Source of the DNA: Endozoicomonas sp. OPT23
GTDB lineage: Bacteria; Pseudomonadota; Gammaproteobacteria; Pseudomonadales; Endozoicomonadaceae
Reading direction: 5' to 3'
DNA: 64,000 bases
NCBI RefSeq assembly: GCF_009653635.1
Contig: NZ_PPFD01000005.1
Location: 248,001-312,000 of the forward strand
Positions 1 through 64,000 of this stretch are shown piece after piece. The translations under genes and the position numbers were made by a program. Position 1 is the stretch's first letter; each line of letters opens with the position of its first letter. The notes under the pieces are model-generated. The model did no database searches and was not told where the DNA came from. It worked only from the letters and a program-made list of their open reading frames with translations.

Positions 1-797
1 CGGTTATCCTTTCCAATATTTCCCCCGATTTATTTGAAGACCCTATCTTCACCCAATTGCTGGCAATCAATGGAATATCTCAAATCTTTTACACCGACTT
101 GAGCAATCAAGAGGTCAGGCCACAAGAAAGAACGTTCAAAGTTGGTTATGGTGGCAAGAGTATTCGTTTAGCTACTCTACCCATGATTCCAGATGACCAG
201 CAATACCTTTCCCTCATTGCACAAGCACAACAACCTGTGGGAGTGACGGGAAACATGAGTTTATTTGATGCCATTGCCCTGAAAAAAATCCCAATATATG
301 ACATCTGGCTCGACTATCAACGCGACGTCAACAGCAGTCTCAGGCGATTTGATCAATACGGCAAACTCGATGCTGTATTTGACAATCGTTTTCTTCCCCA
401 GGAAAAAGCACTGGCTATTCAATATGCAGGAAACAGTGTGAGTGCCTGGTCAGACAGCATTATCAACAACAAATTGGCCAATCCTATGCTGCTCTCCATG
501 GTTGACCACTTAATAAACAACAAAAATCATTCATTATTCGATGATCTGGAGCAGCTACAGAAAACAGCCGAAAACGTTCAGCACCCCTATGAATACGACA
601 CCCATCGTTTAAGAAGCACTTATTCAGAACTTGTTGAAGCAACCAGAAAGCAGTGCGGAAAAAGAAGTCTCTACTATCAGTTCCACCAAACCCCAAGAAC
701 AGCTTTGTCATCTGTTTTACGGGCAACCGCAAAAAAACATATTCCTCTCTGGATGTTTTATGATGATAACCCCAAACCCGACTGTGAAGTCCCCTGA
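1..797 (+). CDS. Hypothetical protein, 3' part (5' end outside window)
   Basis: The reading frame is open from the first bases of the window, so the real start lies upstream and the visible part is the C-terminal 260 or so residues. I do not recognise the family. The visible protein is soluble-looking, without a signal peptide or membrane segment. It has a short glycine-containing stretch, GVTGNMSLFDAI, followed by KKIPIYDIWL, which loosely resembles the nucleotide-sugar-binding half of GT-B glycosyltransferases, but this is too weak for a functional call. The tail is basic and ends shortly before a 12-bp inverted repeat. A first in-window start (TTG at 57) is unlikely to be the real one. Confidence 0.6.
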   Translation, partial: VILSNISPDLFEDPIFTQLLAINGISQIFYTDLSNQEVRPQERTFKVGYGGKSIRLATLPMIPDDQQYLSLIAQAQQPVGVTGNMSLFDAIALKKIPIYDIWLDYQRDVNSSLRRFDQYGKLDAVFDNRFLPQEKALAIQYAGNSVSAWSDSIINNKLANPMLLSMVDHLINNKNHSLFDDLEQLQKTAENVQHPYEYDTHRLRSTYSELVEATRKQCGKRSLYYQFHQTPRTALSSVLRATAKKHIPLWMFYDDNPKPDCEVP

Positions 798-806
798 TAT
801 GAACCT

Positions 807-843
807 GTCATCTCAAGAGCCTATGTTTGATTCTTGAGATGAC
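807..843. terminator. Inverted repeat between convergent genes
   Basis: Bases 807-818 (GTCATCTCAAGA) and 832-843 are a perfect 12-bp inverted repeat with a 13-base loop, placed between two convergent genes. There is no T-run on either side, so it may be a bidirectional or mRNA-protecting hairpin rather than a classical intrinsic terminator. Confidence 0.5.
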
Positions 844-851
844 TCATCAAA

Positions 852-1436
852 TCAAAACGCCCAGTGAATACCGGCATTAAAACCACGCATGGTTTCAGTA
901 TCATTGGCACGACCAATGTTCAGGTCCATTTCATACTGACGGTAACCCGCCTGCAGACTGAAACCGGCAAACAAGCCAAGACGAACACCTGCCTGAGCAT
1001 CCTTGAATTCTGAATCGCCATTTTTACCCAGATCAACACGACCGAAGAAGCTCAGGTCACTGTCTTCAAACAGAGTGGCTTCTGCACTGGCTACAGGGAA
1101 AGTTTCGGAAAAATCAAAACCGTTAGATTCTCCGGAAGCTATGCGACGCAGACCCAGACCCAGGTCAAAATCGATATTGCCGTTATCAAGAAACTCGTAA
1201 TAAGCAGACGTTTCGTAGCTGGTAAAGCTCAGCTTATCGCTGTCCATTTTTTCAGCACGAAAAGCCACATTGGGTACCAGGGGAATAAAGTGTTCAAAAC
1301 TGCCATAAACAGACTGAACTTCTTCGTGGTTGGTTGTGTTCCAGTAGTTATAACCTGCCTTTACACCCAGCATATCAGCATGAGCAGCTGTTGCAGTGAT
1401 CAATAAAGCCGCACCAGCAAATATCGCTTTCTTCAT
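852..1436 (-). CDS. YfaZ-family outer-membrane protein
   Basis: A small predicted outer-membrane beta-barrel of 194 residues. It has a clear Sec signal peptide (MKKAIFAGAALLI...AHA, cleavage before DMLG), alternating polar and hydrophobic strands and a terminal phenylalanine (IHWAF) as expected for BAM-inserted barrels. The C-terminal pattern AGYRQYEMDLN...GFNAGIHWAF resembles the YfaZ precursor family. I chose the start at 1436 because a GAGA sequence lies just upstream and the signal peptide begins there; an in-frame ATG at 1448 would add MLRI and has no visible ribosome site. The function of YfaZ proteins is not established. The gene stands alone. Confidence 0.7.
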   Translation of the reverse strand: MKKAIFAGAALLITATAAHADMLGVKAGYNYWNTTNHEEVQSVYGSFEHFIPLVPNVAFRAEKMDSDKLSFTSYETSAYYEFLDNGNIDFDLGLGLRRIASGESNGFDFSETFPVASAEATLFEDSDLSFFGRVDLGKNGDSEFKDAQAGVRLGLFAGFSLQAGYRQYEMDLNIGRANDTETMRGFNAGIHWAF

Positions 1437-1557
1437 GATTCTCAACATCTAGTATTAAACGACTATTTTATAGCTTATCTGCCGTTTAATTCGACTGAGA
1501 CAATCACCTATTTCTCTGCTTATCGAGTGCAGAAAAGTCTGATCACAGGAATTAATG

Positions 1558-1591
1558 TGTCATTTCCTCAACTTACGATGAAGAAATGACA
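1558..1591. terminator. Hairpin downstream of the S1/P1 nuclease gene
   Basis: TGTCATTTCCTCA (1558-1570) pairs with TGAAGAAATGACA (1579-1591), 12 of 13 positions, with an 8-base loop. It lies 23 bases past the nuclease stop codon on the minus strand. There is no clear T-tract. Confidence 0.45.
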
Positions 1592-1613
1592 TAAGGAGAT
1601 GACAATCCGATGT

Positions 1614-2720
1614 TTAATTGCCTGTACTTACCTGAGGCATATTCCTGCTAAACCAGTGCTTCAGCTGACGTTGAAAAGCCGAATCAAACGCTTCTCTGGC
1701 AACCGGTCTTGAAATTTGTCGCACACGTCTTTGAGATGAACCCAGCACCTCCTGCAGGCTTCTTGCCAGTTTTTCTCCTGCCATGGCAACGAGATAAGTT
1801 GCATCCAATTGAATCTGGTTTTTTTGAGAATCCGACACAGTCACACCTGAATACATGTCGTCGTAAACTCTGTGCTGCATCTCAAGATTTATAGCACTGG
1901 TAATATTCCAGGGGTCAACCATGACACGGAGGTCATTAAATGGCGCACTGTAACCCGCTGCTACAGCCTGACTGACTTCTTCCTTGAATTTCGCTACCTG
2001 ATCCAGCGCATCACTGTCATACCAGCGAACATCGCTGTACTTGTCAGCCATGGAATCCCAAAGACTGTGAAGATTGGAAACACCATCAACACCCTTTACA
2101 TCCAGCCTGTTACCACCAGCGTCGCCATTAGGAAATACATCACTGAATAACTCAAAGTTATGCAGCGGCTGATGAATATCCCCCATAAGGTGAATCACTG
2201 TGATAAAGGCTTTTGATGTCTCATCATCAATATGACCTTCAAGAATATCGGCTCTGTTGTTTCTCAGTACCTGAAGACTGTATTGCAGTTGAATATCGAC
2301 ATTGGGCAGTTCAGCGGCGGCTTCTGTCACTGCTGTATAGTTCACCTTACTGGATGCCTCATCAAAAACTACAGGCATATTGATATAGTGCCAGCTTTTG
2401 GATTCAGGGTACTTCCCTGAGTAGCTATCCAGCAAAGTTGCTGCCTGCACAAAAGTTGCGCACTGGTCACTTTCCAGCCCAAGCCCTGAGAAATAATCAC
2501 ACGAAGCTTTGGTTAAGTTATCCAGAATACCGGCCAGCTTCGAGTCGTTAGCACTTATCTGATCATAAGCCAGTTTCGCCACCAGCATATGACCCAGGTC
2601 ATGCCATGCATGGCTGACAGTAGAAAGAAATAAAGTTGCAGATAGCACCGACAATTTCAGCAATTTCGTAGAGAAACGAAGTACAGGGATAGACCTGCAT
2701 AACACCACAGAGTTACTCAT
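1614..2720 (-). CDS. S1/P1-family secreted nuclease
   Basis: A 368-residue exported protein of the S1/P1 (zinc-dependent single-strand nuclease and 3'-nucleotidase, phospholipase C-like fold) family. The signal peptide ends at SHA, so that the mature chain begins with Trp39, followed by HDLGH. In this family the N-terminal Trp and nearby His are zinc ligands. Other conserved blocks are HYINMPV, HLMGDIHQPLHN and GDAGGNRLDV...NLHSLWDS, which carry further His and Asp ligands. Likely role: periplasmic or extracellular degradation of nucleic acids for nutrients. It is transcribed alone, back to back with nothing in an obvious operon. Together with the large endonuclease I proteins near 45-53 kb it adds to an unusually nuclease-rich secretome. 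The length is slightly above the fungal enzymes and typical of bacterial ones. Confidence 0.85.
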   Translation of the reverse strand: MSNSVVLCRSIPVLRFSTKLLKLSVLSATLFLSTVSHAWHDLGHMLVAKLAYDQISANDSKLAGILDNLTKASCDYFSGLGLESDQCATFVQAATLLDSYSGKYPESKSWHYINMPVVFDEASSKVNYTAVTEAAAELPNVDIQLQYSLQVLRNNRADILEGHIDDETSKAFITVIHLMGDIHQPLHNFELFSDVFPNGDAGGNRLDVKGVDGVSNLHSLWDSMADKYSDVRWYDSDALDQVAKFKEEVSQAVAAGYSAPFNDLRVMVDPWNITSAINLEMQHRVYDDMYSGVTVSDSQKNQIQLDATYLVAMAGEKLARSLQEVLGSSQRRVRQISRPVAREAFDSAFQRQLKHWFSRNMPQVSTGN

Positions 2721-2778
2721 GTCAGTAAGCTCTATTTAAAATGGAGTCAGAAGTATAGAAGCTCTCGTAAATATCGAG

Positions 2779-3798
2779 TTAGCTTCTTATCAATAGCAGT
2801 TTGTAGTTAAGTGGCGTCAACCCAGTCCACTGTTTAAATGCCCTTATAAACGCACTTGGCTCAGAGAACGCCAGCTGTCCAGCAATATCCTCAACTGAAA
2901 CTCCCTTTCTGTTCAGTAGATAAATCGCCATATCCCTTCTTACTTCAGTCTTTAATTCCTGATAGACAACCCGTTCTTTCTTTAACTGTCGTCTAAGCGA
3001 CTGTGAGTGCATTTCAAAGTGACTGGCAACCTCTTCAATGGAAAGAAGTTCCTGCTGATTATTTAAATGTTCTTCCAGTAACGACCGAATACGAATCGAC
3101 AGTAACTGCTCACTCTCTCTGGTTTCAAACAGGTTATAGGGAGAACGGGACAGATAGCCTTTCAAGGTTTGACTGTTTTGAATGACCGGCCAGCCAGAAC
3201 ATTCAGCCTTGTAGACAAGACTGTTGACTGGCTGATTGAAACGAACCGGAACACCAAAAAAAAGAAAACGATATTCATCCAGATAATCCGTTGGCGAATA
3301 ATCCAGATTGACCTCCACAACCGGCAGCCTGTCTCCAGCCAGCCAGCTGTGAAAACGGTGGTAGGTCATCAAAGTGGTTTCAATAATATAGGGATTGCAG
3401 GTATCAGCTGATAACCTTCGTGACATTTCATGGCTCAGATACGTGTCATCTAATGTCACTCGATGACTGAAACCATTCTCAAACAGATTGGCGTATTGCG
3501 CGGATTTTTCGTAAGCCTCTCCTACCGTTTCACAGCTAATCACCCCGTTAGAAAGCAGCTCACTGGTACCGATTCGCTGAGGTTTCTCAAGCAATCCCAT
3601 AGCTTCATCGTTCATCAGTGAAGTGAGCTTTTTCAGCAACGAAAAGTACTTTGAAGCTTCAACTCTGGAACGGTCTCCAGCCAGAACCTGTGGCGCAATA
3701 CCACAGTCACGAAGCAGCCTTTCAAGGTCATAGCCCTGCTTTCTGGCGCCTTCCAGTGTCTGCCGGACATAGGCAGAGCTGATGGTGATTGTTCTCAT
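2779..3798 (-). CDS. AraC-family transcriptional regulator
   Basis: A 339-residue regulator. Residues 1-200 match the arabinose-binding-type ligand domain seen in OruR/ArgR-like AraC members (SSAYVRQTLEGARKQGYDLERLL...), and the C-terminal 90 residues form the double helix-turn-helix (SIEEVASHFEMHSQSLRRQL and VEDIAGQLAFSEPSAFIRAFKQWTG). The gene diverges from the catabolic operon that starts at 3979, with 180 bases between them containing repeated ATGTC/GACAT-like half-sites. By position it is the likely local activator of that operon, perhaps responding to a fatty-acid or steroid-derived inducer. That role is an inference. Confidence 0.85.
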   Translation of the reverse strand: MRTITISSAYVRQTLEGARKQGYDLERLLRDCGIAPQVLAGDRSRVEASKYFSLLKKLTSLMNDEAMGLLEKPQRIGTSELLSNGVISCETVGEAYEKSAQYANLFENGFSHRVTLDDTYLSHEMSRRLSADTCNPYIIETTLMTYHRFHSWLAGDRLPVVEVNLDYSPTDYLDEYRFLFFGVPVRFNQPVNSLVYKAECSGWPVIQNSQTLKGYLSRSPYNLFETRESEQLLSIRIRSLLEEHLNNQQELLSIEEVASHFEMHSQSLRRQLKKERVVYQELKTEVRRDMAIYLLNRKGVSVEDIAGQLAFSEPSAFIRAFKQWTGLTPLNYKLLLIRS

Positions 3799-3978
3799 TA
3801 TTTTTGTAAACCATCGAGATCATCTAAAAGGCATCAGAGCAAGAATGTCACTAAATGTCTATTTTTATGACACCTCACGTCATTGATAAGGCATCTGATT
3901 GAAAGCAGAATGACCGCAGTCAGAATTTTCATTACTCCAAAAGCATTTCTAATAACAAAAACAACACAGGACATCAAC

Positions 3979-5187
3979 ATGCCTCATCCGGTTTATATCT
4001 ACGATGCTGTTCGTACTCCGAGAAGCAAAGGCAAGGTAGACGGCAGTCTGTACCGGGTAAAGCCTATTGATCTTGGCGCTGCGACGTTTAAAGCCATTCA
4101 GGAACGTCTGGATCTTGATACCTCTTATGTAGACGACGCCGTATTAGGCTGTTCATCACCTGTTGGTGAACAGGGTGGCGATGTTGCCAAACTGATTCCT
4201 GCTCAGGCTGGCTGGGACATGAGCGTAGCCGGTGTTCAGATAGATCGTTTCTGCGCTTCAGGCCTCGAAGCTGTGAATATGGCTGCACAGAAAATTGCCT
4301 CGGGCTGGGAAGATCTGGTCGTTGCCGGTGGTGTTGAATCCATGTCCCGTGTCCCTCTGGGTTCCAGTGGTGGCGCCATGGGTGTGGACCCGGATTTTGT
4401 TTTCAAAAATGGTTTTATTCCACAGGGTGTAGCCGCTGACCTTTTGGCAACACTGGACGGTTATACCCGTGAAGACGTCGATGCCTTCGCACTGGAATCA
4501 CAGCGTCGTGCAACTCATGCACGCGACAATGGTTACTTTGACAACTCTGTCGTTGCTGTAAAAGATCGCAACGGTGTCACCATTCTAGATAAAGACGACT
4601 TTATCAAACCAAACACCACCATGGACGTACTGGGCAACCTGAAACCTTCTTTCGCCATGCAGGGTCAGTATGGTTTTGATCAGGTCGCTATCAGCAAATA
4701 CCCGGAAGTCGTGAGCGTTAACCATGTCCACACGCCGGGTAACTCTTCTGGCATCGTAGATGGTGCCAGCGCCGTTCTGGTGGGCAGCGAAAAGGCCGGA
4801 AAAGACCTTGGCCTGACTCCTCGCGCCCGTATTGTTTCTACAGCGGTACTGGCGGTTGAGCCTGTACTGATGCTGGCTGGCCCTGCACCTGCCGCAGAAA
4901 AAGCCCTGAAAAAAGCCGGTTTGCAAAAAAGCGACATTGATCTCTGGGAGATCAACGAAGCTTTCTCCTCTGTTGTCCTGCGTTATATGAAAGCACTGGG
5001 TATTTCCCATGAAGTCACCAACGTGAATGGTGGCGCTATTGCCATGGGCCACCCACTGGGTGCGACCGGCGGCATGCTGATCAGCACCATGGTTGATGAG
5101 CTGGAACGTCGTAATCTCAAGCGCGGCATGATTTCTCTCTGCGTCGGCGGTGGCATGGGTATCTCCACCATCATCGAACGTGTTTAA
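3979..5187 (+). CDS. Acetyl-CoA C-acyltransferase (thiolase)
   Basis: A canonical degradative thiolase of 402 residues that cleaves 3-ketoacyl-CoA with CoA to give acetyl-CoA and a shortened acyl-CoA. The nucleophilic Cys92 lies in DRFCASGLEAVN, the His of the GHPLGATGG block and the C-terminal Cys of CVGGGMG are both present, so the enzyme looks intact. I set the start at ATG 3979, with ACAGG eight bases upstream; a longer frame back to 3883 would add 32 residues that do not fit the family. It is the first gene of an operon with the FadB/FadJ-like protein 32 bases downstream, an arrangement typical of a beta-oxidation pair. Substrate length cannot be read from the sequence; the neighbours suggest sterol side chains or branched acyl-CoA. 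Confidence 0.9.
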   Translation: MPHPVYIYDAVRTPRSKGKVDGSLYRVKPIDLGAATFKAIQERLDLDTSYVDDAVLGCSSPVGEQGGDVAKLIPAQAGWDMSVAGVQIDRFCASGLEAVNMAAQKIASGWEDLVVAGGVESMSRVPLGSSGGAMGVDPDFVFKNGFIPQGVAADLLATLDGYTREDVDAFALESQRRATHARDNGYFDNSVVAVKDRNGVTILDKDDFIKPNTTMDVLGNLKPSFAMQGQYGFDQVAISKYPEVVSVNHVHTPGNSSGIVDGASAVLVGSEKAGKDLGLTPRARIVSTAVLAVEPVLMLAGPAPAAEKALKKAGLQKSDIDLWEINEAFSSVVLRYMKALGISHEVTNVNGGAIAMGHPLGATGGMLISTMVDELERRNLKRGMISLCVGGGMGISTIIERV

Positions 5188-5219
5188 CAACGACTTAACA
5201 GAACAGGGAGATTAGTGAA

Positions 5220-7379
5220 ATGACCGTTAACATCAGTGGCTTTAACTACAATAAAGACGCCGACGGTATTGTAACCGTCACCATGGACATGGCCGGCCCG
5301 GTCAATGCCATGACCGATGAATACCGTGAAGGTATGGAAGCTCTGCTGAACCAGCTGGAGTCCGAAGAAAATCTGGCCGGTGTCGTACTGGCTTCAGCCA
5401 AGGACGTATTCTTTGCCGGTGGCGATCTGAACGATCTGGCCAATGCAGAGCCAGGCAATGAAGAGTACTACCTTAACGAACTCGAGAAAGTAAAAGCGCA
5501 CTTCCGTCGTCTGGAAAAACTGCCAGCGCCTGTTGTTGCTGCGATCAATGGTGCGGCTCTTGGCGGTGGCTGGGAACTGTCTCTGGGTTGTAACTACCGT
5601 ATTGCCCTGAACGACCCAAAGATTCAACTGGGTCTGCCTGAAGTAAGCCTTGGCTTGCTACCAGGAGCTGGCGGTATCGTTCGTACCGTTAACCTGCTCG
5701 GTGTACAGAATGCTCTTCCTTATGTGATGGAAGGCAAGCAGGTTAATCCAGCCAAAGCATTAAAAGCGGGTCTTGTGAACGAGCTGGTTGAAAGCCGTGA
5801 AGAACTGGTCACCCGAGCCAAAGCATGGATTCAGGAAAACAAGGACAACGAAGACGCTGGCAAGCAGCCATGGGATCGCAAAGGTCACAAGATTCCTGGC
5901 GGCAGCTCTAACGACCCACACGTTGCCCAAATGCTGGTTATGGCACCTGCCATGCTGCGCATGAACACCAAGGGTCTGTTGCCTGCCCCTGAGCGTATTC
6001 TGGATGTAGCCGTTGAAGCCGGTCGTCTGACTTTTGATGCTGCTTTGAAAGTAGAAAGCAGTGCCTTTGTCAGTCTGGTGATGTCGCCTGTTGCCAAAAA
6101 CATGATCAATACTTTCTTCTTCCAGATGAACCAGGTCAATGGCGGCGCCAGTCGTCCAAAAGACATTGCCAGAAGCAAGGTCAAGAAAGTAGGTATTCTC
6201 GGTGCCGGTGTTATGGGTCAGGGAATTGCTCTGGTTTCTGCCATGAACGGCATCAAAGTGGTTCTGAAAGACCTGAGTCAGGAAGCGGCTGATAAAGGTA
6301 AGGCTTATTCTGACAAGGTTCTTTCCAAGAAAATCAAGAAAGGTCGTATGACCGAAGAGGAGAAAGAAAGCATTCTTTCTCTGATCAAGGCTACTGACAA
6401 TAATGAAGACCTTCAAGGCTGTGACTTCATTATTGAAGCCGTCTTTGAAGACATTAACCTGAAGAAGAAGATCATTGCTGAAACCGAGCCTTTCCTGGCT
6501 GAAAACGGCACCTTTGGTTCTAACACCTCTTCTCTGCCCATTGGTCGTATGGCGGAGGTCAGCCTGAAGCCTGAGAACTTTATTGGTATCCACTTCTTCT
6601 CACCGGTTGATCGTATGCCGCTGGTGGAAATCATCTGCGGAGACCAGACCAGTCCGGAAACTCTGGCCAAGGCCTTCGATTACGCTCAGCAGATCAAGAA
6701 GACACCGATCGTTGCCAGCGACTCTTACGGTTTCTTCACTTCCAGAACCTTTGGTTCCTACCTTGATGAAGGTATGCACCTTCTGAAAGAAGGTTTCCAT
6801 CCGGTTGCTTTGGATAACCTGGCTCAGTCCATCGGTATGGCACTGGGTCCACTGGCAATCTTTGACGAAGTCAGCCTGCACAGCTCCATCAATGCGGCGA
6901 AATCTGCAACAGAGCTGGGTCTACTTGACAGCATCAGTGATGGCTCCCTCGCTCGCGGTGTAATCGAAACCATGGTGAACGACAAGGGTCGTGGTGGTCG
7001 TCATCACGGCGGTGGTTTCTATCAGTACAACGAAGATGGCAGCAAGGAAATCTGGTCCGGATTGTTTGATCTCTACTACAACGAAGAAGTAGATATCAGC
7101 AAGGAAGACGTTCGCGATCGTCTGCTGTTCCGTCAGGTAATTGAAGCTCTGAAAGGTCTGGAAGAAGGTGTCGTTCATTCCGTAGCGGATGCCAATATCG
7201 GCACCATTATGGGCATCGGTGCTCCTGCCTGGACCGGTGGTTATGTTCAGTTTGTAAACACTTATGGCCTGCAGAAGTTTGTACTGCGTTGTAATGAGCT
7301 GGCAGATAAGTACGGTGAGCGCTTTAAGGCTCCGGCTATCGCTATTGAGAAAGCTGAGAAGAATGAACTATTTGTTTGA
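5220..7379 (+). CDS. Multifunctional beta-oxidation protein (enoyl-CoA hydratase / 3-hydroxyacyl-CoA dehydrogenase)
   Basis: A 719-residue alpha-subunit type protein of the FadB/FadJ family. The crotonase domain occupies about residues 10-200, with oxyanion-hole glycines in AGGDLNDLA and NGAALGGGWELSLG and the catalytic Glu in LGLPEVSLGLLPGAGG. The NAD-binding dehydrogenase domain begins near residue 322 with GILGAGVMGQG, and its catalytic His is in GIHFFSPVDRMP near residue 457. The C-terminal dehydrogenase repeats fill the rest. A strong ribosome site (GGGAGA) precedes the ATG. It probably acts with the thiolase just upstream. The order thiolase then alpha subunit is the reverse of E. coli fadBA, so I give no gene symbol. 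Confidence 0.92.
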   Translation: MTVNISGFNYNKDADGIVTVTMDMAGPVNAMTDEYREGMEALLNQLESEENLAGVVLASAKDVFFAGGDLNDLANAEPGNEEYYLNELEKVKAHFRRLEKLPAPVVAAINGAALGGGWELSLGCNYRIALNDPKIQLGLPEVSLGLLPGAGGIVRTVNLLGVQNALPYVMEGKQVNPAKALKAGLVNELVESREELVTRAKAWIQENKDNEDAGKQPWDRKGHKIPGGSSNDPHVAQMLVMAPAMLRMNTKGLLPAPERILDVAVEAGRLTFDAALKVESSAFVSLVMSPVAKNMINTFFFQMNQVNGGASRPKDIARSKVKKVGILGAGVMGQGIALVSAMNGIKVVLKDLSQEAADKGKAYSDKVLSKKIKKGRMTEEEKESILSLIKATDNNEDLQGCDFIIEAVFEDINLKKKIIAETEPFLAENGTFGSNTSSLPIGRMAEVSLKPENFIGIHFFSPVDRMPLVEIICGDQTSPETLAKAFDYAQQIKKTPIVASDSYGFFTSRTFGSYLDEGMHLLKEGFHPVALDNLAQSIGMALGPLAIFDEVSLHSSINAAKSATELGLLDSISDGSLARGVIETMVNDKGRGGRHHGGGFYQYNEDGSKEIWSGLFDLYYNEEVDISKEDVRDRLLFRQVIEALKGLEEGVVHSVADANIGTIMGIGAPAWTGGYVQFVNTYGLQKFVLRCNELADKYGERFKAPAIAIEKAEKNELFV

Positions 7380-7382
7380 TGT

Positions 7383-7401
7383 GATTTGTCACTGACAAAT
7401 C
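7383..7401. repeat. Short hairpin after the multifunctional gene
   Basis: GATTTGTC (7383-7390), loop ACT, GACAAATC (7394-7401): a perfect 8-bp stem immediately after the stop codon. It has no T-tract and directly abuts the first cloverleaf element. Confidence 0.5.
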
Positions 7402-7500
7402 GTTGGGAAAGTGTGGTGTATTTACCGCTCAACTGGGCTCCTGCCCAGATTCGCTAGCAGGCCATCCGTGGCCTTTGAAAGTACACCACACTCCCCCAAC
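7402..7500 (-). repeat. Cloverleaf-like structured repeat, copy 1
   Basis: Outer arms 7402-7420 and 7482-7500 pair at 17 of 19 positions. Inside are two perfect hairpins: 7433-7438 with 7443-7448 (loop TCCT) and 7459-7464 with 7469-7474 (loop TCCG). Read on the minus strand the loops are AGGA and CGGA, and the single-stranded joints are TTTCAAA, CTAGCGAATC and TTGAGCGG. The same joints appear in the same order in the element at 7553-7643 on the plus strand, while the stem sequences differ completely. I do not recognise a known repeat family. It lies inside the operon, between the multifunctional protein and the racemase gene. Confidence 0.75.
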
Positions 7501-7552
7501 TCAGCTCATCACACGTATTAAAAGTTCGTAATAAGCCAGTTGAAGACTTGGT

Positions 7553-7643
7553 GTGAGGGTTATGTTTTCAAAAGACCAGGGACTGGTCTGACTAGCGACT
7601 CCTGACCATGGATGGTCAGTGGAGCGGAAAACATAACCCTCAC
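7553..7643 (+). repeat. Cloverleaf-like structured repeat, copy 2
   Basis: Outer arms 7553-7569 and 7627-7643 are a perfect 17-bp inverted repeat. Inside are two hairpins: 7573-7579 with 7583-7589 (loop GGA) and 7602-7608 with 7613-7619 (loop TGGA). Joint sequences are TTTTCAAA, GACTAGCGACTC and TGGAGCGG, matching those of copy 1 in the opposite orientation. In the transcript of the racemase gene this element would lie about 50 bases upstream of the start codon, in its 5' leader, with GGA in both apical loops. Confidence 0.75.
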
Positions 7644-7694
7644 TTCCCGCCATAGGCACAATCCAAAAAAAACAATAATAATTGGAGAAATCTG

Positions 7695-8819
7695 ATGGGT
7701 CCCTTGAAAGGATTCAAAATCATCGAACTGGCCGGCATAGGCCCTGGTCCTTTCTGTGGCATGCTGCTGGCAGATATGGGCGCGGAGGTTATTGTCGTTG
7801 AACGCGCCAGTGCCAGCTATACCACACCGGATGTTACCCGCCGTAATAAGAAGTCCATCGCACTGAACCTGAAAAGCAAAGACGGTCTCGAAACCCTGCT
7901 TAATCTGGTAGAAGGTGCTGATGCGATCTTTGAAGGTTACCGTCCGGGTGTTGCTGAACGATTGGGTGTAGGTCCTGAGGACTGTAAAAAACGTAACCCG
8001 AAAATTGTCTATGGTCGTATGACCGGTTGGGGCCAGGATGGACCACTGTCGCAGGCTGCAGGCCATGATATCAACTATATCTCTCTGACCGGCTCTTTGT
8101 ACGCCACAGGTCGTAAGAATGACAAGCCTGTGCCTCCGCTGAACCTTGTCGGCGATTATGGCGGTGGCGCCATGTTTCTTGCCGTAGGTATTCTGGCTGG
8201 ACTGCTGGAAGCTCAAAACACCGGTAAAGGTCAGGTAGTGGATGCCGCCATGACGGATGGTTCAGCTCTTCTGATGGCAACCTTTAACAGCTTCCATGCC
8301 ATGGGTATCTGGAACACCCAGCGCGGCAACAATATGCTCGACGGTGGCGCCCACTTTTACGACACCTATGAAACCCAGGATGGCAAATACGTGTCCATCG
8401 GTTCCATTGAACCCCAGTTCTACAGCCTGCTAATCGAGAAAGCCAACCTTGACCCAGCAGTGTTCAGTGACCAGCACAATATGGGCAAGTGGGACGAGTT
8501 CAAAGAGAAACTGGAAACCATTTTCAAAACCAAAACCCAGTCAGAATGGTGCGACATTATGGAAGGCAGCGATGTCTGCTTTGCGCCAGTGCTGAACTTC
8601 CTGGAAGCACCTTCTCACCCGCACAATGTCGCACGACAGACATATATCGACGTTGAGGGTATGACACAGCCAGCGCCAGCACCAAGATTCAGCCGTACAC
8701 CTTCCGAGGTTAAGCACGGTTCAAAACAGGCTGGTGTAGACACTGAAGCTGTCTTGAGTGACTGGGGTTTTCCTGACGACAAGATACAAAAACTGAAAAA
8801 AGACGGTGCTTTCAGTTAA
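7695..8819 (+). CDS. Alpha-methylacyl-CoA racemase (CaiB/BaiF family)
   Basis: A 374-residue class III CoA-transferase-fold protein that best fits alpha-methylacyl-CoA racemase, which interconverts 2R and 2S methyl-branched acyl-CoA. Compared with the characterised mycobacterial enzyme MCR, whose catalytic residues are His126, Asp156 and Glu241, this protein has His124 (AAGHDINYIS), Asp154 (LVGDYGGG) and Glu239 (GSIEPQF), all shifted by the same two positions. The CoA-binding N-terminal block GPFCGMLLADMGAEVIVVE is conserved. A GGAGA ribosome site precedes the ATG. Such racemases are needed for degrading the side chains of sterols, bile acids and pristane-like lipids, which is the main reason to think this operon handles branched substrates. 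Confidence 0.88.
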   Translation: MGPLKGFKIIELAGIGPGPFCGMLLADMGAEVIVVERASASYTTPDVTRRNKKSIALNLKSKDGLETLLNLVEGADAIFEGYRPGVAERLGVGPEDCKKRNPKIVYGRMTGWGQDGPLSQAAGHDINYISLTGSLYATGRKNDKPVPPLNLVGDYGGGAMFLAVGILAGLLEAQNTGKGQVVDAAMTDGSALLMATFNSFHAMGIWNTQRGNNMLDGGAHFYDTYETQDGKYVSIGSIEPQFYSLLIEKANLDPAVFSDQHNMGKWDEFKEKLETIFKTKTQSEWCDIMEGSDVCFAPVLNFLEAPSHPHNVARQTYIDVEGMTQPAPAPRFSRTPSEVKHGSKQAGVDTEAVLSDWGFPDDKIQKLKKDGAFS

Positions 8820-8892
8820 GCATTTTACTTGGCATTTGTAGTACGCCGCTGACGAACCATAACAAGAACAAAAATGAACGGGGTCACTTTTC

Positions 8893-9906
8893 ATGTCGAA
8901 CTCTTCACCTCAGGACTCTCCTAAGGCACCAGAGGTATTAAGCCAGTCTTACGCACTGGGCTACACCTACACACGCTCAACCGGACCAGTAGTCGGTCGC
9001 TTTCTGAGCGGTCTGCGTGACCGTAAACTGGTCGGCAACAAAGGCAGTGACGGTAAGGTTTATGTTCCACCGATGGAGTATGACCCAAAAACTGCCGAAG
9101 AGCTGACCAGTTTTGTTGACGTTGCTGAAACCGGCACCGTCAAAACCTGGTCCTGGGTCACTGAACCCCATGAAAAGCACCTGCTGGACAAGCCTTTCGC
9201 CTTTGCGCTGATTCAGCTCGACGGCAGTGATGTACCTATGATGCACATGGTTGATGCGCCCCGTGAAAGCATTAAGAGCGGAATGCGGGTACAGGTTCGC
9301 TGGGCCGATAAAACAGAAGGTCTGATTACGGATATTGCCTGTTTTGAACCAGAAACAGACAGCAAGAAAGCAAAGCCTGCTGTCGATACGGAAGCCGGAC
9401 TTATCACTGACATCAAGTCTCCGGTTTACCTTAATTACAACTTCACGGCCGGTGCTTCCACGTCTACCTTCCTGAGCAACCTCAAAAAAGGCCAGCTGAC
9501 CGGTGGTAAGTGCGATGAGTGCAGTGCGGTTTATGTTCCACCTCGTGGCTCCTGTGCAGCCTGTGGTGTTGCTACCAGTGAAAGCGTTAATTTGAGCGAC
9601 AAGGCAACCATTGAGTCATTCACTATTGTTCATATCCCAATTCCGGGCAATCCGATCAAGCCTCCATTCATTGTTGCGAATATCGTACTGGATGAAACCC
9701 ATCAGTCGTTTATCCATATTGTCAGCGGTTGTGATAACGACGACGTGCGCATAGGCATGCGAGTGGAAGCGGTGTGGAAACCTGAAGAAGAGTGGGATAT
9801 CGCCATGGAAAACATCACTCATTTCCAGCCTATTGATGAGCCGGATGTACCGCGTGAGCAAATTGCACGACTCAAGCCACTGACCGGAGGCCAGAACAAT
9901 GAGTAA
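8893..9906 (+). CDS. Double DUF35 (OB-fold, zinc-ribbon) protein
   Basis: 337 residues made of two DUF35-like units. The first (about 15-150) has the rubredoxin-like region but lacks zinc-binding cysteines (LVGNKGSDGKVYVPPMEYDP). The second (about 180-320) keeps a full zinc ribbon, CDEC...CAAC, followed by the OB-fold. DUF35 proteins partner thiolase-like enzymes; in actinobacterial sterol degradation ChsH2's DUF35 domain binds the aldolase Ltp2. The 3' end overlaps the next gene by eight bases (start at 9899 within the last codons), so translation is probably coupled and the products likely form a complex. The duplicated, half-degenerate arrangement is notable because two thiolase-like genes follow. 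Confidence 0.8.
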   Translation: MSNSSPQDSPKAPEVLSQSYALGYTYTRSTGPVVGRFLSGLRDRKLVGNKGSDGKVYVPPMEYDPKTAEELTSFVDVAETGTVKTWSWVTEPHEKHLLDKPFAFALIQLDGSDVPMMHMVDAPRESIKSGMRVQVRWADKTEGLITDIACFEPETDSKKAKPAVDTEAGLITDIKSPVYLNYNFTAGASTSTFLSNLKKGQLTGGKCDECSAVYVPPRGSCAACGVATSESVNLSDKATIESFTIVHIPIPGNPIKPPFIVANIVLDETHQSFIHIVSGCDNDDVRIGMRVEAVWKPEEEWDIAMENITHFQPIDEPDVPREQIARLKPLTGGQNNE

Positions 9907-10972
9907 TCATTCACCAAGAGACCTGGCTGTTGTTGCCTATGCCCGTACACAGGCTGTACGTAACGTCGGTGCCAAGAACGAAATTGAATTGATCATGCCG
10001 GTCATTCAACAGGTTATGGCCGATGCCGGACTGAATAATGTTCAGGACATCGATTTCACCTGTTCCGGCAGTTGTGACTACCTGCAGGGCGCTGCTTTTG
10101 CCTTTGTATCCGGTGTTGATGCCTTGGGCGCCGTACCGCCAATTAAAGAGTCTCATGTCGAGATGGATGCCGCCTGGGCACTTTATGAATCCATGCTGAA
10201 AATCAAGATGGGTGCTGCTAATTCTGCACTGGTTTACGGCTTTGCCAAATCAAGTCCAGGCCAGCTGCCACAGGTTATGTCTCAACAACTGGACCCTTAT
10301 TACTGCTCACCGCTCTGGCTCGATGCCATCAGCATGAACGCCATGCAGGCTCAGGCTTGCCTGGATGCCGGTGTTGTCTCTGAGGAGAAAATGGCAGAAG
10401 TCGTCAGCCGTTCACGCAGCAATGCCAAGTCTCACGACAGTATGCAGCTGTCCGGTGACTTCTCGGTAGAACAGCTACTGGCTGAGCCAGAGTATGTTGC
10501 GCCTCTGAGAAAGCACGACTGCCCGCCAGTGTCTGACGGCGCATCAGCAATGATCGTCTGCACTGTCGAAAAAGCCAAAGAGTGGGGACTGCCTTACGCC
10601 GTGATTAAAGGCATGGATCACCGTATCGAAACCCATAATCTGGGTGCCCGAGACCTGACGGTATCTGAATCCACCGAAATTGCAGCTAAAGCACTGGCTG
10701 TTGATGGCAAGAAAGTCGACATTGCCGAACTGCATACACCGTTCAGCCATCAGGAAATCATTATCAAAAAGGCTCTGGGTCTTGCGGACAGTACGGTGGT
10801 TAACCCATCCGGTGGCTGTCTTGCGGCCAACGTTATGATGGCGGCCGGTCTGGACTGCATCGGTGAAATAGCTCAGCGCATTATCAGGGGTGAGGCAAAA
10901 CTGGGTGTGGCTCACGCAACCAGCGGCCCTTGTCTGCAACACAACATGGTTACCGTTCTGGAGGCAGCGTAA
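9899..10972 (+). CDS. Thiolase-like protein without nucleophilic cysteine (1)
   Basis: 357 residues with thiolase/SCP-x-type fold signatures (C-terminal NPSGGCLAANVMMAAGL and HATSGPCLQHNMV). At the position of the normal acyl-accepting Cys the sequence reads SHVEMDAAWALYES, with no cysteine, so ordinary thiolysis is unlikely. Related cysteine-less members that pair with DUF35 proteins act as retro-aldolases on steroid side-chain thioesters (Ltp2 type) or as condensing partners. The ATG overlaps the upstream DUF35 gene, with GGAGG seven bases before it; the stop overlaps the next start as TAATG. Specific substrate unknown. Confidence 0.75.
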   Translation: MSNHSPRDLAVVAYARTQAVRNVGAKNEIELIMPVIQQVMADAGLNNVQDIDFTCSGSCDYLQGAAFAFVSGVDALGAVPPIKESHVEMDAAWALYESMLKIKMGAANSALVYGFAKSSPGQLPQVMSQQLDPYYCSPLWLDAISMNAMQAQACLDAGVVSEEKMAEVVSRSRSNAKSHDSMQLSGDFSVEQLLAEPEYVAPLRKHDCPPVSDGASAMIVCTVEKAKEWGLPYAVIKGMDHRIETHNLGARDLTVSESTEIAAKALAVDGKKVDIAELHTPFSHQEIIIKKALGLADSTVVNPSGGCLAANVMMAAGLDCIGEIAQRIIRGEAKLGVAHATSGPCLQHNMVTVLEAA

Positions 10973-12153
10973 TGTCATCAACAAAAGTGGCAGAGCTGGC
11001 AGCCGTCGTCGGTGTTGGCCAGACTAACTATCAGACCAAAAGATCAGACGTTTCCATTGCCGGACTGGTTCGGGAAGCAGCTGTTAATGCTTTAAAAGAT
11101 GCCGAATTGACCTGGGACGACATTGACGCCGTCATCGTCGGCAAAGCACCGGATATGTTTGAAGGCGTGATCATGCCGGAAAGCTATCTGACCGATGCCC
11201 TGGGTTGCAATGGCAAGCCAATGCTTCGGGTTCATACAGCGGGTTCGGTGGGTGGTTCTACTGCGGTTGTCGCAGCATCGTACGTCCAGAGTGGTTTGTT
11301 TAAACGGATTCTGACCGTTGCTTTTGAGAAACAGTCCGAGTCCAACGCCATGTGGGCCCTGTCTAACCCACAGCCGTTTAACCCGCACCTGAATGCCGGT
11401 GCCGGTGGTTACTTCGCGCCGATCATTCGTGAATATATGCGTCGCAGTGGTGCTCCAAAAGATGTCGGTATTCGAGTGGCTACCAAGGATCGTCTGCACG
11501 GTGCCATGAACCCGCTGGCTCATCTGCAACTGCCAAACATTACCGAAGAAGAAGTTGCTGAATCTGCCATGCTGTGGGATCCGCTGCGCATGCTGGAATC
11601 CTGTCCCTCTTCCGATGGCGCCTGTGCCATGATCATTGCCAATGAAGAGCTGGCTGATCAGGCTTCCAAGCCACCAGCGTGGATCAAGGGCACCGCCATG
11701 CGCTCCGAGCCGACCATGTACGCTGATCGTGAGGAGGTTAATCCTCTGGCAGGTAGAATGTGTGTGGCTGACGTTTACAAGCAGGCCGGTATTACTAACC
11801 CTCGCGAACAGATTGATGTGGCTGAGGTTTATGTACCTTTCTCCTGGTATGAACCTATGTGGCTGGAGAACCTGGGCTTTGCCGAAGAAGGCGAAGGTTG
11901 GAAGCTGACTATGGACGGTGTCACATCACTGCGCGACGGCGGTGATACACCGTGGAACCCGTCTGGTGGTGTGCTGTCGTCCAATCCGATTGGTGCGTCC
12001 GGTATGATCCGTTTTGCTGAAGCGGCTCAACAGGTGCGTGGATTGTGTGGTGATCATCAGGTGCCGGGGGCTAAAACAGCTCTGGGGCATGCTTATGGTG
12101 GCGGGGCGCAGTTCTTTTCCATGTGGGTAGTGGGTTCTGAGAAACCTTCATAA
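10972..12153 (+). CDS. Thiolase-like protein without nucleophilic cysteine (2)
   Basis: 393 residues, thiolase superfamily. The usual Cys position reads RVHTAGSVGGST, so the nucleophile is again missing. The later blocks are thiolase-like: VAEVYVPFSWYEPMWLENLGF, NPSGGVLSSNPIGASG and ALGHAYGGGAQ. The tyrosines around VYVPFSWYEP are candidates for catalysis if this is an Ltp2-like aldolase (inference). The start at 10972 overlaps the previous stop (TAATG) and is preceded by GGAGG; a longer frame from 10930 is rejected. It is the last gene of the operon, followed by a hairpin terminator. Confidence 0.78.
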   Translation: MSSTKVAELAAVVGVGQTNYQTKRSDVSIAGLVREAAVNALKDAELTWDDIDAVIVGKAPDMFEGVIMPESYLTDALGCNGKPMLRVHTAGSVGGSTAVVAASYVQSGLFKRILTVAFEKQSESNAMWALSNPQPFNPHLNAGAGGYFAPIIREYMRRSGAPKDVGIRVATKDRLHGAMNPLAHLQLPNITEEEVAESAMLWDPLRMLESCPSSDGACAMIIANEELADQASKPPAWIKGTAMRSEPTMYADREEVNPLAGRMCVADVYKQAGITNPREQIDVAEVYVPFSWYEPMWLENLGFAEEGEGWKLTMDGVTSLRDGGDTPWNPSGGVLSSNPIGASGMIRFAEAAQQVRGLCGDHQVPGAKTALGHAYGGGAQFFSMWVVGSEKPS

Positions 12154-12162
12154 AGCTGACTG

Positions 12163-12198
12163 CCAGTGTAGAGCAGATGTTCTGCACTGGTTTTCTCT
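12163..12198 (+). terminator. Intrinsic terminator of the 3979-12153 operon
   Basis: CCAGTG (12163-12168) and CACTGG (12185-12190) close a stem that continues inward by five more pairs, two of them G-T. It is followed directly by TTTTCTCT. It is ten bases after the last stop codon. Confidence 0.75.
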
Positions 12199-12254
12199 AA
12201 CCAGAGCTGATTTTCATAGCTATCCGAGTAAAGTAAATGGGCAAGAAAATCTTA

Positions 12255-13937
12255 TTAACTGAACGGCCACCATCCACGTCTTGCTGCTTGCGATTGAACG
12301 ACAGATTGTGCCTGTTCTTCATTTTCATCGTTTTCTACATAATCAGAAATCAAGTTCGTTTCCTTCTCTGCCGTATCAACAGTATCACCGTTAGATTCAG
12401 GCTTGGCCCCCTTGTCATCAACAGTTTCATCGACAATGGTAGGAACATGCTCCGTCATTTCTTCTTTGGTAAAAGGATCAACGTCGTAACTTTTCTTAAC
12501 TATCTGAAGAGCTGTATATACAGGCAAGAAGTATGTCAGTCTGTCACCATTATCCTTCAGGTTTTTCCATAACTCCCCTGTCAATTCAACCAACTTGATC
12601 GCATGAGGCGTAATCGTGTCTACGTCAAGTCTTCGCTGATATATTTCATCCATTTGACAGCATATTGCTTTTATTAACTTTTTAAATTTTCGCGATTGTT
12701 TATCCTGCGGCAATCTGCTCAGGTGCATGCTTATATCGTCAATATCGACATTTTCGTCACCCCAGCCCTTCTCCTGGAGAACATTCTCACCATCTACGAT
12801 CCTTTCTACCTCAACTTTCTGGCCTCCAACTCCTGTTATGGTCGAAAAATCATGCTCGGCAGCGGCTACTTGATGATTAAGGTCATCAATTCTTTCCTGC
12901 AATTTAATAGCTGTTTTATGTATACGATTAGGGTCTGACCAGATCAGGTAATTTCTGGTTTTAACATAGTGTTGAGCACCACCGGCCTTTATCACCCCAA
13001 GAGCCCTGGCGGAACAATTATTTCGAGGGTCTTTTACATGATAATAAACTTCGCCTGCTCGCTCTTTTTTTCTTAAATTATGTATATGAGCTCTCATTTT
13101 TGTTTCATTGAGACCAAACATATTTATCTTTTTCTCATCTGTCTTAATATTCTTTATTGCGCCCATCACGGGTACGTAAACCTTGTCTGCCATTAGCTCC
13201 CAGCTTTGTTCAGGATCACTGGATCTTTTCTGTCTTGGCCTGGCTGCAGTTATTGGAGCCACTTCCCTTTTCATAAACCACTTTTCGTTGTTTCCTTCAC
13301 TGCCACCGGGTCCGAATATACTCTTCGCAAGTTCAAGCTCGCCATGACCTACCAATAATTTTGCAGCAGTAGAAGCAGATACCATCCCTATTTTATCGTC
13401 CTTATAACTTCCTTCAGAAGTGCACCTGACATAACCCAGTCGCTTTGCAATTCTACTTTTCACGGTTTTATCGAAAAGAGGCCACCAACTGAAATTCATT
13501 TTCTTGGGTGATACCTGGTCTGGACCAGAAGAGTTCATCTTTCTATCTTGATCACTTTTCACTGAAACACTCACATGCCCAGCATTACCGGTATATGAAT
13601 GATAAGGCCATGTCCTTATCACAATCTGATGGCTGCAGTTCTGAGCTTCCCCTCGCTTACGAAAAGGGTCAAAGCCTTCTTTGGTTATGACTCGACTAAA
13701 AACACGCTTCTCAGTATACGTTTCCAGCCTGCTCCTCAAGTCACCACTATTCGTTGCGGTTACAACCGTGGATGGAATAATTACTTCACGACCAAAGAAG
13801 GCTCTGATAGCGGCCTTTCTGGCATCCCTCGTTTCTGTGCCAGAGCTTATCGCTGCCGTATACGCCAGTTGTGCAGCACGATGAGCTTTACTTCTCGCAA
13901 AAGAAAATCTGTAGGTTGTATTATTTTCCGAATACAC
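12255..13937 (-). CDS. Hypothetical protein with His...Cys papain-like motifs, effector-like
   Basis: 560 residues, no signal peptide. I cannot assign a family with certainty. Two motifs stand out: IVIRTWPYHSYTGNAGHVSVSV (His121) followed by NFSWWP (150-153), and DPRNNCSARALGVIKAGGAQHY (Cys308). A histidine in a GHVS strand followed by a WP motif and later an NCS cysteine is the order expected for circularly permuted papain-like (NlpC/P60-related) hydrolases, and similar pairs occur in secreted effectors. This is inference. Residues about 345-420 look helical and the C-terminus is acidic before ending RRGWWPFS. The start is GTG at 13937 with AAGGGG upstream. The gene is convergent with the upstream catabolic operon and unrelated to it; codon and base use is more A+T-rich than its neighbours. 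Confidence 0.6.
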   Translation of the reverse strand: MYSENNTTYRFSFARSKAHRAAQLAYTAAISSGTETRDARKAAIRAFFGREVIIPSTVVTATNSGDLRSRLETYTEKRVFSRVITKEGFDPFRKRGEAQNCSHQIVIRTWPYHSYTGNAGHVSVSVKSDQDRKMNSSGPDQVSPKKMNFSWWPLFDKTVKSRIAKRLGYVRCTSEGSYKDDKIGMVSASTAAKLLVGHGELELAKSIFGPGGSEGNNEKWFMKREVAPITAARPRQKRSSDPEQSWELMADKVYVPVMGAIKNIKTDEKKINMFGLNETKMRAHIHNLRKKERAGEVYYHVKDPRNNCSARALGVIKAGGAQHYVKTRNYLIWSDPNRIHKTAIKLQERIDDLNHQVAAAEHDFSTITGVGGQKVEVERIVDGENVLQEKGWGDENVDIDDISMHLSRLPQDKQSRKFKKLIKAICCQMDEIYQRRLDVDTITPHAIKLVELTGELWKNLKDNGDRLTYFLPVYTALQIVKKSYDVDPFTKEEMTEHVPTIVDETVDDKGAKPESNGDTVDTAEKETNLISDYVENDENEEQAQSVVQSQAARRGWWPFS

Positions 13938-14239
13938 GCTCGGTCCCCTTCCATGCCCACTGCTGACCGTTAATTTAGTGATCTATTCAGTTAAGGTTAG
14001 CAACCAACGAAATTCTGTTATTCGTATTTAAAGACGGCTTTTCAACAAAGAGGATCTCTGTTTGTGCTGCAGAATTTTTTTTGTCAAAAGTTCGACATCC
14101 CTGACATTACATAATCCAAGTGGACGAAGCCTATCAGGCAGCCACTAAGTAACACTTGCAACACTAAATAGATGTCGCTGTAGGAAGCTGGGATGCTTCC
14201 GGATTTCAACAATAAAAATAAGAAAAGCAAGGCGAATCA
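13938..14239. other. Divergent intergenic region
   Basis: 302 bases between the hypothetical gene and the second catabolic operon. It holds a small hairpin (GGAAGC 14183-14188 with GCTTCC 14195-14200) in the probable leader of the downstream mRNA. I see no coding relic and no confident promoter. Confidence 0.4.
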
Positions 14240-15886
14240 ATGACTGCAAAACACTTCAATATCTGTGATCTGATTGAAATGGTCGTGGATGAGATCCCTA
14301 ATCGTGAAGCTCTTATCTGTGGTGATGCCCGTGTAACCTTTTCCGATCTGGATAAACGAGCCAACCAGATGGCTCATTATCTGGCCAGTCAGGGCGTCAA
14401 AGCCGGCGACCATGTCGCCCTCTATATGTACAACTGCAACGAATACCTGGAAGGTATGCTGGCCTGTTTCAAGATTCGGGCTGTCCCCGTCAACATCAAC
14501 TTCCGGTATGTTGGCGAAGAACTTGCCTATGTTTTCGACAATGCCAGGGTTGTCGCCTGTATCCACCACCGTGAATTCACCCCACATATTAATGAAATAA
14601 AAGGTCAGATCTCTTCCCTGAGAACCTTTATTTCTGTGGAAGACGGCAGCAGTGAAGACACCTCTTTGATTGGCAGCCAAACTTACGAAGCGTGTATGGC
14701 AGGCCAGGCCGATGTCAGAGACTTTGACGAACGATCAGACGACGATCTGTTTATTCTCTACACCGGAGGCACAACAGGTATGCCAAAAGGTGTAATGTGG
14801 CCCCATAAGAATGTTTTCTTTGCCGCCATGGGTGGTGGAGCTCACTATGCTCCGGACAAAGGCCCATGCCAGAAGCCGGAAGATATTGTAGACCGATTGC
14901 CTCCCTACGAAATGAAAGTAATTCCTCTGGCACCACTGATGCACGGCGCCTGCTGGTGGCATGCCTGCATCAGCTTGCTGGCGGGTAATACTCTGGTTCT
15001 GAACCCTCAGCGGTACTTTGATGCTGAGTCCATCTGGGATCTGGTAGAGAAAGAAGGCGTAAACAACCTGTCCATTGTCGGTGATGCCATGGCAACGCCT
15101 CTGCTGGATGCTCTTGATGCCAATCCAGATCGCTGGAACTTTCCAAGCATGTACTTCATTGGTTCCGGTGGTGCGGTATTCAGTTACTCCAAGCAGGATG
15201 CCTTTAAGAAACATTTCCCTAATGTCCACATGTCTAACGCTTTTGGTTCTTCTGAAGCAGGCACCATGGGTATGGATACCGGCAGCAAAAAAGCCGAAGG
15301 CACTCTGGGTAACGTTAAAAAAGATGCCTTTATGGATGTTATCGTCGAAGGCGATACCCCGGAACAGGCTCGTTACGCCAAGCCCGGTGAAGTCGGTATT
15401 TTTGGTCGCTCAGGTTATATCCCCAGAGGCTATTACAACGACCCTGTTAAAACAGCCAAAACCTTTATTGACGTGGAAGGCAAAGGGAAAGTCTGGTTGC
15501 TGACCGGTGATGCCGCAAAACTGGAAGATGATAACTCAATCACAATCTTCGGCCGTGATTCCAACTGCATCAACTCCGGTGGTGAGAAAATATTCCCGGA
15601 AGAAGTTGAGCAGGCGCTGAAAAACCATCCGGCCGTAAGCGACTGTCTGGTAGTAGATACTCCAGATGAACGTTTCACTGCCAAGGTGACAGCGGTTATA
15701 ACCAAACGACAGGGACATAATGTTTCCCTGGCAGAGCTGCAGGATGAAGCCCGCAAGCATATTGCCGGTTACAAAATTCCCCGTGAACTGCACATAGTAG
15801 ACGATATGCCCAGAGCTCCTAGTGGCAAGCCTGCCTATAAACAGGCCAAAGAGCTGGCCCTGAGCAATGAATACCTGGTGGATTAA
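14240..15886 (+). CDS. Acyl-CoA synthetase (FadD19-like AMP-forming ligase)
   Basis: 548 residues, ANL superfamily. It activates a carboxylic acid with ATP and CoA via an acyl-adenylate. The P-loop-like motif is LYTGGTTGMPKGVMWPH, the A5 block is SNAFGSSEAGTMG, the A7 Asp is LLTGDAAKLEDD, the hinge region is GRDSNCINSGGEKIFPEE and the C-terminal catalytic Lys is in PRAPSGKPAYKQ. The length equals that of mycobacterial FadD19, a steroid side-chain CoA ligase, and the unusual HGACWWHACISLL region also fits that subgroup, but substrate cannot be proven. First gene of a four-gene operon with two crotonases and a second synthetase. Confidence 0.88.
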   Translation: MTAKHFNICDLIEMVVDEIPNREALICGDARVTFSDLDKRANQMAHYLASQGVKAGDHVALYMYNCNEYLEGMLACFKIRAVPVNINFRYVGEELAYVFDNARVVACIHHREFTPHINEIKGQISSLRTFISVEDGSSEDTSLIGSQTYEACMAGQADVRDFDERSDDDLFILYTGGTTGMPKGVMWPHKNVFFAAMGGGAHYAPDKGPCQKPEDIVDRLPPYEMKVIPLAPLMHGACWWHACISLLAGNTLVLNPQRYFDAESIWDLVEKEGVNNLSIVGDAMATPLLDALDANPDRWNFPSMYFIGSGGAVFSYSKQDAFKKHFPNVHMSNAFGSSEAGTMGMDTGSKKAEGTLGNVKKDAFMDVIVEGDTPEQARYAKPGEVGIFGRSGYIPRGYYNDPVKTAKTFIDVEGKGKVWLLTGDAAKLEDDNSITIFGRDSNCINSGGEKIFPEEVEQALKNHPAVSDCLVVDTPDERFTAKVTAVITKRQGHNVSLAELQDEARKHIAGYKIPRELHIVDDMPRAPSGKPAYKQAKELALSNEYLVD

Positions 15887-15916
15887 TTAGGGAAAGTTCT
15901 TTTTAAGGAAAACAAC

Positions 15917-16735
15917 ATGACTGAATTAGCCATCAGCACCAAAAACTGCATTATCGAACAGAAAGGACGGGTTCTGGTTGTTACCCTGAACCGCCCAGAA
16001 AAAAAGAATGCCTTTAACTCACCCATGGTCGTGGGGCTCTATCGAGCCTGGCGACTGCTGGAAGAAGACGACAGTCTGCTCTGTGCTGTATTGACCGCCA
16101 ATGGCGATACCTTTTGTGCTGGCATGGATTTATCCACAGGGCCCGAAGGTGGTGCTGAAGGTCAGGAAGAGATTCAGGCATTGATGAAAGAGGTGCCTAA
16201 TCTGCCCTGGCAATCACTGTTGCGTGAGAACATTCCCAACAAGCCGATTATTCTGGCTGTTGAAGGCTATGCGCTGGCTGGCGGTACTGAAATTCTGCAG
16301 GGCACGGATATTCGTATCGCCGCTGAAGATGCGATCTTTGGCGTTACTGAAGTCGCTCGTGGTCTGTACCCCATGTCAGGCTCAACGGTAAAACTTCGTC
16401 GCCAAATCCCTTACGCCCTTGCCGCTGAAATGCTGTTACTGGGTGAACACATTTCTGCTCACAAGTGTCAGGAATGGGGGCTGGTCAACCATGTGGTGGG
16501 TAAGGGTGAAGCGCTTTATAAGGCCATGGAGATTGCAGAGAAGATCTGTAAGAACGGACCTCTGGCGGTAAAAGCCGTGATGAAATCACTGCGTCAGCAC
16601 GACGAATCCATGCCTATGGATCAGGCACTGAAAGCCTCTGATGAACTGGCTATGCCAGTACTGTCATCCGCAGACGCCCGTGAAGGCATGAAAGCCTTTA
16701 TGGAGAAGCGCCCACCAGTCTTTCAGGGGAAGTAA
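15917..16735 (+). CDS. Enoyl-CoA hydratase/isomerase (crotonase family, 1)
   Basis: 272 residues. The oxyanion-hole blocks DTFCAGMDLS and EGYALAGGTEILQGTDIRIA are present, and the usual downstream Glu lies in FGVTEVARGLYP. It should hydrate a trans-2-enoyl-CoA or act on a related CoA ester. A ribosome site AAGGAA precedes the ATG. Only three bases separate its stop from the next crotonase gene, so the two are tightly coupled. The context (CoA ligases, no dehydrogenase) suggests action on the same acid activated by the flanking synthetases. Confidence 0.87.
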   Translation: MTELAISTKNCIIEQKGRVLVVTLNRPEKKNAFNSPMVVGLYRAWRLLEEDDSLLCAVLTANGDTFCAGMDLSTGPEGGAEGQEEIQALMKEVPNLPWQSLLRENIPNKPIILAVEGYALAGGTEILQGTDIRIAAEDAIFGVTEVARGLYPMSGSTVKLRRQIPYALAAEMLLLGEHISAHKCQEWGLVNHVVGKGEALYKAMEIAEKICKNGPLAVKAVMKSLRQHDESMPMDQALKASDELAMPVLSSADAREGMKAFMEKRPPVFQGK

Positions 16736-16738
16736 AGA

Positions 16739-17533
16739 ATGAGCAATACTGTTCTTCAGGAGCTGGACGACGGCGTACTTACCGTCACTTTTAATCGCCC
16801 TGACAAGAAAAATGCCTTTAATCGTGAACAGTGGACAGCGTTCGATCAGATTCTTCGTAACGCCAACACAGACAAGCGCGTAGCCGTCGTTCTTTTAAAA
16901 GGCGCTGGTGACTCCTTCTGCTCTGGTGCCGATCTCAGTGACTTCAGTAACAGTGAACCAGCAGATGGTGTTGAACCCTTTGATGCCTGCGCCGAAGCCC
17001 TGATCGAATTTCAAAAACCACTGGTTGCTGCTGCCAAAGGTATAGCGGTAGGCGGTGGCGCCACCATACTGCTGCATTGCGATATTGTTTACGTTGGCGA
17101 AAGCCTGCGTATGAAATTCCCCTTCACCAGCCTGGGACTTGTTCCTGAGCTGGCCAGCAGTGTGCAACTGGCCAATATCGTCGGTCAGCGCAAAGCTTCA
17201 GAAATAATGCTGTCCTCAGAATGGATCAATGCTGACAGAGCACGACAGCTCGATCTGATCACTGATATCTACTCTGACGAACAACTCTTTGATAAAGCCA
17301 CCAGCAAGGCAAAAGAGCTCGCCAAATGGCCAGTCAGCTCTCTTGTAGCAACCAAAGTTCTGCTTAAGAAAACGAACCTGGCAACCTTGAGGCAAGCCCT
17401 TGTAGATGAAAAATCAGAGATGCTTCGTCTGGCGGGCAGCCCTGAAAACAGGGAAGCCATCACGGCTATTTTTGAACGCCGGCAACCGGATTTTGCCCAG
17501 TTCCGCAAAACTGCTGAAGCTGAGCCCGCATAA
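16739..17533 (+). CDS. Enoyl-CoA hydratase/isomerase (crotonase family, 2)
   Basis: 264 residues, a second crotonase, only moderately like its neighbour. The oxyanion-hole glycines are in DSFCSGADLSDF and KGIAVGGGATILLHCDIVYV; the following helix reads FPFTSLGLVPELASS, in which the first catalytic Glu of hydratases is replaced and one Glu (PELASS) remains, a pattern seen in delta3-delta2 enoyl-CoA isomerases. An isomerase role is therefore possible. It lies three bases after the previous gene, and the next synthetase follows after 26 bases. Confidence 0.85.
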   Translation: MSNTVLQELDDGVLTVTFNRPDKKNAFNREQWTAFDQILRNANTDKRVAVVLLKGAGDSFCSGADLSDFSNSEPADGVEPFDACAEALIEFQKPLVAAAKGIAVGGGATILLHCDIVYVGESLRMKFPFTSLGLVPELASSVQLANIVGQRKASEIMLSSEWINADRARQLDLITDIYSDEQLFDKATSKAKELAKWPVSSLVATKVLLKKTNLATLRQALVDEKSEMLRLAGSPENREAITAIFERRQPDFAQFRKTAEAEPA

Positions 17534-17559
17534 AAAAAGAAGTAAAAAAGGAAAACAGA

Positions 17560-19137
17560 ATGAGCAATGCGATTAACCATTTCCCCCTGATGCCTCATCT
17601 GATGATCACGGGTCTTAACCGCTACGACGATCGTCCCTGCCTGCATCTGGGTGACACCATCGCCACTTACAAACAAGTGCGTGAAGGTACCAGCCGCTTT
17701 GTTCAGGCCTTGCAAAGCAAAGGCGTTGGTATTGGCGGTCGTATTGCCGTTCTGACCGGCAACCGCCCGGAAGTACTGTTTAACATGTGCGCCATGGGCA
17801 TCGCCGGCGCCTGTGGTACGACTCTTCACCCCATGGGTTCAAAAGACGACCACGCCTATGTGATGAACGACGCTGAAATTGAAACTCTGGTATACGACCC
17901 GGCTCAATTCGACGGACGTGCAGCAGAGCTAAAAGAGATGGTTCCGAGCCTGAAGAATCTGCTGGCCTTTGGTGACACCGAAGTCGGTGAAGACTACATT
18001 GCTTTAGCTGACCAGTTTCAGCCAGAAGCTCTGGTCGCTCCCGATGTCACTCCGGAAGACATCAATGCCATTGTTTACACTGGCGGAACCACCGGTAATC
18101 CAAAAGGTGTGCTTCAGCCTTATCGTGCTGCTGCCACCATGACCCACCACATCATGACCGAGTGGGACCTTCCCAAAGATCTGCGAATATTGATCGCAAC
18201 CCCTCTGTCCCATGCTGGCGCGGCCTTCCTTGTGCCAACCTTGTTACGAGGGGGTACTATTTTTGCGCCTGCTTATTTCTCACCGGATCTGGTGTTTGAT
18301 TTCATTGAAGAATACAAAATCAACGCCACTTTTATGGTACCGGTGATGATTTACTCTTTGCTGGATCATCCAAGAGCGGAAACCGTGGATATGTCGTCCA
18401 TGGAAGTCTTCTATTACGGCGCCAGCCCGATGAGTCCTGCACGACTGATTGAAGGTATTGAAAAATGGGGACAGGTTTTCTATCAGGTGTACGGTCAATC
18501 CGAAGCACCGATGACACTGGCTCACCTCAAGCGTGAAGACCATGACCTCAGCAAACCGGAACGTCTGAGCAGCTGTGGCCGCCCTTCACCGTGGGTACTG
18601 CTTGAACTTCTTGATGATGAAGGGAACCCTGTTGCTGCAGGTGAACCGGGTGAAATCTGTGTTCGTTCACCGATGGTGATGGCCGGATATCACAATCTGC
18701 CAGAGCAGACTGAAGAAACCATGGCTGGTGGCTGGCTGCATACCGGCGACGTAGGTCGTTTTGATGAAGACGGTTTCCTTTACATCGTTGACCGCACCAA
18801 GGATATGATTGTTACCGGCGGCTTTAACGTCTTCCCGAAAGAAGTTGAAAACGTACTGTCCGCCCACCCTGCAGTTGCCCAGATCGCTGTTGTCGGTGTA
18901 CCGGATGATCGCTGGGGAGAATCAGTCAAAGCAGTGGTTGTTGTTCGTCCGGATGTGACAGCTGATGACAAACTGTCTCAGGAATTGATGGCAACGGTTA
19001 AGGAAGCGAAAGGCTCTGTGCAGACACCAAAGAGTATTGATTACGTGGATGCTATTCCACTGACGCCTGTTGGCAAGCCGGATAAGAAAGCCATACGTGC
19101 GCCTTATTGGGTTGGACAGGATAGAGCGGTTCAATAA
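17560..19137 (+). CDS. Acyl-CoA synthetase (AMP-forming, 2)
   Basis: 525 residues, ANL superfamily. Motifs: VYTGGTTGNPKGVLQP, YQVYGQSEAPMT, WLHTGDVGRFDEDGFLYIVDRTKDMI, GGFNVFPKEVENVL and the catalytic Lys in TPVGKPDKKAIR. It is complete and typical in length. It resembles general medium/long chain ligases such as mycobacterial FadD8 more than the first synthetase of the operon, so the two probably activate different acids. An AGGAAAA ribosome site lies upstream. It is the last gene of the operon, followed by a 13-bp inverted repeat. Confidence 0.87.
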   Translation: MSNAINHFPLMPHLMITGLNRYDDRPCLHLGDTIATYKQVREGTSRFVQALQSKGVGIGGRIAVLTGNRPEVLFNMCAMGIAGACGTTLHPMGSKDDHAYVMNDAEIETLVYDPAQFDGRAAELKEMVPSLKNLLAFGDTEVGEDYIALADQFQPEALVAPDVTPEDINAIVYTGGTTGNPKGVLQPYRAAATMTHHIMTEWDLPKDLRILIATPLSHAGAAFLVPTLLRGGTIFAPAYFSPDLVFDFIEEYKINATFMVPVMIYSLLDHPRAETVDMSSMEVFYYGASPMSPARLIEGIEKWGQVFYQVYGQSEAPMTLAHLKREDHDLSKPERLSSCGRPSPWVLLELLDDEGNPVAAGEPGEICVRSPMVMAGYHNLPEQTEETMAGGWLHTGDVGRFDEDGFLYIVDRTKDMIVTGGFNVFPKEVENVLSAHPAVAQIAVVGVPDDRWGESVKAVVVVRPDVTADDKLSQELMATVKEAKGSVQTPKSIDYVDAIPLTPVGKPDKKAIRAPYWVGQDRAVQ

Positions 19138-19145
19138 AACCATTG

Positions 19146-19184
19146 CTGCATAAGGAGCGGTAAAACAAAAAGCTCCTTATGCAG
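19146..19184. terminator. Inverted repeat at the end of the second catabolic operon
   Basis: CTGCATAAGGAGC (19146-19158) and GCTCCTTATGCAG (19172-19184) are a perfect 13-bp inverted repeat with a 13-base A-rich loop, nine bases after the stop codon. No T-run follows. Confidence 0.55.
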
Positions 19185-19286
19185 TACCACAGTACATAAA
19201 CATTTCATTATTTTTATATTTCCCTTTCACTTATTCTGATTCAGCTATTCTGTCCCTACTATAAAATTAAATCGCTGAATGTGAAT

Positions 19287-20717
19287 ATGATCAGGATATC
19301 TATAAAAACACTGCAGGTTGTTATTTTCTGGCTGACATTGACCTCTCTTGCTGTAGCCAATTGTGTTTACTGTGGAAATACCGAGGCTGGCTGCACATGC
19401 AGCGGCGGCTTTATGGACAGTTACACTGGCTATGACAGTGAGTTCGAAGCACTGGGGAGTGGCATTGAAGAAAGTATGCCATCCATTCAGCAGCAGCTTT
19501 CTTCACATCAGCATCTATCGTCCACTGAGCCACAATCAGAAGGTGCCTGTGGTGGCGACAGCTCCTTTCTACCAAGTATGAGTGTAACCGGTTCCCGCCC
19601 TTTAATTTCGGGAGATATGTCCATTACACCAGCAGATCAATCAGTACCAAATTGTCACCCCTCGTCTCATAGCAACGCATTAGCCCTACGAATCACTCAG
19701 GCAGACCTTGATCGCTGGCGCGAAAGTCTGGATACACTCAATAACCTGCATTCGATGTTCAGGGACTTTCTAAGTGTGCGCAGAAATTTAGCAAGCAGCA
19801 GAACACAAAGACTGAATGCGGCAAGAGAAAATTTAAGGGGGCAATTTCAAAATGAACCAGGTTTTAACGAGGCATCTCTTGAAGAAATGGCTTTAAGTGA
19901 AGTTGATAATGCACAGATAGGTGAAACTCAAGCCCTTGAAGAAGCCATTACTTATGTCCTTATGCAGCTTACAGGCGATTTGGAAAATCATTCTGCGTCA
20001 TCTATTCAGCAACTGGCTCTCCCTGCAGAGTCTTCTTCATTCTTTAGCAGCAATAGCTCAGTCTTTTCTTCACTGCTGCAGCATCTTATTTCTCAACCTG
20101 TTCAGCAAAGCAGCCTCTGGTATCTGACTCTAAACAACCTATCAGTTATTTCAGCTCTGTTACGCAGCAGTGTTCATGGAGCAATTCAAGCCGTGGGAGA
20201 AACGTAAGTTACAATTGCTCCCCCTGGTACAGGAAGTAGTGACACCGAGTTACTCGGAAACCTGAACGCCCTTGCCAGCCAAATCAATCAGCACTTTAAC
20301 AATCTGCACTCACAAACAACTCCGGTCATTTCCATTGTAAGTATTGCAGGTGTGGTATCACCGCTAAACAACTACAACATCATGGTCTTTTCTATACCGC
20401 TGCAACAAAGCATGCTGACAGTTCTGGTTTCCCCTTATCTTGGTGTATTTGCCTCTTTATCGAGTGAAGCCATCTCTGAATACTTATACCGAACTCTGGC
20501 TTACCTTATTACCAACAGAATTACTCAGCAGGTACGAATTTATTCTGCCCGCCAGCTAAACCTTGGTTGGCGAGCACTCCATGGCGCAGGAAGTCTTGTT
20601 CAGAGCCTGTGTATGGCAGTTAGACGCTTGTGCTTCTCTGGAAATGATAGTGACCATTCAGCTGAAGAAACAGATTCAGACAAACCAGCCATTGAAGGTT
20701 CAAAGAAAAACGATTAA
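19287..20717 (+). pseudogene. Secreted hypothetical protein interrupted by an in-frame TAA
   Basis: A reading frame from the start near 19281/19287 runs to a TAA at 20205-20207 and then stays open in the same frame through 20717. The 144 bases between the stop and the next possible start (GTG 20352) contain no other stop and translate to plausible protein (VTIAPPGTGSSDTELLGNLN). Total length would be about 476 residues. It begins with a signal peptide, then a cysteine-rich patch (CVYCGNTEAGCTC), a Ser/Gln-rich middle, and a hydrophobic region after the stop (ISIVSIAGVV, LVSPYLGVFASL) before an acidic tail. Family unknown. Either a nonsense mutation, a read-through site or a sequence error. 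Alternatively the first 306 residues alone are functional. Confidence 0.6.
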
Positions 20718-20781
20718 TTAGAATTCAATTATTGTTTCTGATATAGAGCTGATAACTTCACGCATGCTCTTCAATCTTGTT

Positions 20782-20878
20782 TCTGGTTATTGGTAGATTT
20801 TCTTTCAATGACCAGCGACAACTCTCTGAAAACCGGAAGCTAAAATAGTCAGCCTGCTCAGGCAATACACGATCGTCC
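20782..20878 (-). pseudogene. Degenerate copy of the 3' end of the HNH nuclease gene
   Basis: Bases 20782-20878 align without gaps to 22222-22318, the 3' end of the HNH endonuclease gene on the same strand; by eye roughly three quarters of the bases agree, including TCTGGTTATTGG and TTTCTTTCAATGACCA and GCCTGCTCAGGCA. It has no HNH motif. The rest of the 305-base gap 20718-21022 is A+T-rich and holds nothing else I can name. With the intact gene it brackets the unknown gene at 21023-22126. Confidence 0.7.
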
Positions 20879-21022
20879 ATACAAGTCTTTGCAGATTTAA
20901 CCTAACATTCTGATAATGTTTTAAATATAAATCCACATTGATTAGATATAAATCTTAATTCTATTCATATTTAACTGGTCTATATATGTGTATTCATTTT
21001 ATATCTCAGGTCTATAATAAGA

Positions 21023-22126
21023 ATGTTTCCCCATCTATTAAGAAAATCAATCAATAAAGAACTGGCAATCGCTGTACTGGTAATTAATCTAGTGCCTTGT
21101 CCATGTTTATTAAAGGCTGATACAGCGCTAGAAGAACACCCAAAACTCATTGTATTATCAGAGACTCTTACACAAAAAATAGAGACACTTACCACTCGAG
21201 TAAAAGATGAGTTAACCACTACAGAAGAAGATGAAATTTCTGCTCTACCGGTTGAAAAAGAAAAGGATAAAAAGCCTGAAACCATAAGAACCTTATTCAA
21301 TCAGCTCGATGACGAACTGCCAGGATGGGAAGAGTTAGACGCGGATATGCTGCCTGTATCATACTTACTTTCGATTACAACTTACTTAAAAGGTATAGAG
21401 CGTTACTCTTCAGAATTACAAAAAAAAGCCAACCACAATGCTGAACGACTTCATGAGTTATCGAAAACTCACAGACTGGATTTCAATATAAAATCCTTTT
21501 CCGAAAACAAAAACCATACAAAAGAAATTCCTGCTGAGCATTTGGAGATCATCAGAGCAGAGTATAACTACATAATAAGTGACTATTTTTCTCAAGAAAT
21601 TCACACCCGGGAAGCATCAGATATCATATTCAATTTACTCGATACTGGTACTGATCAGGATTTTTTTGAACTTCATAGAAAGATAGGTATCAGTTCAGCC
21701 CTGATCTTATTTTACCATTCTAATTTCATTAAAAAGGGGCTCTTATCAAGCTTTAGAAAAACACTGGAATTTTATGATGGTTTCTTCAGTCAGCTAGGGT
21801 TCGAAAGAGAACATACGGCTATCAATCACCTCTATAGCGCTCTTACTTCTTACAGTTTATTTGTATCCCCCATTGATCTATATATAGATAACGACATTGA
21901 TGCTTCTTTTGAAGCCTCTATGCCCTTCGTAAACGGTGGAAGCTTAGTTTTGAAGGGTCTGGAGTCTGCAGACAGATCTCCTCTGCTAAGGCTGCATATA
22001 GATGACAACGGCAGTGTAGAAGAAGCTGACCTTGAGGCAGTGAACAAACGTCCATTTCTTCGTCTTGAGTACATTCCACGAGTACAGCAGGACTCTTCTT
22101 ACGAACAGAAACAGTCATTTGAATGA
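21023..22126 (+). CDS. Hypothetical secreted protein
   Basis: 367 residues, not recognised. The first 35 residues look like a signal peptide (KELAIAVLVINLVPCPCLLKA), possibly with a lipobox-like Cys at LVPC or PCLLKA, so a lipoprotein is possible. The mature part is largely helical and charged, with an acidic/Lys-rich linker (LPVEKEKDKKPET) near residues 78-90. The DNA is clearly more A+T-rich than the catabolic operons. It lies between the intact HNH nuclease gene (convergent) and a degenerate copy of that gene's 3' end, suggesting that it arrived as an insertion or by a local duplication. No function can be given. Confidence 0.6.
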   Translation: MFPHLLRKSINKELAIAVLVINLVPCPCLLKADTALEEHPKLIVLSETLTQKIETLTTRVKDELTTTEEDEISALPVEKEKDKKPETIRTLFNQLDDELPGWEELDADMLPVSYLLSITTYLKGIERYSSELQKKANHNAERLHELSKTHRLDFNIKSFSENKNHTKEIPAEHLEIIRAEYNYIISDYFSQEIHTREASDIIFNLLDTGTDQDFFELHRKIGISSALILFYHSNFIKKGLLSSFRKTLEFYDGFFSQLGFEREHTAINHLYSALTSYSLFVSPIDLYIDNDIDASFEASMPFVNGGSLVLKGLESADRSPLLRLHIDDNGSVEEADLEAVNKRPFLRLEYIPRVQQDSSYEQKQSFE

Positions 22127-22197
22127 TTGAAATAAGAAAAGATCTGTAAGGTTCAAGCAGATATTGTGAGCAGTTACTCTGCTCACAATAACGTATT

Positions 22198-22800
22198 TCA
22201 AACAAACATTTCTGCATTATCTCTGGTTATTGGCGGGCTTTCTTTCAATGACCAACGACAGTTCTCGGAGAACTGCGAACTCAGATAGTCTGCCTGCTCA
22301 GGCAGTATCCGGTTGCTGTTCACCAGCGCCAGATACTCAGCTGCATTAGGTCTGTAAGGCAAGGCAATCAGCGACATTTCTATCTCTTCCAGTAGCCGAT
22401 CACTCTTGTATTGATTACAACGTTTGCAGGAAGCAACAACATTCATCCAGTCGTCCTGCCCGCCTCTGGAAGTTGGAACTATATGGTCACGAGTCAGAAA
22501 CCTTCTGGGTAGATGCTTTGCACAGTAGAGGCACTGATGGTTATCCCGTTCAAACAATGAGTTATTGGACAGTGAAGGGTTATTTCGGGCAGGAAAGAGT
22601 CGCTTACCACCACAGGCAATAATGCTTGGGACATCGATCACCGTTCGGTTATCCAGTCGGCGGTTATAACCACCCCTGACTCGATAGATCACGTCGCCCA
22701 GACTCCAGCGAATCAGGTCTCTTGAATAAAGACACACTGTTTCCTGCCAGGTCAGCCATTCTACTGGCTGGCCGGCAGCGTTCAGTCGCAGAATATACAC
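22198..22800 (-). CDS. HNH endonuclease
   Basis: 200 residues. The HNH domain lies at about 85-140: LFERDNHQCLYCAKHLPRRFLTRDHIVPTSRGGQDDWMNVVASCKRCN contains the two CxxC zinc pairs, the DHIVP His and the second-strand Asn. This form with a conserved N-terminal region (YILRLNAAGQPVEWLTWQETVCLYSRD) and a C-terminal tail is widespread in gammaproteobacteria as a stand-alone chromosomal gene; its cellular role is not settled. A degenerate copy of its 3' end lies at 20782-20878. There is no neighbouring restriction or phage gene in the window. Confidence 0.87.
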   Translation of the reverse strand: MYILRLNAAGQPVEWLTWQETVCLYSRDLIRWSLGDVIYRVRGGYNRRLDNRTVIDVPSIIACGGKRLFPARNNPSLSNNSLFERDNHQCLYCAKHLPRRFLTRDHIVPTSRGGQDDWMNVVASCKRCNQYKSDRLLEEIEMSLIALPYRPNAAEYLALVNSNRILPEQADYLSSQFSENCRWSLKESPPITRDNAEMFV

Positions 22801-22989
22801 GTTTACGGCCTCTGGTTATCAATCCCTGATAAGTACCAGTCACTGCCCCAGGGTGCGTTGACAATTAGGCATGAACCCACCTTGGTTTTACTGCACACTC
22901 TTATCGAATGATATCGGTAAATAACCGGTTTCTTTTATTAACTTATCGAGACAGACCTGTTTTGCCAAGAGAAGAAACCATAACCTTAA

Positions 22990-23961
22990 TTATCCTGTAC
23001 CAGAATCATGGCTAGTACATTGAATCGGGCAACCATCCGCTTTGCCCAGTTCCTCAATAGTTGCCGTCATCTCTTCGTACATCAGTTGACGAAACCAGAT
23101 ATGCCCCGGATCACGAATCATTCGTTCATGCCAGATAATTGAATAGGTAAAGCTCTCCTGACCGGCAGGAAAAGGAACCACTTCAAGGCCATAAAGTGCC
23201 GCACAACTTCTCGCTAATCCGTAGGGTACAGTGAGTACAAGATCGGTATTGGCAACCAGTGCCAAAGCAGCAACAAAATGAGGGACTCTCAAAGCCACCC
23301 TTCTCGACAGTCCATGCTCTGCCAGCAGGTAATCGATGGGGCCTTTTCGCTCCCCACCCATAGTAATCAGTGCATGGGGCGCCTGCGCATAACTTTGCAG
23401 ATTAAAACCACCTTGCAACAAAGGATGATTTTTCCCCATAACACAGACAAACTTATCCGTACCTACCCCTCTGCCATGAACCGCAGCCGGAGCATCGGTA
23501 ACAGCACAGCTGGCTATATCAATATTTTGCTGATCCATTTCATGAATCAAGTGTTCATGCCAGGGCACAATTTCCAGGTCAACACCTGGCGCCTCACGAT
23601 TAATACGACTGATAACCGATGGCATGAACACCTGTGCACCATAATCTGTAGAGGCCAGCTTAAACTGTCTTTTTGCTGTAGCTGGATCAAAACCGATGGG
23701 CTTGATCAACTGGCTCAGGTCTGTCAGTGATCTCTGCAGCTGTAACGAAAGGTTTTCAGCCCTTGGCGTAGGAGCAAGACCTTTAGGGGTTCGAGTAAAC
23801 AGCGGATCATTGAACAACTCGCGCAATCGACTAAGGTTTCTACTGATCGCTGGCTGAGAAAGATTCAACCTTCCCGCAGCTCTTGTCACATTTTTCTCTT
23901 CCAGCAATACCTGCAGTACAGGTAGCAGGTTCAAATCACTGGCTGATAATTTTTCCAGCAT
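22990..23961 (-). CDS. LysR-family transcriptional regulator
   Basis: 323 residues. The N-terminal winged helix is complete (LLPVLQVLLEEKNVTRAAGRLNLSQPAISRNLSRLRELFNDPLF), and the rest is a two-lobed effector domain. It starts MLEKLSASDLNLLPVL, as in the NodD-like/LeuO-like branch. It is divergent from the NADP-dependent oxidoreductase gene with a start at 24088, so it likely controls that gene or the oxidoreductase-YqhD-DJ-1 run. The C-terminal tail is somewhat long (CPIQCTSHDSGTG). Confidence 0.88.
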   Translation of the reverse strand: MLEKLSASDLNLLPVLQVLLEEKNVTRAAGRLNLSQPAISRNLSRLRELFNDPLFTRTPKGLAPTPRAENLSLQLQRSLTDLSQLIKPIGFDPATAKRQFKLASTDYGAQVFMPSVISRINREAPGVDLEIVPWHEHLIHEMDQQNIDIASCAVTDAPAAVHGRGVGTDKFVCVMGKNHPLLQGGFNLQSYAQAPHALITMGGERKGPIDYLLAEHGLSRRVALRVPHFVAALALVANTDLVLTVPYGLARSCAALYGLEVVPFPAGQESFTYSIIWHERMIRDPGHIWFRQLMYEEMTATIEELGKADGCPIQCTSHDSGTG

Positions 23962-24087
23962 TCACAATGCCTTAACAAGTCATTATTACATTCGCGCATG
24001 ATGACTATTTAAACCATGCATTGGAAGCATAAAGACAAAAGGCTTACATTAGCGGCCATCGAACTCTTCCCCCCGGAAACCAGAATC

Positions 24088-25098
24088 ATGTATATCGAAA
24101 AAAATCAGCAGATTCACCTTAGCCGTCGCCCTGAAGGCATGCCGGTAGCAGACGACTTTGAACTGGTATCAATGCCAGTTGCCGATATCAGCGAAGGCGA
24201 AGTACTGGTTAAGAACACCTGGATGTCTGTCGACCCTTACATGCGTGGTCGTATGATTGACCGCGAAAGCTACGTACCACCTTTTGCAGTCGGTGCGGTT
24301 CTGGAAGGTGGCGCCATTGGTGAAGTGGTTGAATCCAACAACCCTGCTTTCGCTGTTGGCCAGAAAGTAGCTCACATGAGTGGCTGGAGAGAATACTTCA
24401 TTACTACCGGTGAAGACCTGCAGGCACTGCCGGACTCTCCTATTCCGGAACAGGCTTTTCTGGGTGTACTGGGTATGCCGGGCATGACCGCTTTCACTGG
24501 CCTGCTGAAAATCGGTGAGCTAAAGGAAGGTGACTCTGTCTTTGTTTCCGCAGCTTCTGGCGCTGTTGGCGCGATTGTCTGCCAGATTGCCAAGCTGAAA
24601 GGCTGCCATGTGGTCGGCAGTGTTGGTTCTGATGCCAAGGCTGACTATCTGAAAAATGAATTGGGCGTCGATGCGGTTATCAACTATAAAACCACTCAGG
24701 ATCTGACAGCAGATCTCGCTGCCGCCTGCCCTAACGGTATTGATGTTTACTTTGAGAACGTCGGTGGAGCTCATCTGGAAGCCGCACTGAACGTCATGAA
24801 TGACCACGGTCGTATTGCTGTCTGCGGCATGATTGATCAGTACAACGCGACCACTCCGGTACCTGGCCCGGCCAACCTGGCTCAGATCATTATCAAGAAG
24901 CTGAAGATCCAGGGCTTTATCGTTTTTGAACACTGGGACGAATACCCTGCCTTTGTTCAGCAGATGGGTCAGTGGATCCAGGAAGGCAAGGTTTCTTATC
25001 GTGAGACCGTATACGAAGGCATTGAATCTTCACCTGAAGCCTTCATGGGACTGTTTACAGGCAAGAACACCGGCAAAATGCTGGTAAAACTGGCCTGA
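24088..25098 (+). CDS. NADP-dependent MDR oxidoreductase (CurA/YncB type)
   Basis: 336 residues, zinc-free medium-chain dehydrogenase/reductase of the leukotriene B4 dehydrogenase/CurA branch that reduces alpha,beta-unsaturated ketones and aldehydes with NADPH. N-terminal MSVDPYMRGRM is the branch signature, and the nucleotide-binding loop is SAASGAVGAIVCQIAK. I chose ATG 24088 because it gives the family length; an upstream frame start at 24016 adds 24 residues without homology features. It is divergent from a LysR gene and followed after 35 bases by the YqhD gene, consistent with reactive carbonyl detoxification. Confidence 0.87.
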   Translation: MYIEKNQQIHLSRRPEGMPVADDFELVSMPVADISEGEVLVKNTWMSVDPYMRGRMIDRESYVPPFAVGAVLEGGAIGEVVESNNPAFAVGQKVAHMSGWREYFITTGEDLQALPDSPIPEQAFLGVLGMPGMTAFTGLLKIGELKEGDSVFVSAASGAVGAIVCQIAKLKGCHVVGSVGSDAKADYLKNELGVDAVINYKTTQDLTADLAAACPNGIDVYFENVGGAHLEAALNVMNDHGRIAVCGMIDQYNATTPVPGPANLAQIIIKKLKIQGFIVFEHWDEYPAFVQQMGQWIQEGKVSYRETVYEGIESSPEAFMGLFTGKNTGKMLVKLA

Positions 25099-25133
25099 GC
25101 AAAACTGTCTTAATAGAATTGAGTAAAGCATTG

Positions 25134-26288
25134 ATGAATAATTTTTCGTTTCAAAACCCAACCCGTATTCACTTTGGTAAAGGTCAGATTGCTGCCATTG
25201 CCAATGAAATTCCGGCTGATGCAAAAGTCCTGATCACCTACGGTGGCGGCAGCATCAAAAAGAACGGTACGCTGGATCAGGTACTGGAAGCACTGAAAAG
25301 CCATACTGTTCTGCAGTTCGGTGGCATCGAGCCAAATCCATCTTACGAAACACTGATGGAAGCTGTTGAGTTGGCTCGCAAGGAAAACATCGACTTCCTG
25401 CTGGCTGTGGGTGGCGGTTCCGTTATTGATGGTACCAAGTTCATCGCTGCTGCCATTCATTTTGAAGGCAACCCGTGGAGCATCCTGAGTGAAGGTGCAG
25501 CTCTGGGTAAAGTGGTTCCAGCTGGTAACGTGCTGACCCTGCCTGCCACTGGCTCAGAAAGTAACTGCGGTGCGGTAGTGACCCGCAGAGAAACCAAAGA
25601 CAAGCTGGCTTTCCTGAACCCTGCCGTGTATCCAAAGTTCGCGGTACTGGATCCTGAAACCACTTACAGCCTGCCTCAAGGTCAGTCTGCCAACGGTGTT
25701 GTAGATGCTTTTGTACATACCATGGAACAATACCTGACCGTTCGTGACAATGCTCATATGCAGGATCGTTATGCCGAAGGCCAGCTGCTGACCCTGATTT
25801 CTGAAGGACCAAAAGTCCTGAAAACACCGGAAGATTATGGTGTTCGTTCCACCATTATGTGGACGGCCAACCAGGCGCTGAACGGTCTGATTGGTCAGGG
25901 TGTACCTCACGACTGGTCAACCCACATGATTGGCCACGAATTGACGGCCATGCACGGTATTGACCATGCTCAAACTCTGGCGATTGTTCTGCCATCACTG
26001 ATGCAGAAGATGCGTGACCAGAAAGCACCGAAGATTCTGCAATACGCAGAACGTGTCTGGGATATTCAGGAAGGCTCCGATGAAGAACGCATCAGCCTGG
26101 CGATTGAAAAGACCCGTAATTTCTTTGAAAGCATGGGTGTAAAAACCAGTCTGAGTGACTACGGTGTTGGCGAAGCCGATATTCCTGCCCTGATCAGTCA
26201 ACTGGAACGTCATGGTATGACGGCTTTGGGCGAAGGCAAGAACATCACACTGGATGTTTCCAAAGCAATTCTTACCGGCGCTCTCTGA
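25134..26288 (+). CDS. yqhD: YqhD-type NADPH-dependent alcohol dehydrogenase
   Basis: 384 residues, iron/zinc group III alcohol dehydrogenase. It matches E. coli YqhD almost throughout: NPTRIHFGKGQIAAI, LITYGGGS, FGGIEPNPSYETLMEAV, LLAVGGGSVIDGTKFIAAA, LTLPATGSESNCGAV, the metal-binding region VVDAFVHTMEQYLT and HELTAMHGIDHAQTLAIVLP. YqhD reduces short-chain and lipid-peroxidation aldehydes with NADPH. ATG 25134 aligns with the E. coli start (MNNF); the longer TTG frame is rejected. A strong hairpin follows the stop. The neighbours support a carbonyl-stress role. Confidence 0.92.
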   Translation: MNNFSFQNPTRIHFGKGQIAAIANEIPADAKVLITYGGGSIKKNGTLDQVLEALKSHTVLQFGGIEPNPSYETLMEAVELARKENIDFLLAVGGGSVIDGTKFIAAAIHFEGNPWSILSEGAALGKVVPAGNVLTLPATGSESNCGAVVTRRETKDKLAFLNPAVYPKFAVLDPETTYSLPQGQSANGVVDAFVHTMEQYLTVRDNAHMQDRYAEGQLLTLISEGPKVLKTPEDYGVRSTIMWTANQALNGLIGQGVPHDWSTHMIGHELTAMHGIDHAQTLAIVLPSLMQKMRDQKAPKILQYAERVWDIQEGSDEERISLAIEKTRNFFESMGVKTSLSDYGVGEADIPALISQLERHGMTALGEGKNITLDVSKAILTGAL

Positions 26289-26296
26289 GCATACAA

Positions 26297-26326
26297 GTGT
26301 GCTCTTAATAACTATTGAGAGCACAC
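26297..26326 (+). terminator. Hairpin after yqhD
   Basis: GTGTGCTCTTAA pairs with TTGAGAGCACAC (12 pairs, one G-T) around a 6-base loop, nine bases after the yqhD stop. No long T-run; it may only partly terminate before the next gene at 26349. Confidence 0.55.
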
Positions 26327-26348
26327 GACTGTTCTCCAAGGAAAAATA

Positions 26349-27029
26349 ATGAACGTACTGTTTGTTCTGACTTCACACGATCAACTGGGTGACACCGGCG
26401 AGAAAACCGGTTTCTGGATTGAAGAGTTTGCAGCGCCTTATTACGTATTGGCTGATGCAGGCTTTGAAGTAACTCTGGCTTCACCATTGGGTGGCCAGCC
26501 TCCAATCGACCCAAAGAGTAGCCTTCCTGACTTTCAGACAGACGCAACTCGTCGTTTTGATGGCGATCAGGCACTGCAAGCGAAGTTGGCCAGCACTCAA
26601 AAGCTGTCCGGTATCAATGCTGACGACTTTGACGCAGTATTCTATCCTGGCGGTCACGGCCCTCTTTGGGATTTGAAGTCCAATACAGACTCCGTTCGAC
26701 TGATCGAGGCATTCATCAGCCAAAACAAAGCGGTTGCCGCTGTCTGCCACGCTTCTGCGGTTCTGCTTGGTGCCAGGAATGCCGATGGCCAGCCTTTGGT
26801 GATTGGTAAGGATGTAACCGGTTTCAGTAATACCGAAGAAGACGCTGTTGGCCTGACCAACGTTGTTCCATATCTGCTGGAAGATGCCCTGATTCAGGCT
26901 GGAGGTCTTTACAGCAAGGGCGATGACTGGATGTCCCATGTCGTTCAGGACGGGTTATTAATCACAGGTCAAAACCCGGGGTCGTCTGAAGCCGTAGCGG
27001 AGCTTTTGAAAAAGCACCTTTCTGCCTGA
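26349..27029 (+). CDS. DJ-1/PfpI-family protein (type 1 glutamine amidotransferase domain)
   Basis: 226 residues. Class I amidotransferase-like fold of the Hsp31/YhbO-related branch; the nucleophile is in AVCHASAVLLGA (nucleophile elbow), and the PGGHGPLWDL block precedes it. Related proteins are glyoxalase III, chaperone or protein-repair enzymes acting on glyoxal-type damage. The gene is 60 bases after yqhD with AAGGAAA as ribosome site, and together they look like a reactive-carbonyl defence unit. Which activity this member has cannot be decided here. Confidence 0.85.
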   Translation: MNVLFVLTSHDQLGDTGEKTGFWIEEFAAPYYVLADAGFEVTLASPLGGQPPIDPKSSLPDFQTDATRRFDGDQALQAKLASTQKLSGINADDFDAVFYPGGHGPLWDLKSNTDSVRLIEAFISQNKAVAAVCHASAVLLGARNADGQPLVIGKDVTGFSNTEEDAVGLTNVVPYLLEDALIQAGGLYSKGDDWMSHVVQDGLLITGQNPGSSEAVAELLKKHLSA

Positions 27030-27083
27030 TTGCTGTACCCGTACGACCAGCTCCAACAGTTATACCCCTACTCCAGTATAAAA

Positions 27084-27120
27084 GTGATGGTTTACCCCAA
27101 TAAGCCATCACCTCTTCTTT
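27084..27120 (+). terminator. Intrinsic terminator after the DJ-1 gene
   Basis: GTGATGG (27084-27090) pairs with CCATCAC (27105-27111), followed by CTCTTCTTT. It separates the DJ-1 gene from the GST gene. Confidence 0.6.
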
Positions 27121-27140
27121 CCAGCACTTAAGACAAGACC

Positions 27141-27746
27141 ATGATCAAAATTCATCATCTGAAACAGTCTCGTTCTACCCGTATAATCTGGCTCGCCGAA
27201 GAACTGGGCCTCGACTATGACGTTATTTCCTACGATCGCGATGAAAACACTCGACTGGCACCTGTAAGCCTTCGTGAAGTTCACCCGCTTGGTAAAGCAC
27301 CTATCGTTGAAGTCAATGGTTCAACACTGGTCGAATCCGCTGCGATCCTCGAATATATTCTGGATCACTTCGCACCGGAAAAACTGCGTCCTGCTAAAAC
27401 TGAGAAGGCTTATAGCCAATACCTGCAATGGCTGCATTTTGCTGAAGGCTCTGCCATGCTGCCGGTACTGCTGAATATGTTTCTGGCCGCTGTCGACAGT
27501 AAAGATGCACCAGTCTTTGGCTATGCCCGAAAAGAGGCCGAACTGGATTTCGCTTATATTAATGAAACTCTTGCGGACTCTGACTACTTCTGTGGTGACC
27601 TGTTTACCGCAGCGGATATTATGATGGGTTCGGTTCTGGCATTTGCTCAGCCTCAGGGACTTCTGGATAACTATCCTGCTATTCTGGCTTACCTGACTCG
27701 CCTGCATCAACGACCAGCATTTATTAAAGCTGCAAGTTTCGGTTAA
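27141..27746 (+). CDS. Glutathione S-transferase
   Basis: 201 residues. N-terminal thioredoxin-fold domain with IKIHHLKQSRSTRIIWLAEELGLDYDV and the glutathione gamma-glutamyl-binding block VESAAILEYILDHF (Glu-Ser); C-terminal all-helical domain from about residue 90 including FTAADIMMG with the conserved N-capping Asp. Conjugates glutathione to electrophiles. Genes for a DUF1499 protein follow 24 bases downstream and may be cotranscribed. Confidence 0.88.
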   Translation: MIKIHHLKQSRSTRIIWLAEELGLDYDVISYDRDENTRLAPVSLREVHPLGKAPIVEVNGSTLVESAAILEYILDHFAPEKLRPAKTEKAYSQYLQWLHFAEGSAMLPVLLNMFLAAVDSKDAPVFGYARKEAELDFAYINETLADSDYFCGDLFTAADIMMGSVLAFAQPQGLLDNYPAILAYLTRLHQRPAFIKAASFG

Positions 27747-27770
27747 CAGAACAAGAGACAAGGAAGAAAC

Positions 27771-28184
27771 ATGAAAAAAACACTGACTTTGGCTGTAGCT
27801 CTTACTGCAGCAACTTTATCCACTGCTTCTTTTGCAGAAGCTGACTTCAGTTGCCCCGAAAGTCCGAACTGCGTCAGCAGTCAGGCTACAGGTGACCACT
27901 ACATTGAGCCTTTGAAGGTTTCAGGTATGAGCACTAAAGAGATAAACAGTACTCTGGTGAACATTCTGGGTAACCAGGAGAGAGTGGACGTTGTCAGTAA
28001 CAAAAACAACGTCATTAAAGCAGTGGCTACATCCAAATGGTTCAGGTTTAAGGATGATATTACTTTCCGCATTAACAGCGATGAAACTGTAGATATCAAA
28101 TCATCTTCAAGAACCGGATACTCAGATCTGGGCGTAAACCGCGAGCGGGTAGAAAAACTGCGTAAGGAACTGAAAGCACTTTAA
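27771..28184 (+). CDS. DUF1499 domain protein, exported
   Basis: 137 residues with a signal peptide (MKKTLTLAVALTAATLSTASFA). The rest is a single DUF1499 domain: CPESPNCVSSQA at the mature N-terminus and the C-terminal SSSRTGYSDLGVNRERVEKLRKEL are characteristic. The function of DUF1499 is unknown. Ribosome site AAGGAAG upstream. It probably forms a transcription unit with the GST gene and ends before a convergent gene. Confidence 0.85.
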   Translation: MKKTLTLAVALTAATLSTASFAEADFSCPESPNCVSSQATGDHYIEPLKVSGMSTKEINSTLVNILGNQERVDVVSNKNNVIKAVATSKWFRFKDDITFRINSDETVDIKSSSRTGYSDLGVNRERVEKLRKELKAL

Positions 28185-28198
28185 ATAAAAAGTCAGAC

Positions 28199-28239
28199 TC
28201 TAGCCTGAAAATGCACAGAAAGTCACTTTACAGGCTAGA
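28199..28239. terminator. Inverted repeat between convergent genes
   Basis: TCTAGCCTG (28199-28207) and CAGGCTAGA (28231-28239), perfect 9 bp with a 23-base loop, centred between the DUF1499 gene and the convergent hypothetical gene. Confidence 0.45.
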
Positions 28240-28261
28240 TAATATCTTCTGCTAAAGACAT

Positions 28262-28897
28262 TCAATTACAAATAGAACTAATCTCATTAAAGATTTTATA
28301 ATTTGCTTTATAAACAGAGATTAATCTTTTCCCATGTTCTAAAAATTCTCGTGCGGCTACAAAATAGTTCTGCCATAGCCCACCGTCTCTATAGTTTTTT
28401 ATTTCACGCGATTTCGCCAGATACACCTTAAAAAGCTCCAGCATTTCATTACTGTTCTGTTCAAACTTATCTGACTTATCCAGTGCCTCTTGAACATCTA
28501 TAATTTTATAGGCCGTTTCTATGAAGCCCTGATACTCCTTGGCAAGACTCTTTAGGCCAATAGCTATTCGTTCAATGTATATATGTGCCAGCTTATAATT
28601 CTCCTCACTACCCTCTTCAAAAATCTTCATACTCTTCAAGGCATTTTCAATGGAATATTCATGAATTGTTAGCATACGGCTCAAGCTCGAAACAGAATCT
28701 GAAAATGCATCAAATATTTCAGGACTGGAACATAAATACGGTGAAATTGAATCTGTATATGCCAGACCAGTTGCATTTTCGTGAAGTGCTGTAGCTGTCC
28801 AGTTCTGAGCTTGACTCAAACTACTGAATAACAAACAAAAGCCGCCTGCAATCACTGCTTTTTTTATGCCTGCAGAAAATATTTTTTTCAAAATCAA
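28262..28897 (-). CDS. Hypothetical exported protein
   Basis: 211 residues, not recognised. It starts with a long basic n-region and hydrophobic core ending SLSQAQ, a plausible signal peptide. The mature part is helical with charged heptad-like stretches, a Cys near the front (SPYLCSSPEIFDAF) and a terminal Cys (ISSICN). The DNA is A+T-rich relative to neighbouring metabolic genes, similar to the other lineage-specific genes of the window. No operon partner. Confidence 0.6.
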   Translation of the reverse strand: MILKKIFSAGIKKAVIAGGFCLLFSSLSQAQNWTATALHENATGLAYTDSISPYLCSSPEIFDAFSDSVSSLSRMLTIHEYSIENALKSMKIFEEGSEENYKLAHIYIERIAIGLKSLAKEYQGFIETAYKIIDVQEALDKSDKFEQNSNEMLELFKVYLAKSREIKNYRDGGLWQNYFVAAREFLEHGKRLISVYKANYKIFNEISSICN

Positions 28898-29141
28898 ACC
28901 ACCTTAAGTTCATATATATAAATAACTATGATTCGACTTCGTGCATGAATAAGAGTTCCCAGCGTTTCTCAATTCAATGAGAACCATGAAAACTTCATCT
29001 CAAATCAACCTATAAACTGACCTCTGTATCTAATCCGTTTCTAGGTAGCACACCTGTTCAAAAAGAGGTAATCTTCTAAGCCAGTCGACTTAACGCTATT
29101 TCAACCAATCTCCACTGAATAATAAAAAAACAGGAGTTGAA

Positions 29142-30584
29142 ATGAATTTCACCCTTACCATCGATGGTCAGTCCGTCACTGCTGCAGAGAGCTTTCCCGT
29201 TCTCAATCCAGCCACGGAAGAAGTGGTTGCACAGTGTCCTGCTGCTTCTGCAGAACAGGTTGAGCAGGCGGTTGCTGCTGCCAAACGAGCTTTTAAAAGC
29301 TGGAAGAAAACCAGCCGTGAAGAGCGCAATGAGCTGATTCGCAAAATGGGTCACACCATTGAAGCCCATGCTGATGAACTGACCCGCTTAATTACTCTGG
29401 AACAGGGTAAACCTCTGGCCAATGCTCGTGAGCAGGAAGTTCTGGCTTCGGTGATGTGGTGTCACACTGTTACCGAATTTGATCTGCCCGTAAAAATACT
29501 GGAAGACACAGAGACTCATCGCAGTGAACTGCACCACCGCCCTCTTGGCGTCGTTGCCGGTATTACGCCCTGGAACTACCCCCTGAACACAGCTGTCTGG
29601 AAAATCATTCCGGCACTGGCCACCGGTAACACGGTTGTTATTAAACCATCGCCTTATACACCACTGGCAACCCTGAGACTTGGCGAGATCATCAAGGATA
29701 TCTTCCCTGCCGGTGTCGTTAATATTATTGCCGGTGGCAATGAAGTCGGCCAGATGCTGTCTGAGCATCAGGATGTGAATAAAATCACTCTGACCGGCTC
29801 CGTTCCGACGGGTAAAAAGGTTATGGCTTCTGCTGCCATGAGCAACCTCAAGCGCGTCACTCTGGAGCTGGGCGGTAACGACCCTGCCATTGTGATGCCT
29901 GATGTGGATGTTGCCAGCATTATTCAGCCACTGTTCTGGTTTGCGTTCCTGAACACCGGTCAGGTTTGTATTGCTATCAAGCGTCTGTACGTCCACGAAG
30001 ATATCTACGATGCGGTGTGTCATGGGCTCGTTGAGTACGCTAAATACATCAAGGTGGGTGATGGCCTGGAAGAAGGTTCTCTGCTTGGACCAGTACAGAA
30101 CGGTATGCAGTTCGAGAAAGTTAAAGCCTTTGCTGAAACCGTAGAAAAAGAAGGCGGTCGATTCCTTTGTGGCGGTAAAGCGGAAGAAGGTAAAGGTTAC
30201 TTTATGCCAGTCTCTATCGCCGTTGATCTGAACGACGATGCAACACTGGTTAAGGAAGAACCTTTCGGCCCTCTGTTGCCAATCCTCAAGTTCTCCGATG
30301 TCGAAGACGCTATTGAACGTGCCAATGATTCCAATATGGGTCTGGGTGCTTCTGTCTGGTGCAAGGATGAAGCCAAAGCTGCTGAGATCGCAGTACAGAT
30401 TGAAGCCGGTTCAGTCTGGATCAATCACCATATGGCTAAAAAACCTACGGCACCTTTCGGTGGCATGAAAGAGTCTGGTATCGGTGTTGAAAACAGTGAA
30501 CTGGGACTGGCTGAATTCACAAACGTTCAGGTCATTGGTTATACCAAGACAACCAATGCCACAGCTGAAGTCCAGGACGCCTGA
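29142..30584 (+). CDS. Aldehyde dehydrogenase (NAD(P)-dependent)
   Basis: 480 residues, complete. The catalytic Cys276 lies in FLNTGQVCIAIKR and the general base Glu242 in TLELGGNDPAIV; the cofactor loop TLTGSVPTGKKV and the C-terminal EEPFGPLLPI are present. It oxidises an aldehyde to the acid; the subgroup resembles broad-range semialdehyde/aliphatic enzymes, so the substrate is uncertain. An AGGAGTTGAA ribosome site precedes the ATG. The SDR gene follows after 100 bases that contain a perfect 20-base palindrome. An alcohol/aldehyde oxidation pair feeding the CoA ligases is a reasonable guess. Confidence 0.9.
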   Translation: MNFTLTIDGQSVTAAESFPVLNPATEEVVAQCPAASAEQVEQAVAAAKRAFKSWKKTSREERNELIRKMGHTIEAHADELTRLITLEQGKPLANAREQEVLASVMWCHTVTEFDLPVKILEDTETHRSELHHRPLGVVAGITPWNYPLNTAVWKIIPALATGNTVVIKPSPYTPLATLRLGEIIKDIFPAGVVNIIAGGNEVGQMLSEHQDVNKITLTGSVPTGKKVMASAAMSNLKRVTLELGGNDPAIVMPDVDVASIIQPLFWFAFLNTGQVCIAIKRLYVHEDIYDAVCHGLVEYAKYIKVGDGLEEGSLLGPVQNGMQFEKVKAFAETVEKEGGRFLCGGKAEEGKGYFMPVSIAVDLNDDATLVKEEPFGPLLPILKFSDVEDAIERANDSNMGLGASVWCKDEAKAAEIAVQIEAGSVWINHHMAKKPTAPFGGMKESGIGVENSELGLAEFTNVQVIGYTKTTNATAEVQDA

Positions 30585-30610
30585 TTCATTATAGAAACCT
30601 GTGAAGCGAT

Positions 30611-30630
30611 GGCGATGGTTAACCATCGCC
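30611..30630. terminator. Perfect 20-base palindrome between aldehyde dehydrogenase and SDR genes
   Basis: GGCGATGGTTAACCATCGCC has no unpaired centre. A weaker hairpin (TGTGG with CCACA) follows it. It could be a terminator without T-run, an RNA processing site or an operator. Confidence 0.45.
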
Positions 30631-30684
30631 TGATAACTGTGGGTGCATGCGTCCACACATTAATAACAATAAGCGAGTAGTAAG

Positions 30685-31548
30685 ATGAAAGAATTTTCCG
30701 GAAAAGTCGCAGTTATTACCGGTGGTGCTAGCGGTATCGGTTTCGGGCTGGCTAAGAAAGCCGTTGCAGAAGGCATGAAGGTAGTTATTGCTGACATCGA
30801 GCAGCAGGCTCTGAATACAGCCGCAGCTGACCTGACTGAACTGGGCGGTGACGTGCTGGCGGTTAAAGCCGACGTTTCCGATTCTGACTCCGTTCAGGCT
30901 CTTGCTGACAAAACTCTTGAGCATTTTGGTGCCGTTCACGTGCTGTTCAACAACGCCGGTGTTGGCGGTGGTGGTTGCATCTGGGAAATGGACAAAAAAG
31001 ACTGGGAATGGGTACTGGGTGTCAACCTGTGGGGTGTTATTAACGGTGTATCCGCCTTTACCAAACACATGGTTGCCCAGAATGAAGGTCACGTGGTTAA
31101 CACGGCCTCCATTGCCGGCCTGATGTCTGCTCCGGGCACCGGCACCTACACAGTCTCCAAACACGCCGTTGTCGCACTTTCAGAAAGCCTGTACGGCGAA
31201 CTGCAAAATGCTGAAGCAAACGTTGGCGTTTCCGTACTCTGCCCTGCTTTCGTTAACACCAAGATTTTTGCTTACGAGCGCAACCGCCCTGAAGACAAAA
31301 CTGTTGAGCAAACAGAAGAAGAAAAAGCCATTGCCAAGGCAACAGAAGAAGCGTCTGCCGAGTTTTTTGCCCAGACTCTTTCACCAGAGTCTGTAGCTGA
31401 AACGGCTTTTAATGCCATTCGCAATGATGAGTTCTACATCCTGACTCACCCAATTGGCTCAAAAGAACAGGTTGAGAAGCGTATGCGTACCATCATTGAT
31501 GGCGGCAACCCTTCAGTAGCTGGCCCTCAGGACTTCCCTCACGCTTAA
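30685..31548 (+). CDS. Short-chain dehydrogenase/reductase (SDR), 1
   Basis: 287 residues, classical SDR. The cofactor motif TGGASGIGFGLAK and the acidic residue after strand two (IADIE) suggest NAD preference; NNAG is followed by the Ser in NTASIAGLMS and the Tyr-Lys pair in YTVSKHAVV. The C-terminal extension with a Glu-rich segment (EQTEEEKAIAKATEEASAEFF) is slightly unusual. Probably oxidises a hydroxyl of a catabolic intermediate; in view of the KshA-like gene a hydroxysteroid is possible but unproven. A strong hairpin follows the gene. Confidence 0.88.
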   Translation: MKEFSGKVAVITGGASGIGFGLAKKAVAEGMKVVIADIEQQALNTAAADLTELGGDVLAVKADVSDSDSVQALADKTLEHFGAVHVLFNNAGVGGGGCIWEMDKKDWEWVLGVNLWGVINGVSAFTKHMVAQNEGHVVNTASIAGLMSAPGTGTYTVSKHAVVALSESLYGELQNAEANVGVSVLCPAFVNTKIFAYERNRPEDKTVEQTEEEKAIAKATEEASAEFFAQTLSPESVAETAFNAIRNDEFYILTHPIGSKEQVEKRMRTIIDGGNPSVAGPQDFPHA

Positions 31549-31556
31549 GCTATCCA

Positions 31557-31587
31557 CTGCAAGTTTCAACTCAACTGAGACTTGCAG
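31557..31587 (+). terminator. Hairpin after the first SDR gene
   Basis: CTGCAAGTTTCA pairs with TGAGACTTGCAG, 11 of 12, with a 7-base loop, nine bases after the stop codon. Pyrimidine-rich but no pure T-run follows. Confidence 0.6.
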
Positions 31588-31685
31588 ACCCCTTCTCATA
31601 CTCTCCCGCTAAATACTTATTGCTTTAATTGTCTCAAAACACACTATGCTGAAACACATTATGTTCAGCCCTTCTGGTGCGTTGA

Positions 31686-32303
31686 ATGAAGTTATACAGC
31701 TGCCTGCTGTTTGTCCTGTGTTCTACAGTTTTTGGTTCTGCCAGAGCTGATCACGAGCTGATCACTCCAAACACCGATTTTGAATGTGCCAGGCTGTCTT
31801 TCTATGAAGAGCTCTATCTTTGCACCACAGAAAAAGAAGAGACTCCCTTGCCTGAAGGTTTCAGCCTATGGAAAGGACTGCAATGGTTTGGCAAAACAGG
31901 CAATGGGGTTGAATTCGTTATTCGTATTCTGAACGTCGCTGACAAAGTGAAAGGACTCTACAACGGAAATTGTAAGATGGACAGCAACTGGCTGAAAGAA
32001 ACGCTGGCCTACAACACGATAGAAGCCTGTGACCACGTTTCTGAAGCCTTTAACATCCATATCAGTGCTTTCCTACAAAGCTGGATCAGCTGGTTCAATG
32101 ACACCTCCGGTTACCTGTTCTCTATCGCAGCAAACCCTGTTCGTTTTCTTTATCTGGGCTATGCATTAAGAACCGACTTTTATGAACTCAAGCTTGAGAG
32201 AAAGCGACCTGCGAAAACGGTGATGAACACCTTTGCCCTGACTGTTACTGCCTATAATCTCGGGGCTTTAATTGTCAGCGGAGTGACAGGAATGGAGTTG
32301 TGA
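31686..32303 (+). CDS. Hypothetical exported or membrane protein
   Basis: 205 residues, not recognised. A signal peptide (MKLYSCLLFVLCSTVFGSARA) is followed by a domain with four cysteines (ECARLSFYEELYLC, NCK, EAC), probably forming periplasmic disulfides. Hydrophobic stretches near the end (SGYLFSIAANPVRFLYLGYAL and FALTVTAYNLGALIVSGV) could anchor it in the membrane. It is between two SDR genes but on its own; the next gene is convergent. The sequence gives no functional clue. Confidence 0.6.
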   Translation: MKLYSCLLFVLCSTVFGSARADHELITPNTDFECARLSFYEELYLCTTEKEETPLPEGFSLWKGLQWFGKTGNGVEFVIRILNVADKVKGLYNGNCKMDSNWLKETLAYNTIEACDHVSEAFNIHISAFLQSWISWFNDTSGYLFSIAANPVRFLYLGYALRTDFYELKLERKRPAKTVMNTFALTVTAYNLGALIVSGVTGMEL

Positions 32304-32389
32304 GCTGTGTCTGGAAAGACGTGATAAGGGAATACTATTGTCATGCAGCTCCGGAACCATGCCCGGAACTGTGAAACGCCAGGAACTGA

Positions 32390-33169
32390 TTAAACGTGGT
32401 AACCACCATCAACAAAGATAGTCTGACCTGTTACATACTTCGCTCTGTTAGATGCCAGGAAGCAGGCCGTATCAGCCACTTCTTCAGGCTTACCAAACCG
32501 CTGAACACACAAGCCGTTAGTTACTGCTTCTACCCAGTTATCATCAAATACGCCTTCTGCACGCAGACGCAGGAAGATACCGGTTTCAATAACACCGATA
32601 GCCACACTGTTAGCACGGATACCGTGAGGACCTTCTTCTTTGGCAATACCTTTCACCAGTGAGTCGATGGCCGCCTTAGGCGACACAGACAGTACATCAC
32701 GAGCAGGAAAACGACCCAGACCGGCAGAACTGATGTGAACAATAGAGCCCTTGCTCTCACGCAGGTAAGGAATAGCCGTGTGAGCTACATTGTAGAAACC
32801 GTTCAGGTCAGTATTGATAACGTCCTGCCACAGTTCCGGAGAAATCTCGGAGATATGTTCCTGAGGAATGTCATAACCGGTCGCCATCACAACGGTATGA
32901 ACCTGACCATGCTTTTTCTTCAGCTGATCGAACAGAGTGATAACGGTATCCAGATCTTTCATGTTCAGCTGAAAAGCTTCAGCGCTGCCACCGTCAGCAG
33001 TAATCTGGGCAACCATTTCATCGGCACGGGTCTTGTTGCTGTTGTAAGTCAGAGCAACAGTAGCACCCATTTCAACCAGTCGCTGACTGATAACGGCACC
33101 TGTGCCACCACTGCCGCCTACGACCAGAGCCACACCTTCCGGAAATTCCTGAAAATCGTTTTTATTCAT
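32390..33169 (-). CDS. Short-chain dehydrogenase/reductase, 2, with altered active site
   Basis: 259 residues with ATG at 33169 preceded by AGAGA; a longer frame to 33229 adds 20 residues upstream of the family start. The cofactor loop is VVGGSGGTGAVISQRL and the C-terminal GQTIFVDGGYHV is typical. The catalytic Ser is in HISSAG, but the YxxxK motif reads LSVSPKAAID, with Ser at the expected Tyr position and Lys retained. It may therefore be a non-classical reductase, use a shifted Tyr, or be inactive. The next gene upstream, DUF1097, diverges. Confidence 0.85.
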   Translation of the reverse strand: MNKNDFQEFPEGVALVVGGSGGTGAVISQRLVEMGATVALTYNSNKTRADEMVAQITADGGSAEAFQLNMKDLDTVITLFDQLKKKHGQVHTVVMATGYDIPQEHISEISPELWQDVINTDLNGFYNVAHTAIPYLRESKGSIVHISSAGLGRFPARDVLSVSPKAAIDSLVKGIAKEEGPHGIRANSVAIGVIETGIFLRLRAEGVFDDNWVEAVTNGLCVQRFGKPEEVADTACFLASNRAKYVTGQTIFVDGGYHV

Positions 33170-33366
33170 GTTCTGTCTCTTTTCAACAACGTATTGGATC
33201 GATGAGGCTGTCCTGGGTACAGGCTTCAAGGTAAACGCAGCCAGTAATCTACTCGGACATTTACCTGCCTAAAGCAGATGAATATTCCTGATTTCTGTGT
33301 CTGGTTGCTTGAATCGCACCATAGCCATCGTGATGCTTATTGTTATTTTTTCAGGTGATTATCATC

Positions 33367-33384
33367 ATCGTCTAATGAGACTAA
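33367..33384. promoter_or_regulatory. Weak match to the TCGTC-N6-GACGA palindrome
   Basis: ATCGTCTAATGAGACTAA resembles the sites at 34179-34196 and 43155-43172; the left half-site and the GAC of the right half agree. Confidence 0.3.
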
Positions 33385-33400
33385 CGGCTTATCACTATTA

Positions 33401-33456
33401 ACAAAGCACTGTATTAAAAAGCACAGTCTTACAAAGCCCTCTATTAAAAAGCACAG
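33401..33456 (+). repeat. Two tandem 26-base direct repeats
   Basis: Bases 33401-33426 and 33431-33456 agree at 24 of 26 positions (core TATTAAAAAGCACAG), with a 30-base period. Possible regulator or DNA-bending site; may also be neutral. Confidence 0.6.
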
Positions 33457-33599
33457 CGCTGCCTCAGAAAAAAACTGACTCTTGTCATTGAAGTGAGCGA
33501 TTCCTTCTTCTGTCAGCGATAGACACCGTTAAATACTGATTGCTGATAGCTGAGCGCCGAGATAAAACATCCATTTAATTTCCTGGTTGTTTTTCATTC

Positions 33600-34100
33600 A
33601 TGTCTGTTCTTTTTGCCATCTCGCTGACTACTGGAATTCTTTCCGCTCTATGGGGCTGGGTGTCACTCTCTCTTGGCCTGATCACCTGGGCCGGATTTCT
33701 TGGCTGCACCACTTATTTTGCATCACCGAAAGAAGGTCTTCCCGGCCTTAGCCTTGGCATTCTGACAAACCTGAGCGGTGTCTTCTGGGCCATGATGATC
33801 ATTAAAGGTTCAGGACTGGTTAATCTCGAAATTCTTGGTTACGTCATTGCCGGAGTCGTTTCCTTTATGATGTGCATTCAGGCGAAATCGAAACTTTTGA
33901 ACTACATTCCCGGCACGTTTATCGGTTCATGTGCAACGTTTGCTGCCAACGGTGACTGGCAACTGGTTATTCCTTCCCTGCTGGTTGGTGCCCTGTTTGG
34001 CTACCTGATGAAAGCTTCCGGTCTCTGGTTACACGCAAAACTGACTGCGAACAAGCCAACTCAAGCAGAGGGCAACCTGCCTGCTGCTCATAAAGCTTGA
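33600..34100 (+). CDS. DUF1097 inner-membrane protein
   Basis: 166 residues, almost entirely hydrophobic, with about five membrane segments (for example LSALWGWVSLSLGLITWAGF, NLSGVFWAMMIIKGSGL, ILGYVIAGVVSFMMCIQA and LVIPSLLVGALFGYLM). The glycine-rich pattern and FLGCTTYFASPKEG match DUF1097 (E. coli YcdZ group). The function is unknown. It stands upstream of the LuxR regulator with 244 bases between. Confidence 0.82.
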   Translation: MSVLFAISLTTGILSALWGWVSLSLGLITWAGFLGCTTYFASPKEGLPGLSLGILTNLSGVFWAMMIIKGSGLVNLEILGYVIAGVVSFMMCIQAKSKLLNYIPGTFIGSCATFAANGDWQLVIPSLLVGALFGYLMKASGLWLHAKLTANKPTQAEGNLPAAHKA

Positions 34101-34178
34101 ATACACCCCTTCATCAATTATGGCCATCGTCGTGTAGTTGTTTAAATAACAATCTGTACGACTAATGGATAAGCCAGT

Positions 34179-34196
34179 ATCGTCCAAAAAGACGAT
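34179..34196. promoter_or_regulatory. Palindromic operator candidate upstream of the LuxR gene
   Basis: ATCGTCCAAAAAGACGAT: perfect half-sites ATCGTC and GACGAT separated by six bases. A nearly identical site (TTCGTCCAAACAGACGAA) lies at 43155-43172. It is about 150 bases upstream of the regulator start. Confidence 0.55.
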
Positions 34197-34246
34197 AAAG
34201 CACTTGCCTCATACGTAATAGACGCAGTATCCTGCCGCTAAAAGCT

Positions 34247-34279
34247 CTGGTGATTTTAACAAGGTTGTTGAATCACCAG
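34247..34279. terminator. Hairpin upstream of the LuxR gene
   Basis: CTGGTGATT (34247-34255) and AATCACCAG (34271-34279), perfect 9 bp with a 15-base loop. Either the DUF1097 terminator or a leader hairpin of the regulator mRNA. Confidence 0.4.
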
Positions 34280-34344
34280 CCAAGGGATAATCGCATCAGT
34301 ACCCATAGGATCTGATGACATATAAATAAAAAAAGAACAGAGCC

Positions 34345-35475
34345 ATGAGCGAGATTATCAGCGTCGATACATTCAGCAGTATGACTGAGTCCCTCTACAT
34401 CGGGCTTCAGCAAAAGATACCCTGGAAAACCTTTATCCATGATCTGCAGGGACAGATGCAGGCCAGCTACGTAACCCTTATAGTTCGACCGCCATCAGAC
34501 GATTCCGACGGACTGATCCTCAGTACCGGAGACACGGTTGATGAGGTGCAGACTTCCTATAACAATCACTTCTTTGCTATGGATCCATTTGTGGATCTGA
34601 GCAGTGGCGATGTCGTAACTCTGGATGAATTTATTCCAATCAGAGAGCGGGAAAAGTCAGATTATTTTCAGCAGTTTCTTGCGCCCATTAATGTTCACCA
34701 TATTCTCGGCACGGACATTATGACCAGCGACGGCTCCAAGTGCAGTCTTCGCATCAGCAGAGGCAACGAAAGCGAAGCCTTCAGTGAGCAGGATAAAACC
34801 CTGATTCATCTGTTTATTCCTCACCTGAAAAATGCTCTTGAGCTTTACCATCAGATTAACCGCACAGAGACCGAACGGGATCTTTACGCGGGTGCTGTTG
34901 ACCAGCTGGCTGTCGGAACCATCATTCTTGATGAAGAAGGCAAGGTTCTGCAGACCAACCATGTTGCTCAGGACTTACTGAGTGAAAACGACGGATTGAA
35001 GCTGACCGGTAATTCTCTGCAAGTGGGTTCAACTCGAGACACCCGCCGTTTAAGAGAAATGGTTAAGCAGGTACTGGCTTCACAAAATGACAATACGCCT
35101 TCCGTTGTTGAAGCTTTAAGAATTCAACGACTGTCTGGTAAGAGTGATCTGGGTATTGTCGTACGTTCAATTCCGACTAATCAGTGGGCCGAAGGCAAGA
35201 ACAGTCCATCTGTGGTTATTTTTGTCAGCGATCCGGATCGCCAGTCAAAAGCGCCTCAGGAGGTGGTTAAAGCACTGTTTGATCTGACACCATCAGAAGC
35301 GCAACTGGCCATGCTGCTGGCAAACGGTCTGACGCTGGATGAAACCTCTGAAGAGTTATGCATCAGCCGTAATACAGCACGCGCTCACCTACGTTCGATC
35401 TTCTCCAAGACCGGCGTCACCAGACAGACCATGCTGGTTCGTCTGATTCTGAAAAGTGTTGCCACTCTTGGCTAA
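34345..35475 (+). CDS. LuxR-family transcriptional regulator
   Basis: 376 residues. The C-terminal 65 residues form a LuxR/FixJ-type helix-turn-helix (LTPSEAQLAMLLANGLTLDETSEELCISRNTARAHLRSIFSKTG). The N-terminal 180 residues do not look like an acyl-homoserine-lactone domain; residues about 185-290 (VGTIILDEEGKVLQTNHVAQDLLS) resemble a PAS-like fold. A family of such regulators controls catabolic genes in pseudomonads and relatives. An 18-base palindrome lies upstream, and the same palindrome lies between the KshA-like and GMC genes, so it may regulate itself and them (inference). A good terminator follows. Confidence 0.85.
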   Translation: MSEIISVDTFSSMTESLYIGLQQKIPWKTFIHDLQGQMQASYVTLIVRPPSDDSDGLILSTGDTVDEVQTSYNNHFFAMDPFVDLSSGDVVTLDEFIPIREREKSDYFQQFLAPINVHHILGTDIMTSDGSKCSLRISRGNESEAFSEQDKTLIHLFIPHLKNALELYHQINRTETERDLYAGAVDQLAVGTIILDEEGKVLQTNHVAQDLLSENDGLKLTGNSLQVGSTRDTRRLREMVKQVLASQNDNTPSVVEALRIQRLSGKSDLGIVVRSIPTNQWAEGKNSPSVVIFVSDPDRQSKAPQEVVKALFDLTPSEAQLAMLLANGLTLDETSEELCISRNTARAHLRSIFSKTGVTRQTMLVRLILKSVATLG

Positions 35476-35485
35476 TCAGCTACTT

Positions 35486-35520
35486 CGGGCCTGCCTTATG
35501 CAGGCCCGGCAAACCCTGTT
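35486..35520 (+). terminator. Intrinsic terminator of the LuxR gene
   Basis: CGGGCCTGC (35486-35494) and GCAGGCCCG (35500-35508), a G+C-rich perfect 9-bp stem with a 5-base loop, followed after a short gap by GTTTTTG. Confidence 0.7.
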
Positions 35521-35639
35521 TTTGTTGTAAATACCCAGCTATCCCTCTCATCCTCCCTCCAGCTGACAAAAGCAGCTACACAACTTCCCCATGTTTCATG
35601 GTCACTATTCTGTAATAGAACACATTTACAGGTGCTTCT

Positions 35640-36233
35640 ATGAATCCATTCAACAATATACAGCCGTCAAGCCAGCCACATACTGACAACTCTGTATCAA
35701 CAGAACCAGAAAGACTGCAGAGCAGTGATAACAAACTGGAAAAATCATTTGGTTATCGTCAGGTCAAGAAGAATGCCCCTGAGAAATACTATCTTGATGC
35801 CAGCAATAAACTCTCAAGACTCAATAATCCTGTTCACAGTAAGCCTTTTAAAATAATCACTCCCGATTTTGCTACAACAGGAAAAACCAACTGCCATGGC
35901 TTTACATTGCACAAAGAACTTTCAGCCAGCACAGGTGCAGGTGAGCTGCTATTGGATGCAGGTAAAGACGACAAAATCGCTATTTTCACTGACAGTGGTC
36001 TGATTACACACTCAGGACTCTATAATGAAAGCGGTCTACTTCACTATGTCATGGGGGTTGGCGTAATTCTTTCAGAAGTTTCCGAGAATGACTCGTTTGA
36101 CTATGATCAACGCTTCAATCTGCCAGAAGATAGAAACAATCTCGACAAATGGTTACAGGAATCAGGCAACACTCAGACAAGAGTCGTTCGTCCCATGCCT
36201 CCAGAACTACGGAAACTGCTAGGCTACGAGTGA
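35640..36233 (+). CDS. Hypothetical protein with NlpC/P60-like Cys-His motifs
   Basis: 197 residues, no signal peptide, Ser/Gln-rich N-terminus. The segment TGKTNCHGFTLHKEL (Cys85) followed by IAIFTDSGLITHSGLYNESG (His124) has the order and spacing of papain-fold NlpC/P60-like hydrolases or transferases, in which Cys sits at a helix start and His on a following strand. A second His (LLHYVMGVG) is close by. An unstructured N-terminus plus a small hydrolase domain is a layout often found in type III secretion effectors, but no secretion system is in the window. Family not assigned. Convergent with a decayed AraC gene five bases away. Confidence 0.6.
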   Translation: MNPFNNIQPSSQPHTDNSVSTEPERLQSSDNKLEKSFGYRQVKKNAPEKYYLDASNKLSRLNNPVHSKPFKIITPDFATTGKTNCHGFTLHKELSASTGAGELLLDAGKDDKIAIFTDSGLITHSGLYNESGLLHYVMGVGVILSEVSENDSFDYDQRFNLPEDRNNLDKWLQESGNTQTRVVRPMPPELRKLLGYE

Positions 36234-36237
36234 ATAA

Positions 36238-37182
36238 TCAGGCGCACACATACTGATTTCGAAAATCGCTCGGAGAACACCCCATCTGCTTGCGAAAACT
36301 GCGGGAAAAATAAAGCGGGTCGCTATAACCCACCAGCCCAATACAGTCAAACCGGTCTGATTGCGAAACAGTCTGGACAGCGTCGATTCCGAGACACAGG
36401 CTTCATCAGCAATGGCTTTGATGGATACATCATCGGTAAGATGCAGATCAATATAATCCATCGCTTTCTGAACTCTTGATTCTACAATCACTCGCTGACT
36501 TTCAGGTAAGAGCTGATAGCAACGAAGGAGTAACTGTTCCGTCAGGTTATACCTGAGCCTGACCGTATGCTGGTCATGCTGTCGACTAAGCCGGGCAAGC
36601 TCCTTAAAACTGTTTTCAAGCTGCCCTGCTTCTGACTCATCGTCACAATAAAGATAGTGAACACCCGGGCCAATCTCAGGCCAGTTCAACAGATCAACAA
36701 ACCTCGGATCAGGTAAAAAGGTGACCCAATAAGGTTTCCAGATATCAAAGCCAGCCGCTCTGGCCAGGTCGGTAGGTCCGGTAATCATTCCAGCTGCCTT
36801 CATACACTTCGGTGAAACCGGCGCAACAACGAAAATCGAGAAAAGGGTCAATGCTGATAAATGAGCTCAGTACTTGTTGAATAAACGGGCAGGACTGTTG
36901 TTCATCCGGTCCTTCCGCTGAAGCAAATACGGGCCTCCAGTGCTGGCGGATATTGTTAATTCTGGGCTGATCCAGTAATTGATCCATTAGCCTCGGGGTG
37001 TGTACATCAGCAGTAACAACCAGACTCTCTGGAAACTCAAATATTTCCTGCCCGACTATTCCTTCCTCAATCCAGAGAAAGAACGATCTGGCTATTACCT
37101 TTAGATTCATACAATCAAGAAAGCCCTGCAATATAGTCTGCTTAATATCTGAACGGGAACTTTTGGAACAAAAGTCACTCAA
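36238..37182 (-). pseudogene. Decayed AraC-family regulator
   Basis: Three frames carry pieces of one AraC protein. The frame from 37182 to 36745 ends with an AraC-like cupin start (IDPFLDFRCCAGFTEVYEGSWNDYRTYRPGQSGWL) and stops. A second frame (from about 36760) resumes at FDIWKPYWVTFLPDPRFVDLLNWPEIG and runs to the middle of the helix-turn-helix (LFRNQTGLTVLG). A third frame (36330 to the stop at 36238) supplies the end: VGYSDPLYFSRSFRKQMGCSPSDFRNQ. Compared with E. coli AraC, part of the cupin and about 25 residues between the two helix-turn-helix halves are missing, so both lesions are deletions with frame change. The first 105 residues of the upstream frame are not AraC-like and may be another relic. 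Confidence 0.75.
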
Positions 37183-37208
37183 ATCTGAGGAAAAGCTCTC
37201 AGGACATT

Positions 37209-38735
37209 ATGCCATTGATTACTCAACAGAATAAGATAGACGCTTTAACCAAAGTATGGTTAGCCATAGCTCTAGTCTGCATATTACAGCCTTCTTTCGC
37301 CGATACAGACACAGCTGATCTCTCTGAAGACTTTTTGAAAGAAAGGCTACTGGAACGACTTCATGTTCCAGTGAATCTTGTCCCGCCTGCTGATAAAAGT
37401 CTGAGCCCCACTTTCAACCCTGACCAATTTCTTTTTGGAGAAGAGTTTGAGTACTGGATTGAACCGATTGATGGCGTTTATCAATATGAGTATCCCCACG
37501 CCATTCTCAAAGCCTGGAAAAAGAAGCTTGAACAAAAACTCCAACACCTGAATATTCCAAAAGATGCCTATAGTCTTGAAATTCGTAAGGGTATTTATTT
37601 TCCTGCACGCTCGGATAATGGAGGCCTCACCCACTCAGAAATGAAAGGGGTTATCAGCAACCTTCTCAGTCAAGATGAAATTGAGCAGCTTGAAGCGATT
37701 GATGCTGCGGAAGATGACGAAGATGAAGATGAACCTAAAACGCCAAATCATAGACAACCTAACGACATGTTCGTTGAAACACTCTTTATCCAGATAGGTA
37801 ACTGGTCCAGCAGGGTTTTCATTGATTCATGGACTACGCATCTCAAAACTGAAAATCTGGAGTATGATCTGCTAGAGGTTCACGCCTCCCCTTATCGCTT
37901 GAATCAAAGCTTCCAGGTAAATAATAAAGACTATTCAGTCTATGACCTGATAACTTTGTTTATTACCGACATAGCCAGTGACATTTCAGGACTCAAATAC
38001 GCATCAGGCCATAAGCATCTGGATTTAAAGAATTCTGTGGGCAGTAATGTTGAGCTGCTTTTTCGTATGCTGGTAGATATTGAAAACAAAGCCTGGATCA
38101 GCCAGCTGTTTGGCTGTTCCCAGGATTCAGGTACAGGTGAGAGTTTTGTTTACATCTCTCAGGCTGATCAAATCACTCAGGATAACTTTAGAAAAACCAT
38201 TGAGCGGTTTAATCAGCTGATATCACAAGGTTATTCAGCACAGCCAAACGATCTTTTCTACTCATACACTCGGTTTGCTCTAATGTGGACAGAACTGTTC
38301 CATAAAGATCACAAACCCGCCAACATGAAGTTTGGTCATTTAAAATCAAGGCTGATGGATGACTCTGTCGAAAGAGGGGAAATTATTGCCCGCCCAAAAG
38401 GCACACTGGAACTTCGTTTTCTGCCGACCGCTCAAACCGGGCAAGAAGCAAGGTTGATCAATCAGATGCTGGTGAACTGGTTCCAAGTACAATATAACGA
38501 CCAGCAGCAGAGTCGACAGATTCGCTACAAACCCAACGACCCACAGAAACCTGTTTCAAGGCAATTTTTGAAGCAGCGGTTCTACCGCTTTTTGCAAGCC
38601 CTCGAGCTGCCATTAATGGAGTATGAGGTATTCTCAAGAGAAGGCTGTGAGCCTCCTCCTTATGTTGTGCCAACGCCGCTCAGTCCTGAGCAAATTCAAA
38701 ATGCTGATGATGAAAACGGAGATGATCCTCAATAA
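37209..38735 (+). CDS. Exported protein, possible amidoligase-like fold
   Basis: 508 residues. A signal peptide ends near SFA (residue 31). FLFGEEFEYWIEP (residues 75-86) and SGHKHLDL resemble the first-strand Glu pair and the HxHLD motif of glutamate-cysteine-ligase-like (amidoligase/COOH-NH2 ligase) folds, which would place ATP and metal binding there. An exported ATP-dependent ligase would be unusual, so this is a weak inference. There is an acidic linker (DAAEDDEDEDEP). ATG 37209 has AGGA just upstream and is divergent from the decayed AraC gene. Its 3' end overlaps the convergent fghA gene by 56 bases. Confidence 0.6.
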   Translation: MPLITQQNKIDALTKVWLAIALVCILQPSFADTDTADLSEDFLKERLLERLHVPVNLVPPADKSLSPTFNPDQFLFGEEFEYWIEPIDGVYQYEYPHAILKAWKKKLEQKLQHLNIPKDAYSLEIRKGIYFPARSDNGGLTHSEMKGVISNLLSQDEIEQLEAIDAAEDDEDEDEPKTPNHRQPNDMFVETLFIQIGNWSSRVFIDSWTTHLKTENLEYDLLEVHASPYRLNQSFQVNNKDYSVYDLITLFITDIASDISGLKYASGHKHLDLKNSVGSNVELLFRMLVDIENKAWISQLFGCSQDSGTGESFVYISQADQITQDNFRKTIERFNQLISQGYSAQPNDLFYSYTRFALMWTELFHKDHKPANMKFGHLKSRLMDDSVERGEIIARPKGTLELRFLPTAQTGQEARLINQMLVNWFQVQYNDQQQSRQIRYKPNDPQKPVSRQFLKQRFYRFLQALELPLMEYEVFSREGCEPPPYVVPTPLSPEQIQNADDENGDDPQ

Positions 38736-39540
38736 AGCTGCTGATGAAATAATAACTGTGGTCGTAACCTTCCTGATATCTCAGCTCTAAAGGATAATCA
38801 GCCTCTTTTGCAGAGGCTTCCAGAGAACGAGTCTGTAACTGCTCTACCAGGAAATTATCCAGTGTGCCCTGATCCACCAGCATGGGCAGTTTTTTATCGG
38901 CAGGTTTCAATACCGACATCAGTTCACAACTGTCGTATTGTTTCCAGCTTTCACGATCATTACCCAGATAGTGACGGAAGGCTTTCTGTCCCCATGGGCA
39001 ATTCACCGGATTTACAATCGGGCTGAAGGCAGAAACAGAACTGTAACGATCACTGTTTTTCAAAGCAATGGTCAAAGCACCATGTCCGCCCATCGAGTGC
39101 CCTGAAATGGCTTTTTTATCTGTGACTGGGAAATGCTGTTCAATCAGCTGTGGCAATTCTTTAACTACATAGTCGTACATTTGATAATGCTGTGCCCAAG
39201 GCTGTTCAGTAGCATTTAGATAGAAGCCTGCACCCAAACCAAAATCATAAGCGCCTTCCTCATCATCAGGAACACCTTCTCCACGAGGGCTGGTATCCGG
39301 TGCCACAATGGCAATGCCCAACTCAGCAGCTATCTTCTGAGCAGCGGCTTTCTGCATAAAGTTTTCATCAGTGCAGGTCAAACCTGACAGCCAGTAAAGT
39401 ACAGGCACTTTTTCAGTCTCTGCCTGTGGTGGCAGATAGACTGCAAAGCGCATGTTACAACCAGTCACACTGGATCGATGAGTGTACTGTTTTTGCCAAC
39501 CGCCAAAGGAGCGATTCTGGGATACAAGCTCAATCGTCAT
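38680..39540 (-). CDS. fghA: S-formylglutathione hydrolase
   Basis: 286 residues, esterase D family alpha/beta hydrolase. It hydrolyses S-formylglutathione to formate and glutathione in formaldehyde detoxification. The nucleophile is in SGHSMGGHGAL, the His in GYDHSYYFISSFIEDH and the Asp in LVDQGTLDNFL. The N-terminal RSSVTGCNMRFAVYLPP and YWLSGLTCTDENF are signature regions. The gene directly follows adhC on the minus strand (59-base gap with a hairpin) and overlaps the opposite exported-protein gene at its 3' end. Confidence 0.93.
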   Translation of the reverse strand: MTIELVSQNRSFGGWQKQYTHRSSVTGCNMRFAVYLPPQAETEKVPVLYWLSGLTCTDENFMQKAAAQKIAAELGIAIVAPDTSPRGEGVPDDEEGAYDFGLGAGFYLNATEQPWAQHYQMYDYVVKELPQLIEQHFPVTDKKAISGHSMGGHGALTIALKNSDRYSSVSAFSPIVNPVNCPWGQKAFRHYLGNDRESWKQYDSCELMSVLKPADKKLPMLVDQGTLDNFLVEQLQTRSLEASAKEADYPLELRYQEGYDHSYYFISSFIEDHLRFHHQHFEFAQD

Positions 39541-39558
39541 GGTTCAACTCCCTAAACG

Positions 39559-39590
39559 GCAGAAGGCATACGATTTCGTGTGCCTTCTGC
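39559..39590 (-). repeat. Hairpin between adhC and fghA
   Basis: GCAGAAGGCA (39559-39568) and TGCCTTCTGC (39581-39590) pair perfectly, extended inward by three pairs. Probably sets relative expression or mRNA stability within the adhC-fghA unit. Confidence 0.5.
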
Positions 39591-39599
39591 GTGTCATTA

Positions 39600-40760
<1,161 letters not shown>

Positions 40761-40766
40761 CTAAAT

Positions 40767-40846
40767 AGACATACGTAATCGAATATTAAATGGCTGATTG
40801 CTCGCCTGTGGCGGCAATCAGCTTATGAGTTCGTATGTTCGAGTAC
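40767..40846 (+). repeat. 80-base structured repeat, copy 1
   Basis: An 80-base element that aligns without gaps to 41822-41901. An outer stem pairs element positions 9-20 with 69-80 (one mismatch, one G-T), an internal loop carries TAAAT and TTATGA, and an inner G+C-rich hairpin (27-56) has loop TGT with a one-base bulge on its left arm. It lies in the divergent promoter region of adhC and the LysR gene. Confidence 0.75.
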
Positions 40847-40936
40847 TTAGCTCAGATCACGATGAAATCATCATACTAATATTGCAGATATGTGATAATA
40901 GACAATTTATAAAATAACTTTTACGAGACAGTAATA

Positions 40937-41815
40937 ATGAGTTATTTGCCGGACTGGGATGGCATCACCGAATTTGTCGCCGTCGTGGAGAGTGGCAGTT
41001 TCACAGCTGCATCACGAAGGCTGTCGGTCTCCGTCGCTCAGGTCAGTCGCCAGATCAATGCCTTAGAAAAACGCCTGAACTGCCAACTGCTCTATCGCAC
41101 TACACGAAAGATCAGCATTACCGAGGCAGGCAACCTTTATTATCAGGATTGCCGTCATCTGATTGATGCGCTGGAGCAGGCTGAAAACTCTCTGACTGAT
41201 CTGCAAAGTACACCGAGAGGCAAACTGAAAGTAACCGCACCTTTGGCCTTTGGTGAAGAAAGTATCGTGCCCTTAATCAACAGTTTTCTGAAACAGCACC
41301 CACAGCTGCAGATAGAAGTTGTTCTGACCAATCGCAAGTTGAACCTGATAGATGAAGGGGTGGACATTGCCATAAGACTGGGGCATTTGGATAACCTCGA
41401 CCTGAGAGCACGTCAATTGTCGCAGAGACAATCCTATACCTGTGCTTCGCCAGACTACCTTAAACAGTATGGAACGCCACACAGCCTGAACGAACTTCAG
41501 CATCACAACTGCTTGCAGGGAACACTCGAACACTGGCGTTTTCAGGAAAACGGCAGGGAACAGGTTGTCGAAGTGTCGGGCAGTTTACGATGCAACAGTG
41601 GCCGAGCATTGCTGGACGCAGCATTAAAAGGCATAGGTATTGTTCAACTGCCGGATATGTACGTCGGAGAGCTTCTTGAGTCGGGGCAGATGATTTCTGT
41701 ACTGCCGAATTTCAAGCCAGTAAAGGAAGGAATCTGGGGCTTGTACCCTGCAGGTCGTTCATCGTCCACCAAAGTCCAGCTATTGCTGGACTATCTGGCG
41801 ACCAACTTGAAGTAA
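40937..41815 (+). CDS. LysR-family transcriptional regulator
   Basis: 292 residues. The N-terminal winged helix is ITEFVAVVESGSFTAASRRLSVSVAQVSRQINALEKRLNCQLLYRTTRKISITEAG; the rest is the periplasmic-binding-like effector domain of the CrgA/PecT/AaeR-like branch. It is divergent from adhC-fghA and so is a candidate formaldehyde-responsive or related regulator. Both its flanks carry the same 80-base structured repeat in the same orientation, about one kilobase apart, which raises the possibility that the gene and repeats moved or are regulated as a unit. Confidence 0.88.
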   Translation: MSYLPDWDGITEFVAVVESGSFTAASRRLSVSVAQVSRQINALEKRLNCQLLYRTTRKISITEAGNLYYQDCRHLIDALEQAENSLTDLQSTPRGKLKVTAPLAFGEESIVPLINSFLKQHPQLQIEVVLTNRKLNLIDEGVDIAIRLGHLDNLDLRARQLSQRQSYTCASPDYLKQYGTPHSLNELQHHNCLQGTLEHWRFQENGREQVVEVSGSLRCNSGRALLDAALKGIGIVQLPDMYVGELLESGQMISVLPNFKPVKEGIWGLYPAGRSSSTKVQLLLDYLATNLK

Positions 41816-41821
41816 GTGTGT

Positions 41822-41901
41822 AGACACACGTATTCGAATATTAAATTGCTATATCCCGCCACAGGCGGGGATATAGCTTATGAATTCATATGTCCGAATA
41901 C
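41822..41901 (+). repeat. 80-base structured repeat, copy 2
   Basis: Second copy, gapless over 80 bases against 40767-40846. Outside the inner hairpin there are only seven differences. Inside, several base pairs have changed on both arms together, the loop is ACA instead of TGT and the bulge sits on the other arm: the inner hairpin matches copy 1 better when reverse-complemented. It fills the space between the stop of the LysR gene and the stop of the convergent Rieske gene and may act as a bidirectional terminator. Confidence 0.75.
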
Positions 41902-41904
41902 ATT

Positions 41905-43032
41905 TCAGGCAGGTTCAGCTTCTTCAGCTTTCTTTGAGGAGTAAACCCCGGCGTGCATGTTCTTCAGAGTTTCTTCTACAGAAGGACCAGCAACGGTGGT
42001 GTGATCCTTTCTTTCCTTGAAGCTCTCTGGTAGTTCTGCAACATCGGAGTAGAACTGGGAGTACCATTCACGAACCATAAAGAAGGGACCATCACCAGCA
42101 CACAGTACCGGGTTATCTACCAGCACCTTGTTGTCCCAGATTTCGATGTCCTGTTCAAAGGATTCCAGAGACATCTGGGTATAAGCGTCAACAATCGCCT
42201 TGTTCTCTTCTTCGCTCACGCCAGGGATCTTCTTCATCATAACGCCGAAGTTGATATGGAACTGGTTAGTGCTGACAGGAATATGGCTGACCAGAAGGTG
42301 CACAGTCATCGGCATATCTTCCATCATGCCGGTCATGGTTGTAGTCATGTAGGCCGGACCTTCATAGGTGGCTACAGACGTCAGAGGGACATCACCTTCG
42401 GTAAGAATGTCGTGCGCACCGACCATGTACTGGATGAACTTATGACCTTCCTGAACATTGCTGAAGGATTTCACAGAGGTATAGTGAACCGGACCAAAGT
42501 GAGCCATGTCGGCCATATTGTCCACCAGCTCACGACAGTGACTGTTGATCGTCACCTGATTAATTTCCCAGTCAGTCCACTCACCGGAGTAGTAATCATC
42601 AATTCGGGCAGGTTCCTGTTCAGGAATCGGGTCATTACCTTCCGGATCATTCCAGACCATCAGCAGACCATTTTTCTCCAGCGTAGGCCAGGATTTGATA
42701 ACAGCCTTTGGCGGCACACGCTTGGAATAAGGAATACTCTTGGCAACACCGTCACCGCCCCACTCCCAGGCATGGAAAGGGCAGACAATGTTATTGCCTT
42801 TGACACAACCTTTGCTCAGGTCTGCGCCCATGTGAGGACAGTAGGCATCCATCACGTTAACTTTATTATCTTCTTCACCACGGTAAGCCAGAATGCGGGA
42901 ACCAAAGTAATCAAAGGTCTGTGGCTCGGAAGTGATCTGGTCTGCTTTTGCCAATACATGCCAACCACGGGCATAACGCTCAGGCCAGACTTTCTTTTTA
43001 ATGATATGTGGGACAGGCTTTTTATTATTCAT
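41905..43032 (-). CDS. Rieske oxygenase, 3-ketosteroid 9-alpha-hydroxylase (KshA)-like
   Basis: 375 residues. The Rieske centre is YCPHMGADLSKG...CPFHAWEWGG (C-x-H and C-x2-H). The catalytic iron site is in CRELVDNMADMAHFGPVHY. The phrases ARGWHVL, MDAYCPHMGADLS, WGGDGVAKSIPYSKRVPP and DWEINQVTINSHCRELVDN closely follow actinobacterial KshA, the oxygenase of 3-ketosteroid 9-alpha-hydroxylase that opens the steroid B ring with its reductase KshB. No reductase gene is in the window. I place the start at ATG 43032 after GAGGG; a longer frame to 43083 is less likely. Divergent from the GMC oxidoreductase, with an operator-like palindrome between them. Confidence 0.82.
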   Translation of the reverse strand: MNNKKPVPHIIKKKVWPERYARGWHVLAKADQITSEPQTFDYFGSRILAYRGEEDNKVNVMDAYCPHMGADLSKGCVKGNNIVCPFHAWEWGGDGVAKSIPYSKRVPPKAVIKSWPTLEKNGLLMVWNDPEGNDPIPEQEPARIDDYYSGEWTDWEINQVTINSHCRELVDNMADMAHFGPVHYTSVKSFSNVQEGHKFIQYMVGAHDILTEGDVPLTSVATYEGPAYMTTTMTGMMEDMPMTVHLLVSHIPVSTNQFHINFGVMMKKIPGVSEEENKAIVDAYTQMSLESFEQDIEIWDNKVLVDNPVLCAGDGPFFMVREWYSQFYSDVAELPESFKERKDHTTVAGPSVEETLKNMHAGVYSSKKAEEAEPA

Positions 43033-43154
43033 GGCACCCTCTTCTTCAAAGCCCCTTTCACGAGCTTTTTCACGCCCCTGCATTCAAACTAAAAGCTAAG
43101 GAGCTATTTTAGTATGGTAATAACAGCAGTATGTTTGAGGGCATAGGCAATAAC

Positions 43155-43172
43155 TTCGTCCAAACAGACGAA
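43155..43172. promoter_or_regulatory. Palindromic operator candidate between the Rieske and GMC genes
   Basis: TTCGTCCAAACAGACGAA, same palindrome as 34179-34196 upstream of the LuxR gene (differences only at the outer pair and one spacer base). It is roughly central in the divergent promoter region. Confidence 0.6.
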
Positions 43173-43274
43173 CACCGGCTACCACCGTAGGTATAGTTTA
43201 TTCAGATTAAATACTGATTTCAGAAAGCGTATTTAAGAGATGTAGCAGTAATAACAACAATAAGAAGGACTGTT

Positions 43275-44891
43275 ATGTTAAAGGCTGTCGATTTTATCGT
43301 CATTGGTGCCGGCTCTGCTGGTAGTGTGTTAGCAAACCGCCTCTCTGCCTGTGGTGAATATAAAGTACTCCTGCTGGAAGCCGGAGGGAAAGACAGCAAC
43401 CCTGTCATTCACCTTCCTATCGGTTTCAGCCAGGCCATGGGGATTGCTAAACTGGGGTGGGGTTATAAGACACAACCTGAACCTCATCTTAATAATCGCA
43501 TCATCAACTGGCCCAGAGGCAAGGTCCTTGGGGGCAGCAGTTCCATCAACGGCATGGTTTATGTGCGTGGGCAACATGAAGACTTTAACGACTGGGCAGC
43601 ACTGGGTAATACCGACTGGTCAGGAAAGGACGTGTTGCCATGGTTTAAAAAAAGCGAAGCCTTTCACCTCGGCCAGAATGAATACCATGGCAGCAGTGGC
43701 GAACTCAGCGTATCGGAAACCCATCCTGGTGATCGTCACAAAATTAACAGCCTCTATATAAAGGCTGCTGCCAAGGCAGGTCTGCCCTTTAATAATGATT
43801 ACAATGGTGCCCATCAACACGGCATTTCATTCACCCAGTTCTCCATTAATAACGGCCGACGTGCCAGCACCTCTGCAGCTTTTCTGAAACCCATATTAAA
43901 AGAGCGCAGCAACCTCACCTTGGTCACCAACGCTCTTGTAAAGAAAATTGAACTTTCGGGAAAAACCGCTACCGGCGTCAGTTTTGTTCATCGCAGAAAA
44001 ACCTATACGGTTCAGGCAACCAGAGAAATCATTCTGTCTGCTGGTGTTAATAACAGCCCCAAGATTCTTGAGCTCTCCGGCATAGGCCGTAAAGAGATAC
44101 TTGATAATGCAGGCATCAAACAGAAGCATAATCTTGATGGTGTAGGTGAAAACCTAGTTGACCATATCCAGATGGAAGTCGTTCATGAAGTAAAAGGCAT
44201 AGGCAGTATGAATGATGACCTCAAGCCCCATCGCCTTGTGGCAGAATCACTGAAATACCTGACCCAGCGACGAGGTTTTCTGGCAACCGGTGTTGCTTCT
44301 ATTCTTGGTTTTATCAAAAGCAATGCGTCTGAAACCAGACCGGACATTCAAATGCACTTTGCACCAATAGGCGGTGAGACAACCGATGATGGCAAGGTTA
44401 TACCTTCGAAATTTCCATCCATTACCTCTGTCGCCAATGCTATGAGACCGAAAAGCCTGGGGTACAGTCATATTGTCAGTAACGACCCAGGTCAGAGCCC
44501 AGCGATTATGGGAAATTATCTTGCGGATGAATCTGACAGAATAAAAAACATTGAGTGTGTACGCTGGCAAAGAAAAATTTATGAACAGCTGCCACTGAAT
44601 CAGTTCCTTGGAAAAGAACTTTTACCTGGAGAAAAGGCCGTGTCAGATGATGAGGTTCTTGACTATATCAGGGCTGAAGGTAAGACGGCTTACCATCCGG
44701 TAGGAACCTGCAAGATGGGGAATGATACAACAGCCGTTGTCGACCAAAGGTTGACGGTTCATGGTTTGAATCATTTAAGAGTGGTGGATGCCTCGGTTAT
44801 GCCATTGATTCCATCGGCTAATACCAATGCGGCAACCATTATGATTGCCGAGCGGGGAGCACACTGGATTCTCGAACGGGCAGCCAGCTGA
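43275..44891 (+). CDS. GMC-family FAD-dependent alcohol dehydrogenase
   Basis: 538 residues. FAD-binding DFIVIGAGSAGSVLANRLS at the N-terminus; GMC signature 1 in GKVLGGSSSINGMVYVRG and signature 2 in SAGVNNSPKILELSGIG; active-site His in YHPVGTCKMG and Asn in ANTNAATIMIAERGA. It resembles choline dehydrogenase/AlkJ-like enzymes that oxidise primary alcohols and pass electrons to a quinone or other acceptor. Being divergent from the KshA-like gene with a shared operator candidate, it may act on a steroid or side-chain alcohol (inference). A strong intrinsic terminator follows. Confidence 0.9.
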   Translation: MLKAVDFIVIGAGSAGSVLANRLSACGEYKVLLLEAGGKDSNPVIHLPIGFSQAMGIAKLGWGYKTQPEPHLNNRIINWPRGKVLGGSSSINGMVYVRGQHEDFNDWAALGNTDWSGKDVLPWFKKSEAFHLGQNEYHGSSGELSVSETHPGDRHKINSLYIKAAAKAGLPFNNDYNGAHQHGISFTQFSINNGRRASTSAAFLKPILKERSNLTLVTNALVKKIELSGKTATGVSFVHRRKTYTVQATREIILSAGVNNSPKILELSGIGRKEILDNAGIKQKHNLDGVGENLVDHIQMEVVHEVKGIGSMNDDLKPHRLVAESLKYLTQRRGFLATGVASILGFIKSNASETRPDIQMHFAPIGGETTDDGKVIPSKFPSITSVANAMRPKSLGYSHIVSNDPGQSPAIMGNYLADESDRIKNIECVRWQRKIYEQLPLNQFLGKELLPGEKAVSDDEVLDYIRAEGKTAYHPVGTCKMGNDTTAVVDQRLTVHGLNHLRVVDASVMPLIPSANTNAATIMIAERGAHWILERAAS

Positions 44892-44903
44892 CATTTAGGT
44901 AAT

Positions 44904-44946
44904 GAGTAAGAACAGTTCAACCTGAAAAGCTGTTCTTACTCTTTTT
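44904..44946 (+). terminator. Intrinsic terminator of the GMC gene
   Basis: GAGTAAGAACAG (44904-44915) and CTGTTCTTACTC (44930-44941) form a perfect 12-bp stem followed immediately by TTTTT. Confidence 0.88.
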
Positions 44947-44966
44947 CCAGTTAGTAAGAGACTCAG

Positions 44967-45108
44967 TTAGCAGCCTCCCATATAGCCGGTCAATAAACGG
45001 GTTCTATTGCTCTGGTAAAGGTAAGCCGCTTTATTCCTGTCCAGCTCACGCTGACTGGCCGGGTCATCTATATTCCATTTTATATAAGTGGCAAGAGCCC
45101 AGGGTTTG
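44967..45108 (-). pseudogene. Endonuclease I C-terminal relic
   Basis: Reading the minus strand gives FKPWALATYIKWNIDDPASQ then RELDRNKAAYLYQSNR, ending in a stop at 44967. This matches the C-terminal part of the endonuclease I domain in the two large genes next to it (DPVSQKEIDRNEAAYLFQGNRNPFIDHPE), but an in-frame TGA lies just upstream and the last motif is lost. It is a 5'-truncated remnant of a third paralogue. The rest of the 44892-45305 gap is A+T-rich without further recognisable features apart from the terminator. Confidence 0.78.
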
Positions 45109-45305
45109 AAACTCGATCAGAAGAACCGTCAAACATTAATGATTCGTCCCATATTTATATGCCGCAATCAATTTATATGCATTCAATAAAAATCTATACA
45201 ACAAAATATTTACTTCGTACCATTTCTCACCAATATATAAGAATAGAAATCAGAAAGCTCTGAGCGAAAAATCAATCTATTCTTCCATCGCGTATCACCA
45301 TAAAC

Positions 45306-48140
45306 CTAAAAACCTCTCCAAGAGCTTATTTGATTTTTAAATTTATCTCTCATAAACCAATAAAATGCGCCTACTGTAATAACAGGAAAACCTATATATT
45401 TCATAGTACAATAAGAATAGAGACTATTTTTATTTCCTTGGCAATTTCCAAGCAAGGTCTCATAATCATAGCGGTTCTTTATTTCATATTTATCATCATA
45501 CGACAGCCCGTTTTTCTGCCATGGTAGTACTGGGCAGTTCTCATTCCAAAGTTTCTCAACATACTCCGGATGATCAATAAACGGATTTCTATTACCTTGA
45601 AAAAGGTAAGCTGCTTCATTACGATCTATTTCTTTTTGGCTGACCGGGTCTTCTACATGCCACCTTTTATATAGTGCAATAACCCAGCTACTCAGACCAC
45701 ACCAATTGGTGTTATCAAATACTCTGAAAATATTCCTTTCCTTTTCCCGAGCTATTTGCAGTTCTTTAGAGTAACGAACGGCCATATAAAAAACAGCTCT
45801 GGCAATATCTCCCCTAAAATCAGCAACTGGGTCGAATATGCGTTCACCATCACCATTGAAAGTGTCAGAGAAGTTTATGTTACCCCCATTAGTAGATCGA
45901 TAGATCGGTCTTTTTTGACATTCCATTCCACGGCAATCCCACTGTTTACCATAAGGAAAATAGCCTCTCATATCCTTGCTATAACCATCAACAGGGAAAA
46001 TATGATGTATATCCGTTGCCATGGGGGACTGATCGTCATAATGCTCTAATGCTACTATATGCTCTGGCTTATAGCAGGTGCCAACGGTATATCCCGGGGC
46101 ATCTTCTTTACTTTCAGTGCACCGATCAGTAATAGGCGTGAAAATCACATAATCCTCAGAATCAGGATTCTCAGAATACACATCAAGTATACTGCCATCC
46201 TTATCATAATAAATATCCAGATCATGCATCTCAAAAAATGTGTACAAATCATCTTTCTCTCGAACATGCTGATCTTTTATAAGCTCGTGTAAGACATTTT
46301 TCAACTCAAGACCGGACAGCTTATTCAGTTCATCCTGGTAATAAGTTAACGCATAGTTCTGAACCCCTACTTCCTTTTCATCTTTATAAGACTCATCAGT
46401 TTCAGTCACTGTTATCACAGAAGAAAGCGTAACGTCTTTATCAGATGCGCTAATTGAAGATGGAAGCGTTCTATCCACTGGTGAAGGTGTAACGTCGTTA
46501 TCAGATATGCTGGTTGAATGTGAAAGCGCTCTATCCACTGTTGTTTCCACTTCCACTGGTGGAGGCGTAACGTCTTTATCAGACATGCTGATTGAAGGTG
46601 AAAGCGCTCTATCCACTGTTGTTTCCACTTCCACTGGTGGAGGCGTAACGTCTTTATCAGATGTGCTGATTGAAGATGAAAGCGTTCTATCCACCGGTGA
46701 AGGCGTAACGTCGTTATCAGATGCGCTGGTTGAAGATGAAAGCGTTCTATCCACCGGTGAAGGCGTAACGTCGTTATCAGATGCGCTGGTTGAAGATGAA
46801 AGCGTTCTATCGACTATTTTTTCCACTGGTGAAGGCGTAACGTCTTTATAAGATGTCTTGGTTGCAGCAGCCAGTGTTCTTTCCACTATTGTTTCCACTG
46901 GTGGAGGCATAACGTCGTTATAAGATGTGCTGATTGAAGGTGAAAGCGTTCTATCCACTATTGTTTCCAATGGTGAGGGCGTAACGTCCTTATAAGATGT
47001 CTTGGTTGCAGCAGCCAGTGTTCTTTCCACTGTTGTTTCCACTGGTGGAGGCATAACGTCTTTGTAAAGTATGTTGATTGAAGGTGGAAGCGTTCTATCC
47101 ACTATTGTTTCCACTGGTGGAAGCATAACATCTTTGTAAATTATGTTGATTGAAGGTGGAAGCGTTCTATCCACTACTGTTTCCACTGGTGAAGGCGTAA
47201 CGTCGTTATAAGATGTGCTGATTGAAGGTGGAAGCGTTCTATCCACTATTGTTTCTACTGGTGAAGGCGTAACGTCGTTATAAGATGTCCTGATTGAAGG
47301 TGGAAGCGTTCTATCCACTATTGTTTCCAATGGTGAAGGCGTAACGTCGTTATAAGATGTGCTGATTGAAGGTGGAAGCGTTCTATCCGCTACTGTTTCC
47401 AATGGTGAGGGCGTAATGTCGTTATAAGATGTGCTGATTGAAGGTGGAAGCGTTCTATCCACTATTGTTTCCAATGGTGAAGGCGTAACGACGTTATAAG
47501 ATGTGCTGATTGAAGGTGAAAGCGTTCTATCGACTATTTTTTTCACTGGTGAAGGCGTTACATCTTTATAGGATGTCTTGGTTGCAGCAGCCAGTGTTCT
47601 TTCCACGAATATTTCCACTGGCGGAGGCGTAACGTCGTTATAAGATGTGCTGATTAAAGGTGGAAGCGTTCTATCCACTATTATTTCCACTGGAGAGGGG
47701 GTCACTGTCTCGGTGATGCTTGTCGTTCTCTCCAACAATGTCGTTTTCATTAACTGAATAATTGTTTCAAGTATTGGTCTTGGTTTTATTTTTATACTGT
47801 CACTCTCTGACACCAGCATCATATCCGGAGCAGCAGCGCGAACAGTCAGGATTTCTGAAGAACTTCCTACCTGAACCCAAACATCGCAGATTTCGTCCGA
47901 AGCCATAGAATTCGGGCAGTAGTTTCCTAAAACAGAACCACCAACAGCTTCAACCACAACTCCATTAACTGTTTGCGACAAATTATTTCTTACTGTGAAT
48001 TTCAATTTATATCCAGATTCTACCCCCTTCTGATAGACAGCTGGGTCAGTCACTATGGAAAAACTTGAAGCCTCAAGAAATGCTGAAAGAAAAAGCAGCA
48101 CATAAAGTGAATTAACAGCCTCTTTTTTTAAACTCAGCAT
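45306..48140 (-). CDS. Stalked, membrane-anchored endonuclease I protein (1)
   Basis: 944 residues in four parts. (1) Signal peptide and a beta-rich domain (about 25-120: YKLKFTVRNNLSQTVNGVVV, two Cys). (2) Residues 146-570: 18 tandem units of 20-26 residues, consensus VTPSPVETIVDRTLPPSI, rich in Pro, Thr and Ser. (3) Endonuclease I (EndA/NucM/Vvn) domain with the metal-finger His in DIHHIFPVDGY near 711, GDIARAVFYMAVRY, and QGNRNPFIDHP near 850. (4) A hydrophobic segment (FPVITVGAFYWFM) and basic tail at the end, probably a membrane anchor. Family members are usually 200-280 residues, so the stalk and anchor are unusual. Likely a surface or periplasmic DNase/RNase. The paralogue lies upstream with a MerR relic between. 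Confidence 0.8.
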   Translation of the reverse strand: MLSLKKEAVNSLYVLLFLSAFLEASSFSIVTDPAVYQKGVESGYKLKFTVRNNLSQTVNGVVVEAVGGSVLGNYCPNSMASDEICDVWVQVGSSSEILTVRAAAPDMMLVSESDSIKIKPRPILETIIQLMKTTLLERTTSITETVTPSPVEIIVDRTLPPLISTSYNDVTPPPVEIFVERTLAAATKTSYKDVTPSPVKKIVDRTLSPSISTSYNVVTPSPLETIVDRTLPPSISTSYNDITPSPLETVADRTLPPSISTSYNDVTPSPLETIVDRTLPPSIRTSYNDVTPSPVETIVDRTLPPSISTSYNDVTPSPVETVVDRTLPPSINIIYKDVMLPPVETIVDRTLPPSINILYKDVMPPPVETTVERTLAAATKTSYKDVTPSPLETIVDRTLSPSISTSYNDVMPPPVETIVERTLAAATKTSYKDVTPSPVEKIVDRTLSSSTSASDNDVTPSPVDRTLSSSTSASDNDVTPSPVDRTLSSSISTSDKDVTPPPVEVETTVDRALSPSISMSDKDVTPPPVEVETTVDRALSHSTSISDNDVTPSPVDRTLPSSISASDKDVTLSSVITVTETDESYKDEKEVGVQNYALTYYQDELNKLSGLELKNVLHELIKDQHVREKDDLYTFFEMHDLDIYYDKDGSILDVYSENPDSEDYVIFTPITDRCTESKEDAPGYTVGTCYKPEHIVALEHYDDQSPMATDIHHIFPVDGYSKDMRGYFPYGKQWDCRGMECQKRPIYRSTNGGNINFSDTFNGDGERIFDPVADFRGDIARAVFYMAVRYSKELQIAREKERNIFRVFDNTNWCGLSSWVIALYKRWHVEDPVSQKEIDRNEAAYLFQGNRNPFIDHPEYVEKLWNENCPVLPWQKNGLSYDDKYEIKNRYDYETLLGNCQGNKNSLYSYCTMKYIGFPVITVGAFYWFMRDKFKNQISSWRGF
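46431..47705 (-). repeat. Coding tandem repeat, 72-base period
   Basis: About 18 units, most exactly 72 bases (24 codons), some 60 or 78; within the stalk of the first nuclease. Several neighbouring units are nearly identical, so copy number may change by recombination or slippage without shifting frame. Confidence 0.85.
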
Positions 48141-48510
48141 GCACTAACCTCTTATATAAAACTGACCCTATAGAGCGAATAATCAAGAACTTTCTGATAT
48201 AGTTTTTCTATAACTCACAGCATTTTATATATAAAAATATTTAATTAACAAAAGAACAAAGAAGAGAGTAGTCGCTTTTTAGAAGTGCAGAGAAATAAAT
48301 AAGCTTTTTTTCGTATATTGCTATATCAATATTGTATTAACTGTTTAAAGCAAATTTTCAGATTAGTTATGTGCTAACCGCTTGCTGCATTGAGTGCATT
48401 CTTTATCTAGAATCTAACGTTATATTTATTCTTTACGTGATCACTCTCTTATCGCTTCAATTTCATCTTTTTCAATACTCAAGGATTCCAGAAACTTCTA
48501 TACTAAAAGA

Positions 48511-48674
48511 TCAACACCCCATTATGATTCTCAGTCGTGAAACTTCACTTTCACCGTAATAGCGATAACCATTGCTAAAACGACTCCCAAGTTTCAGTAA
48601 TCCCCCCGCTCATAATAAAGAATCGTAATTCTGGTAATCTGACACTGCTCTGCCAGCTGTGAAATTGTCAGCAT
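48511..48674 (-). pseudogene. Truncated, frameshifted MerR-family regulator
   Basis: From ATG 48674 the minus strand encodes MLTISQLAEQCQITRITILYYERG, a standard MerR helix-turn-helix start. After a run of six G (48602-48607 region) the frame breaks; adding one G gives YYERGGLLKLGSRFSNGYRYYGESEV, exactly the MerR pattern. The continuing frame stops at 48511 after RLRIIMGC, so the dimerisation and sensor parts are missing. The rest of the 684-base gap 48141-48824 is A+T-rich; I see nothing else in it apart from the hairpin at 48684-48717. Confidence 0.8.
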
Positions 48675-48683
48675 AAATACCTT

Positions 48684-48717
48684 GCTTGCTACTTGTCTAA
48701 TTCAGAAAGTAGCAAGC
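48684..48717. terminator. Hairpin next to the MerR relic
   Basis: GCTTGCTACTT (48684-48694) and AAGTAGCAAGC (48707-48717), perfect 11 bp, 12-base loop. It lies past the 3' end of the large nuclease gene and could serve as its terminator. Confidence 0.5.
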
Positions 48718-48824
48718 CTATACCTATTGACGAATCAGTTAATTTTCATAGCTATTCTATCAAATGACTGGAATCACCTTACTACACATCTACTAATTGA
48801 CCTTGTTTTAATAAAAACAGGTAT

Positions 48825-51800
48825 TCAAAACAATGAATGAAAATTAAAAGACCTGTATTCTTCTAAGATTTGAGATCTATTTTTCACAATACTATAAACG
48901 AAAAGCGTCGCAACGACCGCTGATCCAACTGTATAAGTCAGAGTTTTAAAGTCGTTCCATGCGTTTAGGTAGCTTATATCAGGTCTTTTCTTTATAGGAT
49001 GACCCTTAGTATATAGATGAATAACCTTACTTCTGTCTGCATAGTTATTCGGAATTCTCCAGGGTAATATCGGACACGACGCATAACTCCATATTTTTTC
49101 TACCATTTCAGGGTGATCCACAAACGGATTTCGATTACCCTGAAAAAGAAAAGCAGCTTCGTTTCGATCTATTTCTTTTTGATCAACTGGGTCTTTTTTA
49201 TGCCACTCTTTAAAAAGCGATATAGCCCACTCGTTATAAAAACAACCTGATAGCGAATCATTAAACAGAAAAGACGTAACATCTATTGGCTTATCAACTG
49301 GTAGTTCAGGGATATGGCTATGGCTGCCGTCACAAATATATTCTTTCCCCTGCTCTATAATCAGGCAATCATCGATGCATTTACTGTTTAATGTTCTACA
49401 CGCAGATCTGCATTCATCACTCAACAAACCATACACATCGCCACATGAGATAGCTTTGGGTATATCTGCTTCTGAGGCCGCCTTCCAGTCAGATACCTTA
49501 TCCTGATACCGCACTGCCATATAGAAATACATTCTGGCAATATCGCCTTTAAATTCATCAATAGGTTCAGCAACTATTCCTCCATCACCATACAGATAGA
49601 ATGAATGCTGCTTTTGCAAACCGTTTGACGAGAGTATTTCAACAGGCTCGCAACCAACAGGAGCAGAGGAAGATATGACTCTGCCAAAGGGGGTTCCATA
49701 CCTTGACGCTTCACTGTAGGCATCAACCGGGAGAATATGGTGAATGTCGGTCAGAGCATCAGACTCATCTTTCATCCTATTGACCGGGATTATATAATCA
49801 GGTTTATAGCAAGCTCCCATTCGCTGAGAAATATTGTCATCACGGCACCGGTCAGTATAGGGCGTAAATTTGTATTGATCTTTTCCTCGAGGTTTCTCTG
49901 AATAGATATCTAGAATAGAGCCATCATTCTCATAATATTTATCGATATCATACGTCGCAAAGAAACCGTCGAGATCACTGTAACTTCTGGCATGGTGTCC
50001 TTTAATGATTGCATGAAGTGCAGTTTTTAGTTCCATTCCTTCCAGGTTAACAGTAGATGCATAGTATGGGTCTACCGCTTCTTCGAATTCGGCCCTGTCT
50101 TTTTCACTTGCGACTTCTTTGTCCTCTCCTGTAGCTTCTTCTATGTCATCCTCTATGGTTTCTTCTGTGTTTTTTTCAAAATCGCTACTACCATCGTATA
50201 CGCCCGTATTAATAATCACCGTTGGTGATTCATCACCCTTATACGAACCAGTATCCACTGTTACATAAATATCATCTTCAACTTTGCTGCCTGTCTTTGC
50301 TCTCTCCCCGTAAACTTGAGAGGAAGTATCATTAAAAACACTCCTGCCAATATCTGTAACGTTACGCTTGGCTGGCTCTTTTATGCCTGAAAACAACGAG
50401 CTTGTATGAGGTACATCATCAGTGGAAAAGACGAATTTTCTCGATGTAGTTTGTATTTCAACCCCTTCATTTTTCATAATTTGTTTTTTAAATGCTTCCA
50501 GATCATTAGCCGACGCTTTTAAAGAGAATGTGTCGCTCAAATCTGATAACTCCGACATTGACCACTGCTCCGTCGTCTCCTTTTGCTGTGATCTGCTTGG
50601 AAGCAGGTCTTGGATAGCCACACTTTCATTGGGCAATGATGATGACTCTGTACTAGGAAAAGCAGTTTCTTCCGACATCACAACTAAATATGAAGAGCTT
50701 TGAGCGGGCACGCCATCTAAATCTGATGGAGATATCTCGTATGAACTCAGAGGTGAGGGGAAAATACCCTTTATTCCCTCTGTTACAGACGAAGTTCCAA
50801 GTACTTTTTTCATTTCTGTCGCTGTACTCAGACTTACCTCTATTTCCGATGTAGCACTCGGGCTTATTACTGTTTCTGACGTAGAGCTCAGGCTTGCTTC
50901 TATCTTCGGTGCAGTGCTCAGTTCTATCTCTGGTTTCGTGGCAGTACTGGGGGGTGCCTCTATTTCCGATGTAGCACTCGGGCTTATTACTGTTTCTGAC
51001 GTAGAGCTCAGACTTGTTTCTTTTTCCGGTGTAGCACTCGGGCTTATTGCTGTTTCTGACGTAGAACTCAAGCTTGCTTCTATCTTCGGTGCAGCGCTCA
51101 GTTCTATCTCTGGTTTCGTGGTAGTGCTGAGGGTTGCCTCTATTTCCGGTGTAGCACTCGGGCTTATTACTGTTTCTGACGCAGTGCTCAGACTTGTTTC
51201 TTCTTCCGGTGTAGCACTCGGGCTTATTGCTGTTTCTGACGTAGAACTCAAGCTTGCCTCTATCTTCGGTGCAGCGCTCAGTTCTATCTCTGGTTTCGTG
51301 GTAGTACTGGGGGGTGCCTCTATTTCCGGTGTAGCACTCGGGCTTATTACTGTTTCTGACGTAGAGCTCAGACTTGTTTCTTTTTCCGGTGTAGCACTCG
51401 GGCTTATTGCTGTTTCTGACGTAGAGCTCAAGCTTGCTTCTATCTTCGGTGCAGCGCTCAGTTCTATCTCTGGTTTCGTGGTAGTACTGAGGGTTGCCTC
51501 TATTTCCGGTGTAGCACTCGAGCTTATTACTGTTTCTGACGCAGTGCTCAGACTTGTCACTATTTCTGGCGTAGCACTCGGGCTCATCACTGTTTCTGGC
51601 GTGGTACTCAGGCTTATCACTGTTTCTGACGTAGTGCTCAGGCTTACTTCTATCTTCGGTGCAGTGCTCAGTTCTATCTCTGATTTTGTGGCAGTTCTGT
51701 GGGTTGTCTCTGTTTCTGCCGCAGGGCTTGGGCATGTCTCTGTTATCGTTGTAGTACTCGCACTCTTTGTTATTGTTACAGGTGTAATAATGCTCTCGTC

Positions 51801-52787
51801 CTTCGCTTGTATTACTGGCGAGGCTGGCATCTCACCTGCTACTACGTCTGGCTTTTCTTCTACATTATCTTTTTGATGTTTGAAAGTAGGGGAAGAATTT
51901 GTGCCCACAATCTGACTACCCGATGTCGTAATTCTAACATGGGCATCAAGATCCTTGCCGGGTGGGACCAAGATATGGACTAATGCCGGTTGCTCTCTCC
52001 CTGTAGCATGCTCAACCTCATTCAAGTTTACCTGACCATCTTTTGTTGAAGTTTTTTTAACGGAATCATCTTTCAAAAGTTCATTACTCTCAAAACGACC
52101 TAATGGAATGCTTTCAGTTGGTTTCAGGCTTTCATGTTCAGTCTCTGCCTCTATATAGGAAGAGCTTGGAGTAATGTTTTCTGACTCGGTTATTATCTTG
52201 CTGCTTAAGGACGGCTCCACCGTATGCAACATATAAGTTCCACTCAGATTTTCTGGAATAGTACTGGTAGCAGATACACTTATCGATGGAATTTCCGCCT
52301 CGTCCGATTTAGTGACCAGCAATGATTGAGTAGGGGAAACAGTCACCGTCCTCGGGGTCAATACTTTCCCTGACTGAGGTGACCCCAAAGTGCTTAAAGT
52401 ATCTCTAATAGTTTGATATTTATTTGGGTAAGCTTTTAAAGGCACAGACGGACTGGCAGATTTCAATTTCCCATCAATGGCCGACACTATCAGCATCACA
52501 TAATCAGCATTTGGGTCAGTATCAATAACTTCCTCACAGACAGCGAGCGGACCAAGCAATGAGGGGCAGCCTCTATGTGTTCTTACCCCACCTTTAACCG
52601 TTATTTCCACATCTCTCACAGCATCGTTTAATCTGTTTTTCACAAAAAAACGAACCTGATCACCCGGTGCAGGTGAATAAAGCATGTCGCCCAAATATTC
52701 AATAGCAAATGTAGTTGCCTGCAAAGAATTAGAACCAGCCATTGCAGTAACCAATAAGCATAACCTGCTGATCATGCGAAACTTCAT
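48825..52787 (-). CDS. Stalked, membrane-anchored endonuclease I protein (2)
   Basis: 1320 residues, same plan as its neighbour. Signal peptide; beta-rich domain (about 25-120: RFFVKNRLNDAVRDVEITVKGG, two Cys); a very long Ser/Thr/Glu-rich stalk that includes a 60-residue super-repeat (about 350-650) and then an acidic segment (EEATGEDKEVASEKDRAEFEEA); endonuclease I domain with DIHHILPVDAY near 1014, GDIARMYFYMAVRY, six extra Cys in an insert, and QGNRNPFVDHP near 1216; C-terminal hydrophobic segment (LTYTVGSAVVATLFVYSIV) and basic tail. The nuclease domains of the two paralogues are clearly related, while the stalk repeats are not. It starts ten bases after the outer-membrane protein gene and is probably cotranscribed with it. 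Confidence 0.8.
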   Translation of the reverse strand: MKFRMISRLCLLVTAMAGSNSLQATTFAIEYLGDMLYSPAPGDQVRFFVKNRLNDAVRDVEITVKGGVRTHRGCPSLLGPLAVCEEVIDTDPNADYVMLIVSAIDGKLKSASPSVPLKAYPNKYQTIRDTLSTLGSPQSGKVLTPRTVTVSPTQSLLVTKSDEAEIPSISVSATSTIPENLSGTYMLHTVEPSLSSKIITESENITPSSSYIEAETEHESLKPTESIPLGRFESNELLKDDSVKKTSTKDGQVNLNEVEHATGREQPALVHILVPPGKDLDAHVRITTSGSQIVGTNSSPTFKHQKDNVEEKPDVVAGEMPASPVIQAKDESIITPVTITKSASTTTITETCPSPAAETETTHRTATKSEIELSTAPKIEVSLSTTSETVISLSTTPETVMSPSATPEIVTSLSTASETVISSSATPEIEATLSTTTKPEIELSAAPKIEASLSSTSETAISPSATPEKETSLSSTSETVISPSATPEIEAPPSTTTKPEIELSAAPKIEASLSSTSETAISPSATPEEETSLSTASETVISPSATPEIEATLSTTTKPEIELSAAPKIEASLSSTSETAISPSATPEKETSLSSTSETVISPSATSEIEAPPSTATKPEIELSTAPKIEASLSSTSETVISPSATSEIEVSLSTATEMKKVLGTSSVTEGIKGIFPSPLSSYEISPSDLDGVPAQSSSYLVVMSEETAFPSTESSSLPNESVAIQDLLPSRSQQKETTEQWSMSELSDLSDTFSLKASANDLEAFKKQIMKNEGVEIQTTSRKFVFSTDDVPHTSSLFSGIKEPAKRNVTDIGRSVFNDTSSQVYGERAKTGSKVEDDIYVTVDTGSYKGDESPTVIINTGVYDGSSDFEKNTEETIEDDIEEATGEDKEVASEKDRAEFEEAVDPYYASTVNLEGMELKTALHAIIKGHHARSYSDLDGFFATYDIDKYYENDGSILDIYSEKPRGKDQYKFTPYTDRCRDDNISQRMGACYKPDYIIPVNRMKDESDALTDIHHILPVDAYSEASRYGTPFGRVISSSAPVGCEPVEILSSNGLQKQHSFYLYGDGGIVAEPIDEFKGDIARMYFYMAVRYQDKVSDWKAASEADIPKAISCGDVYGLLSDECRSACRTLNSKCIDDCLIIEQGKEYICDGSHSHIPELPVDKPIDVTSFLFNDSLSGCFYNEWAISLFKEWHKKDPVDQKEIDRNEAAFLFQGNRNPFVDHPEMVEKIWSYASCPILPWRIPNNYADRSKVIHLYTKGHPIKKRPDISYLNAWNDFKTLTYTVGSAVVATLFVYSIVKNRSQILEEYRSFNFHSLF
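50830..51735 (-). repeat. Coding tandem super-repeat, 180-base period
   Basis: Blocks starting at 50941, 51121, 51301 and 51481 repeat every 180 bases with few differences; each is made of smaller related units (PEIEASLSSTSETAISPSAT type). The repeat keeps long open frames on several frames of both strands, which is a by-product of the repeat. Confidence 0.85.
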
Positions 52788-52796
52788 CCTTACTCC

Positions 52797-53567
52797 TTAA
52801 AAGAAATAACTCGCATTGAAAAGCAGGTTATGAGAAATCAATTGATCAGTTTCATATTTATCAACGTAATACTCATCACGTTTGGCTTTGGCCTTTCCCG
52901 CATCCAGATAGTAATAACCAGCCGAGAGGCTTAAATTAGACGTTAATGCCATGCTAACGCCCAACCCTGCCTGCCAGGCAAAATCGGTAACAGTATTGTC
53001 ACCAAATACCGGTTTTTGAGAACGCTCGTTGGGGTCTAACCGTTTAAGGCTATAGTTTTCAAACTGATTCCTTGAGACACCTGCTGCAAGCGAGGCAAAA
53101 CCAGACCACCGCTCTGTCATTGAATAAAACAGGCTTCCTTCCATCATCAGCTGCTGACTGCTGACTTTATAATCATACTGAAAGTGTTTCAGGTCACTCT
53201 GGGTGGATTGAAACAAATAGCCACTGTACTCATGATCCGTCTGGCCACTGAACAAAACGCCTAATTCAAGACCCAGGTTATTTCCCAGACAAAAAGCAAG
53301 CCCGGCGGCAGCACCGTAATAGAACGATGAATTTTTGCTGTCATCATCCTTATATAAATCCCTGATCACCACACTGGTCACTCCCTGATATTGCAACTTC
53401 TGATCAGAGCCGGACTGAAAAGATGAGTAGCCTCCTATAAGTCGGAGATAGGGTTGATAGTTATCCAGCGTACTTGTATCAGCACTGGCTGAAAGTGAGT
53501 GCATGGCAATTGTGGATAACAGCAATACACGAGAGCAGGAATATAGACGACAAGAACCCATGAGCAT
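52797..53567 (-). CDS. Outer-membrane beta-barrel protein
   Basis: 256 residues. A signal peptide (RVLLLSTIAMHSLSASA) precedes a chain of alternating amphipathic strands that ends in FNASYFF, the aromatic C-terminus of BAM substrates. Sequence resembles small OmpW/OmpA-barrel-type proteins (YLRLIGGYSSF, SAGYYYLDAG). No OmpA peptidoglycan domain. It lies directly upstream of the second stalked nuclease gene on the same strand, ten bases apart, suggesting a functional link, for example presentation or display of the nuclease (inference). Confidence 0.75.
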   Translation of the reverse strand: MLMGSCRLYSCSRVLLLSTIAMHSLSASADTSTLDNYQPYLRLIGGYSSFQSGSDQKLQYQGVTSVVIRDLYKDDDSKNSSFYYGAAAGLAFCLGNNLGLELGVLFSGQTDHEYSGYLFQSTQSDLKHFQYDYKVSSQQLMMEGSLFYSMTERWSGFASLAAGVSRNQFENYSLKRLDPNERSQKPVFGDNTVTDFAWQAGLGVSMALTSNLSLSAGYYYLDAGKAKAKRDEYYVDKYETDQLISHNLLFNASYFF

Positions 53568-53732
53568 GGTTCATTACCACCCTGAAAAATGAATAAATGA
53601 AGGTATTTACATAAAAATCCCGTTGTACATTTATGTTCGATTTATATCTGCAACATATACAACGGAATTTATTTTATGTTTGCTGGGGACTGATAATAGT
53701 CGTTTTTGAGGGATGTAAAGAAAGAAATAAAA

Positions 53733-54593
53733 TTATTTTAATTGGTTGCTAAGTGCACGTCGCAGAGCCTGGTTAGCACCAATTGTCTCCATACTATTGG
53801 TCGGTTCAATATGCTCATCATCATATTCATAATCATTACCGGCTTCACCAATAACAACAATTTCAATGCGTCGGTTTTTAGGGTCCAGAGGTTGGTCAGG
53901 GTACAGTAATTGTGTGTCAGCCTTGGCACTTAACCGAACAATTCTTTCGCCTGTCAGGCCACCATAAACCAGTGTTTTTCTCGCTTCATTAGCCCGCTGA
54001 CTGGAAAGTTCCCAGTTATCTTTGCCATAGCCGCTGGAAAAAGGTGTGCTGTCTGAATGACCGGAGATAGCAATGGGTCTTCTGGTCTTCTCCAGATAAG
54101 GAGCCAAAGCCAACAAGAGATCTTCATAGTAAGGATCAAGATGTCTGCCACCACTACTGAACATACTGTTACCGTAGTTTTCAGAAATATTGATCTGCAC
54201 CCCGACACTTATTTTCTTCATGGAGATATTACTCTTGAACTCATCAAGAATGGCTGAAAAACCAGCATCTTCCATATCCAGATAAAGAGACCATTCTGGT
54301 GTAGCAACAATATTACCCATATCGGGCACCATACTGTTGTCGTTTATACCGCCACCAAAATCAATAACACTTTCATAGCCCTTGGAGTCATAGTAACCTC
54401 CTGGATCATTGAAATACTTGGCAATTTCCTCCTGTTCATCAGAAGTACTCATACTAACCACCCAGAGCACCAGAAAAACGGCCATCATCGACAGCGTAAA
54501 GTCTGCAAAGGCAATCTTCCAGGCACTGCTGTGAGCTCGATGCTTTTTCTTTTTACCGCGCTTGATGATGATGATCTGATCATTCTTATTCAT
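53733..54593 (-). CDS. lafU: Lateral flagellar stator protein MotB/LafU
   Basis: 286 residues. One membrane segment after a basic N-terminus (FADFTLSMMAVFLVLWVVSMS) carries the proton-binding Asp of MotB proteins, and the C-terminal OmpA-like peptidoglycan domain includes ISGHSDSTPF and ANEARKTLVYGGL...RIVRLSAKAD, ending with DPKNRRIEIVV. The start at 54593 overlaps the MotA stop as ATGA, so translation is coupled. It is the last gene of the lateral flagellar cluster, as lafU is in Vibrio and Aeromonas. Confidence 0.9.
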   Translation of the reverse strand: MNKNDQIIIIKRGKKKKHRAHSSAWKIAFADFTLSMMAVFLVLWVVSMSTSDEQEEIAKYFNDPGGYYDSKGYESVIDFGGGINDNSMVPDMGNIVATPEWSLYLDMEDAGFSAILDEFKSNISMKKISVGVQINISENYGNSMFSSGGRHLDPYYEDLLLALAPYLEKTRRPIAISGHSDSTPFSSGYGKDNWELSSQRANEARKTLVYGGLTGERIVRLSAKADTQLLYPDQPLDPKNRRIEIVVIGEAGNDYEYDDEHIEPTNSMETIGANQALRRALSNQLK

Positions 54594-55453
54594 GATGCAG
54601 ACTTGCTTTCCATGAGCCACTCTTCCATCTGATCAAAGCTTGGTCTTACTTCCGCATAAAGCAGGCGACGACCTGCATCGACCGCGATAGCAGATGGGCG
54701 ACCACTGACTTGAGCAACAATAGCCGTACGAACCACTTCAAACAGTATGACCTGCTCTTTTACATTGTGCTCTATAGCCTGTGCTATTGGTGCTGCAAGA
54801 CCATAACAAAGTAATATACCCAGCAAAGTTCCTACCAGGGCCTTGGCAATAGAAACACCAATCATCTCAACCGGCCCTCCCATTACACCCATAGTAATTA
54901 CAATGCCCAATACGGCAGCCACAATACCAAACCCTGGCAAACCTTCAGCCAGCGTCTGAAAACTGTGCGCCGGACGGGAAAGGTCGTCTTCCATGGTATT
55001 GATTTCACTCTCCAGCAGACCATCCAGTTCGTGAGGCTGAACCTTACCCATAGCAACCAGACGGAGATTGTCGCAGATAAAACTGGTTAATCTCGGGTTA
55101 TTAATGATGCCTGACTGCTCAAAGAGTTCACTGTTCTCTGGTTCTTCAATATGGTTTTCCATCGCTGCTGCACCAGATCGGCGACGAAGTTCAAACAATT
55201 GGAACAGCAGGGTCAGAAGCTTCTGATAATAATCCTGATCAAGATGAGAATTTTTGAAAATTCCAGCAATGGCCTTTCCCGTCATTTTTACATTATGCCA
55301 GGAGTTTGAGATCAGAAAGGCAGCGGCTGCACCACCGATAATCACAACGTACTCCGGCGGTTGCCAAAGCACTCTTGGATTGCCACCAGCCAGAATAAAT
55401 CCTCCCAGAACACTGGCAACCAGCAATGCCAGCCCACCCAGTTTAAGCATCAT
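54590..55453 (-). CDS. lafT: Lateral flagellar stator protein MotA/LafT
   Basis: 287 residues with four membrane segments (LGGLALLVASVLGGFILA; VVIIGGAAAAFLI; FGIVAAVLGIVITMGVMGG; LVGTLLGILLCYGLAAPIA) and the cytoplasmic loop with charged FELRRRSGAAAMENH, as in proton-driven MotA. Conserved Pro in GLPGFGIVAAVLG and YGLAAPIAQ. Works with LafU to power rotation. Start is three bases after the sigma factor stop. Confidence 0.9.
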   Translation of the reverse strand: MMLKLGGLALLVASVLGGFILAGGNPRVLWQPPEYVVIIGGAAAAFLISNSWHNVKMTGKAIAGIFKNSHLDQDYYQKLLTLLFQLFELRRRSGAAAMENHIEEPENSELFEQSGIINNPRLTSFICDNLRLVAMGKVQPHELDGLLESEINTMEDDLSRPAHSFQTLAEGLPGFGIVAAVLGIVITMGVMGGPVEMIGVSIAKALVGTLLGILLCYGLAAPIAQAIEHNVKEQVILFEVVRTAIVAQVSGRPSAIAVDAGRRLLYAEVRPSFDQMEEWLMESKSAS

Positions 55454-55456
55454 AAT

Positions 55457-56209
55457 TCAGGTCCACTCCGATAACATGCCACGCAGTGTTTTTACTGCTT
55501 TACTGCGCAACTGGGAAATTCTTGCTTCAGTCAGATCCAGCACCCGGGCGATTTCTTTCTGGTTCATTTCTTCGTCGTAGTACAGTGCCATGATGATTTG
55601 CTCACGTTCCGGCAACTGTTTCAGTGCTGTGGAAAATGCTTTTTGAAGACGCTGCTTCATCACTGGCTGGCTGGATATATCACCTTCCAGTGGCAGACAG
55701 CTGTCACCTTTTTCCCGAAGTAGATCAAGGCTGATCACACCAACCCTATCCAGAGCAGATATGACATGCTGATAGTCGTCAATCGACATATCCACTTGCT
55801 CGGCCACCTCACGGTCATGAGGTTCTCTGCCCAGTAATTGCTGGAGTTCCCTTCGGCTCTCGCGCAGCATACGCCCCTGCTTACGAATATTTCTGGGACA
55901 CCAGTCATTACGACGCAGACTGTCCATCATGGCTCCACGTACACGACTCAGGGCATAAGCTTCAAAAGGTACACCCTCTACAGGCTCATAACGCTCTGCA
56001 GCCTCCAGCAACCCGATCAGACCGGTCTGAATCAGATCATCAGTTTCCACCGCACCATCAAGTCGGTCAGCAAGATGCACCGCAACCCGCTTAACCATAG
56101 CGGCGTGCTCCATAACCAGCTGATCACGCTGCTTATTGGATCTGGGGGCTTCCTGTTCTACATACTTCATCCGGCCATGGGATGAATAGGTCAAGGCAAC
56201 AGCTGTCAT
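55457..56209 (-). CDS. lafS: Flagellar sigma factor FliA/LafS (sigma-28)
   Basis: 250 residues, group 3 sigma factor. Region 2 is DDLIQTGLIGLLEAAERYEPVEGVPFEAYALSRVRGAMMDSLRRNDW; region 4 is LPEREQIIMALYYDEEMNQKEIARVLDLTEARISQLRSKAVKTLR. Its place inside the cluster, between FliL and MotA genes, is typical of LafS, the dedicated sigma factor of lateral flagella, rather than of polar FliA. It would transcribe the late (flagellin and motor) genes. A shorter start (MKYVEQE) 13 residues in is possible. Confidence 0.9.
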   Translation of the reverse strand: MTAVALTYSSHGRMKYVEQEAPRSNKQRDQLVMEHAAMVKRVAVHLADRLDGAVETDDLIQTGLIGLLEAAERYEPVEGVPFEAYALSRVRGAMMDSLRRNDWCPRNIRKQGRMLRESRRELQQLLGREPHDREVAEQVDMSIDDYQHVISALDRVGVISLDLLREKGDSCLPLEGDISSQPVMKQRLQKAFSTALKQLPEREQIIMALYYDEEMNQKEIARVLDLTEARISQLRSKAVKTLRGMLSEWT

Positions 56210-56227
56210 GATCTTTCACCCCAGTGC

Positions 56228-56665
56228 TTACTGAACAACAAATTCCATAAACAAAACATCGCTGAGACTTTCAATACCGTCCTGCTTCTTTAGCAGATCG
56301 CGTAAGGTGGTCAGACTCAGTTGCCGCATTTCTTCCATGGCATGCTCTGCCAGTAGCTGGTCAACGTTTTTATTGCTGTACAGCTCAAGAAATGTATTGC
56401 GCACCAGCGGAATATTATTCTCAAGTTTTGAGTGAAAGCTTTCATCCGTACTGACCAATACCGGTGTTACTTTTAAGTAGGCACCACGTCGACGGGGACT
56501 TTTTACATTCAGGATCAAAGGGTCAAGCTGCAAGTAGTAAGAGGTCAGCAAGTCCTCTTCACTGGCCTTTGCCTGATCTACCTTCAAGCCGAATACCAGC
56601 CCAATCACCAGTAATATCGCCAGGGCCAGAATATTCTGACTCCGTTTGAATAATGAAAACGACAT
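56228..56665 (-). CDS. lafF: FliL-like protein LafF
   Basis: 145 residues. An N-terminal membrane segment (ILALAILLVIGLVFGLKV) is followed by a periplasmic FliL domain: YYLQLDPLILNV...YLKVTPVLVSTDE and RNTFLELYSNKNVDQLLAEHAMEEMRQLSLTTLRDLLKKQD. FliL proteins ring the stator and aid torque. Position between the FliK and FliA genes matches lafF. Confidence 0.85.
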   Translation of the reverse strand: MSFSLFKRSQNILALAILLVIGLVFGLKVDQAKASEEDLLTSYYLQLDPLILNVKSPRRRGAYLKVTPVLVSTDESFHSKLENNIPLVRNTFLELYSNKNVDQLLAEHAMEEMRQLSLTTLRDLLKKQDGIESLSDVLFMEFVVQ

Positions 56666-56679
56666 GATTCGCTAATTCC

Positions 56680-57864
56680 TTAAGCAAAAGTATTAATAAG
56701 GCTGTTGTCTTTTAAAGCAACGGGCAGTTCAATCAGCTCTGCGCTGTCAAAACTGTCTTCTTCGGGCCGGAAGGCTAAACCTGAATGATGGTCAGAATCC
56801 CGCTGGCCTTGCTGGCCTGACTGATCCCGCCCGACATTCACATCCACCAGATTCATGCCCTGCTGGTCCATCGCCATTCGCAGACGATCAGCCTGACTCT
56901 CCAGCAGTTCACGTACTTGGGGAATATCGGAATTGAACTGAACACTGACGCCATTGTTCTGAACTACCAGTCGAACGCCCATGGTTCCGAGTTCTGGCGG
57001 ATCAAGGCGAATCCTCGCTTCCTGCTTACCTTCACTGAGCATCGTAACCAGGCGCTGGCCAATAGCATCACTCCAGTTACGATCAGCGCTTACGTCCTGA
57101 CGAACGACAGTGGTTTGAATATGAGGCAGACGAACATCATTAATCGCCTGGGTTCTCACGGTTTCAGCGGCTACTCTCACCGGCATCGGTTGTGATTCCG
57201 GTGACGTATCAGAAAGCGCAATACCTTCTACACGGGTGTGGCTTGTGCTTTGCAAATCCAGTGCTTTGTGCAGCGCCGGATCAGCCATTTTCAGGGCGAT
57301 AAAATCCTGATGTCGCTGCTGGCTTTCAGCCATTCGGACCTGCTGTCCGGGCGGCATATCCATCAGTTTTCCAGCCAGTTCGGCTGGTATATCGCGCTTA
57401 CCGTCCAGGCCCGTTGTTTCTTGCTGATTTTCCTTACCTGTGGTTACCGGCATATAGTCTGTCAGTGCTTTATTCATAACACTCATCAACGACAGGTTCT
57501 GAACACTGCCTGAAGCCGTACCCAGTTCACTGGCCTTTGCCACTGCCACCTGTCCGGCAGGTATTACTTGCTGAACACTGTCTGGCTGCCACTCGGCCTG
57601 GTTCTGCAGCATGGCCAGAAAACCGTGGATTTCACTGTCGTCCATTTCCTCCATGGAGGAACGAATAACATCCAGCTGTTCATCACTGAGTCCCTGTTCT
57701 TCAGCTCTCTGAAGATACTGGTCAATCAGTCGTTCAAAGCTGACACCCTGTTGCTGCTCTGTCATCGCTGCAGACTGACCAAGAATGGCTGCCAGAGGAT
57801 TTTGAACAACACCCGATGGCTGGTTGTGTACCGGCTCCAAAACAGGAGTGGCTACTGGGTTCAT
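56680..57864 (-). CDS. lafE: Flagellar hook-length control protein FliK/LafE
   Basis: 394 residues. The N-terminal 270 residues are Gln/Met-rich and poorly conserved; the C-terminal core matches the FliK substrate-switch domain: RIRLDPPELGTMGVRLVVQNNGVSVQFNSDIPQVRELLES and ADRLRMAMDQQGMNLVDVNV. It controls hook length and export switching. The start overlaps the preceding gene's stop by four bases (57861-57864). Confidence 0.87.
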   Translation of the reverse strand: MNPVATPVLEPVHNQPSGVVQNPLAAILGQSAAMTEQQQGVSFERLIDQYLQRAEEQGLSDEQLDVIRSSMEEMDDSEIHGFLAMLQNQAEWQPDSVQQVIPAGQVAVAKASELGTASGSVQNLSLMSVMNKALTDYMPVTTGKENQQETTGLDGKRDIPAELAGKLMDMPPGQQVRMAESQQRHQDFIALKMADPALHKALDLQSTSHTRVEGIALSDTSPESQPMPVRVAAETVRTQAINDVRLPHIQTTVVRQDVSADRNWSDAIGQRLVTMLSEGKQEARIRLDPPELGTMGVRLVVQNNGVSVQFNSDIPQVRELLESQADRLRMAMDQQGMNLVDVNVGRDQSGQQGQRDSDHHSGLAFRPEEDSFDSAELIELPVALKDNSLINTFA

Positions 57865-58187
57865 CTACTGGCCCTTACTTCTCGATTACCTGCCGCCATC
57901 GAGGACTGATAACCTTTCAGCGCCGTTTGTTGCTGGCGGTTATCGTTCATTTTCTGCTGCAGGGTTTTACGTCTTTGTTCCGCTATGGCCAGGATTTGCT
58001 GATAGCACTGCTTTAATGCCGCTATTTCTGGCTGTAACTGTTGTTTTCGTTCTGCTGGCATACCAGACAACAACTGTCTGACATCATGGTCTATCTCAAC
58101 CATGACCGACCAGTCGTTGTCTTCTGCTGCCTCTGTCAGATCCAGACGAAAGTCTGTCAGTAACTCTCTTAAATCAGGCAGCGGCAT
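57861..58187 (-). CDS. FliT-like export chaperone LafD
   Basis: 108 residues, fully helical. Its size, position between the FliS and FliK genes and helical layout suggest the FliT-like chaperone often called LafD or LafX. There is little direct sequence identity to rely on. The N-terminus overlaps the FliS gene by 14 bases; the stop overlaps the FliK start. Confidence 0.7.
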   Translation of the reverse strand: MPLPDLRELLTDFRLDLTEAAEDNDWSVMVEIDHDVRQLLSGMPAERKQQLQPEIAALKQCYQQILAIAEQRRKTLQQKMNDNRQQQTALKGYQSSMAAGNREVRASR

Positions 58188-58605
58188 CAGGGGTCTTTTC
58201 TGGCTCTGGGGCTTTTTCTCGCTCAGGGCTACCCAACTGGTCCCAGGTGGACTTCAACTGCTGAATGATCGTTACAGCGTCATTCAACGCTTCAAGATCA
58301 TTTTTCATCGACGCCTGAGTCAGATTGTTATTGCAGAACTGATAGAGATCATCCAGGTTACGGGTCATCTCTTCATTCACCGAATGGTCCAGACCGGCTC
58401 GCAGGGCATTGATAATATCCATGCTGCGACCAATGGTTTCCCCTTTCAGGGCATGGTTCTTCAGCTCAATGGCACCTTTGGCTCTGGCCAGGTTATCCAT
58501 CAGATTTTCAAACAGAATCTTGACCATCTGATAAGGGTCTGCGACTTCCGCACGGGTGCGGGTCTGGTTGCTCTGGTAGGCGTTCAGGCCTCTGTTCATA
58601 TTCAT
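58174..58605 (-). CDS. lafC: Flagellar export chaperone FliS/LafC
   Basis: 143 residues. The helical FliS signature is clear: NAYQSNQTRTRAEVADPYQMVKILFENLMDNLARAKGAIE and LRAGLDHSVNEEMTRNLDDLYQF. It binds flagellin before export. The C-terminus is Glu/Pro/Lys-rich (EREKAPEPEKTPDAAA). Confidence 0.9.
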   Translation of the reverse strand: MNMNRGLNAYQSNQTRTRAEVADPYQMVKILFENLMDNLARAKGAIELKNHALKGETIGRSMDIINALRAGLDHSVNEEMTRNLDDLYQFCNNNLTQASMKNDLEALNDAVTIIQQLKSTWDQLGSPEREKAPEPEKTPDAAA

Positions 58606-58632
58606 AACAACTATCTACAACTTAAAAAAGGG

Positions 58633-60081
58633 TTACAACAGGCCTGCAAGAGAGTTCTGCATCTTGGATACCGCTTCGTTCATGGCAACGTATTCATTCA
58701 GATGGCGCTGATAAACAGACTGAAAACGTTTCTGAACATCGACCACATTTTTATCCACGCCTTTAAGGTCTTCATTCAGGCTCTTGATGCGCGTATCAAT
58801 CAGGCCTTCTTTGGGAATATAAGGATTAGAACCCGAGCTGGAATCATCCGTCTCGTCTTCGTCATCTTCATCGTCGTCCTTACTGGCTTCAGGGCGACCG
58901 ATGTATTTGGTGGCTACGTCCTTAAAGTCCTTCATGGAATCCATAAAGACTTTGGTCACCTCTTCCGGATCTTCTTCCAGCGCTTTCTTCAGCTTGGCCG
59001 AGTCCACCTCAAGCTCACCGTCACGATCGGTGACAATACCCAGACTGGCCAGAGATTTATAAGGCCCGCTGTGCTCTTTCTGAACCACACCACGCAATTC
59101 ATTACGAATAGACGACACCATTGAATCACTGGCCAGAGGCCCACGGGAGCGGTTTCCGGTCGCTTCATCAATGGAGGTTTTGGTCAGCTTGCTGATGGTC
59201 TTTAACAGAGTATTGAGCTCATCCACCACGTCTTTACCGGATGACTTCATAGTGGAGGTGTCAGGGTTGATGTCGAAGCGAATCGCCTTGCCGTCAGTGC
59301 TTTCCTTCAGGTCGAGCGTCACGCCTTTAATAACATCATCAACATTGTTGTCACTGCTTTTCAGCTTGATACCGTCGAGGTAAAATTCGGCGTCTTTAGC
59401 CTCTTCCAGTATCTTTCGGGAAGCAGTATCAAAATTGGCATCACCAGGCTTTGGCATAATGATGTCAGAACCATCTTTCTCCATCCTGATTTCATGATCC
59501 TCGCCGGTTTCCTTCGAGGTCATGGTCAGATAAGTATGGTCACCGTCGCTGACAATACTGGCAATCACGCCCGGATTATCGTCGCTGTCATTAATCTTGT
59601 TGGCCAGCTCGGCCAGAGTTTCACCAGCCGCTACGTCAATGGTCAGATCTTTATCGCCAACAGAAAACTTATAGCTGCCAACATCACCCGCTTTCACTTC
59701 GTTGCTGCCGGAATCAGAATTGAAAGCCTGAATCTTGCTCTGCGTCGCCAGCTGGTTAACCTGCAGCTGGTAAGTATTCGCTACCGCTTTATTATCAACA
59801 GAAACACCGACCATCTTTTCATTGTCTTCGGTGATATTAACTTTCAGGGAACCAAAGGTAGACGGCTTTGACAGTTTATCCAGGGCATTATAGAAATCGT
59901 TCAGGCTATCCGAGAGTTCGTTCAGAGCCTTGACTTCATTATTAATATTGCCTTTTTTCAACGCCAGTTGATTGGCCTTTGGCTGAGTCTGAGCCGTTGC
60001 CATCTGCCTGGCTAGGGCATGGATATCCACACCTGAGCCTGCTGAAGTTACGCTGCCTACCATCGTACTATCCTTATTCAT
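58633..60081 (-). CDS. lafB: Flagellar cap protein FliD/LafB
   Basis: 482 residues. The N-terminal helix region (GSGVDIHALARQMATAQTQPKANQL) and the C-terminal coiled coil (VDKNVVDVQKRFQSVYQRHLNEYVAMNEAVSKMQNSLAGLL) are FliD hallmarks. An acidic DDDEDDEDETDDSS insert lies near residue 405-420 in the outer domain. It caps the filament and helps flagellin polymerise. Confidence 0.9.
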   Translation of the reverse strand: MNKDSTMVGSVTSAGSGVDIHALARQMATAQTQPKANQLALKKGNINNEVKALNELSDSLNDFYNALDKLSKPSTFGSLKVNITEDNEKMVGVSVDNKAVANTYQLQVNQLATQSKIQAFNSDSGSNEVKAGDVGSYKFSVGDKDLTIDVAAGETLAELANKINDSDDNPGVIASIVSDGDHTYLTMTSKETGEDHEIRMEKDGSDIIMPKPGDANFDTASRKILEEAKDAEFYLDGIKLKSSDNNVDDVIKGVTLDLKESTDGKAIRFDINPDTSTMKSSGKDVVDELNTLLKTISKLTKTSIDEATGNRSRGPLASDSMVSSIRNELRGVVQKEHSGPYKSLASLGIVTDRDGELEVDSAKLKKALEEDPEEVTKVFMDSMKDFKDVATKYIGRPEASKDDDEDDEDETDDSSSGSNPYIPKEGLIDTRIKSLNEDLKGVDKNVVDVQKRFQSVYQRHLNEYVAMNEAVSKMQNSLAGLL

Positions 60082-60189
60082 TCGTATCGGGCTGCTTCGA
60101 GCCAGAGACTATGATTCTTTTATTGCAAAAAGCAGGCCATAAACTCAACAGTGAGTGCAGAGTCGTCAGCCCAAACCTATATCAAAGCT

Positions 60190-60546
60190 TCACGCCTTTT
60201 CATCCACCAGCAGGCCGGTCTTCTTTTCGGCCGACATGCTTTTCACAAACTGTCCGGCGTTAATGGTTTGCAAGTGCTCACCGGCACTGGTTCGAAGTTC
60301 CACCATCAGTTCACCGGGCGTTCGTTCGACAATGCGAATATCCAGTTTTTTTAGATGTTCCCGCTCGGAACGACTGGCAATCAGTGATTCCAGCTGCTTC
60401 CGGAAGTTATCTTCCGCTTGCTCTGTAGCCTGATCATCGCCCTGAACCGAACGTGTTTCCGCTACCGGCTCAACGGCACTTACCTTGCTGTTTACAGGTA
60501 TCAGGCTGGTATCAGTGATACTGCTCACGACCCACGACTCCTTCAA
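60190..60546 (-). CDS. FlaG-family protein
   Basis: 118 residues. The C-terminal half (RIVERTPGELMVELRTSAGEHLQTINAGQF) matches the FlaG domain that is usually found between flagellin and fliD genes; the N-terminal half is Gln/Glu-rich and variable. FlaG influences filament length. It lies 108 bases upstream of the cap gene on the same strand. Confidence 0.78.
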   Translation of the reverse strand: MKESWVVSSITDTSLIPVNSKVSAVEPVAETRSVQGDDQATEQAEDNFRKQLESLIASRSEREHLKKLDIRIVERTPGELMVELRTSAGEHLQTINAGQFVKSMSAEKKTGLLVDEKA

Positions 60547-60621
60547 TTAAACCTGATTAATAAACGACAATTTTAGACAATAGTTAAGATAGGCAGGAGT
60601 AAATAAGGCAGTATTCAGGCA

Positions 60622-60650
60622 TAAAAAAAGCAGCTCCGGAGAGCTGCTTT
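60622..60650 (-). terminator. Intrinsic terminator of flagellin gene 1
   Basis: On the minus strand AAAGCAGCTCTCCGGAGCTG continues to a stem AGCAGCT/AGCTGCT followed by TTTTTTT. It stands between the flagellin gene and the FlaG gene, so FlaG needs its own promoter or read-through. Confidence 0.88.
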
Positions 60651-60669
60651 CAGTACCGCTGTGAGTTTA

Positions 60670-61752
60670 TTAACCCAGCAGACGAATCGCGTTCTGAGGC
60701 AGGGCTTTTGCCTGTGCCAGAATGGTAGAACCGGCCTGCATCAGCATCTGGCTGCTGGTCATGGACACGGTTTCTTTAGCGAAATCGGTGTTCAGAATAC
60801 GGTTCTGGGAAACACCCATATTTTCTTCGATGTTGGAGAGGTTGCTTACTGTGGATTCGAGGCGGTTTTGAACGGCACCGAGGTCGGCGCGTTGTTCGTC
60901 AACTTGGGCCAAGGCTGAGTCCAGAACAATAGCTGCTTTCTGAGCACCTTCTTTATTGTTCAGGCTAATACCATTGACACCTCCCAAACCAGTGCCAGTT
61001 ACGTTACTACCCATTGCTGCATCCAATCCAGCATCAGAGCCTACATACTCAATTCCACCAGCCTCGGTAACAACTGCTTTTGCATCAATTTTCTCTGCAG
61101 ATAGAGCTTTGTTCAACTGGCTTGCAGCCGTTTCAAGACTCTCACCTGCCTTAATGACAACGCTTTCAGTGCCAATGGTAACTGTTTCACCATCTGTCTT
61201 CTTATTAGTGATGCCTACACTACTATCGATTTTCTGAATATCAGTTCCCAACTTGTCCGCACCCATATCCTTAACACCAAAAGAAATAGTTTCAGAGGCA
61301 TTGGAGCCAATCTGGAAGGACATATTTTCAGAGTTACCGTCCAGCAGTTTAATACCGGCAAAGTTAGTAGTATCAGAAATACGGTCAATTTCAGTAACCA
61401 GCGCACCAATCTCTTTCTGCATGGCACCACGGTCTTTCGCTGTATTACTATCGTTAGCAGACTGCAGCGCCAGGTCACGCATACGATTCATGATATTAGA
61501 ATCTTCCTGCATGGCACCTTCAGCAGTTTGTGCCATGGAGATTGCATCGTTGGCGTTACGCTGGGCTACACCCAGACCATTCATCTGGGTGGCCATACGG
61601 TTGGAGATCTGCATACCGGCTGCATCGTCAGACGCAGAGTTAATACGCTTACCGGTAGACAGCTTGAGCATGCTGTCCTGCAGGGTGTTCTGGGAAGTGT
61701 AAAGGTTGTTGCGCGCCATCATGGCGGAGGCATTGGAATTAATACTGATCAT
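60670..61752 (-). CDS. Flagellin (1)
   Basis: 360 residues. D0/D1 domains are highly conserved: [24 protein letters not shown] at the N-terminus and [24 protein letters not shown] and [13 protein letters not shown] at the C-terminus. The middle (about 165-275) is a variable domain. Exported through the flagellar apparatus and assembled into the filament. Nearest the FlaG gene of the three flagellins. The first 160 and last 90 residues are almost the same in all three genes. Confidence 0.93.
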   Translation of the reverse strand: MISINSNASAMMARNNLYTSQNTLQDSMLKLSTGKRINSASDDAAGMQISNRMATQMNGLGVAQRNANDAISMAQTAEGAMQEDSNIMNRMRDLALQSANDSNTAKDRGAMQKEIGALVTEIDRISDTTNFAGIKLLDGNSENMSFQIGSNASETISFGVKDMGADKLGTDIQKIDSSVGITNKKTDGETVTIGTESVVIKAGESLETAASQLNKALSAEKIDAKAVVTEAGGIEYVGSDAGLDAAMGSNVTGTGLGGVNGISLNNKEGAQKAAIVLDSALAQVDEQRADLGAVQNRLESTVSNLSNIEENMGVSQNRILNTDFAKETVSMTSSQMLMQAGSTILAQAKALPQNAIRLLG

Positions 61753-61820
61753 GAGAGCGGCTCACTTACTGTTGTATTTTATACGATGACTGTTTGGCAG
61801 TGATCAACAGGACCTTCCCA
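61753..61820 (-). promoter_or_regulatory. Upstream region of flagellin 1, conserved in flagellin 2
   Basis: The first 55 or so bases upstream of the start are nearly identical to the region before the second flagellin. A TTGATC / TATAAA pair (61802-61807 and 61778-61783 on the minus strand) has an 18-base spacer and could be a sigma-70-like promoter. I could not find a sigma-28 promoter at a sensible distance. Confidence 0.4.
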
Positions 61821-61900
61821 AACTTGTACTCTTAATAAACGACAGTAATCAGAAAGTCTTAAACAGTTTTAACCCGTTAGAAAACAAAATATCAGAAACG

Positions 61901-61923
61901 GAAACTCCCGCACAAAGGCGGGA
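61901..61923 (-). terminator. Terminator of flagellin gene 2
   Basis: CTCCCGC (61904-61910) pairs with GCGGGAG (61917-61923); on the minus strand the stem is followed by TTTCCGTTTC. The same hairpin recurs after the third flagellin gene. Confidence 0.75.
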
Positions 61924-61964
61924 GCTTGCTGTACTGCTTGTACTTCTTAAATGGGCTGAAAGAA

Positions 61965-63137
61965 TTAACCCAGCAGACGAATCGCGTTCTGAGGCAGGGC
62001 TTTCGCCTGAGCCAGAATGGTGGAACCGGCCTGCATCAGCATCTGACTGCTGGTCATGGAAACGGTTTCTTTGGCGAAGTCGGTGTTCAGAATACGGTTT
62101 TGGGAAACACCCATATTTTCTTCAATGTTGGAGAGGTTGCTTACTGTGGATTCGAGGCGGTTTTGAACGGCACCGAGGTCGGCGCGTTGTTCGTCAACTT
62201 GGCTGAGTGCAGCATCAAGAATTACTGCAGCTTGTTGTGCACCAGCACTACTAGACAGATCTATATCATCTACACCTTTTTGAGCTGTTGTACCCGCAGC
62301 AAGTGCAGCTACACCACCAACTGTCATACCAATCAATGAAGCGTCTGAACTCTCCGCTGTCAACTCAAAAGTACCCACACCAGTTCCACTAGCTGGCTCT
62401 TTATATGCTACAGAAAGCCCGTCTACTGATTCAGACAGTGCTGCTGCTGCATCACTCAGAGACATTCCCTCTTTAAGATCAACATTCTTTGCAGCAATTT
62501 TACCATCAGTCGATGCTCCTATCGCAACTGTCATATCTGCTGATAACTTACCACCCTTCACATCATCCGAGTCAATTACAGCAGCAGTACCACCAGATGC
62601 CCCCCCAGCAACACTTGCCGTACTCAGCTCTCCAAGCTTATCCGCCCCCATATCCTGAACACCAAAAGAGATAGTTTCAGAAGCATTGGAGCCAATCTGG
62701 AAGGACATATTATCAGAAGAACCGTCCAGCAGTTTAATACCCGCAAAGTTGGTGGTATCAGAAATACGGTCAATTTCAGTAACCAGTGCACCAATCTCTT
62801 TCTGCATCGCACCACGGTCTTTATCAGTGTTGCTGTCGTTAGCAGACTGCAGCGCCAGGTCACGCATACGGTTCATGATATTGGTGTTTTCCTGCATGGC
62901 ACCTTCAGCGGTTTGGGCCATGGAGATCGCATCGTTGGCGTTACGCTGGGCAACGTTCAGGCCACTCATCTGAGTGCCCATACGGTTGGAGATCTGCATA
63001 CCGGCGGCATCGTCAGCAGCGGAGTTAATACGCTTACCGGTAGACAGCTTGAGCATGCTGTCCTGCAGGGAGTTCTGGGAAGTGTAAAGGTTGTTGCGCG
63101 CCATCATGGCGGAGGCATTGGAGTTAATACTGATCAT
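61965..63137 (-). CDS. Flagellin (2)
   Basis: 390 residues, the longest of the two complete flagellins. N- and C-terminal conserved regions as in flagellin 1; the variable middle (about 165-300) is Ala/Gly/Ser-rich and different in sequence, with only short matches. The 3' untranslated hairpin is shared with flagellin 3. The strong sequence identity at the ends and divergence in the middle point to gene duplication with either conversion at the ends or selection on the surface-exposed part. Confidence 0.93.
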
Positions 63138-63205
63138 GAGAGCGGCTCACTTACTGTTGTATTTTATACGATGACTGTTTGGCAATGATCAACAGGACCT
63201 TGCCA
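63138..63205 (-). promoter_or_regulatory. Upstream region of flagellin 2
   Basis: Same conserved block as upstream of flagellin 1, including the TTGATC / TATAAA pair with 18-base spacing, so both genes should share their control. The region before flagellin 3 is outside the window. Confidence 0.4.
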
Positions 63206-63287
63206 AAAGTTGTTACCTTAATAAACGACAATAATCAGATAGCCTTAAACAGTTTTAACTCGTTTGAAAACAAAATATCAGAAACAC

Positions 63288-63310
63288 AAACTCCCGCACA
63301 AAGGCGGGAG
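63288..63310 (-). terminator. Terminator of flagellin gene 3
   Basis: CTCCCGC (63291-63297) pairs with GCGGGAG (63304-63310); on the minus strand it is followed by TTTGTGTTTC. Almost identical to the hairpin at 61901-61923. Confidence 0.75.
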
Positions 63311-63350
63311 CTTGTTGTACTGCTTGTACTTCTTAAAGGGGCTGAAAGAA

Positions 63351-64000
63351 TTAACCCAGCAGACGAATCGCGTTCTGAGGCAGGGCTTTTGCCTGAGCCA
63401 GAATGGTAGAACCGGCCTGCATCAGCATCTGGCTGCTGGTCATTGACACGGTTTCTTTGGCGAAGTCGGTGTTCAGAATACGGTTCTGGGAAACACCCAT
63501 GTTTTCTTCGATATTGGAGAGGTTGCTTACTGTGGATTCCAGACGGTTTTGGACGGCACCGAGGTCGGCGCGTTGTTCATCCACTTGCGCAAGCGCGCCA
63601 TCCAGAATTTCAACCGCCTGATGAGCGCCAGCTGCTGTTTTCAAGTCAATATCTTTTAGTGACTTTTCACCACCTGTCAAACCAGTTTGGGCAGTCAGAG
63701 TTACATCATCAGTACCAGATGAACCACTTGCAACCGAGACAGCAGCATCTGTTTTAGAAGTCAAAACCAAAGCGCCGTCAACAACCTCTGCTTTAGTATC
63801 TGCATCTGCTTCACCGTTTATTGCCGCGGCTAAATCACCAACCTCCTTATTTGCAGCAAGGGAGATACTTTCTCCACCGACATCAATTACAGCAGCGTTA
63901 CCAGCTGCTGATTCGTCTAAAACAGCTTTTAAGTTATCCGCACTAAGCGTAACTTTAGATGCTGTTGTGGTACCTTTAAGTTCAGAAGCAGACATATCCT
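63351..64000 (-). CDS. Flagellin (3), 5' part outside window
   Basis: The C-terminal 216 or so residues of a third flagellin. The D0/D1 C-terminus ([20 protein letters not shown] through [13 protein letters not shown]) is nearly identical to the other two. The visible middle is again a different variable domain (KLTLSADNLKAVLDESAAG-like, Ala/Asp-rich). The frame runs off the window edge, so the start is not seen; a Met at 63995 is internal. Confidence 0.9.
   Translation of the reverse strand, partial: DMSASELKGTTTASKVTLSADNLKAVLDESAAGNAAVIDVGGESISLAANKEVGDLAAAINGEADADTKAEVVDGALVLTSKTDAAVSVASGSSGTDDVTLTAQTGLTGGEKSLKDIDLKTAAGAHQAVEILDGALAQVDEQRADLGAVQNRLESTVSNLSNIEENMGVSQNRILNTDFAKETVSMTSSQMLMQAGSTILAQAKALPQNAIRLLG

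Follow-up and report, generated by a model that had tools for sequence, protein, structure and literature searches.

The window, by which we mean the whole 64-kb stretch of DNA that was analyzed, contains two structured elements between a gene with enoyl-CoA hydratase and 3-hydroxyacyl-CoA dehydrogenase domains, which we take to be fadB-like, and a gene of the CoA-transferase family III (Table 1). Both elements were confirmed at the positions given by the first-pass annotation, which had described them from the letters alone. Copy 2 is placed between copy 1 and the CoA-transferase gene, and the two copies face each other 5' end to 5' end. The strand bearing the GGA loops (the GGA strand) is the minus strand in copy 1, antisense to both adjoining genes, and the plus strand in copy 2, in agreement with the opposite orientations that had been claimed.

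Inverted-repeat searches and RNA folds bear out the layout of an outer stem with two inner hairpins in each element. The arms of the outer stem are 86% complementary in copy 1 and 100% complementary in copy 2, and the GGA strands fold with -55 and -49 kcal/mol, respectively (z-scores of -6.3 and -8.6; none of 200 shuffles was equally stable). Along the GGA strand, the outer stem is followed by a CAAA joint, hairpin 1 with a GGA loop, the joint CTAGC, a G.A/A.G tandem, a covarying pair, hairpin 2 with its own GGA loop, the joint GAGCGG, and the return arm of the outer stem. The tandem, as read from the sequence, is located in the stem beneath hairpin 2, where GCGA... and ...GAGC are opposed, and the pair after it is A-U, C-G or G-C; the first-pass annotation had mentioned neither. 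The joints CTAGCGA-TC and GAGCGG and the GGA loops are shared by copies 1 and 2 on opposite strands. The claim that all stem arms differ and nevertheless pair stands as regards covariation, but the inner stems are not wholly different (GGCC versus GACC). A curated Rfam search of the 64-kb window returned zero matches.

Table 1. Features of the locus, in window coordinates.
Feature	Position	Strand	Basis
Upstream gene, enoyl-CoA hydratase / 3-hydroxyacyl-CoA dehydrogenase domains	5220..7379	+	ORF and domain match
Copy 1, three-way-junction element	7402..7500	- (GGA strand)	inverted repeat, fold, model R1 (89.8 bits)
Copy 1 outer stem arm A, pairs with 7479-7500	7402..7423	-	inverted-repeat search
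Copy 1 hairpin 2, loop GGA 7439-7441 (-)	7433..7448	-	read from sequence
Copy 1 joint CTAGCGAATC, tandem G.A side	7448..7457	-	motif search
Copy 1 hairpin 1, loop GGA 7465-7467 (-)	7460..7473	-	read from sequence
Copy 1 outer stem arm B	7479..7500	-	inverted-repeat search
Spacer, 52 nt, separating the head-to-head copies	7501..7552		sequence, inverted-repeat search
Copy 2, family member	7553..7643	+	inverted repeat, fold, model R1 (73.7 bits)
Copy 2 outer stem 5' arm, pairs with 7627-7643	7553..7569	+	inverted-repeat search
Copy 2 hairpin 1, loop GGA 7580-7582	7573..7589	+	sequence
Copy 2 joint CTAGCGACTC	7592..7601	+	motif search
Copy 2 hairpin 2, loop GGA 7610-7612	7602..7619	+	sequence
Copy 2 outer stem 3' arm	7627..7643	+	inverted-repeat search
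Downstream gene, CoA-transferase family III	7695..8819	+	ORF and domain match

A compact covariance model of 91 positions (R1) was built from 15 copies, with window copy 2 and L017 omitted from the seed alignment on account of indels. In the 4.9-Mb genome (G000) the model identifies 25 copies of one dispersed family, 12 on the plus and 13 on the minus strand, the weakest with an E-value of 1.5e-13. The motif CTAGCGA..TC alone is not significant in the window (2 seen versus 1.04 expected, with 2 reached in 30 of 100 shuffles); combined with GAGCGG, it gives 17 matches in the genome (8 forward, 9 reverse) versus 1 for a reversed-pattern control, which upholds the conserved joints. Among 37 genomes comprising this one and its relatives, 10 have an R1 match at E 0.01 and 27 have none. 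Besides the 25 copies here, 29 are found in Parendozoicomonas haliclonae (G022), which belongs to another genus, 10 in a genome of the same genus (G001), four in a member of another family (G028), two or three in each of five other genomes, and a single weak one in G019; G004 has three matches, all weak and short. Copies are likewise present in Sansalvadorimonas verongulae and Parendozoicomonas sp. Alg238-R29. A class-wide sample under stricter filters gave R1 matches in 4 of 369 genomes, this one included, and a Hansschlegelia match (L169) that the model did not confirm was treated as chance. The search of the genome and its relatives that the first-pass annotation had proposed thus yielded further copies and conservation in relatives, the lack of which it had named as the point against the elements. 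That they form a dispersed repeat family, as it had suspected, is established and near certain.

Several members depart from the common form. Two copies of G022 (L102:1501-1642 and L103:1501-1641) share a similar extra structured insert of ~50 nt in the core, which forms a separate hairpin and contains an inverted GGA-type motif; they may represent nested elements. Short relatives of 64 to 82 nt occur in G004 (L056, L064, L070) and G003 (L065); those of G004 are without hairpin 2 and may be a minimal or decayed form. One copy in G016 adjoins a tandem array of seven tRNA genes (L069:622-1336).

The stems of the family vary in sequence while their pairing is retained. An independent MAFFT alignment of 15 copies shows changes on both sides in 24 of 31 pairs, with 97.0% of cells paired versus 71.0% in shuffled alignments. 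In the model alignment of 87 matches (80 distinct rows), which leans to structure and includes weak matches, changes on both sides occur in 30 of 31 pairs and 94.4% of cells are paired versus 61.6%. The same is seen at orthologous sites. Nine of the 10 copies in G001 adjoin the same genes as copies in G000, and across the 162 outer-stem pairs of these nine sites, 44 changed on both sides with pairing kept, compared with a mean of 11.3 and a maximum of 21 in 2000 trials with shuffled substitutions. The remaining positions comprise 80 unchanged pairs, 15 pairs with a one-sided change that are still paired, and 23 that are unpaired in one or both genomes. Because the paired changes exceed the shuffled null, the stem is retained while its sequence is free to change, although recombination that brings a different copy to a site could mimic such changes.

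The strand under constraint can be approached through stem mismatches, as an A.C on the GGA strand is a G.T on the opposite strand. Across all 18 outer-stem pairs, G.T outnumbers A.C on the GGA strand in G000 (33:6), G022 (42:11), G001 (15:4), and Sansalvadorimonas together with the Parendozoicomonas sp. (7:0), and equals it in a mixed set of other genomes (11:11). Pairs 4-18 provide a fairer count, since a sequence preference is possible in the three outermost pairs. Over these pairs G.T exceeds A.C by 49 to 14 in G000, G022 and the Sansalvadorimonas group combined (p 1.1e-5; G001 and the mixed set left aside) and by 70 to 28 when every set, with the mixed one and the G001 orthologues, is included (p 2.6e-5). 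In G000 alone the count is 15 to 6 (p 0.078), the three outermost pairs supplying much of the excess, and in the mixed set no excess is seen (10:10). The copies used for these counts, for gene context and for hairpins omit the weak or short L056, L057, L064, L065, L070 and L073 and the G022 copy C61:420-510. Because the mismatches favor G.T on the GGA strand, this is likely the constrained strand, which suggests that it acts in folded, single-stranded form, with RNA as the simplest case. The GGA strand is evenly divided with respect to local GC skew (12:12 over 24 of the 25 G000 copies), so no replication-strand bias is apparent and a replication-linked insertion is unsupported.

The first-pass annotation knew of no named family with this layout, but one exists: TwoAYGGAY (RF01731). 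In the parts of the literature consulted, it was described in 2010, where a table row gives it as probably RNA, from human gut, gamma-proteobacteria and Clostridiales (PMC2864571), and it still counts as a motif that is little explored and whose function is unknown (PMC2864571, PMC11661157). One of its stems contains tandem GAs, its external stem is poorly conserved, and it was proposed, without validation, to bind CsrA (PMC4333381); it is also mentioned in PMC11701678 and PMC7657543. The passages on TwoAYGGAY in these sources do not describe dispersal, a placement at gene ends or the pairing of copies, and the supplement of the 2010 paper may mention copy number.

With a permissive Rfam search, copy 2 matches RF01731 with 28.8 bits at 7538-7658, against a gathering score of 43. 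The matches in this genome range from 28.8 to 36.1 bits, all below that score, and the four listed at E 0.1 all fall on copies of this repeat. One copy (L024) scores 33.5 bits and is yet absent among those four, and another (L026) aligns over the full length of the model (36.1 bits, E 0.00012 in a 151-base search). Elements of G026 and G028 score above the gathering cut-off. Class-wide, 18 of 369 genomes match RF01731, 15 of them above the cut-off and often several times each, and no match was found in 14 control genomes. The two GGA hairpins of TwoAYGGAY are predicted in 24 of 25 G000 copies and in 75 of 83 overall, but in just 6 of 10 G001 copies; the tandem GA in one stem and the poorly conserved outer stem are present as well, the latter covarying freely. 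Because the copies match RF01731 below the cut-off, the window elements are a divergent relative of TwoAYGGAY RNA.

The GGA loops had been put forward as a lead to CsrA, and they do fit the CsrA/RsmE consensus. Of 83 cores, 81 contain one or more matches to CANGGANG or CAGGAN(N)G, the pattern of an A(N)GGA loop closed by C-G, on the GGA strand, and 1 does so on the reverse strand; two or more matches occur in just 45. In the work consulted, the SELEX consensus of CsrA is RUACARGGAUGU, CsrB repeats read CAGGA(U/A/C)G and ANGGAN hexaloops are reported (PMC7652899), and an ANGGAX hexaloop is set directly on a stem (PMC4005645). The SELEX ligands have stems of mostly ≤4 pairs, and a very stable structure may disfavor CsrA (PMC7652899); the hairpins here are often longer than these favored stems. 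A CsrA gene was found in 22 of 22 genomes tested, and its presence neither supports nor refutes the reading because these include two without a copy at E 0.01 (G002 and G008). The 100 nt preceding the GGA strand showed no enrichment of sigma-70-like promoters (mean z of 0.15 in 25 copies and 0.02 in 28), and a dedicated sRNA gene with its own promoter was set aside on this account.

Our best reading, at a probability of roughly 0.45, is an RNA element that binds CsrA, propagates as a repeat and serves as a distributed titrating set or in local control. The GGA strand would be transcribed, at least at times, and would fold into a three-way junction borne on a long stem of variable sequence. The junction may present a pair of ANGGA loops of the CsrA type, so that each RNA-binding face of the CsrA dimer would receive one, and the long stem would tolerate almost any sequence because its sole need is to hold the core in shape. 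Jointly, the copies could constitute a distributed CsrA-binding set that titrates the protein, or each could place a gene under local CsrA control. The repeat would spread within lineages by a route other than a resident Y1/REP transposase. Binding of CsrA to the elements is plausible, and its titration by them is speculative.

A purely DNA-level palindromic repeat of the MITE or REPIN kind, moved in trans and kept paired by template switching or gene conversion between the arms instead of by selection on RNA, is somewhat improbable but accounts for several of the observations. The missing promoter signal agrees with it, and so do sites that appear to be lineage-specific. A blastn comparison of the 25 own 3-kb loci with the compared G022 loci found no same-site shared flanks, a result that diverged flanks could escape, and at one site (L039) the gene gap measures 12 and 33 nt in G001 and G006 versus about 150 nt with the element in G000; the relatives' sites seen did not fix exact insertion boundaries. 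Against it, the 25-copy genome has no Y1 transposase. The REP-associated partner suggested by the first-pass annotation is rejected for this genome, where PF01797 gave 0 matches at E 1e-5. Nor was the element found in viral contigs (exact pattern) or in plasmids and phages (blastn). Moreover, the G.T/A.C strand asymmetry, in a setting with no replication-strand bias, is unexpected from arm-to-arm copying, and the GGA loops and joints are conserved while the stems of the loops covary. PF01797 has one match in G028; in that genome, an ORF that presumably encodes a RAYT-like Y1 transposase (L097:17737-18171) lies about 4 kb from a head-to-head pair, and no test linked both. The elements at that locus sit among genes that resemble those of branched-chain amino acid degradation, as read from the ORFs.

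The arrangement of neighboring copies also agrees with a DNA-level repeat. Like the window copies, pairs in G022, G028 and Sansalvadorimonas (L172) are oriented 5' to 5'. In nine RF01731-bearing genomes, 24 of the 25 neighbors less than 1 kb apart are head-to-head and one is convergent (G194), among 150 of 151 matches listed; overall, 28 of 31 such neighbors are head-to-head, among the matches listed. The arrangement recurs in five families, according to the taxonomic labels of the genome set. The 24 pairs are not independent, because the 20 that were fetched from five genomes (G122; G194, G305 and G399 of one genus; G277) sit inside larger near-palindromic repeats of, by eye, some 600-800 bp. 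The outer ends of these larger repeats (L223-L233 in G122, L234-L241 in G305, G399 and G194, L242 in G277) recur, for example GACACCCC...GGGGTGTCC, as do motifs inside them, and many of the repeats lie between convergent genes. Same-direction neighbors were seen among weak RF01731 matches below the cut-off, at G024:C6 69020/69625 (row G024:C6:69020-70940) and G126:C40 109/466 (row G126:C40:109-526).

The placement of the copies bears on another reading, which we regard as distinctly unlikely, namely that each element is a hairpin at the 3' end of the upstream mRNA that terminates transcription or blocks decay in either orientation, the core being incidental. It draws on 20 of the 25 G000 copies lying no more than about 60 nt from a facing stop codon and on the sparing of divergent promoter regions. 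Divergent gaps hold 3 of 55 sites in G000, G022 and the mixed set, compared with 49 of 197 background gaps taken from the G000 stretches around copies (p 0.001); in G000 alone the figure is 2 of 24 (p 0.076). Simple hairpins in relatives agree with it further. The window site in G001 and G006 has no elements but one simple hairpin, and of 20 further site comparisons, in our own reading of the folds, 10 show a simple hairpin, two or three a decayed element without core parts, and the rest nothing clear; L041 among them is possibly non-orthologous. The simple hairpins in the fadB-like/CoA-transferase gap of two relatives (L114, L115) differ from one another.

The conserved GGA core, in contrast, is unnecessary for such a role. 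The G+C-rich hairpin followed by a U-run of an intrinsic terminator was not found either, as the consensus flanks, in their composition and not copy by copy, have no T-run beside the stem on either strand. For the gene context, neighboring genes were called mechanically with the element oriented as the plus strand; 7 of 74 copies were omitted for overlap with a mechanical ORF and 67 were classified, two of them with one side unknown. In G000, 14 sites are antisense to both genes, three are on the same strand, five are convergent, two are divergent and one overlaps a called ORF; the antisense bias in tandem contexts is weak in G022 (10 versus 7). With most tandem-context copies running antisense to the genes on either side, the UCC strand would be the one usually found in host mRNAs, a point against the CsrA reading. 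Against the 3'-end hairpin, the asymmetry of the mismatches singles out, in most copies, the strand opposite to the upstream mRNA. The genes next to copies, by reading of their sequences, are mixed housekeeping genes with no functional theme.

Chance hairpins, whose sole point in favor is that the short joint motif is common by itself in the window, are virtually impossible as an explanation and were refuted by the 25 copies at E ≤ 1.5e-13 and by covariation in the MAFFT alignment far in excess of shuffles.

These results provide a genome-scale picture of TwoAYGGAY and its relative in gamma-proteobacteria as a multi-copy repeat that is located mostly at gene ends, is head-to-head where two copies lie close, and has one strand apparently under structural constraint. 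New here are the gene-end placement, the head-to-head rule, the covariation at orthologous sites, the G.T/A.C strand asymmetry and the finding of no Y1 transposase in the genome. Two guesses, a CsrA binder and a mobile palindrome, become testable together, and genomes with 6-30 copies each offer natural sets. If the CsrA reading is true, a repeat family would be directly connected to a global regulator. An extended form of this reading, which we consider unlikely, would make TwoAYGGAY-type elements a self-spreading regulatory repeat of dispersed CsrA-binding modules, some of them head-to-head units that face both neighboring gene ends, so that a genome would hold its capacity for CsrA titration in dozens of mobile units placed at the 3' ends of genes, either replacing or supplementing a single CsrB-like gene.

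REPIN elements are dispersed intergenic palindromes with frequent inverted pairs. The family resembles them, and REP elements as described in PMC2817692, in these respects, but differs from REP/REPIN sequences with a RAYT in its larger three-way-junction unit, its strand-biased mismatches and the lack of a Y1 transposase in this genome. With MITEs it shares a short, non-coding, multi-copy nature and a patchy distribution; unlike in MITEs, the interior covaries, and no parent transposon or target duplication was noticed, though without a systematic search. GGA in C-G-closed hairpin loops and several sites per RNA are features in common with sRNAs of the CsrB/RsmZ type. Each such sRNA gene carries many sites (22 GGA sequences in E. 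coli CsrB, according to PMC7652899), whereas here there are two sites per element over 25 copies, and no promoter signal. Compared with TwoAYGGAY, the elements have joint sequences of their own and a model of 91 positions versus 168 in the Rfam model, and they share with it the free-sequence outer stem, the two inner hairpins with AYGGAY-type loops, the CGG at the 3' joint, and the tandem GA in one stem that PMC4333381 gives for the Rfam family.
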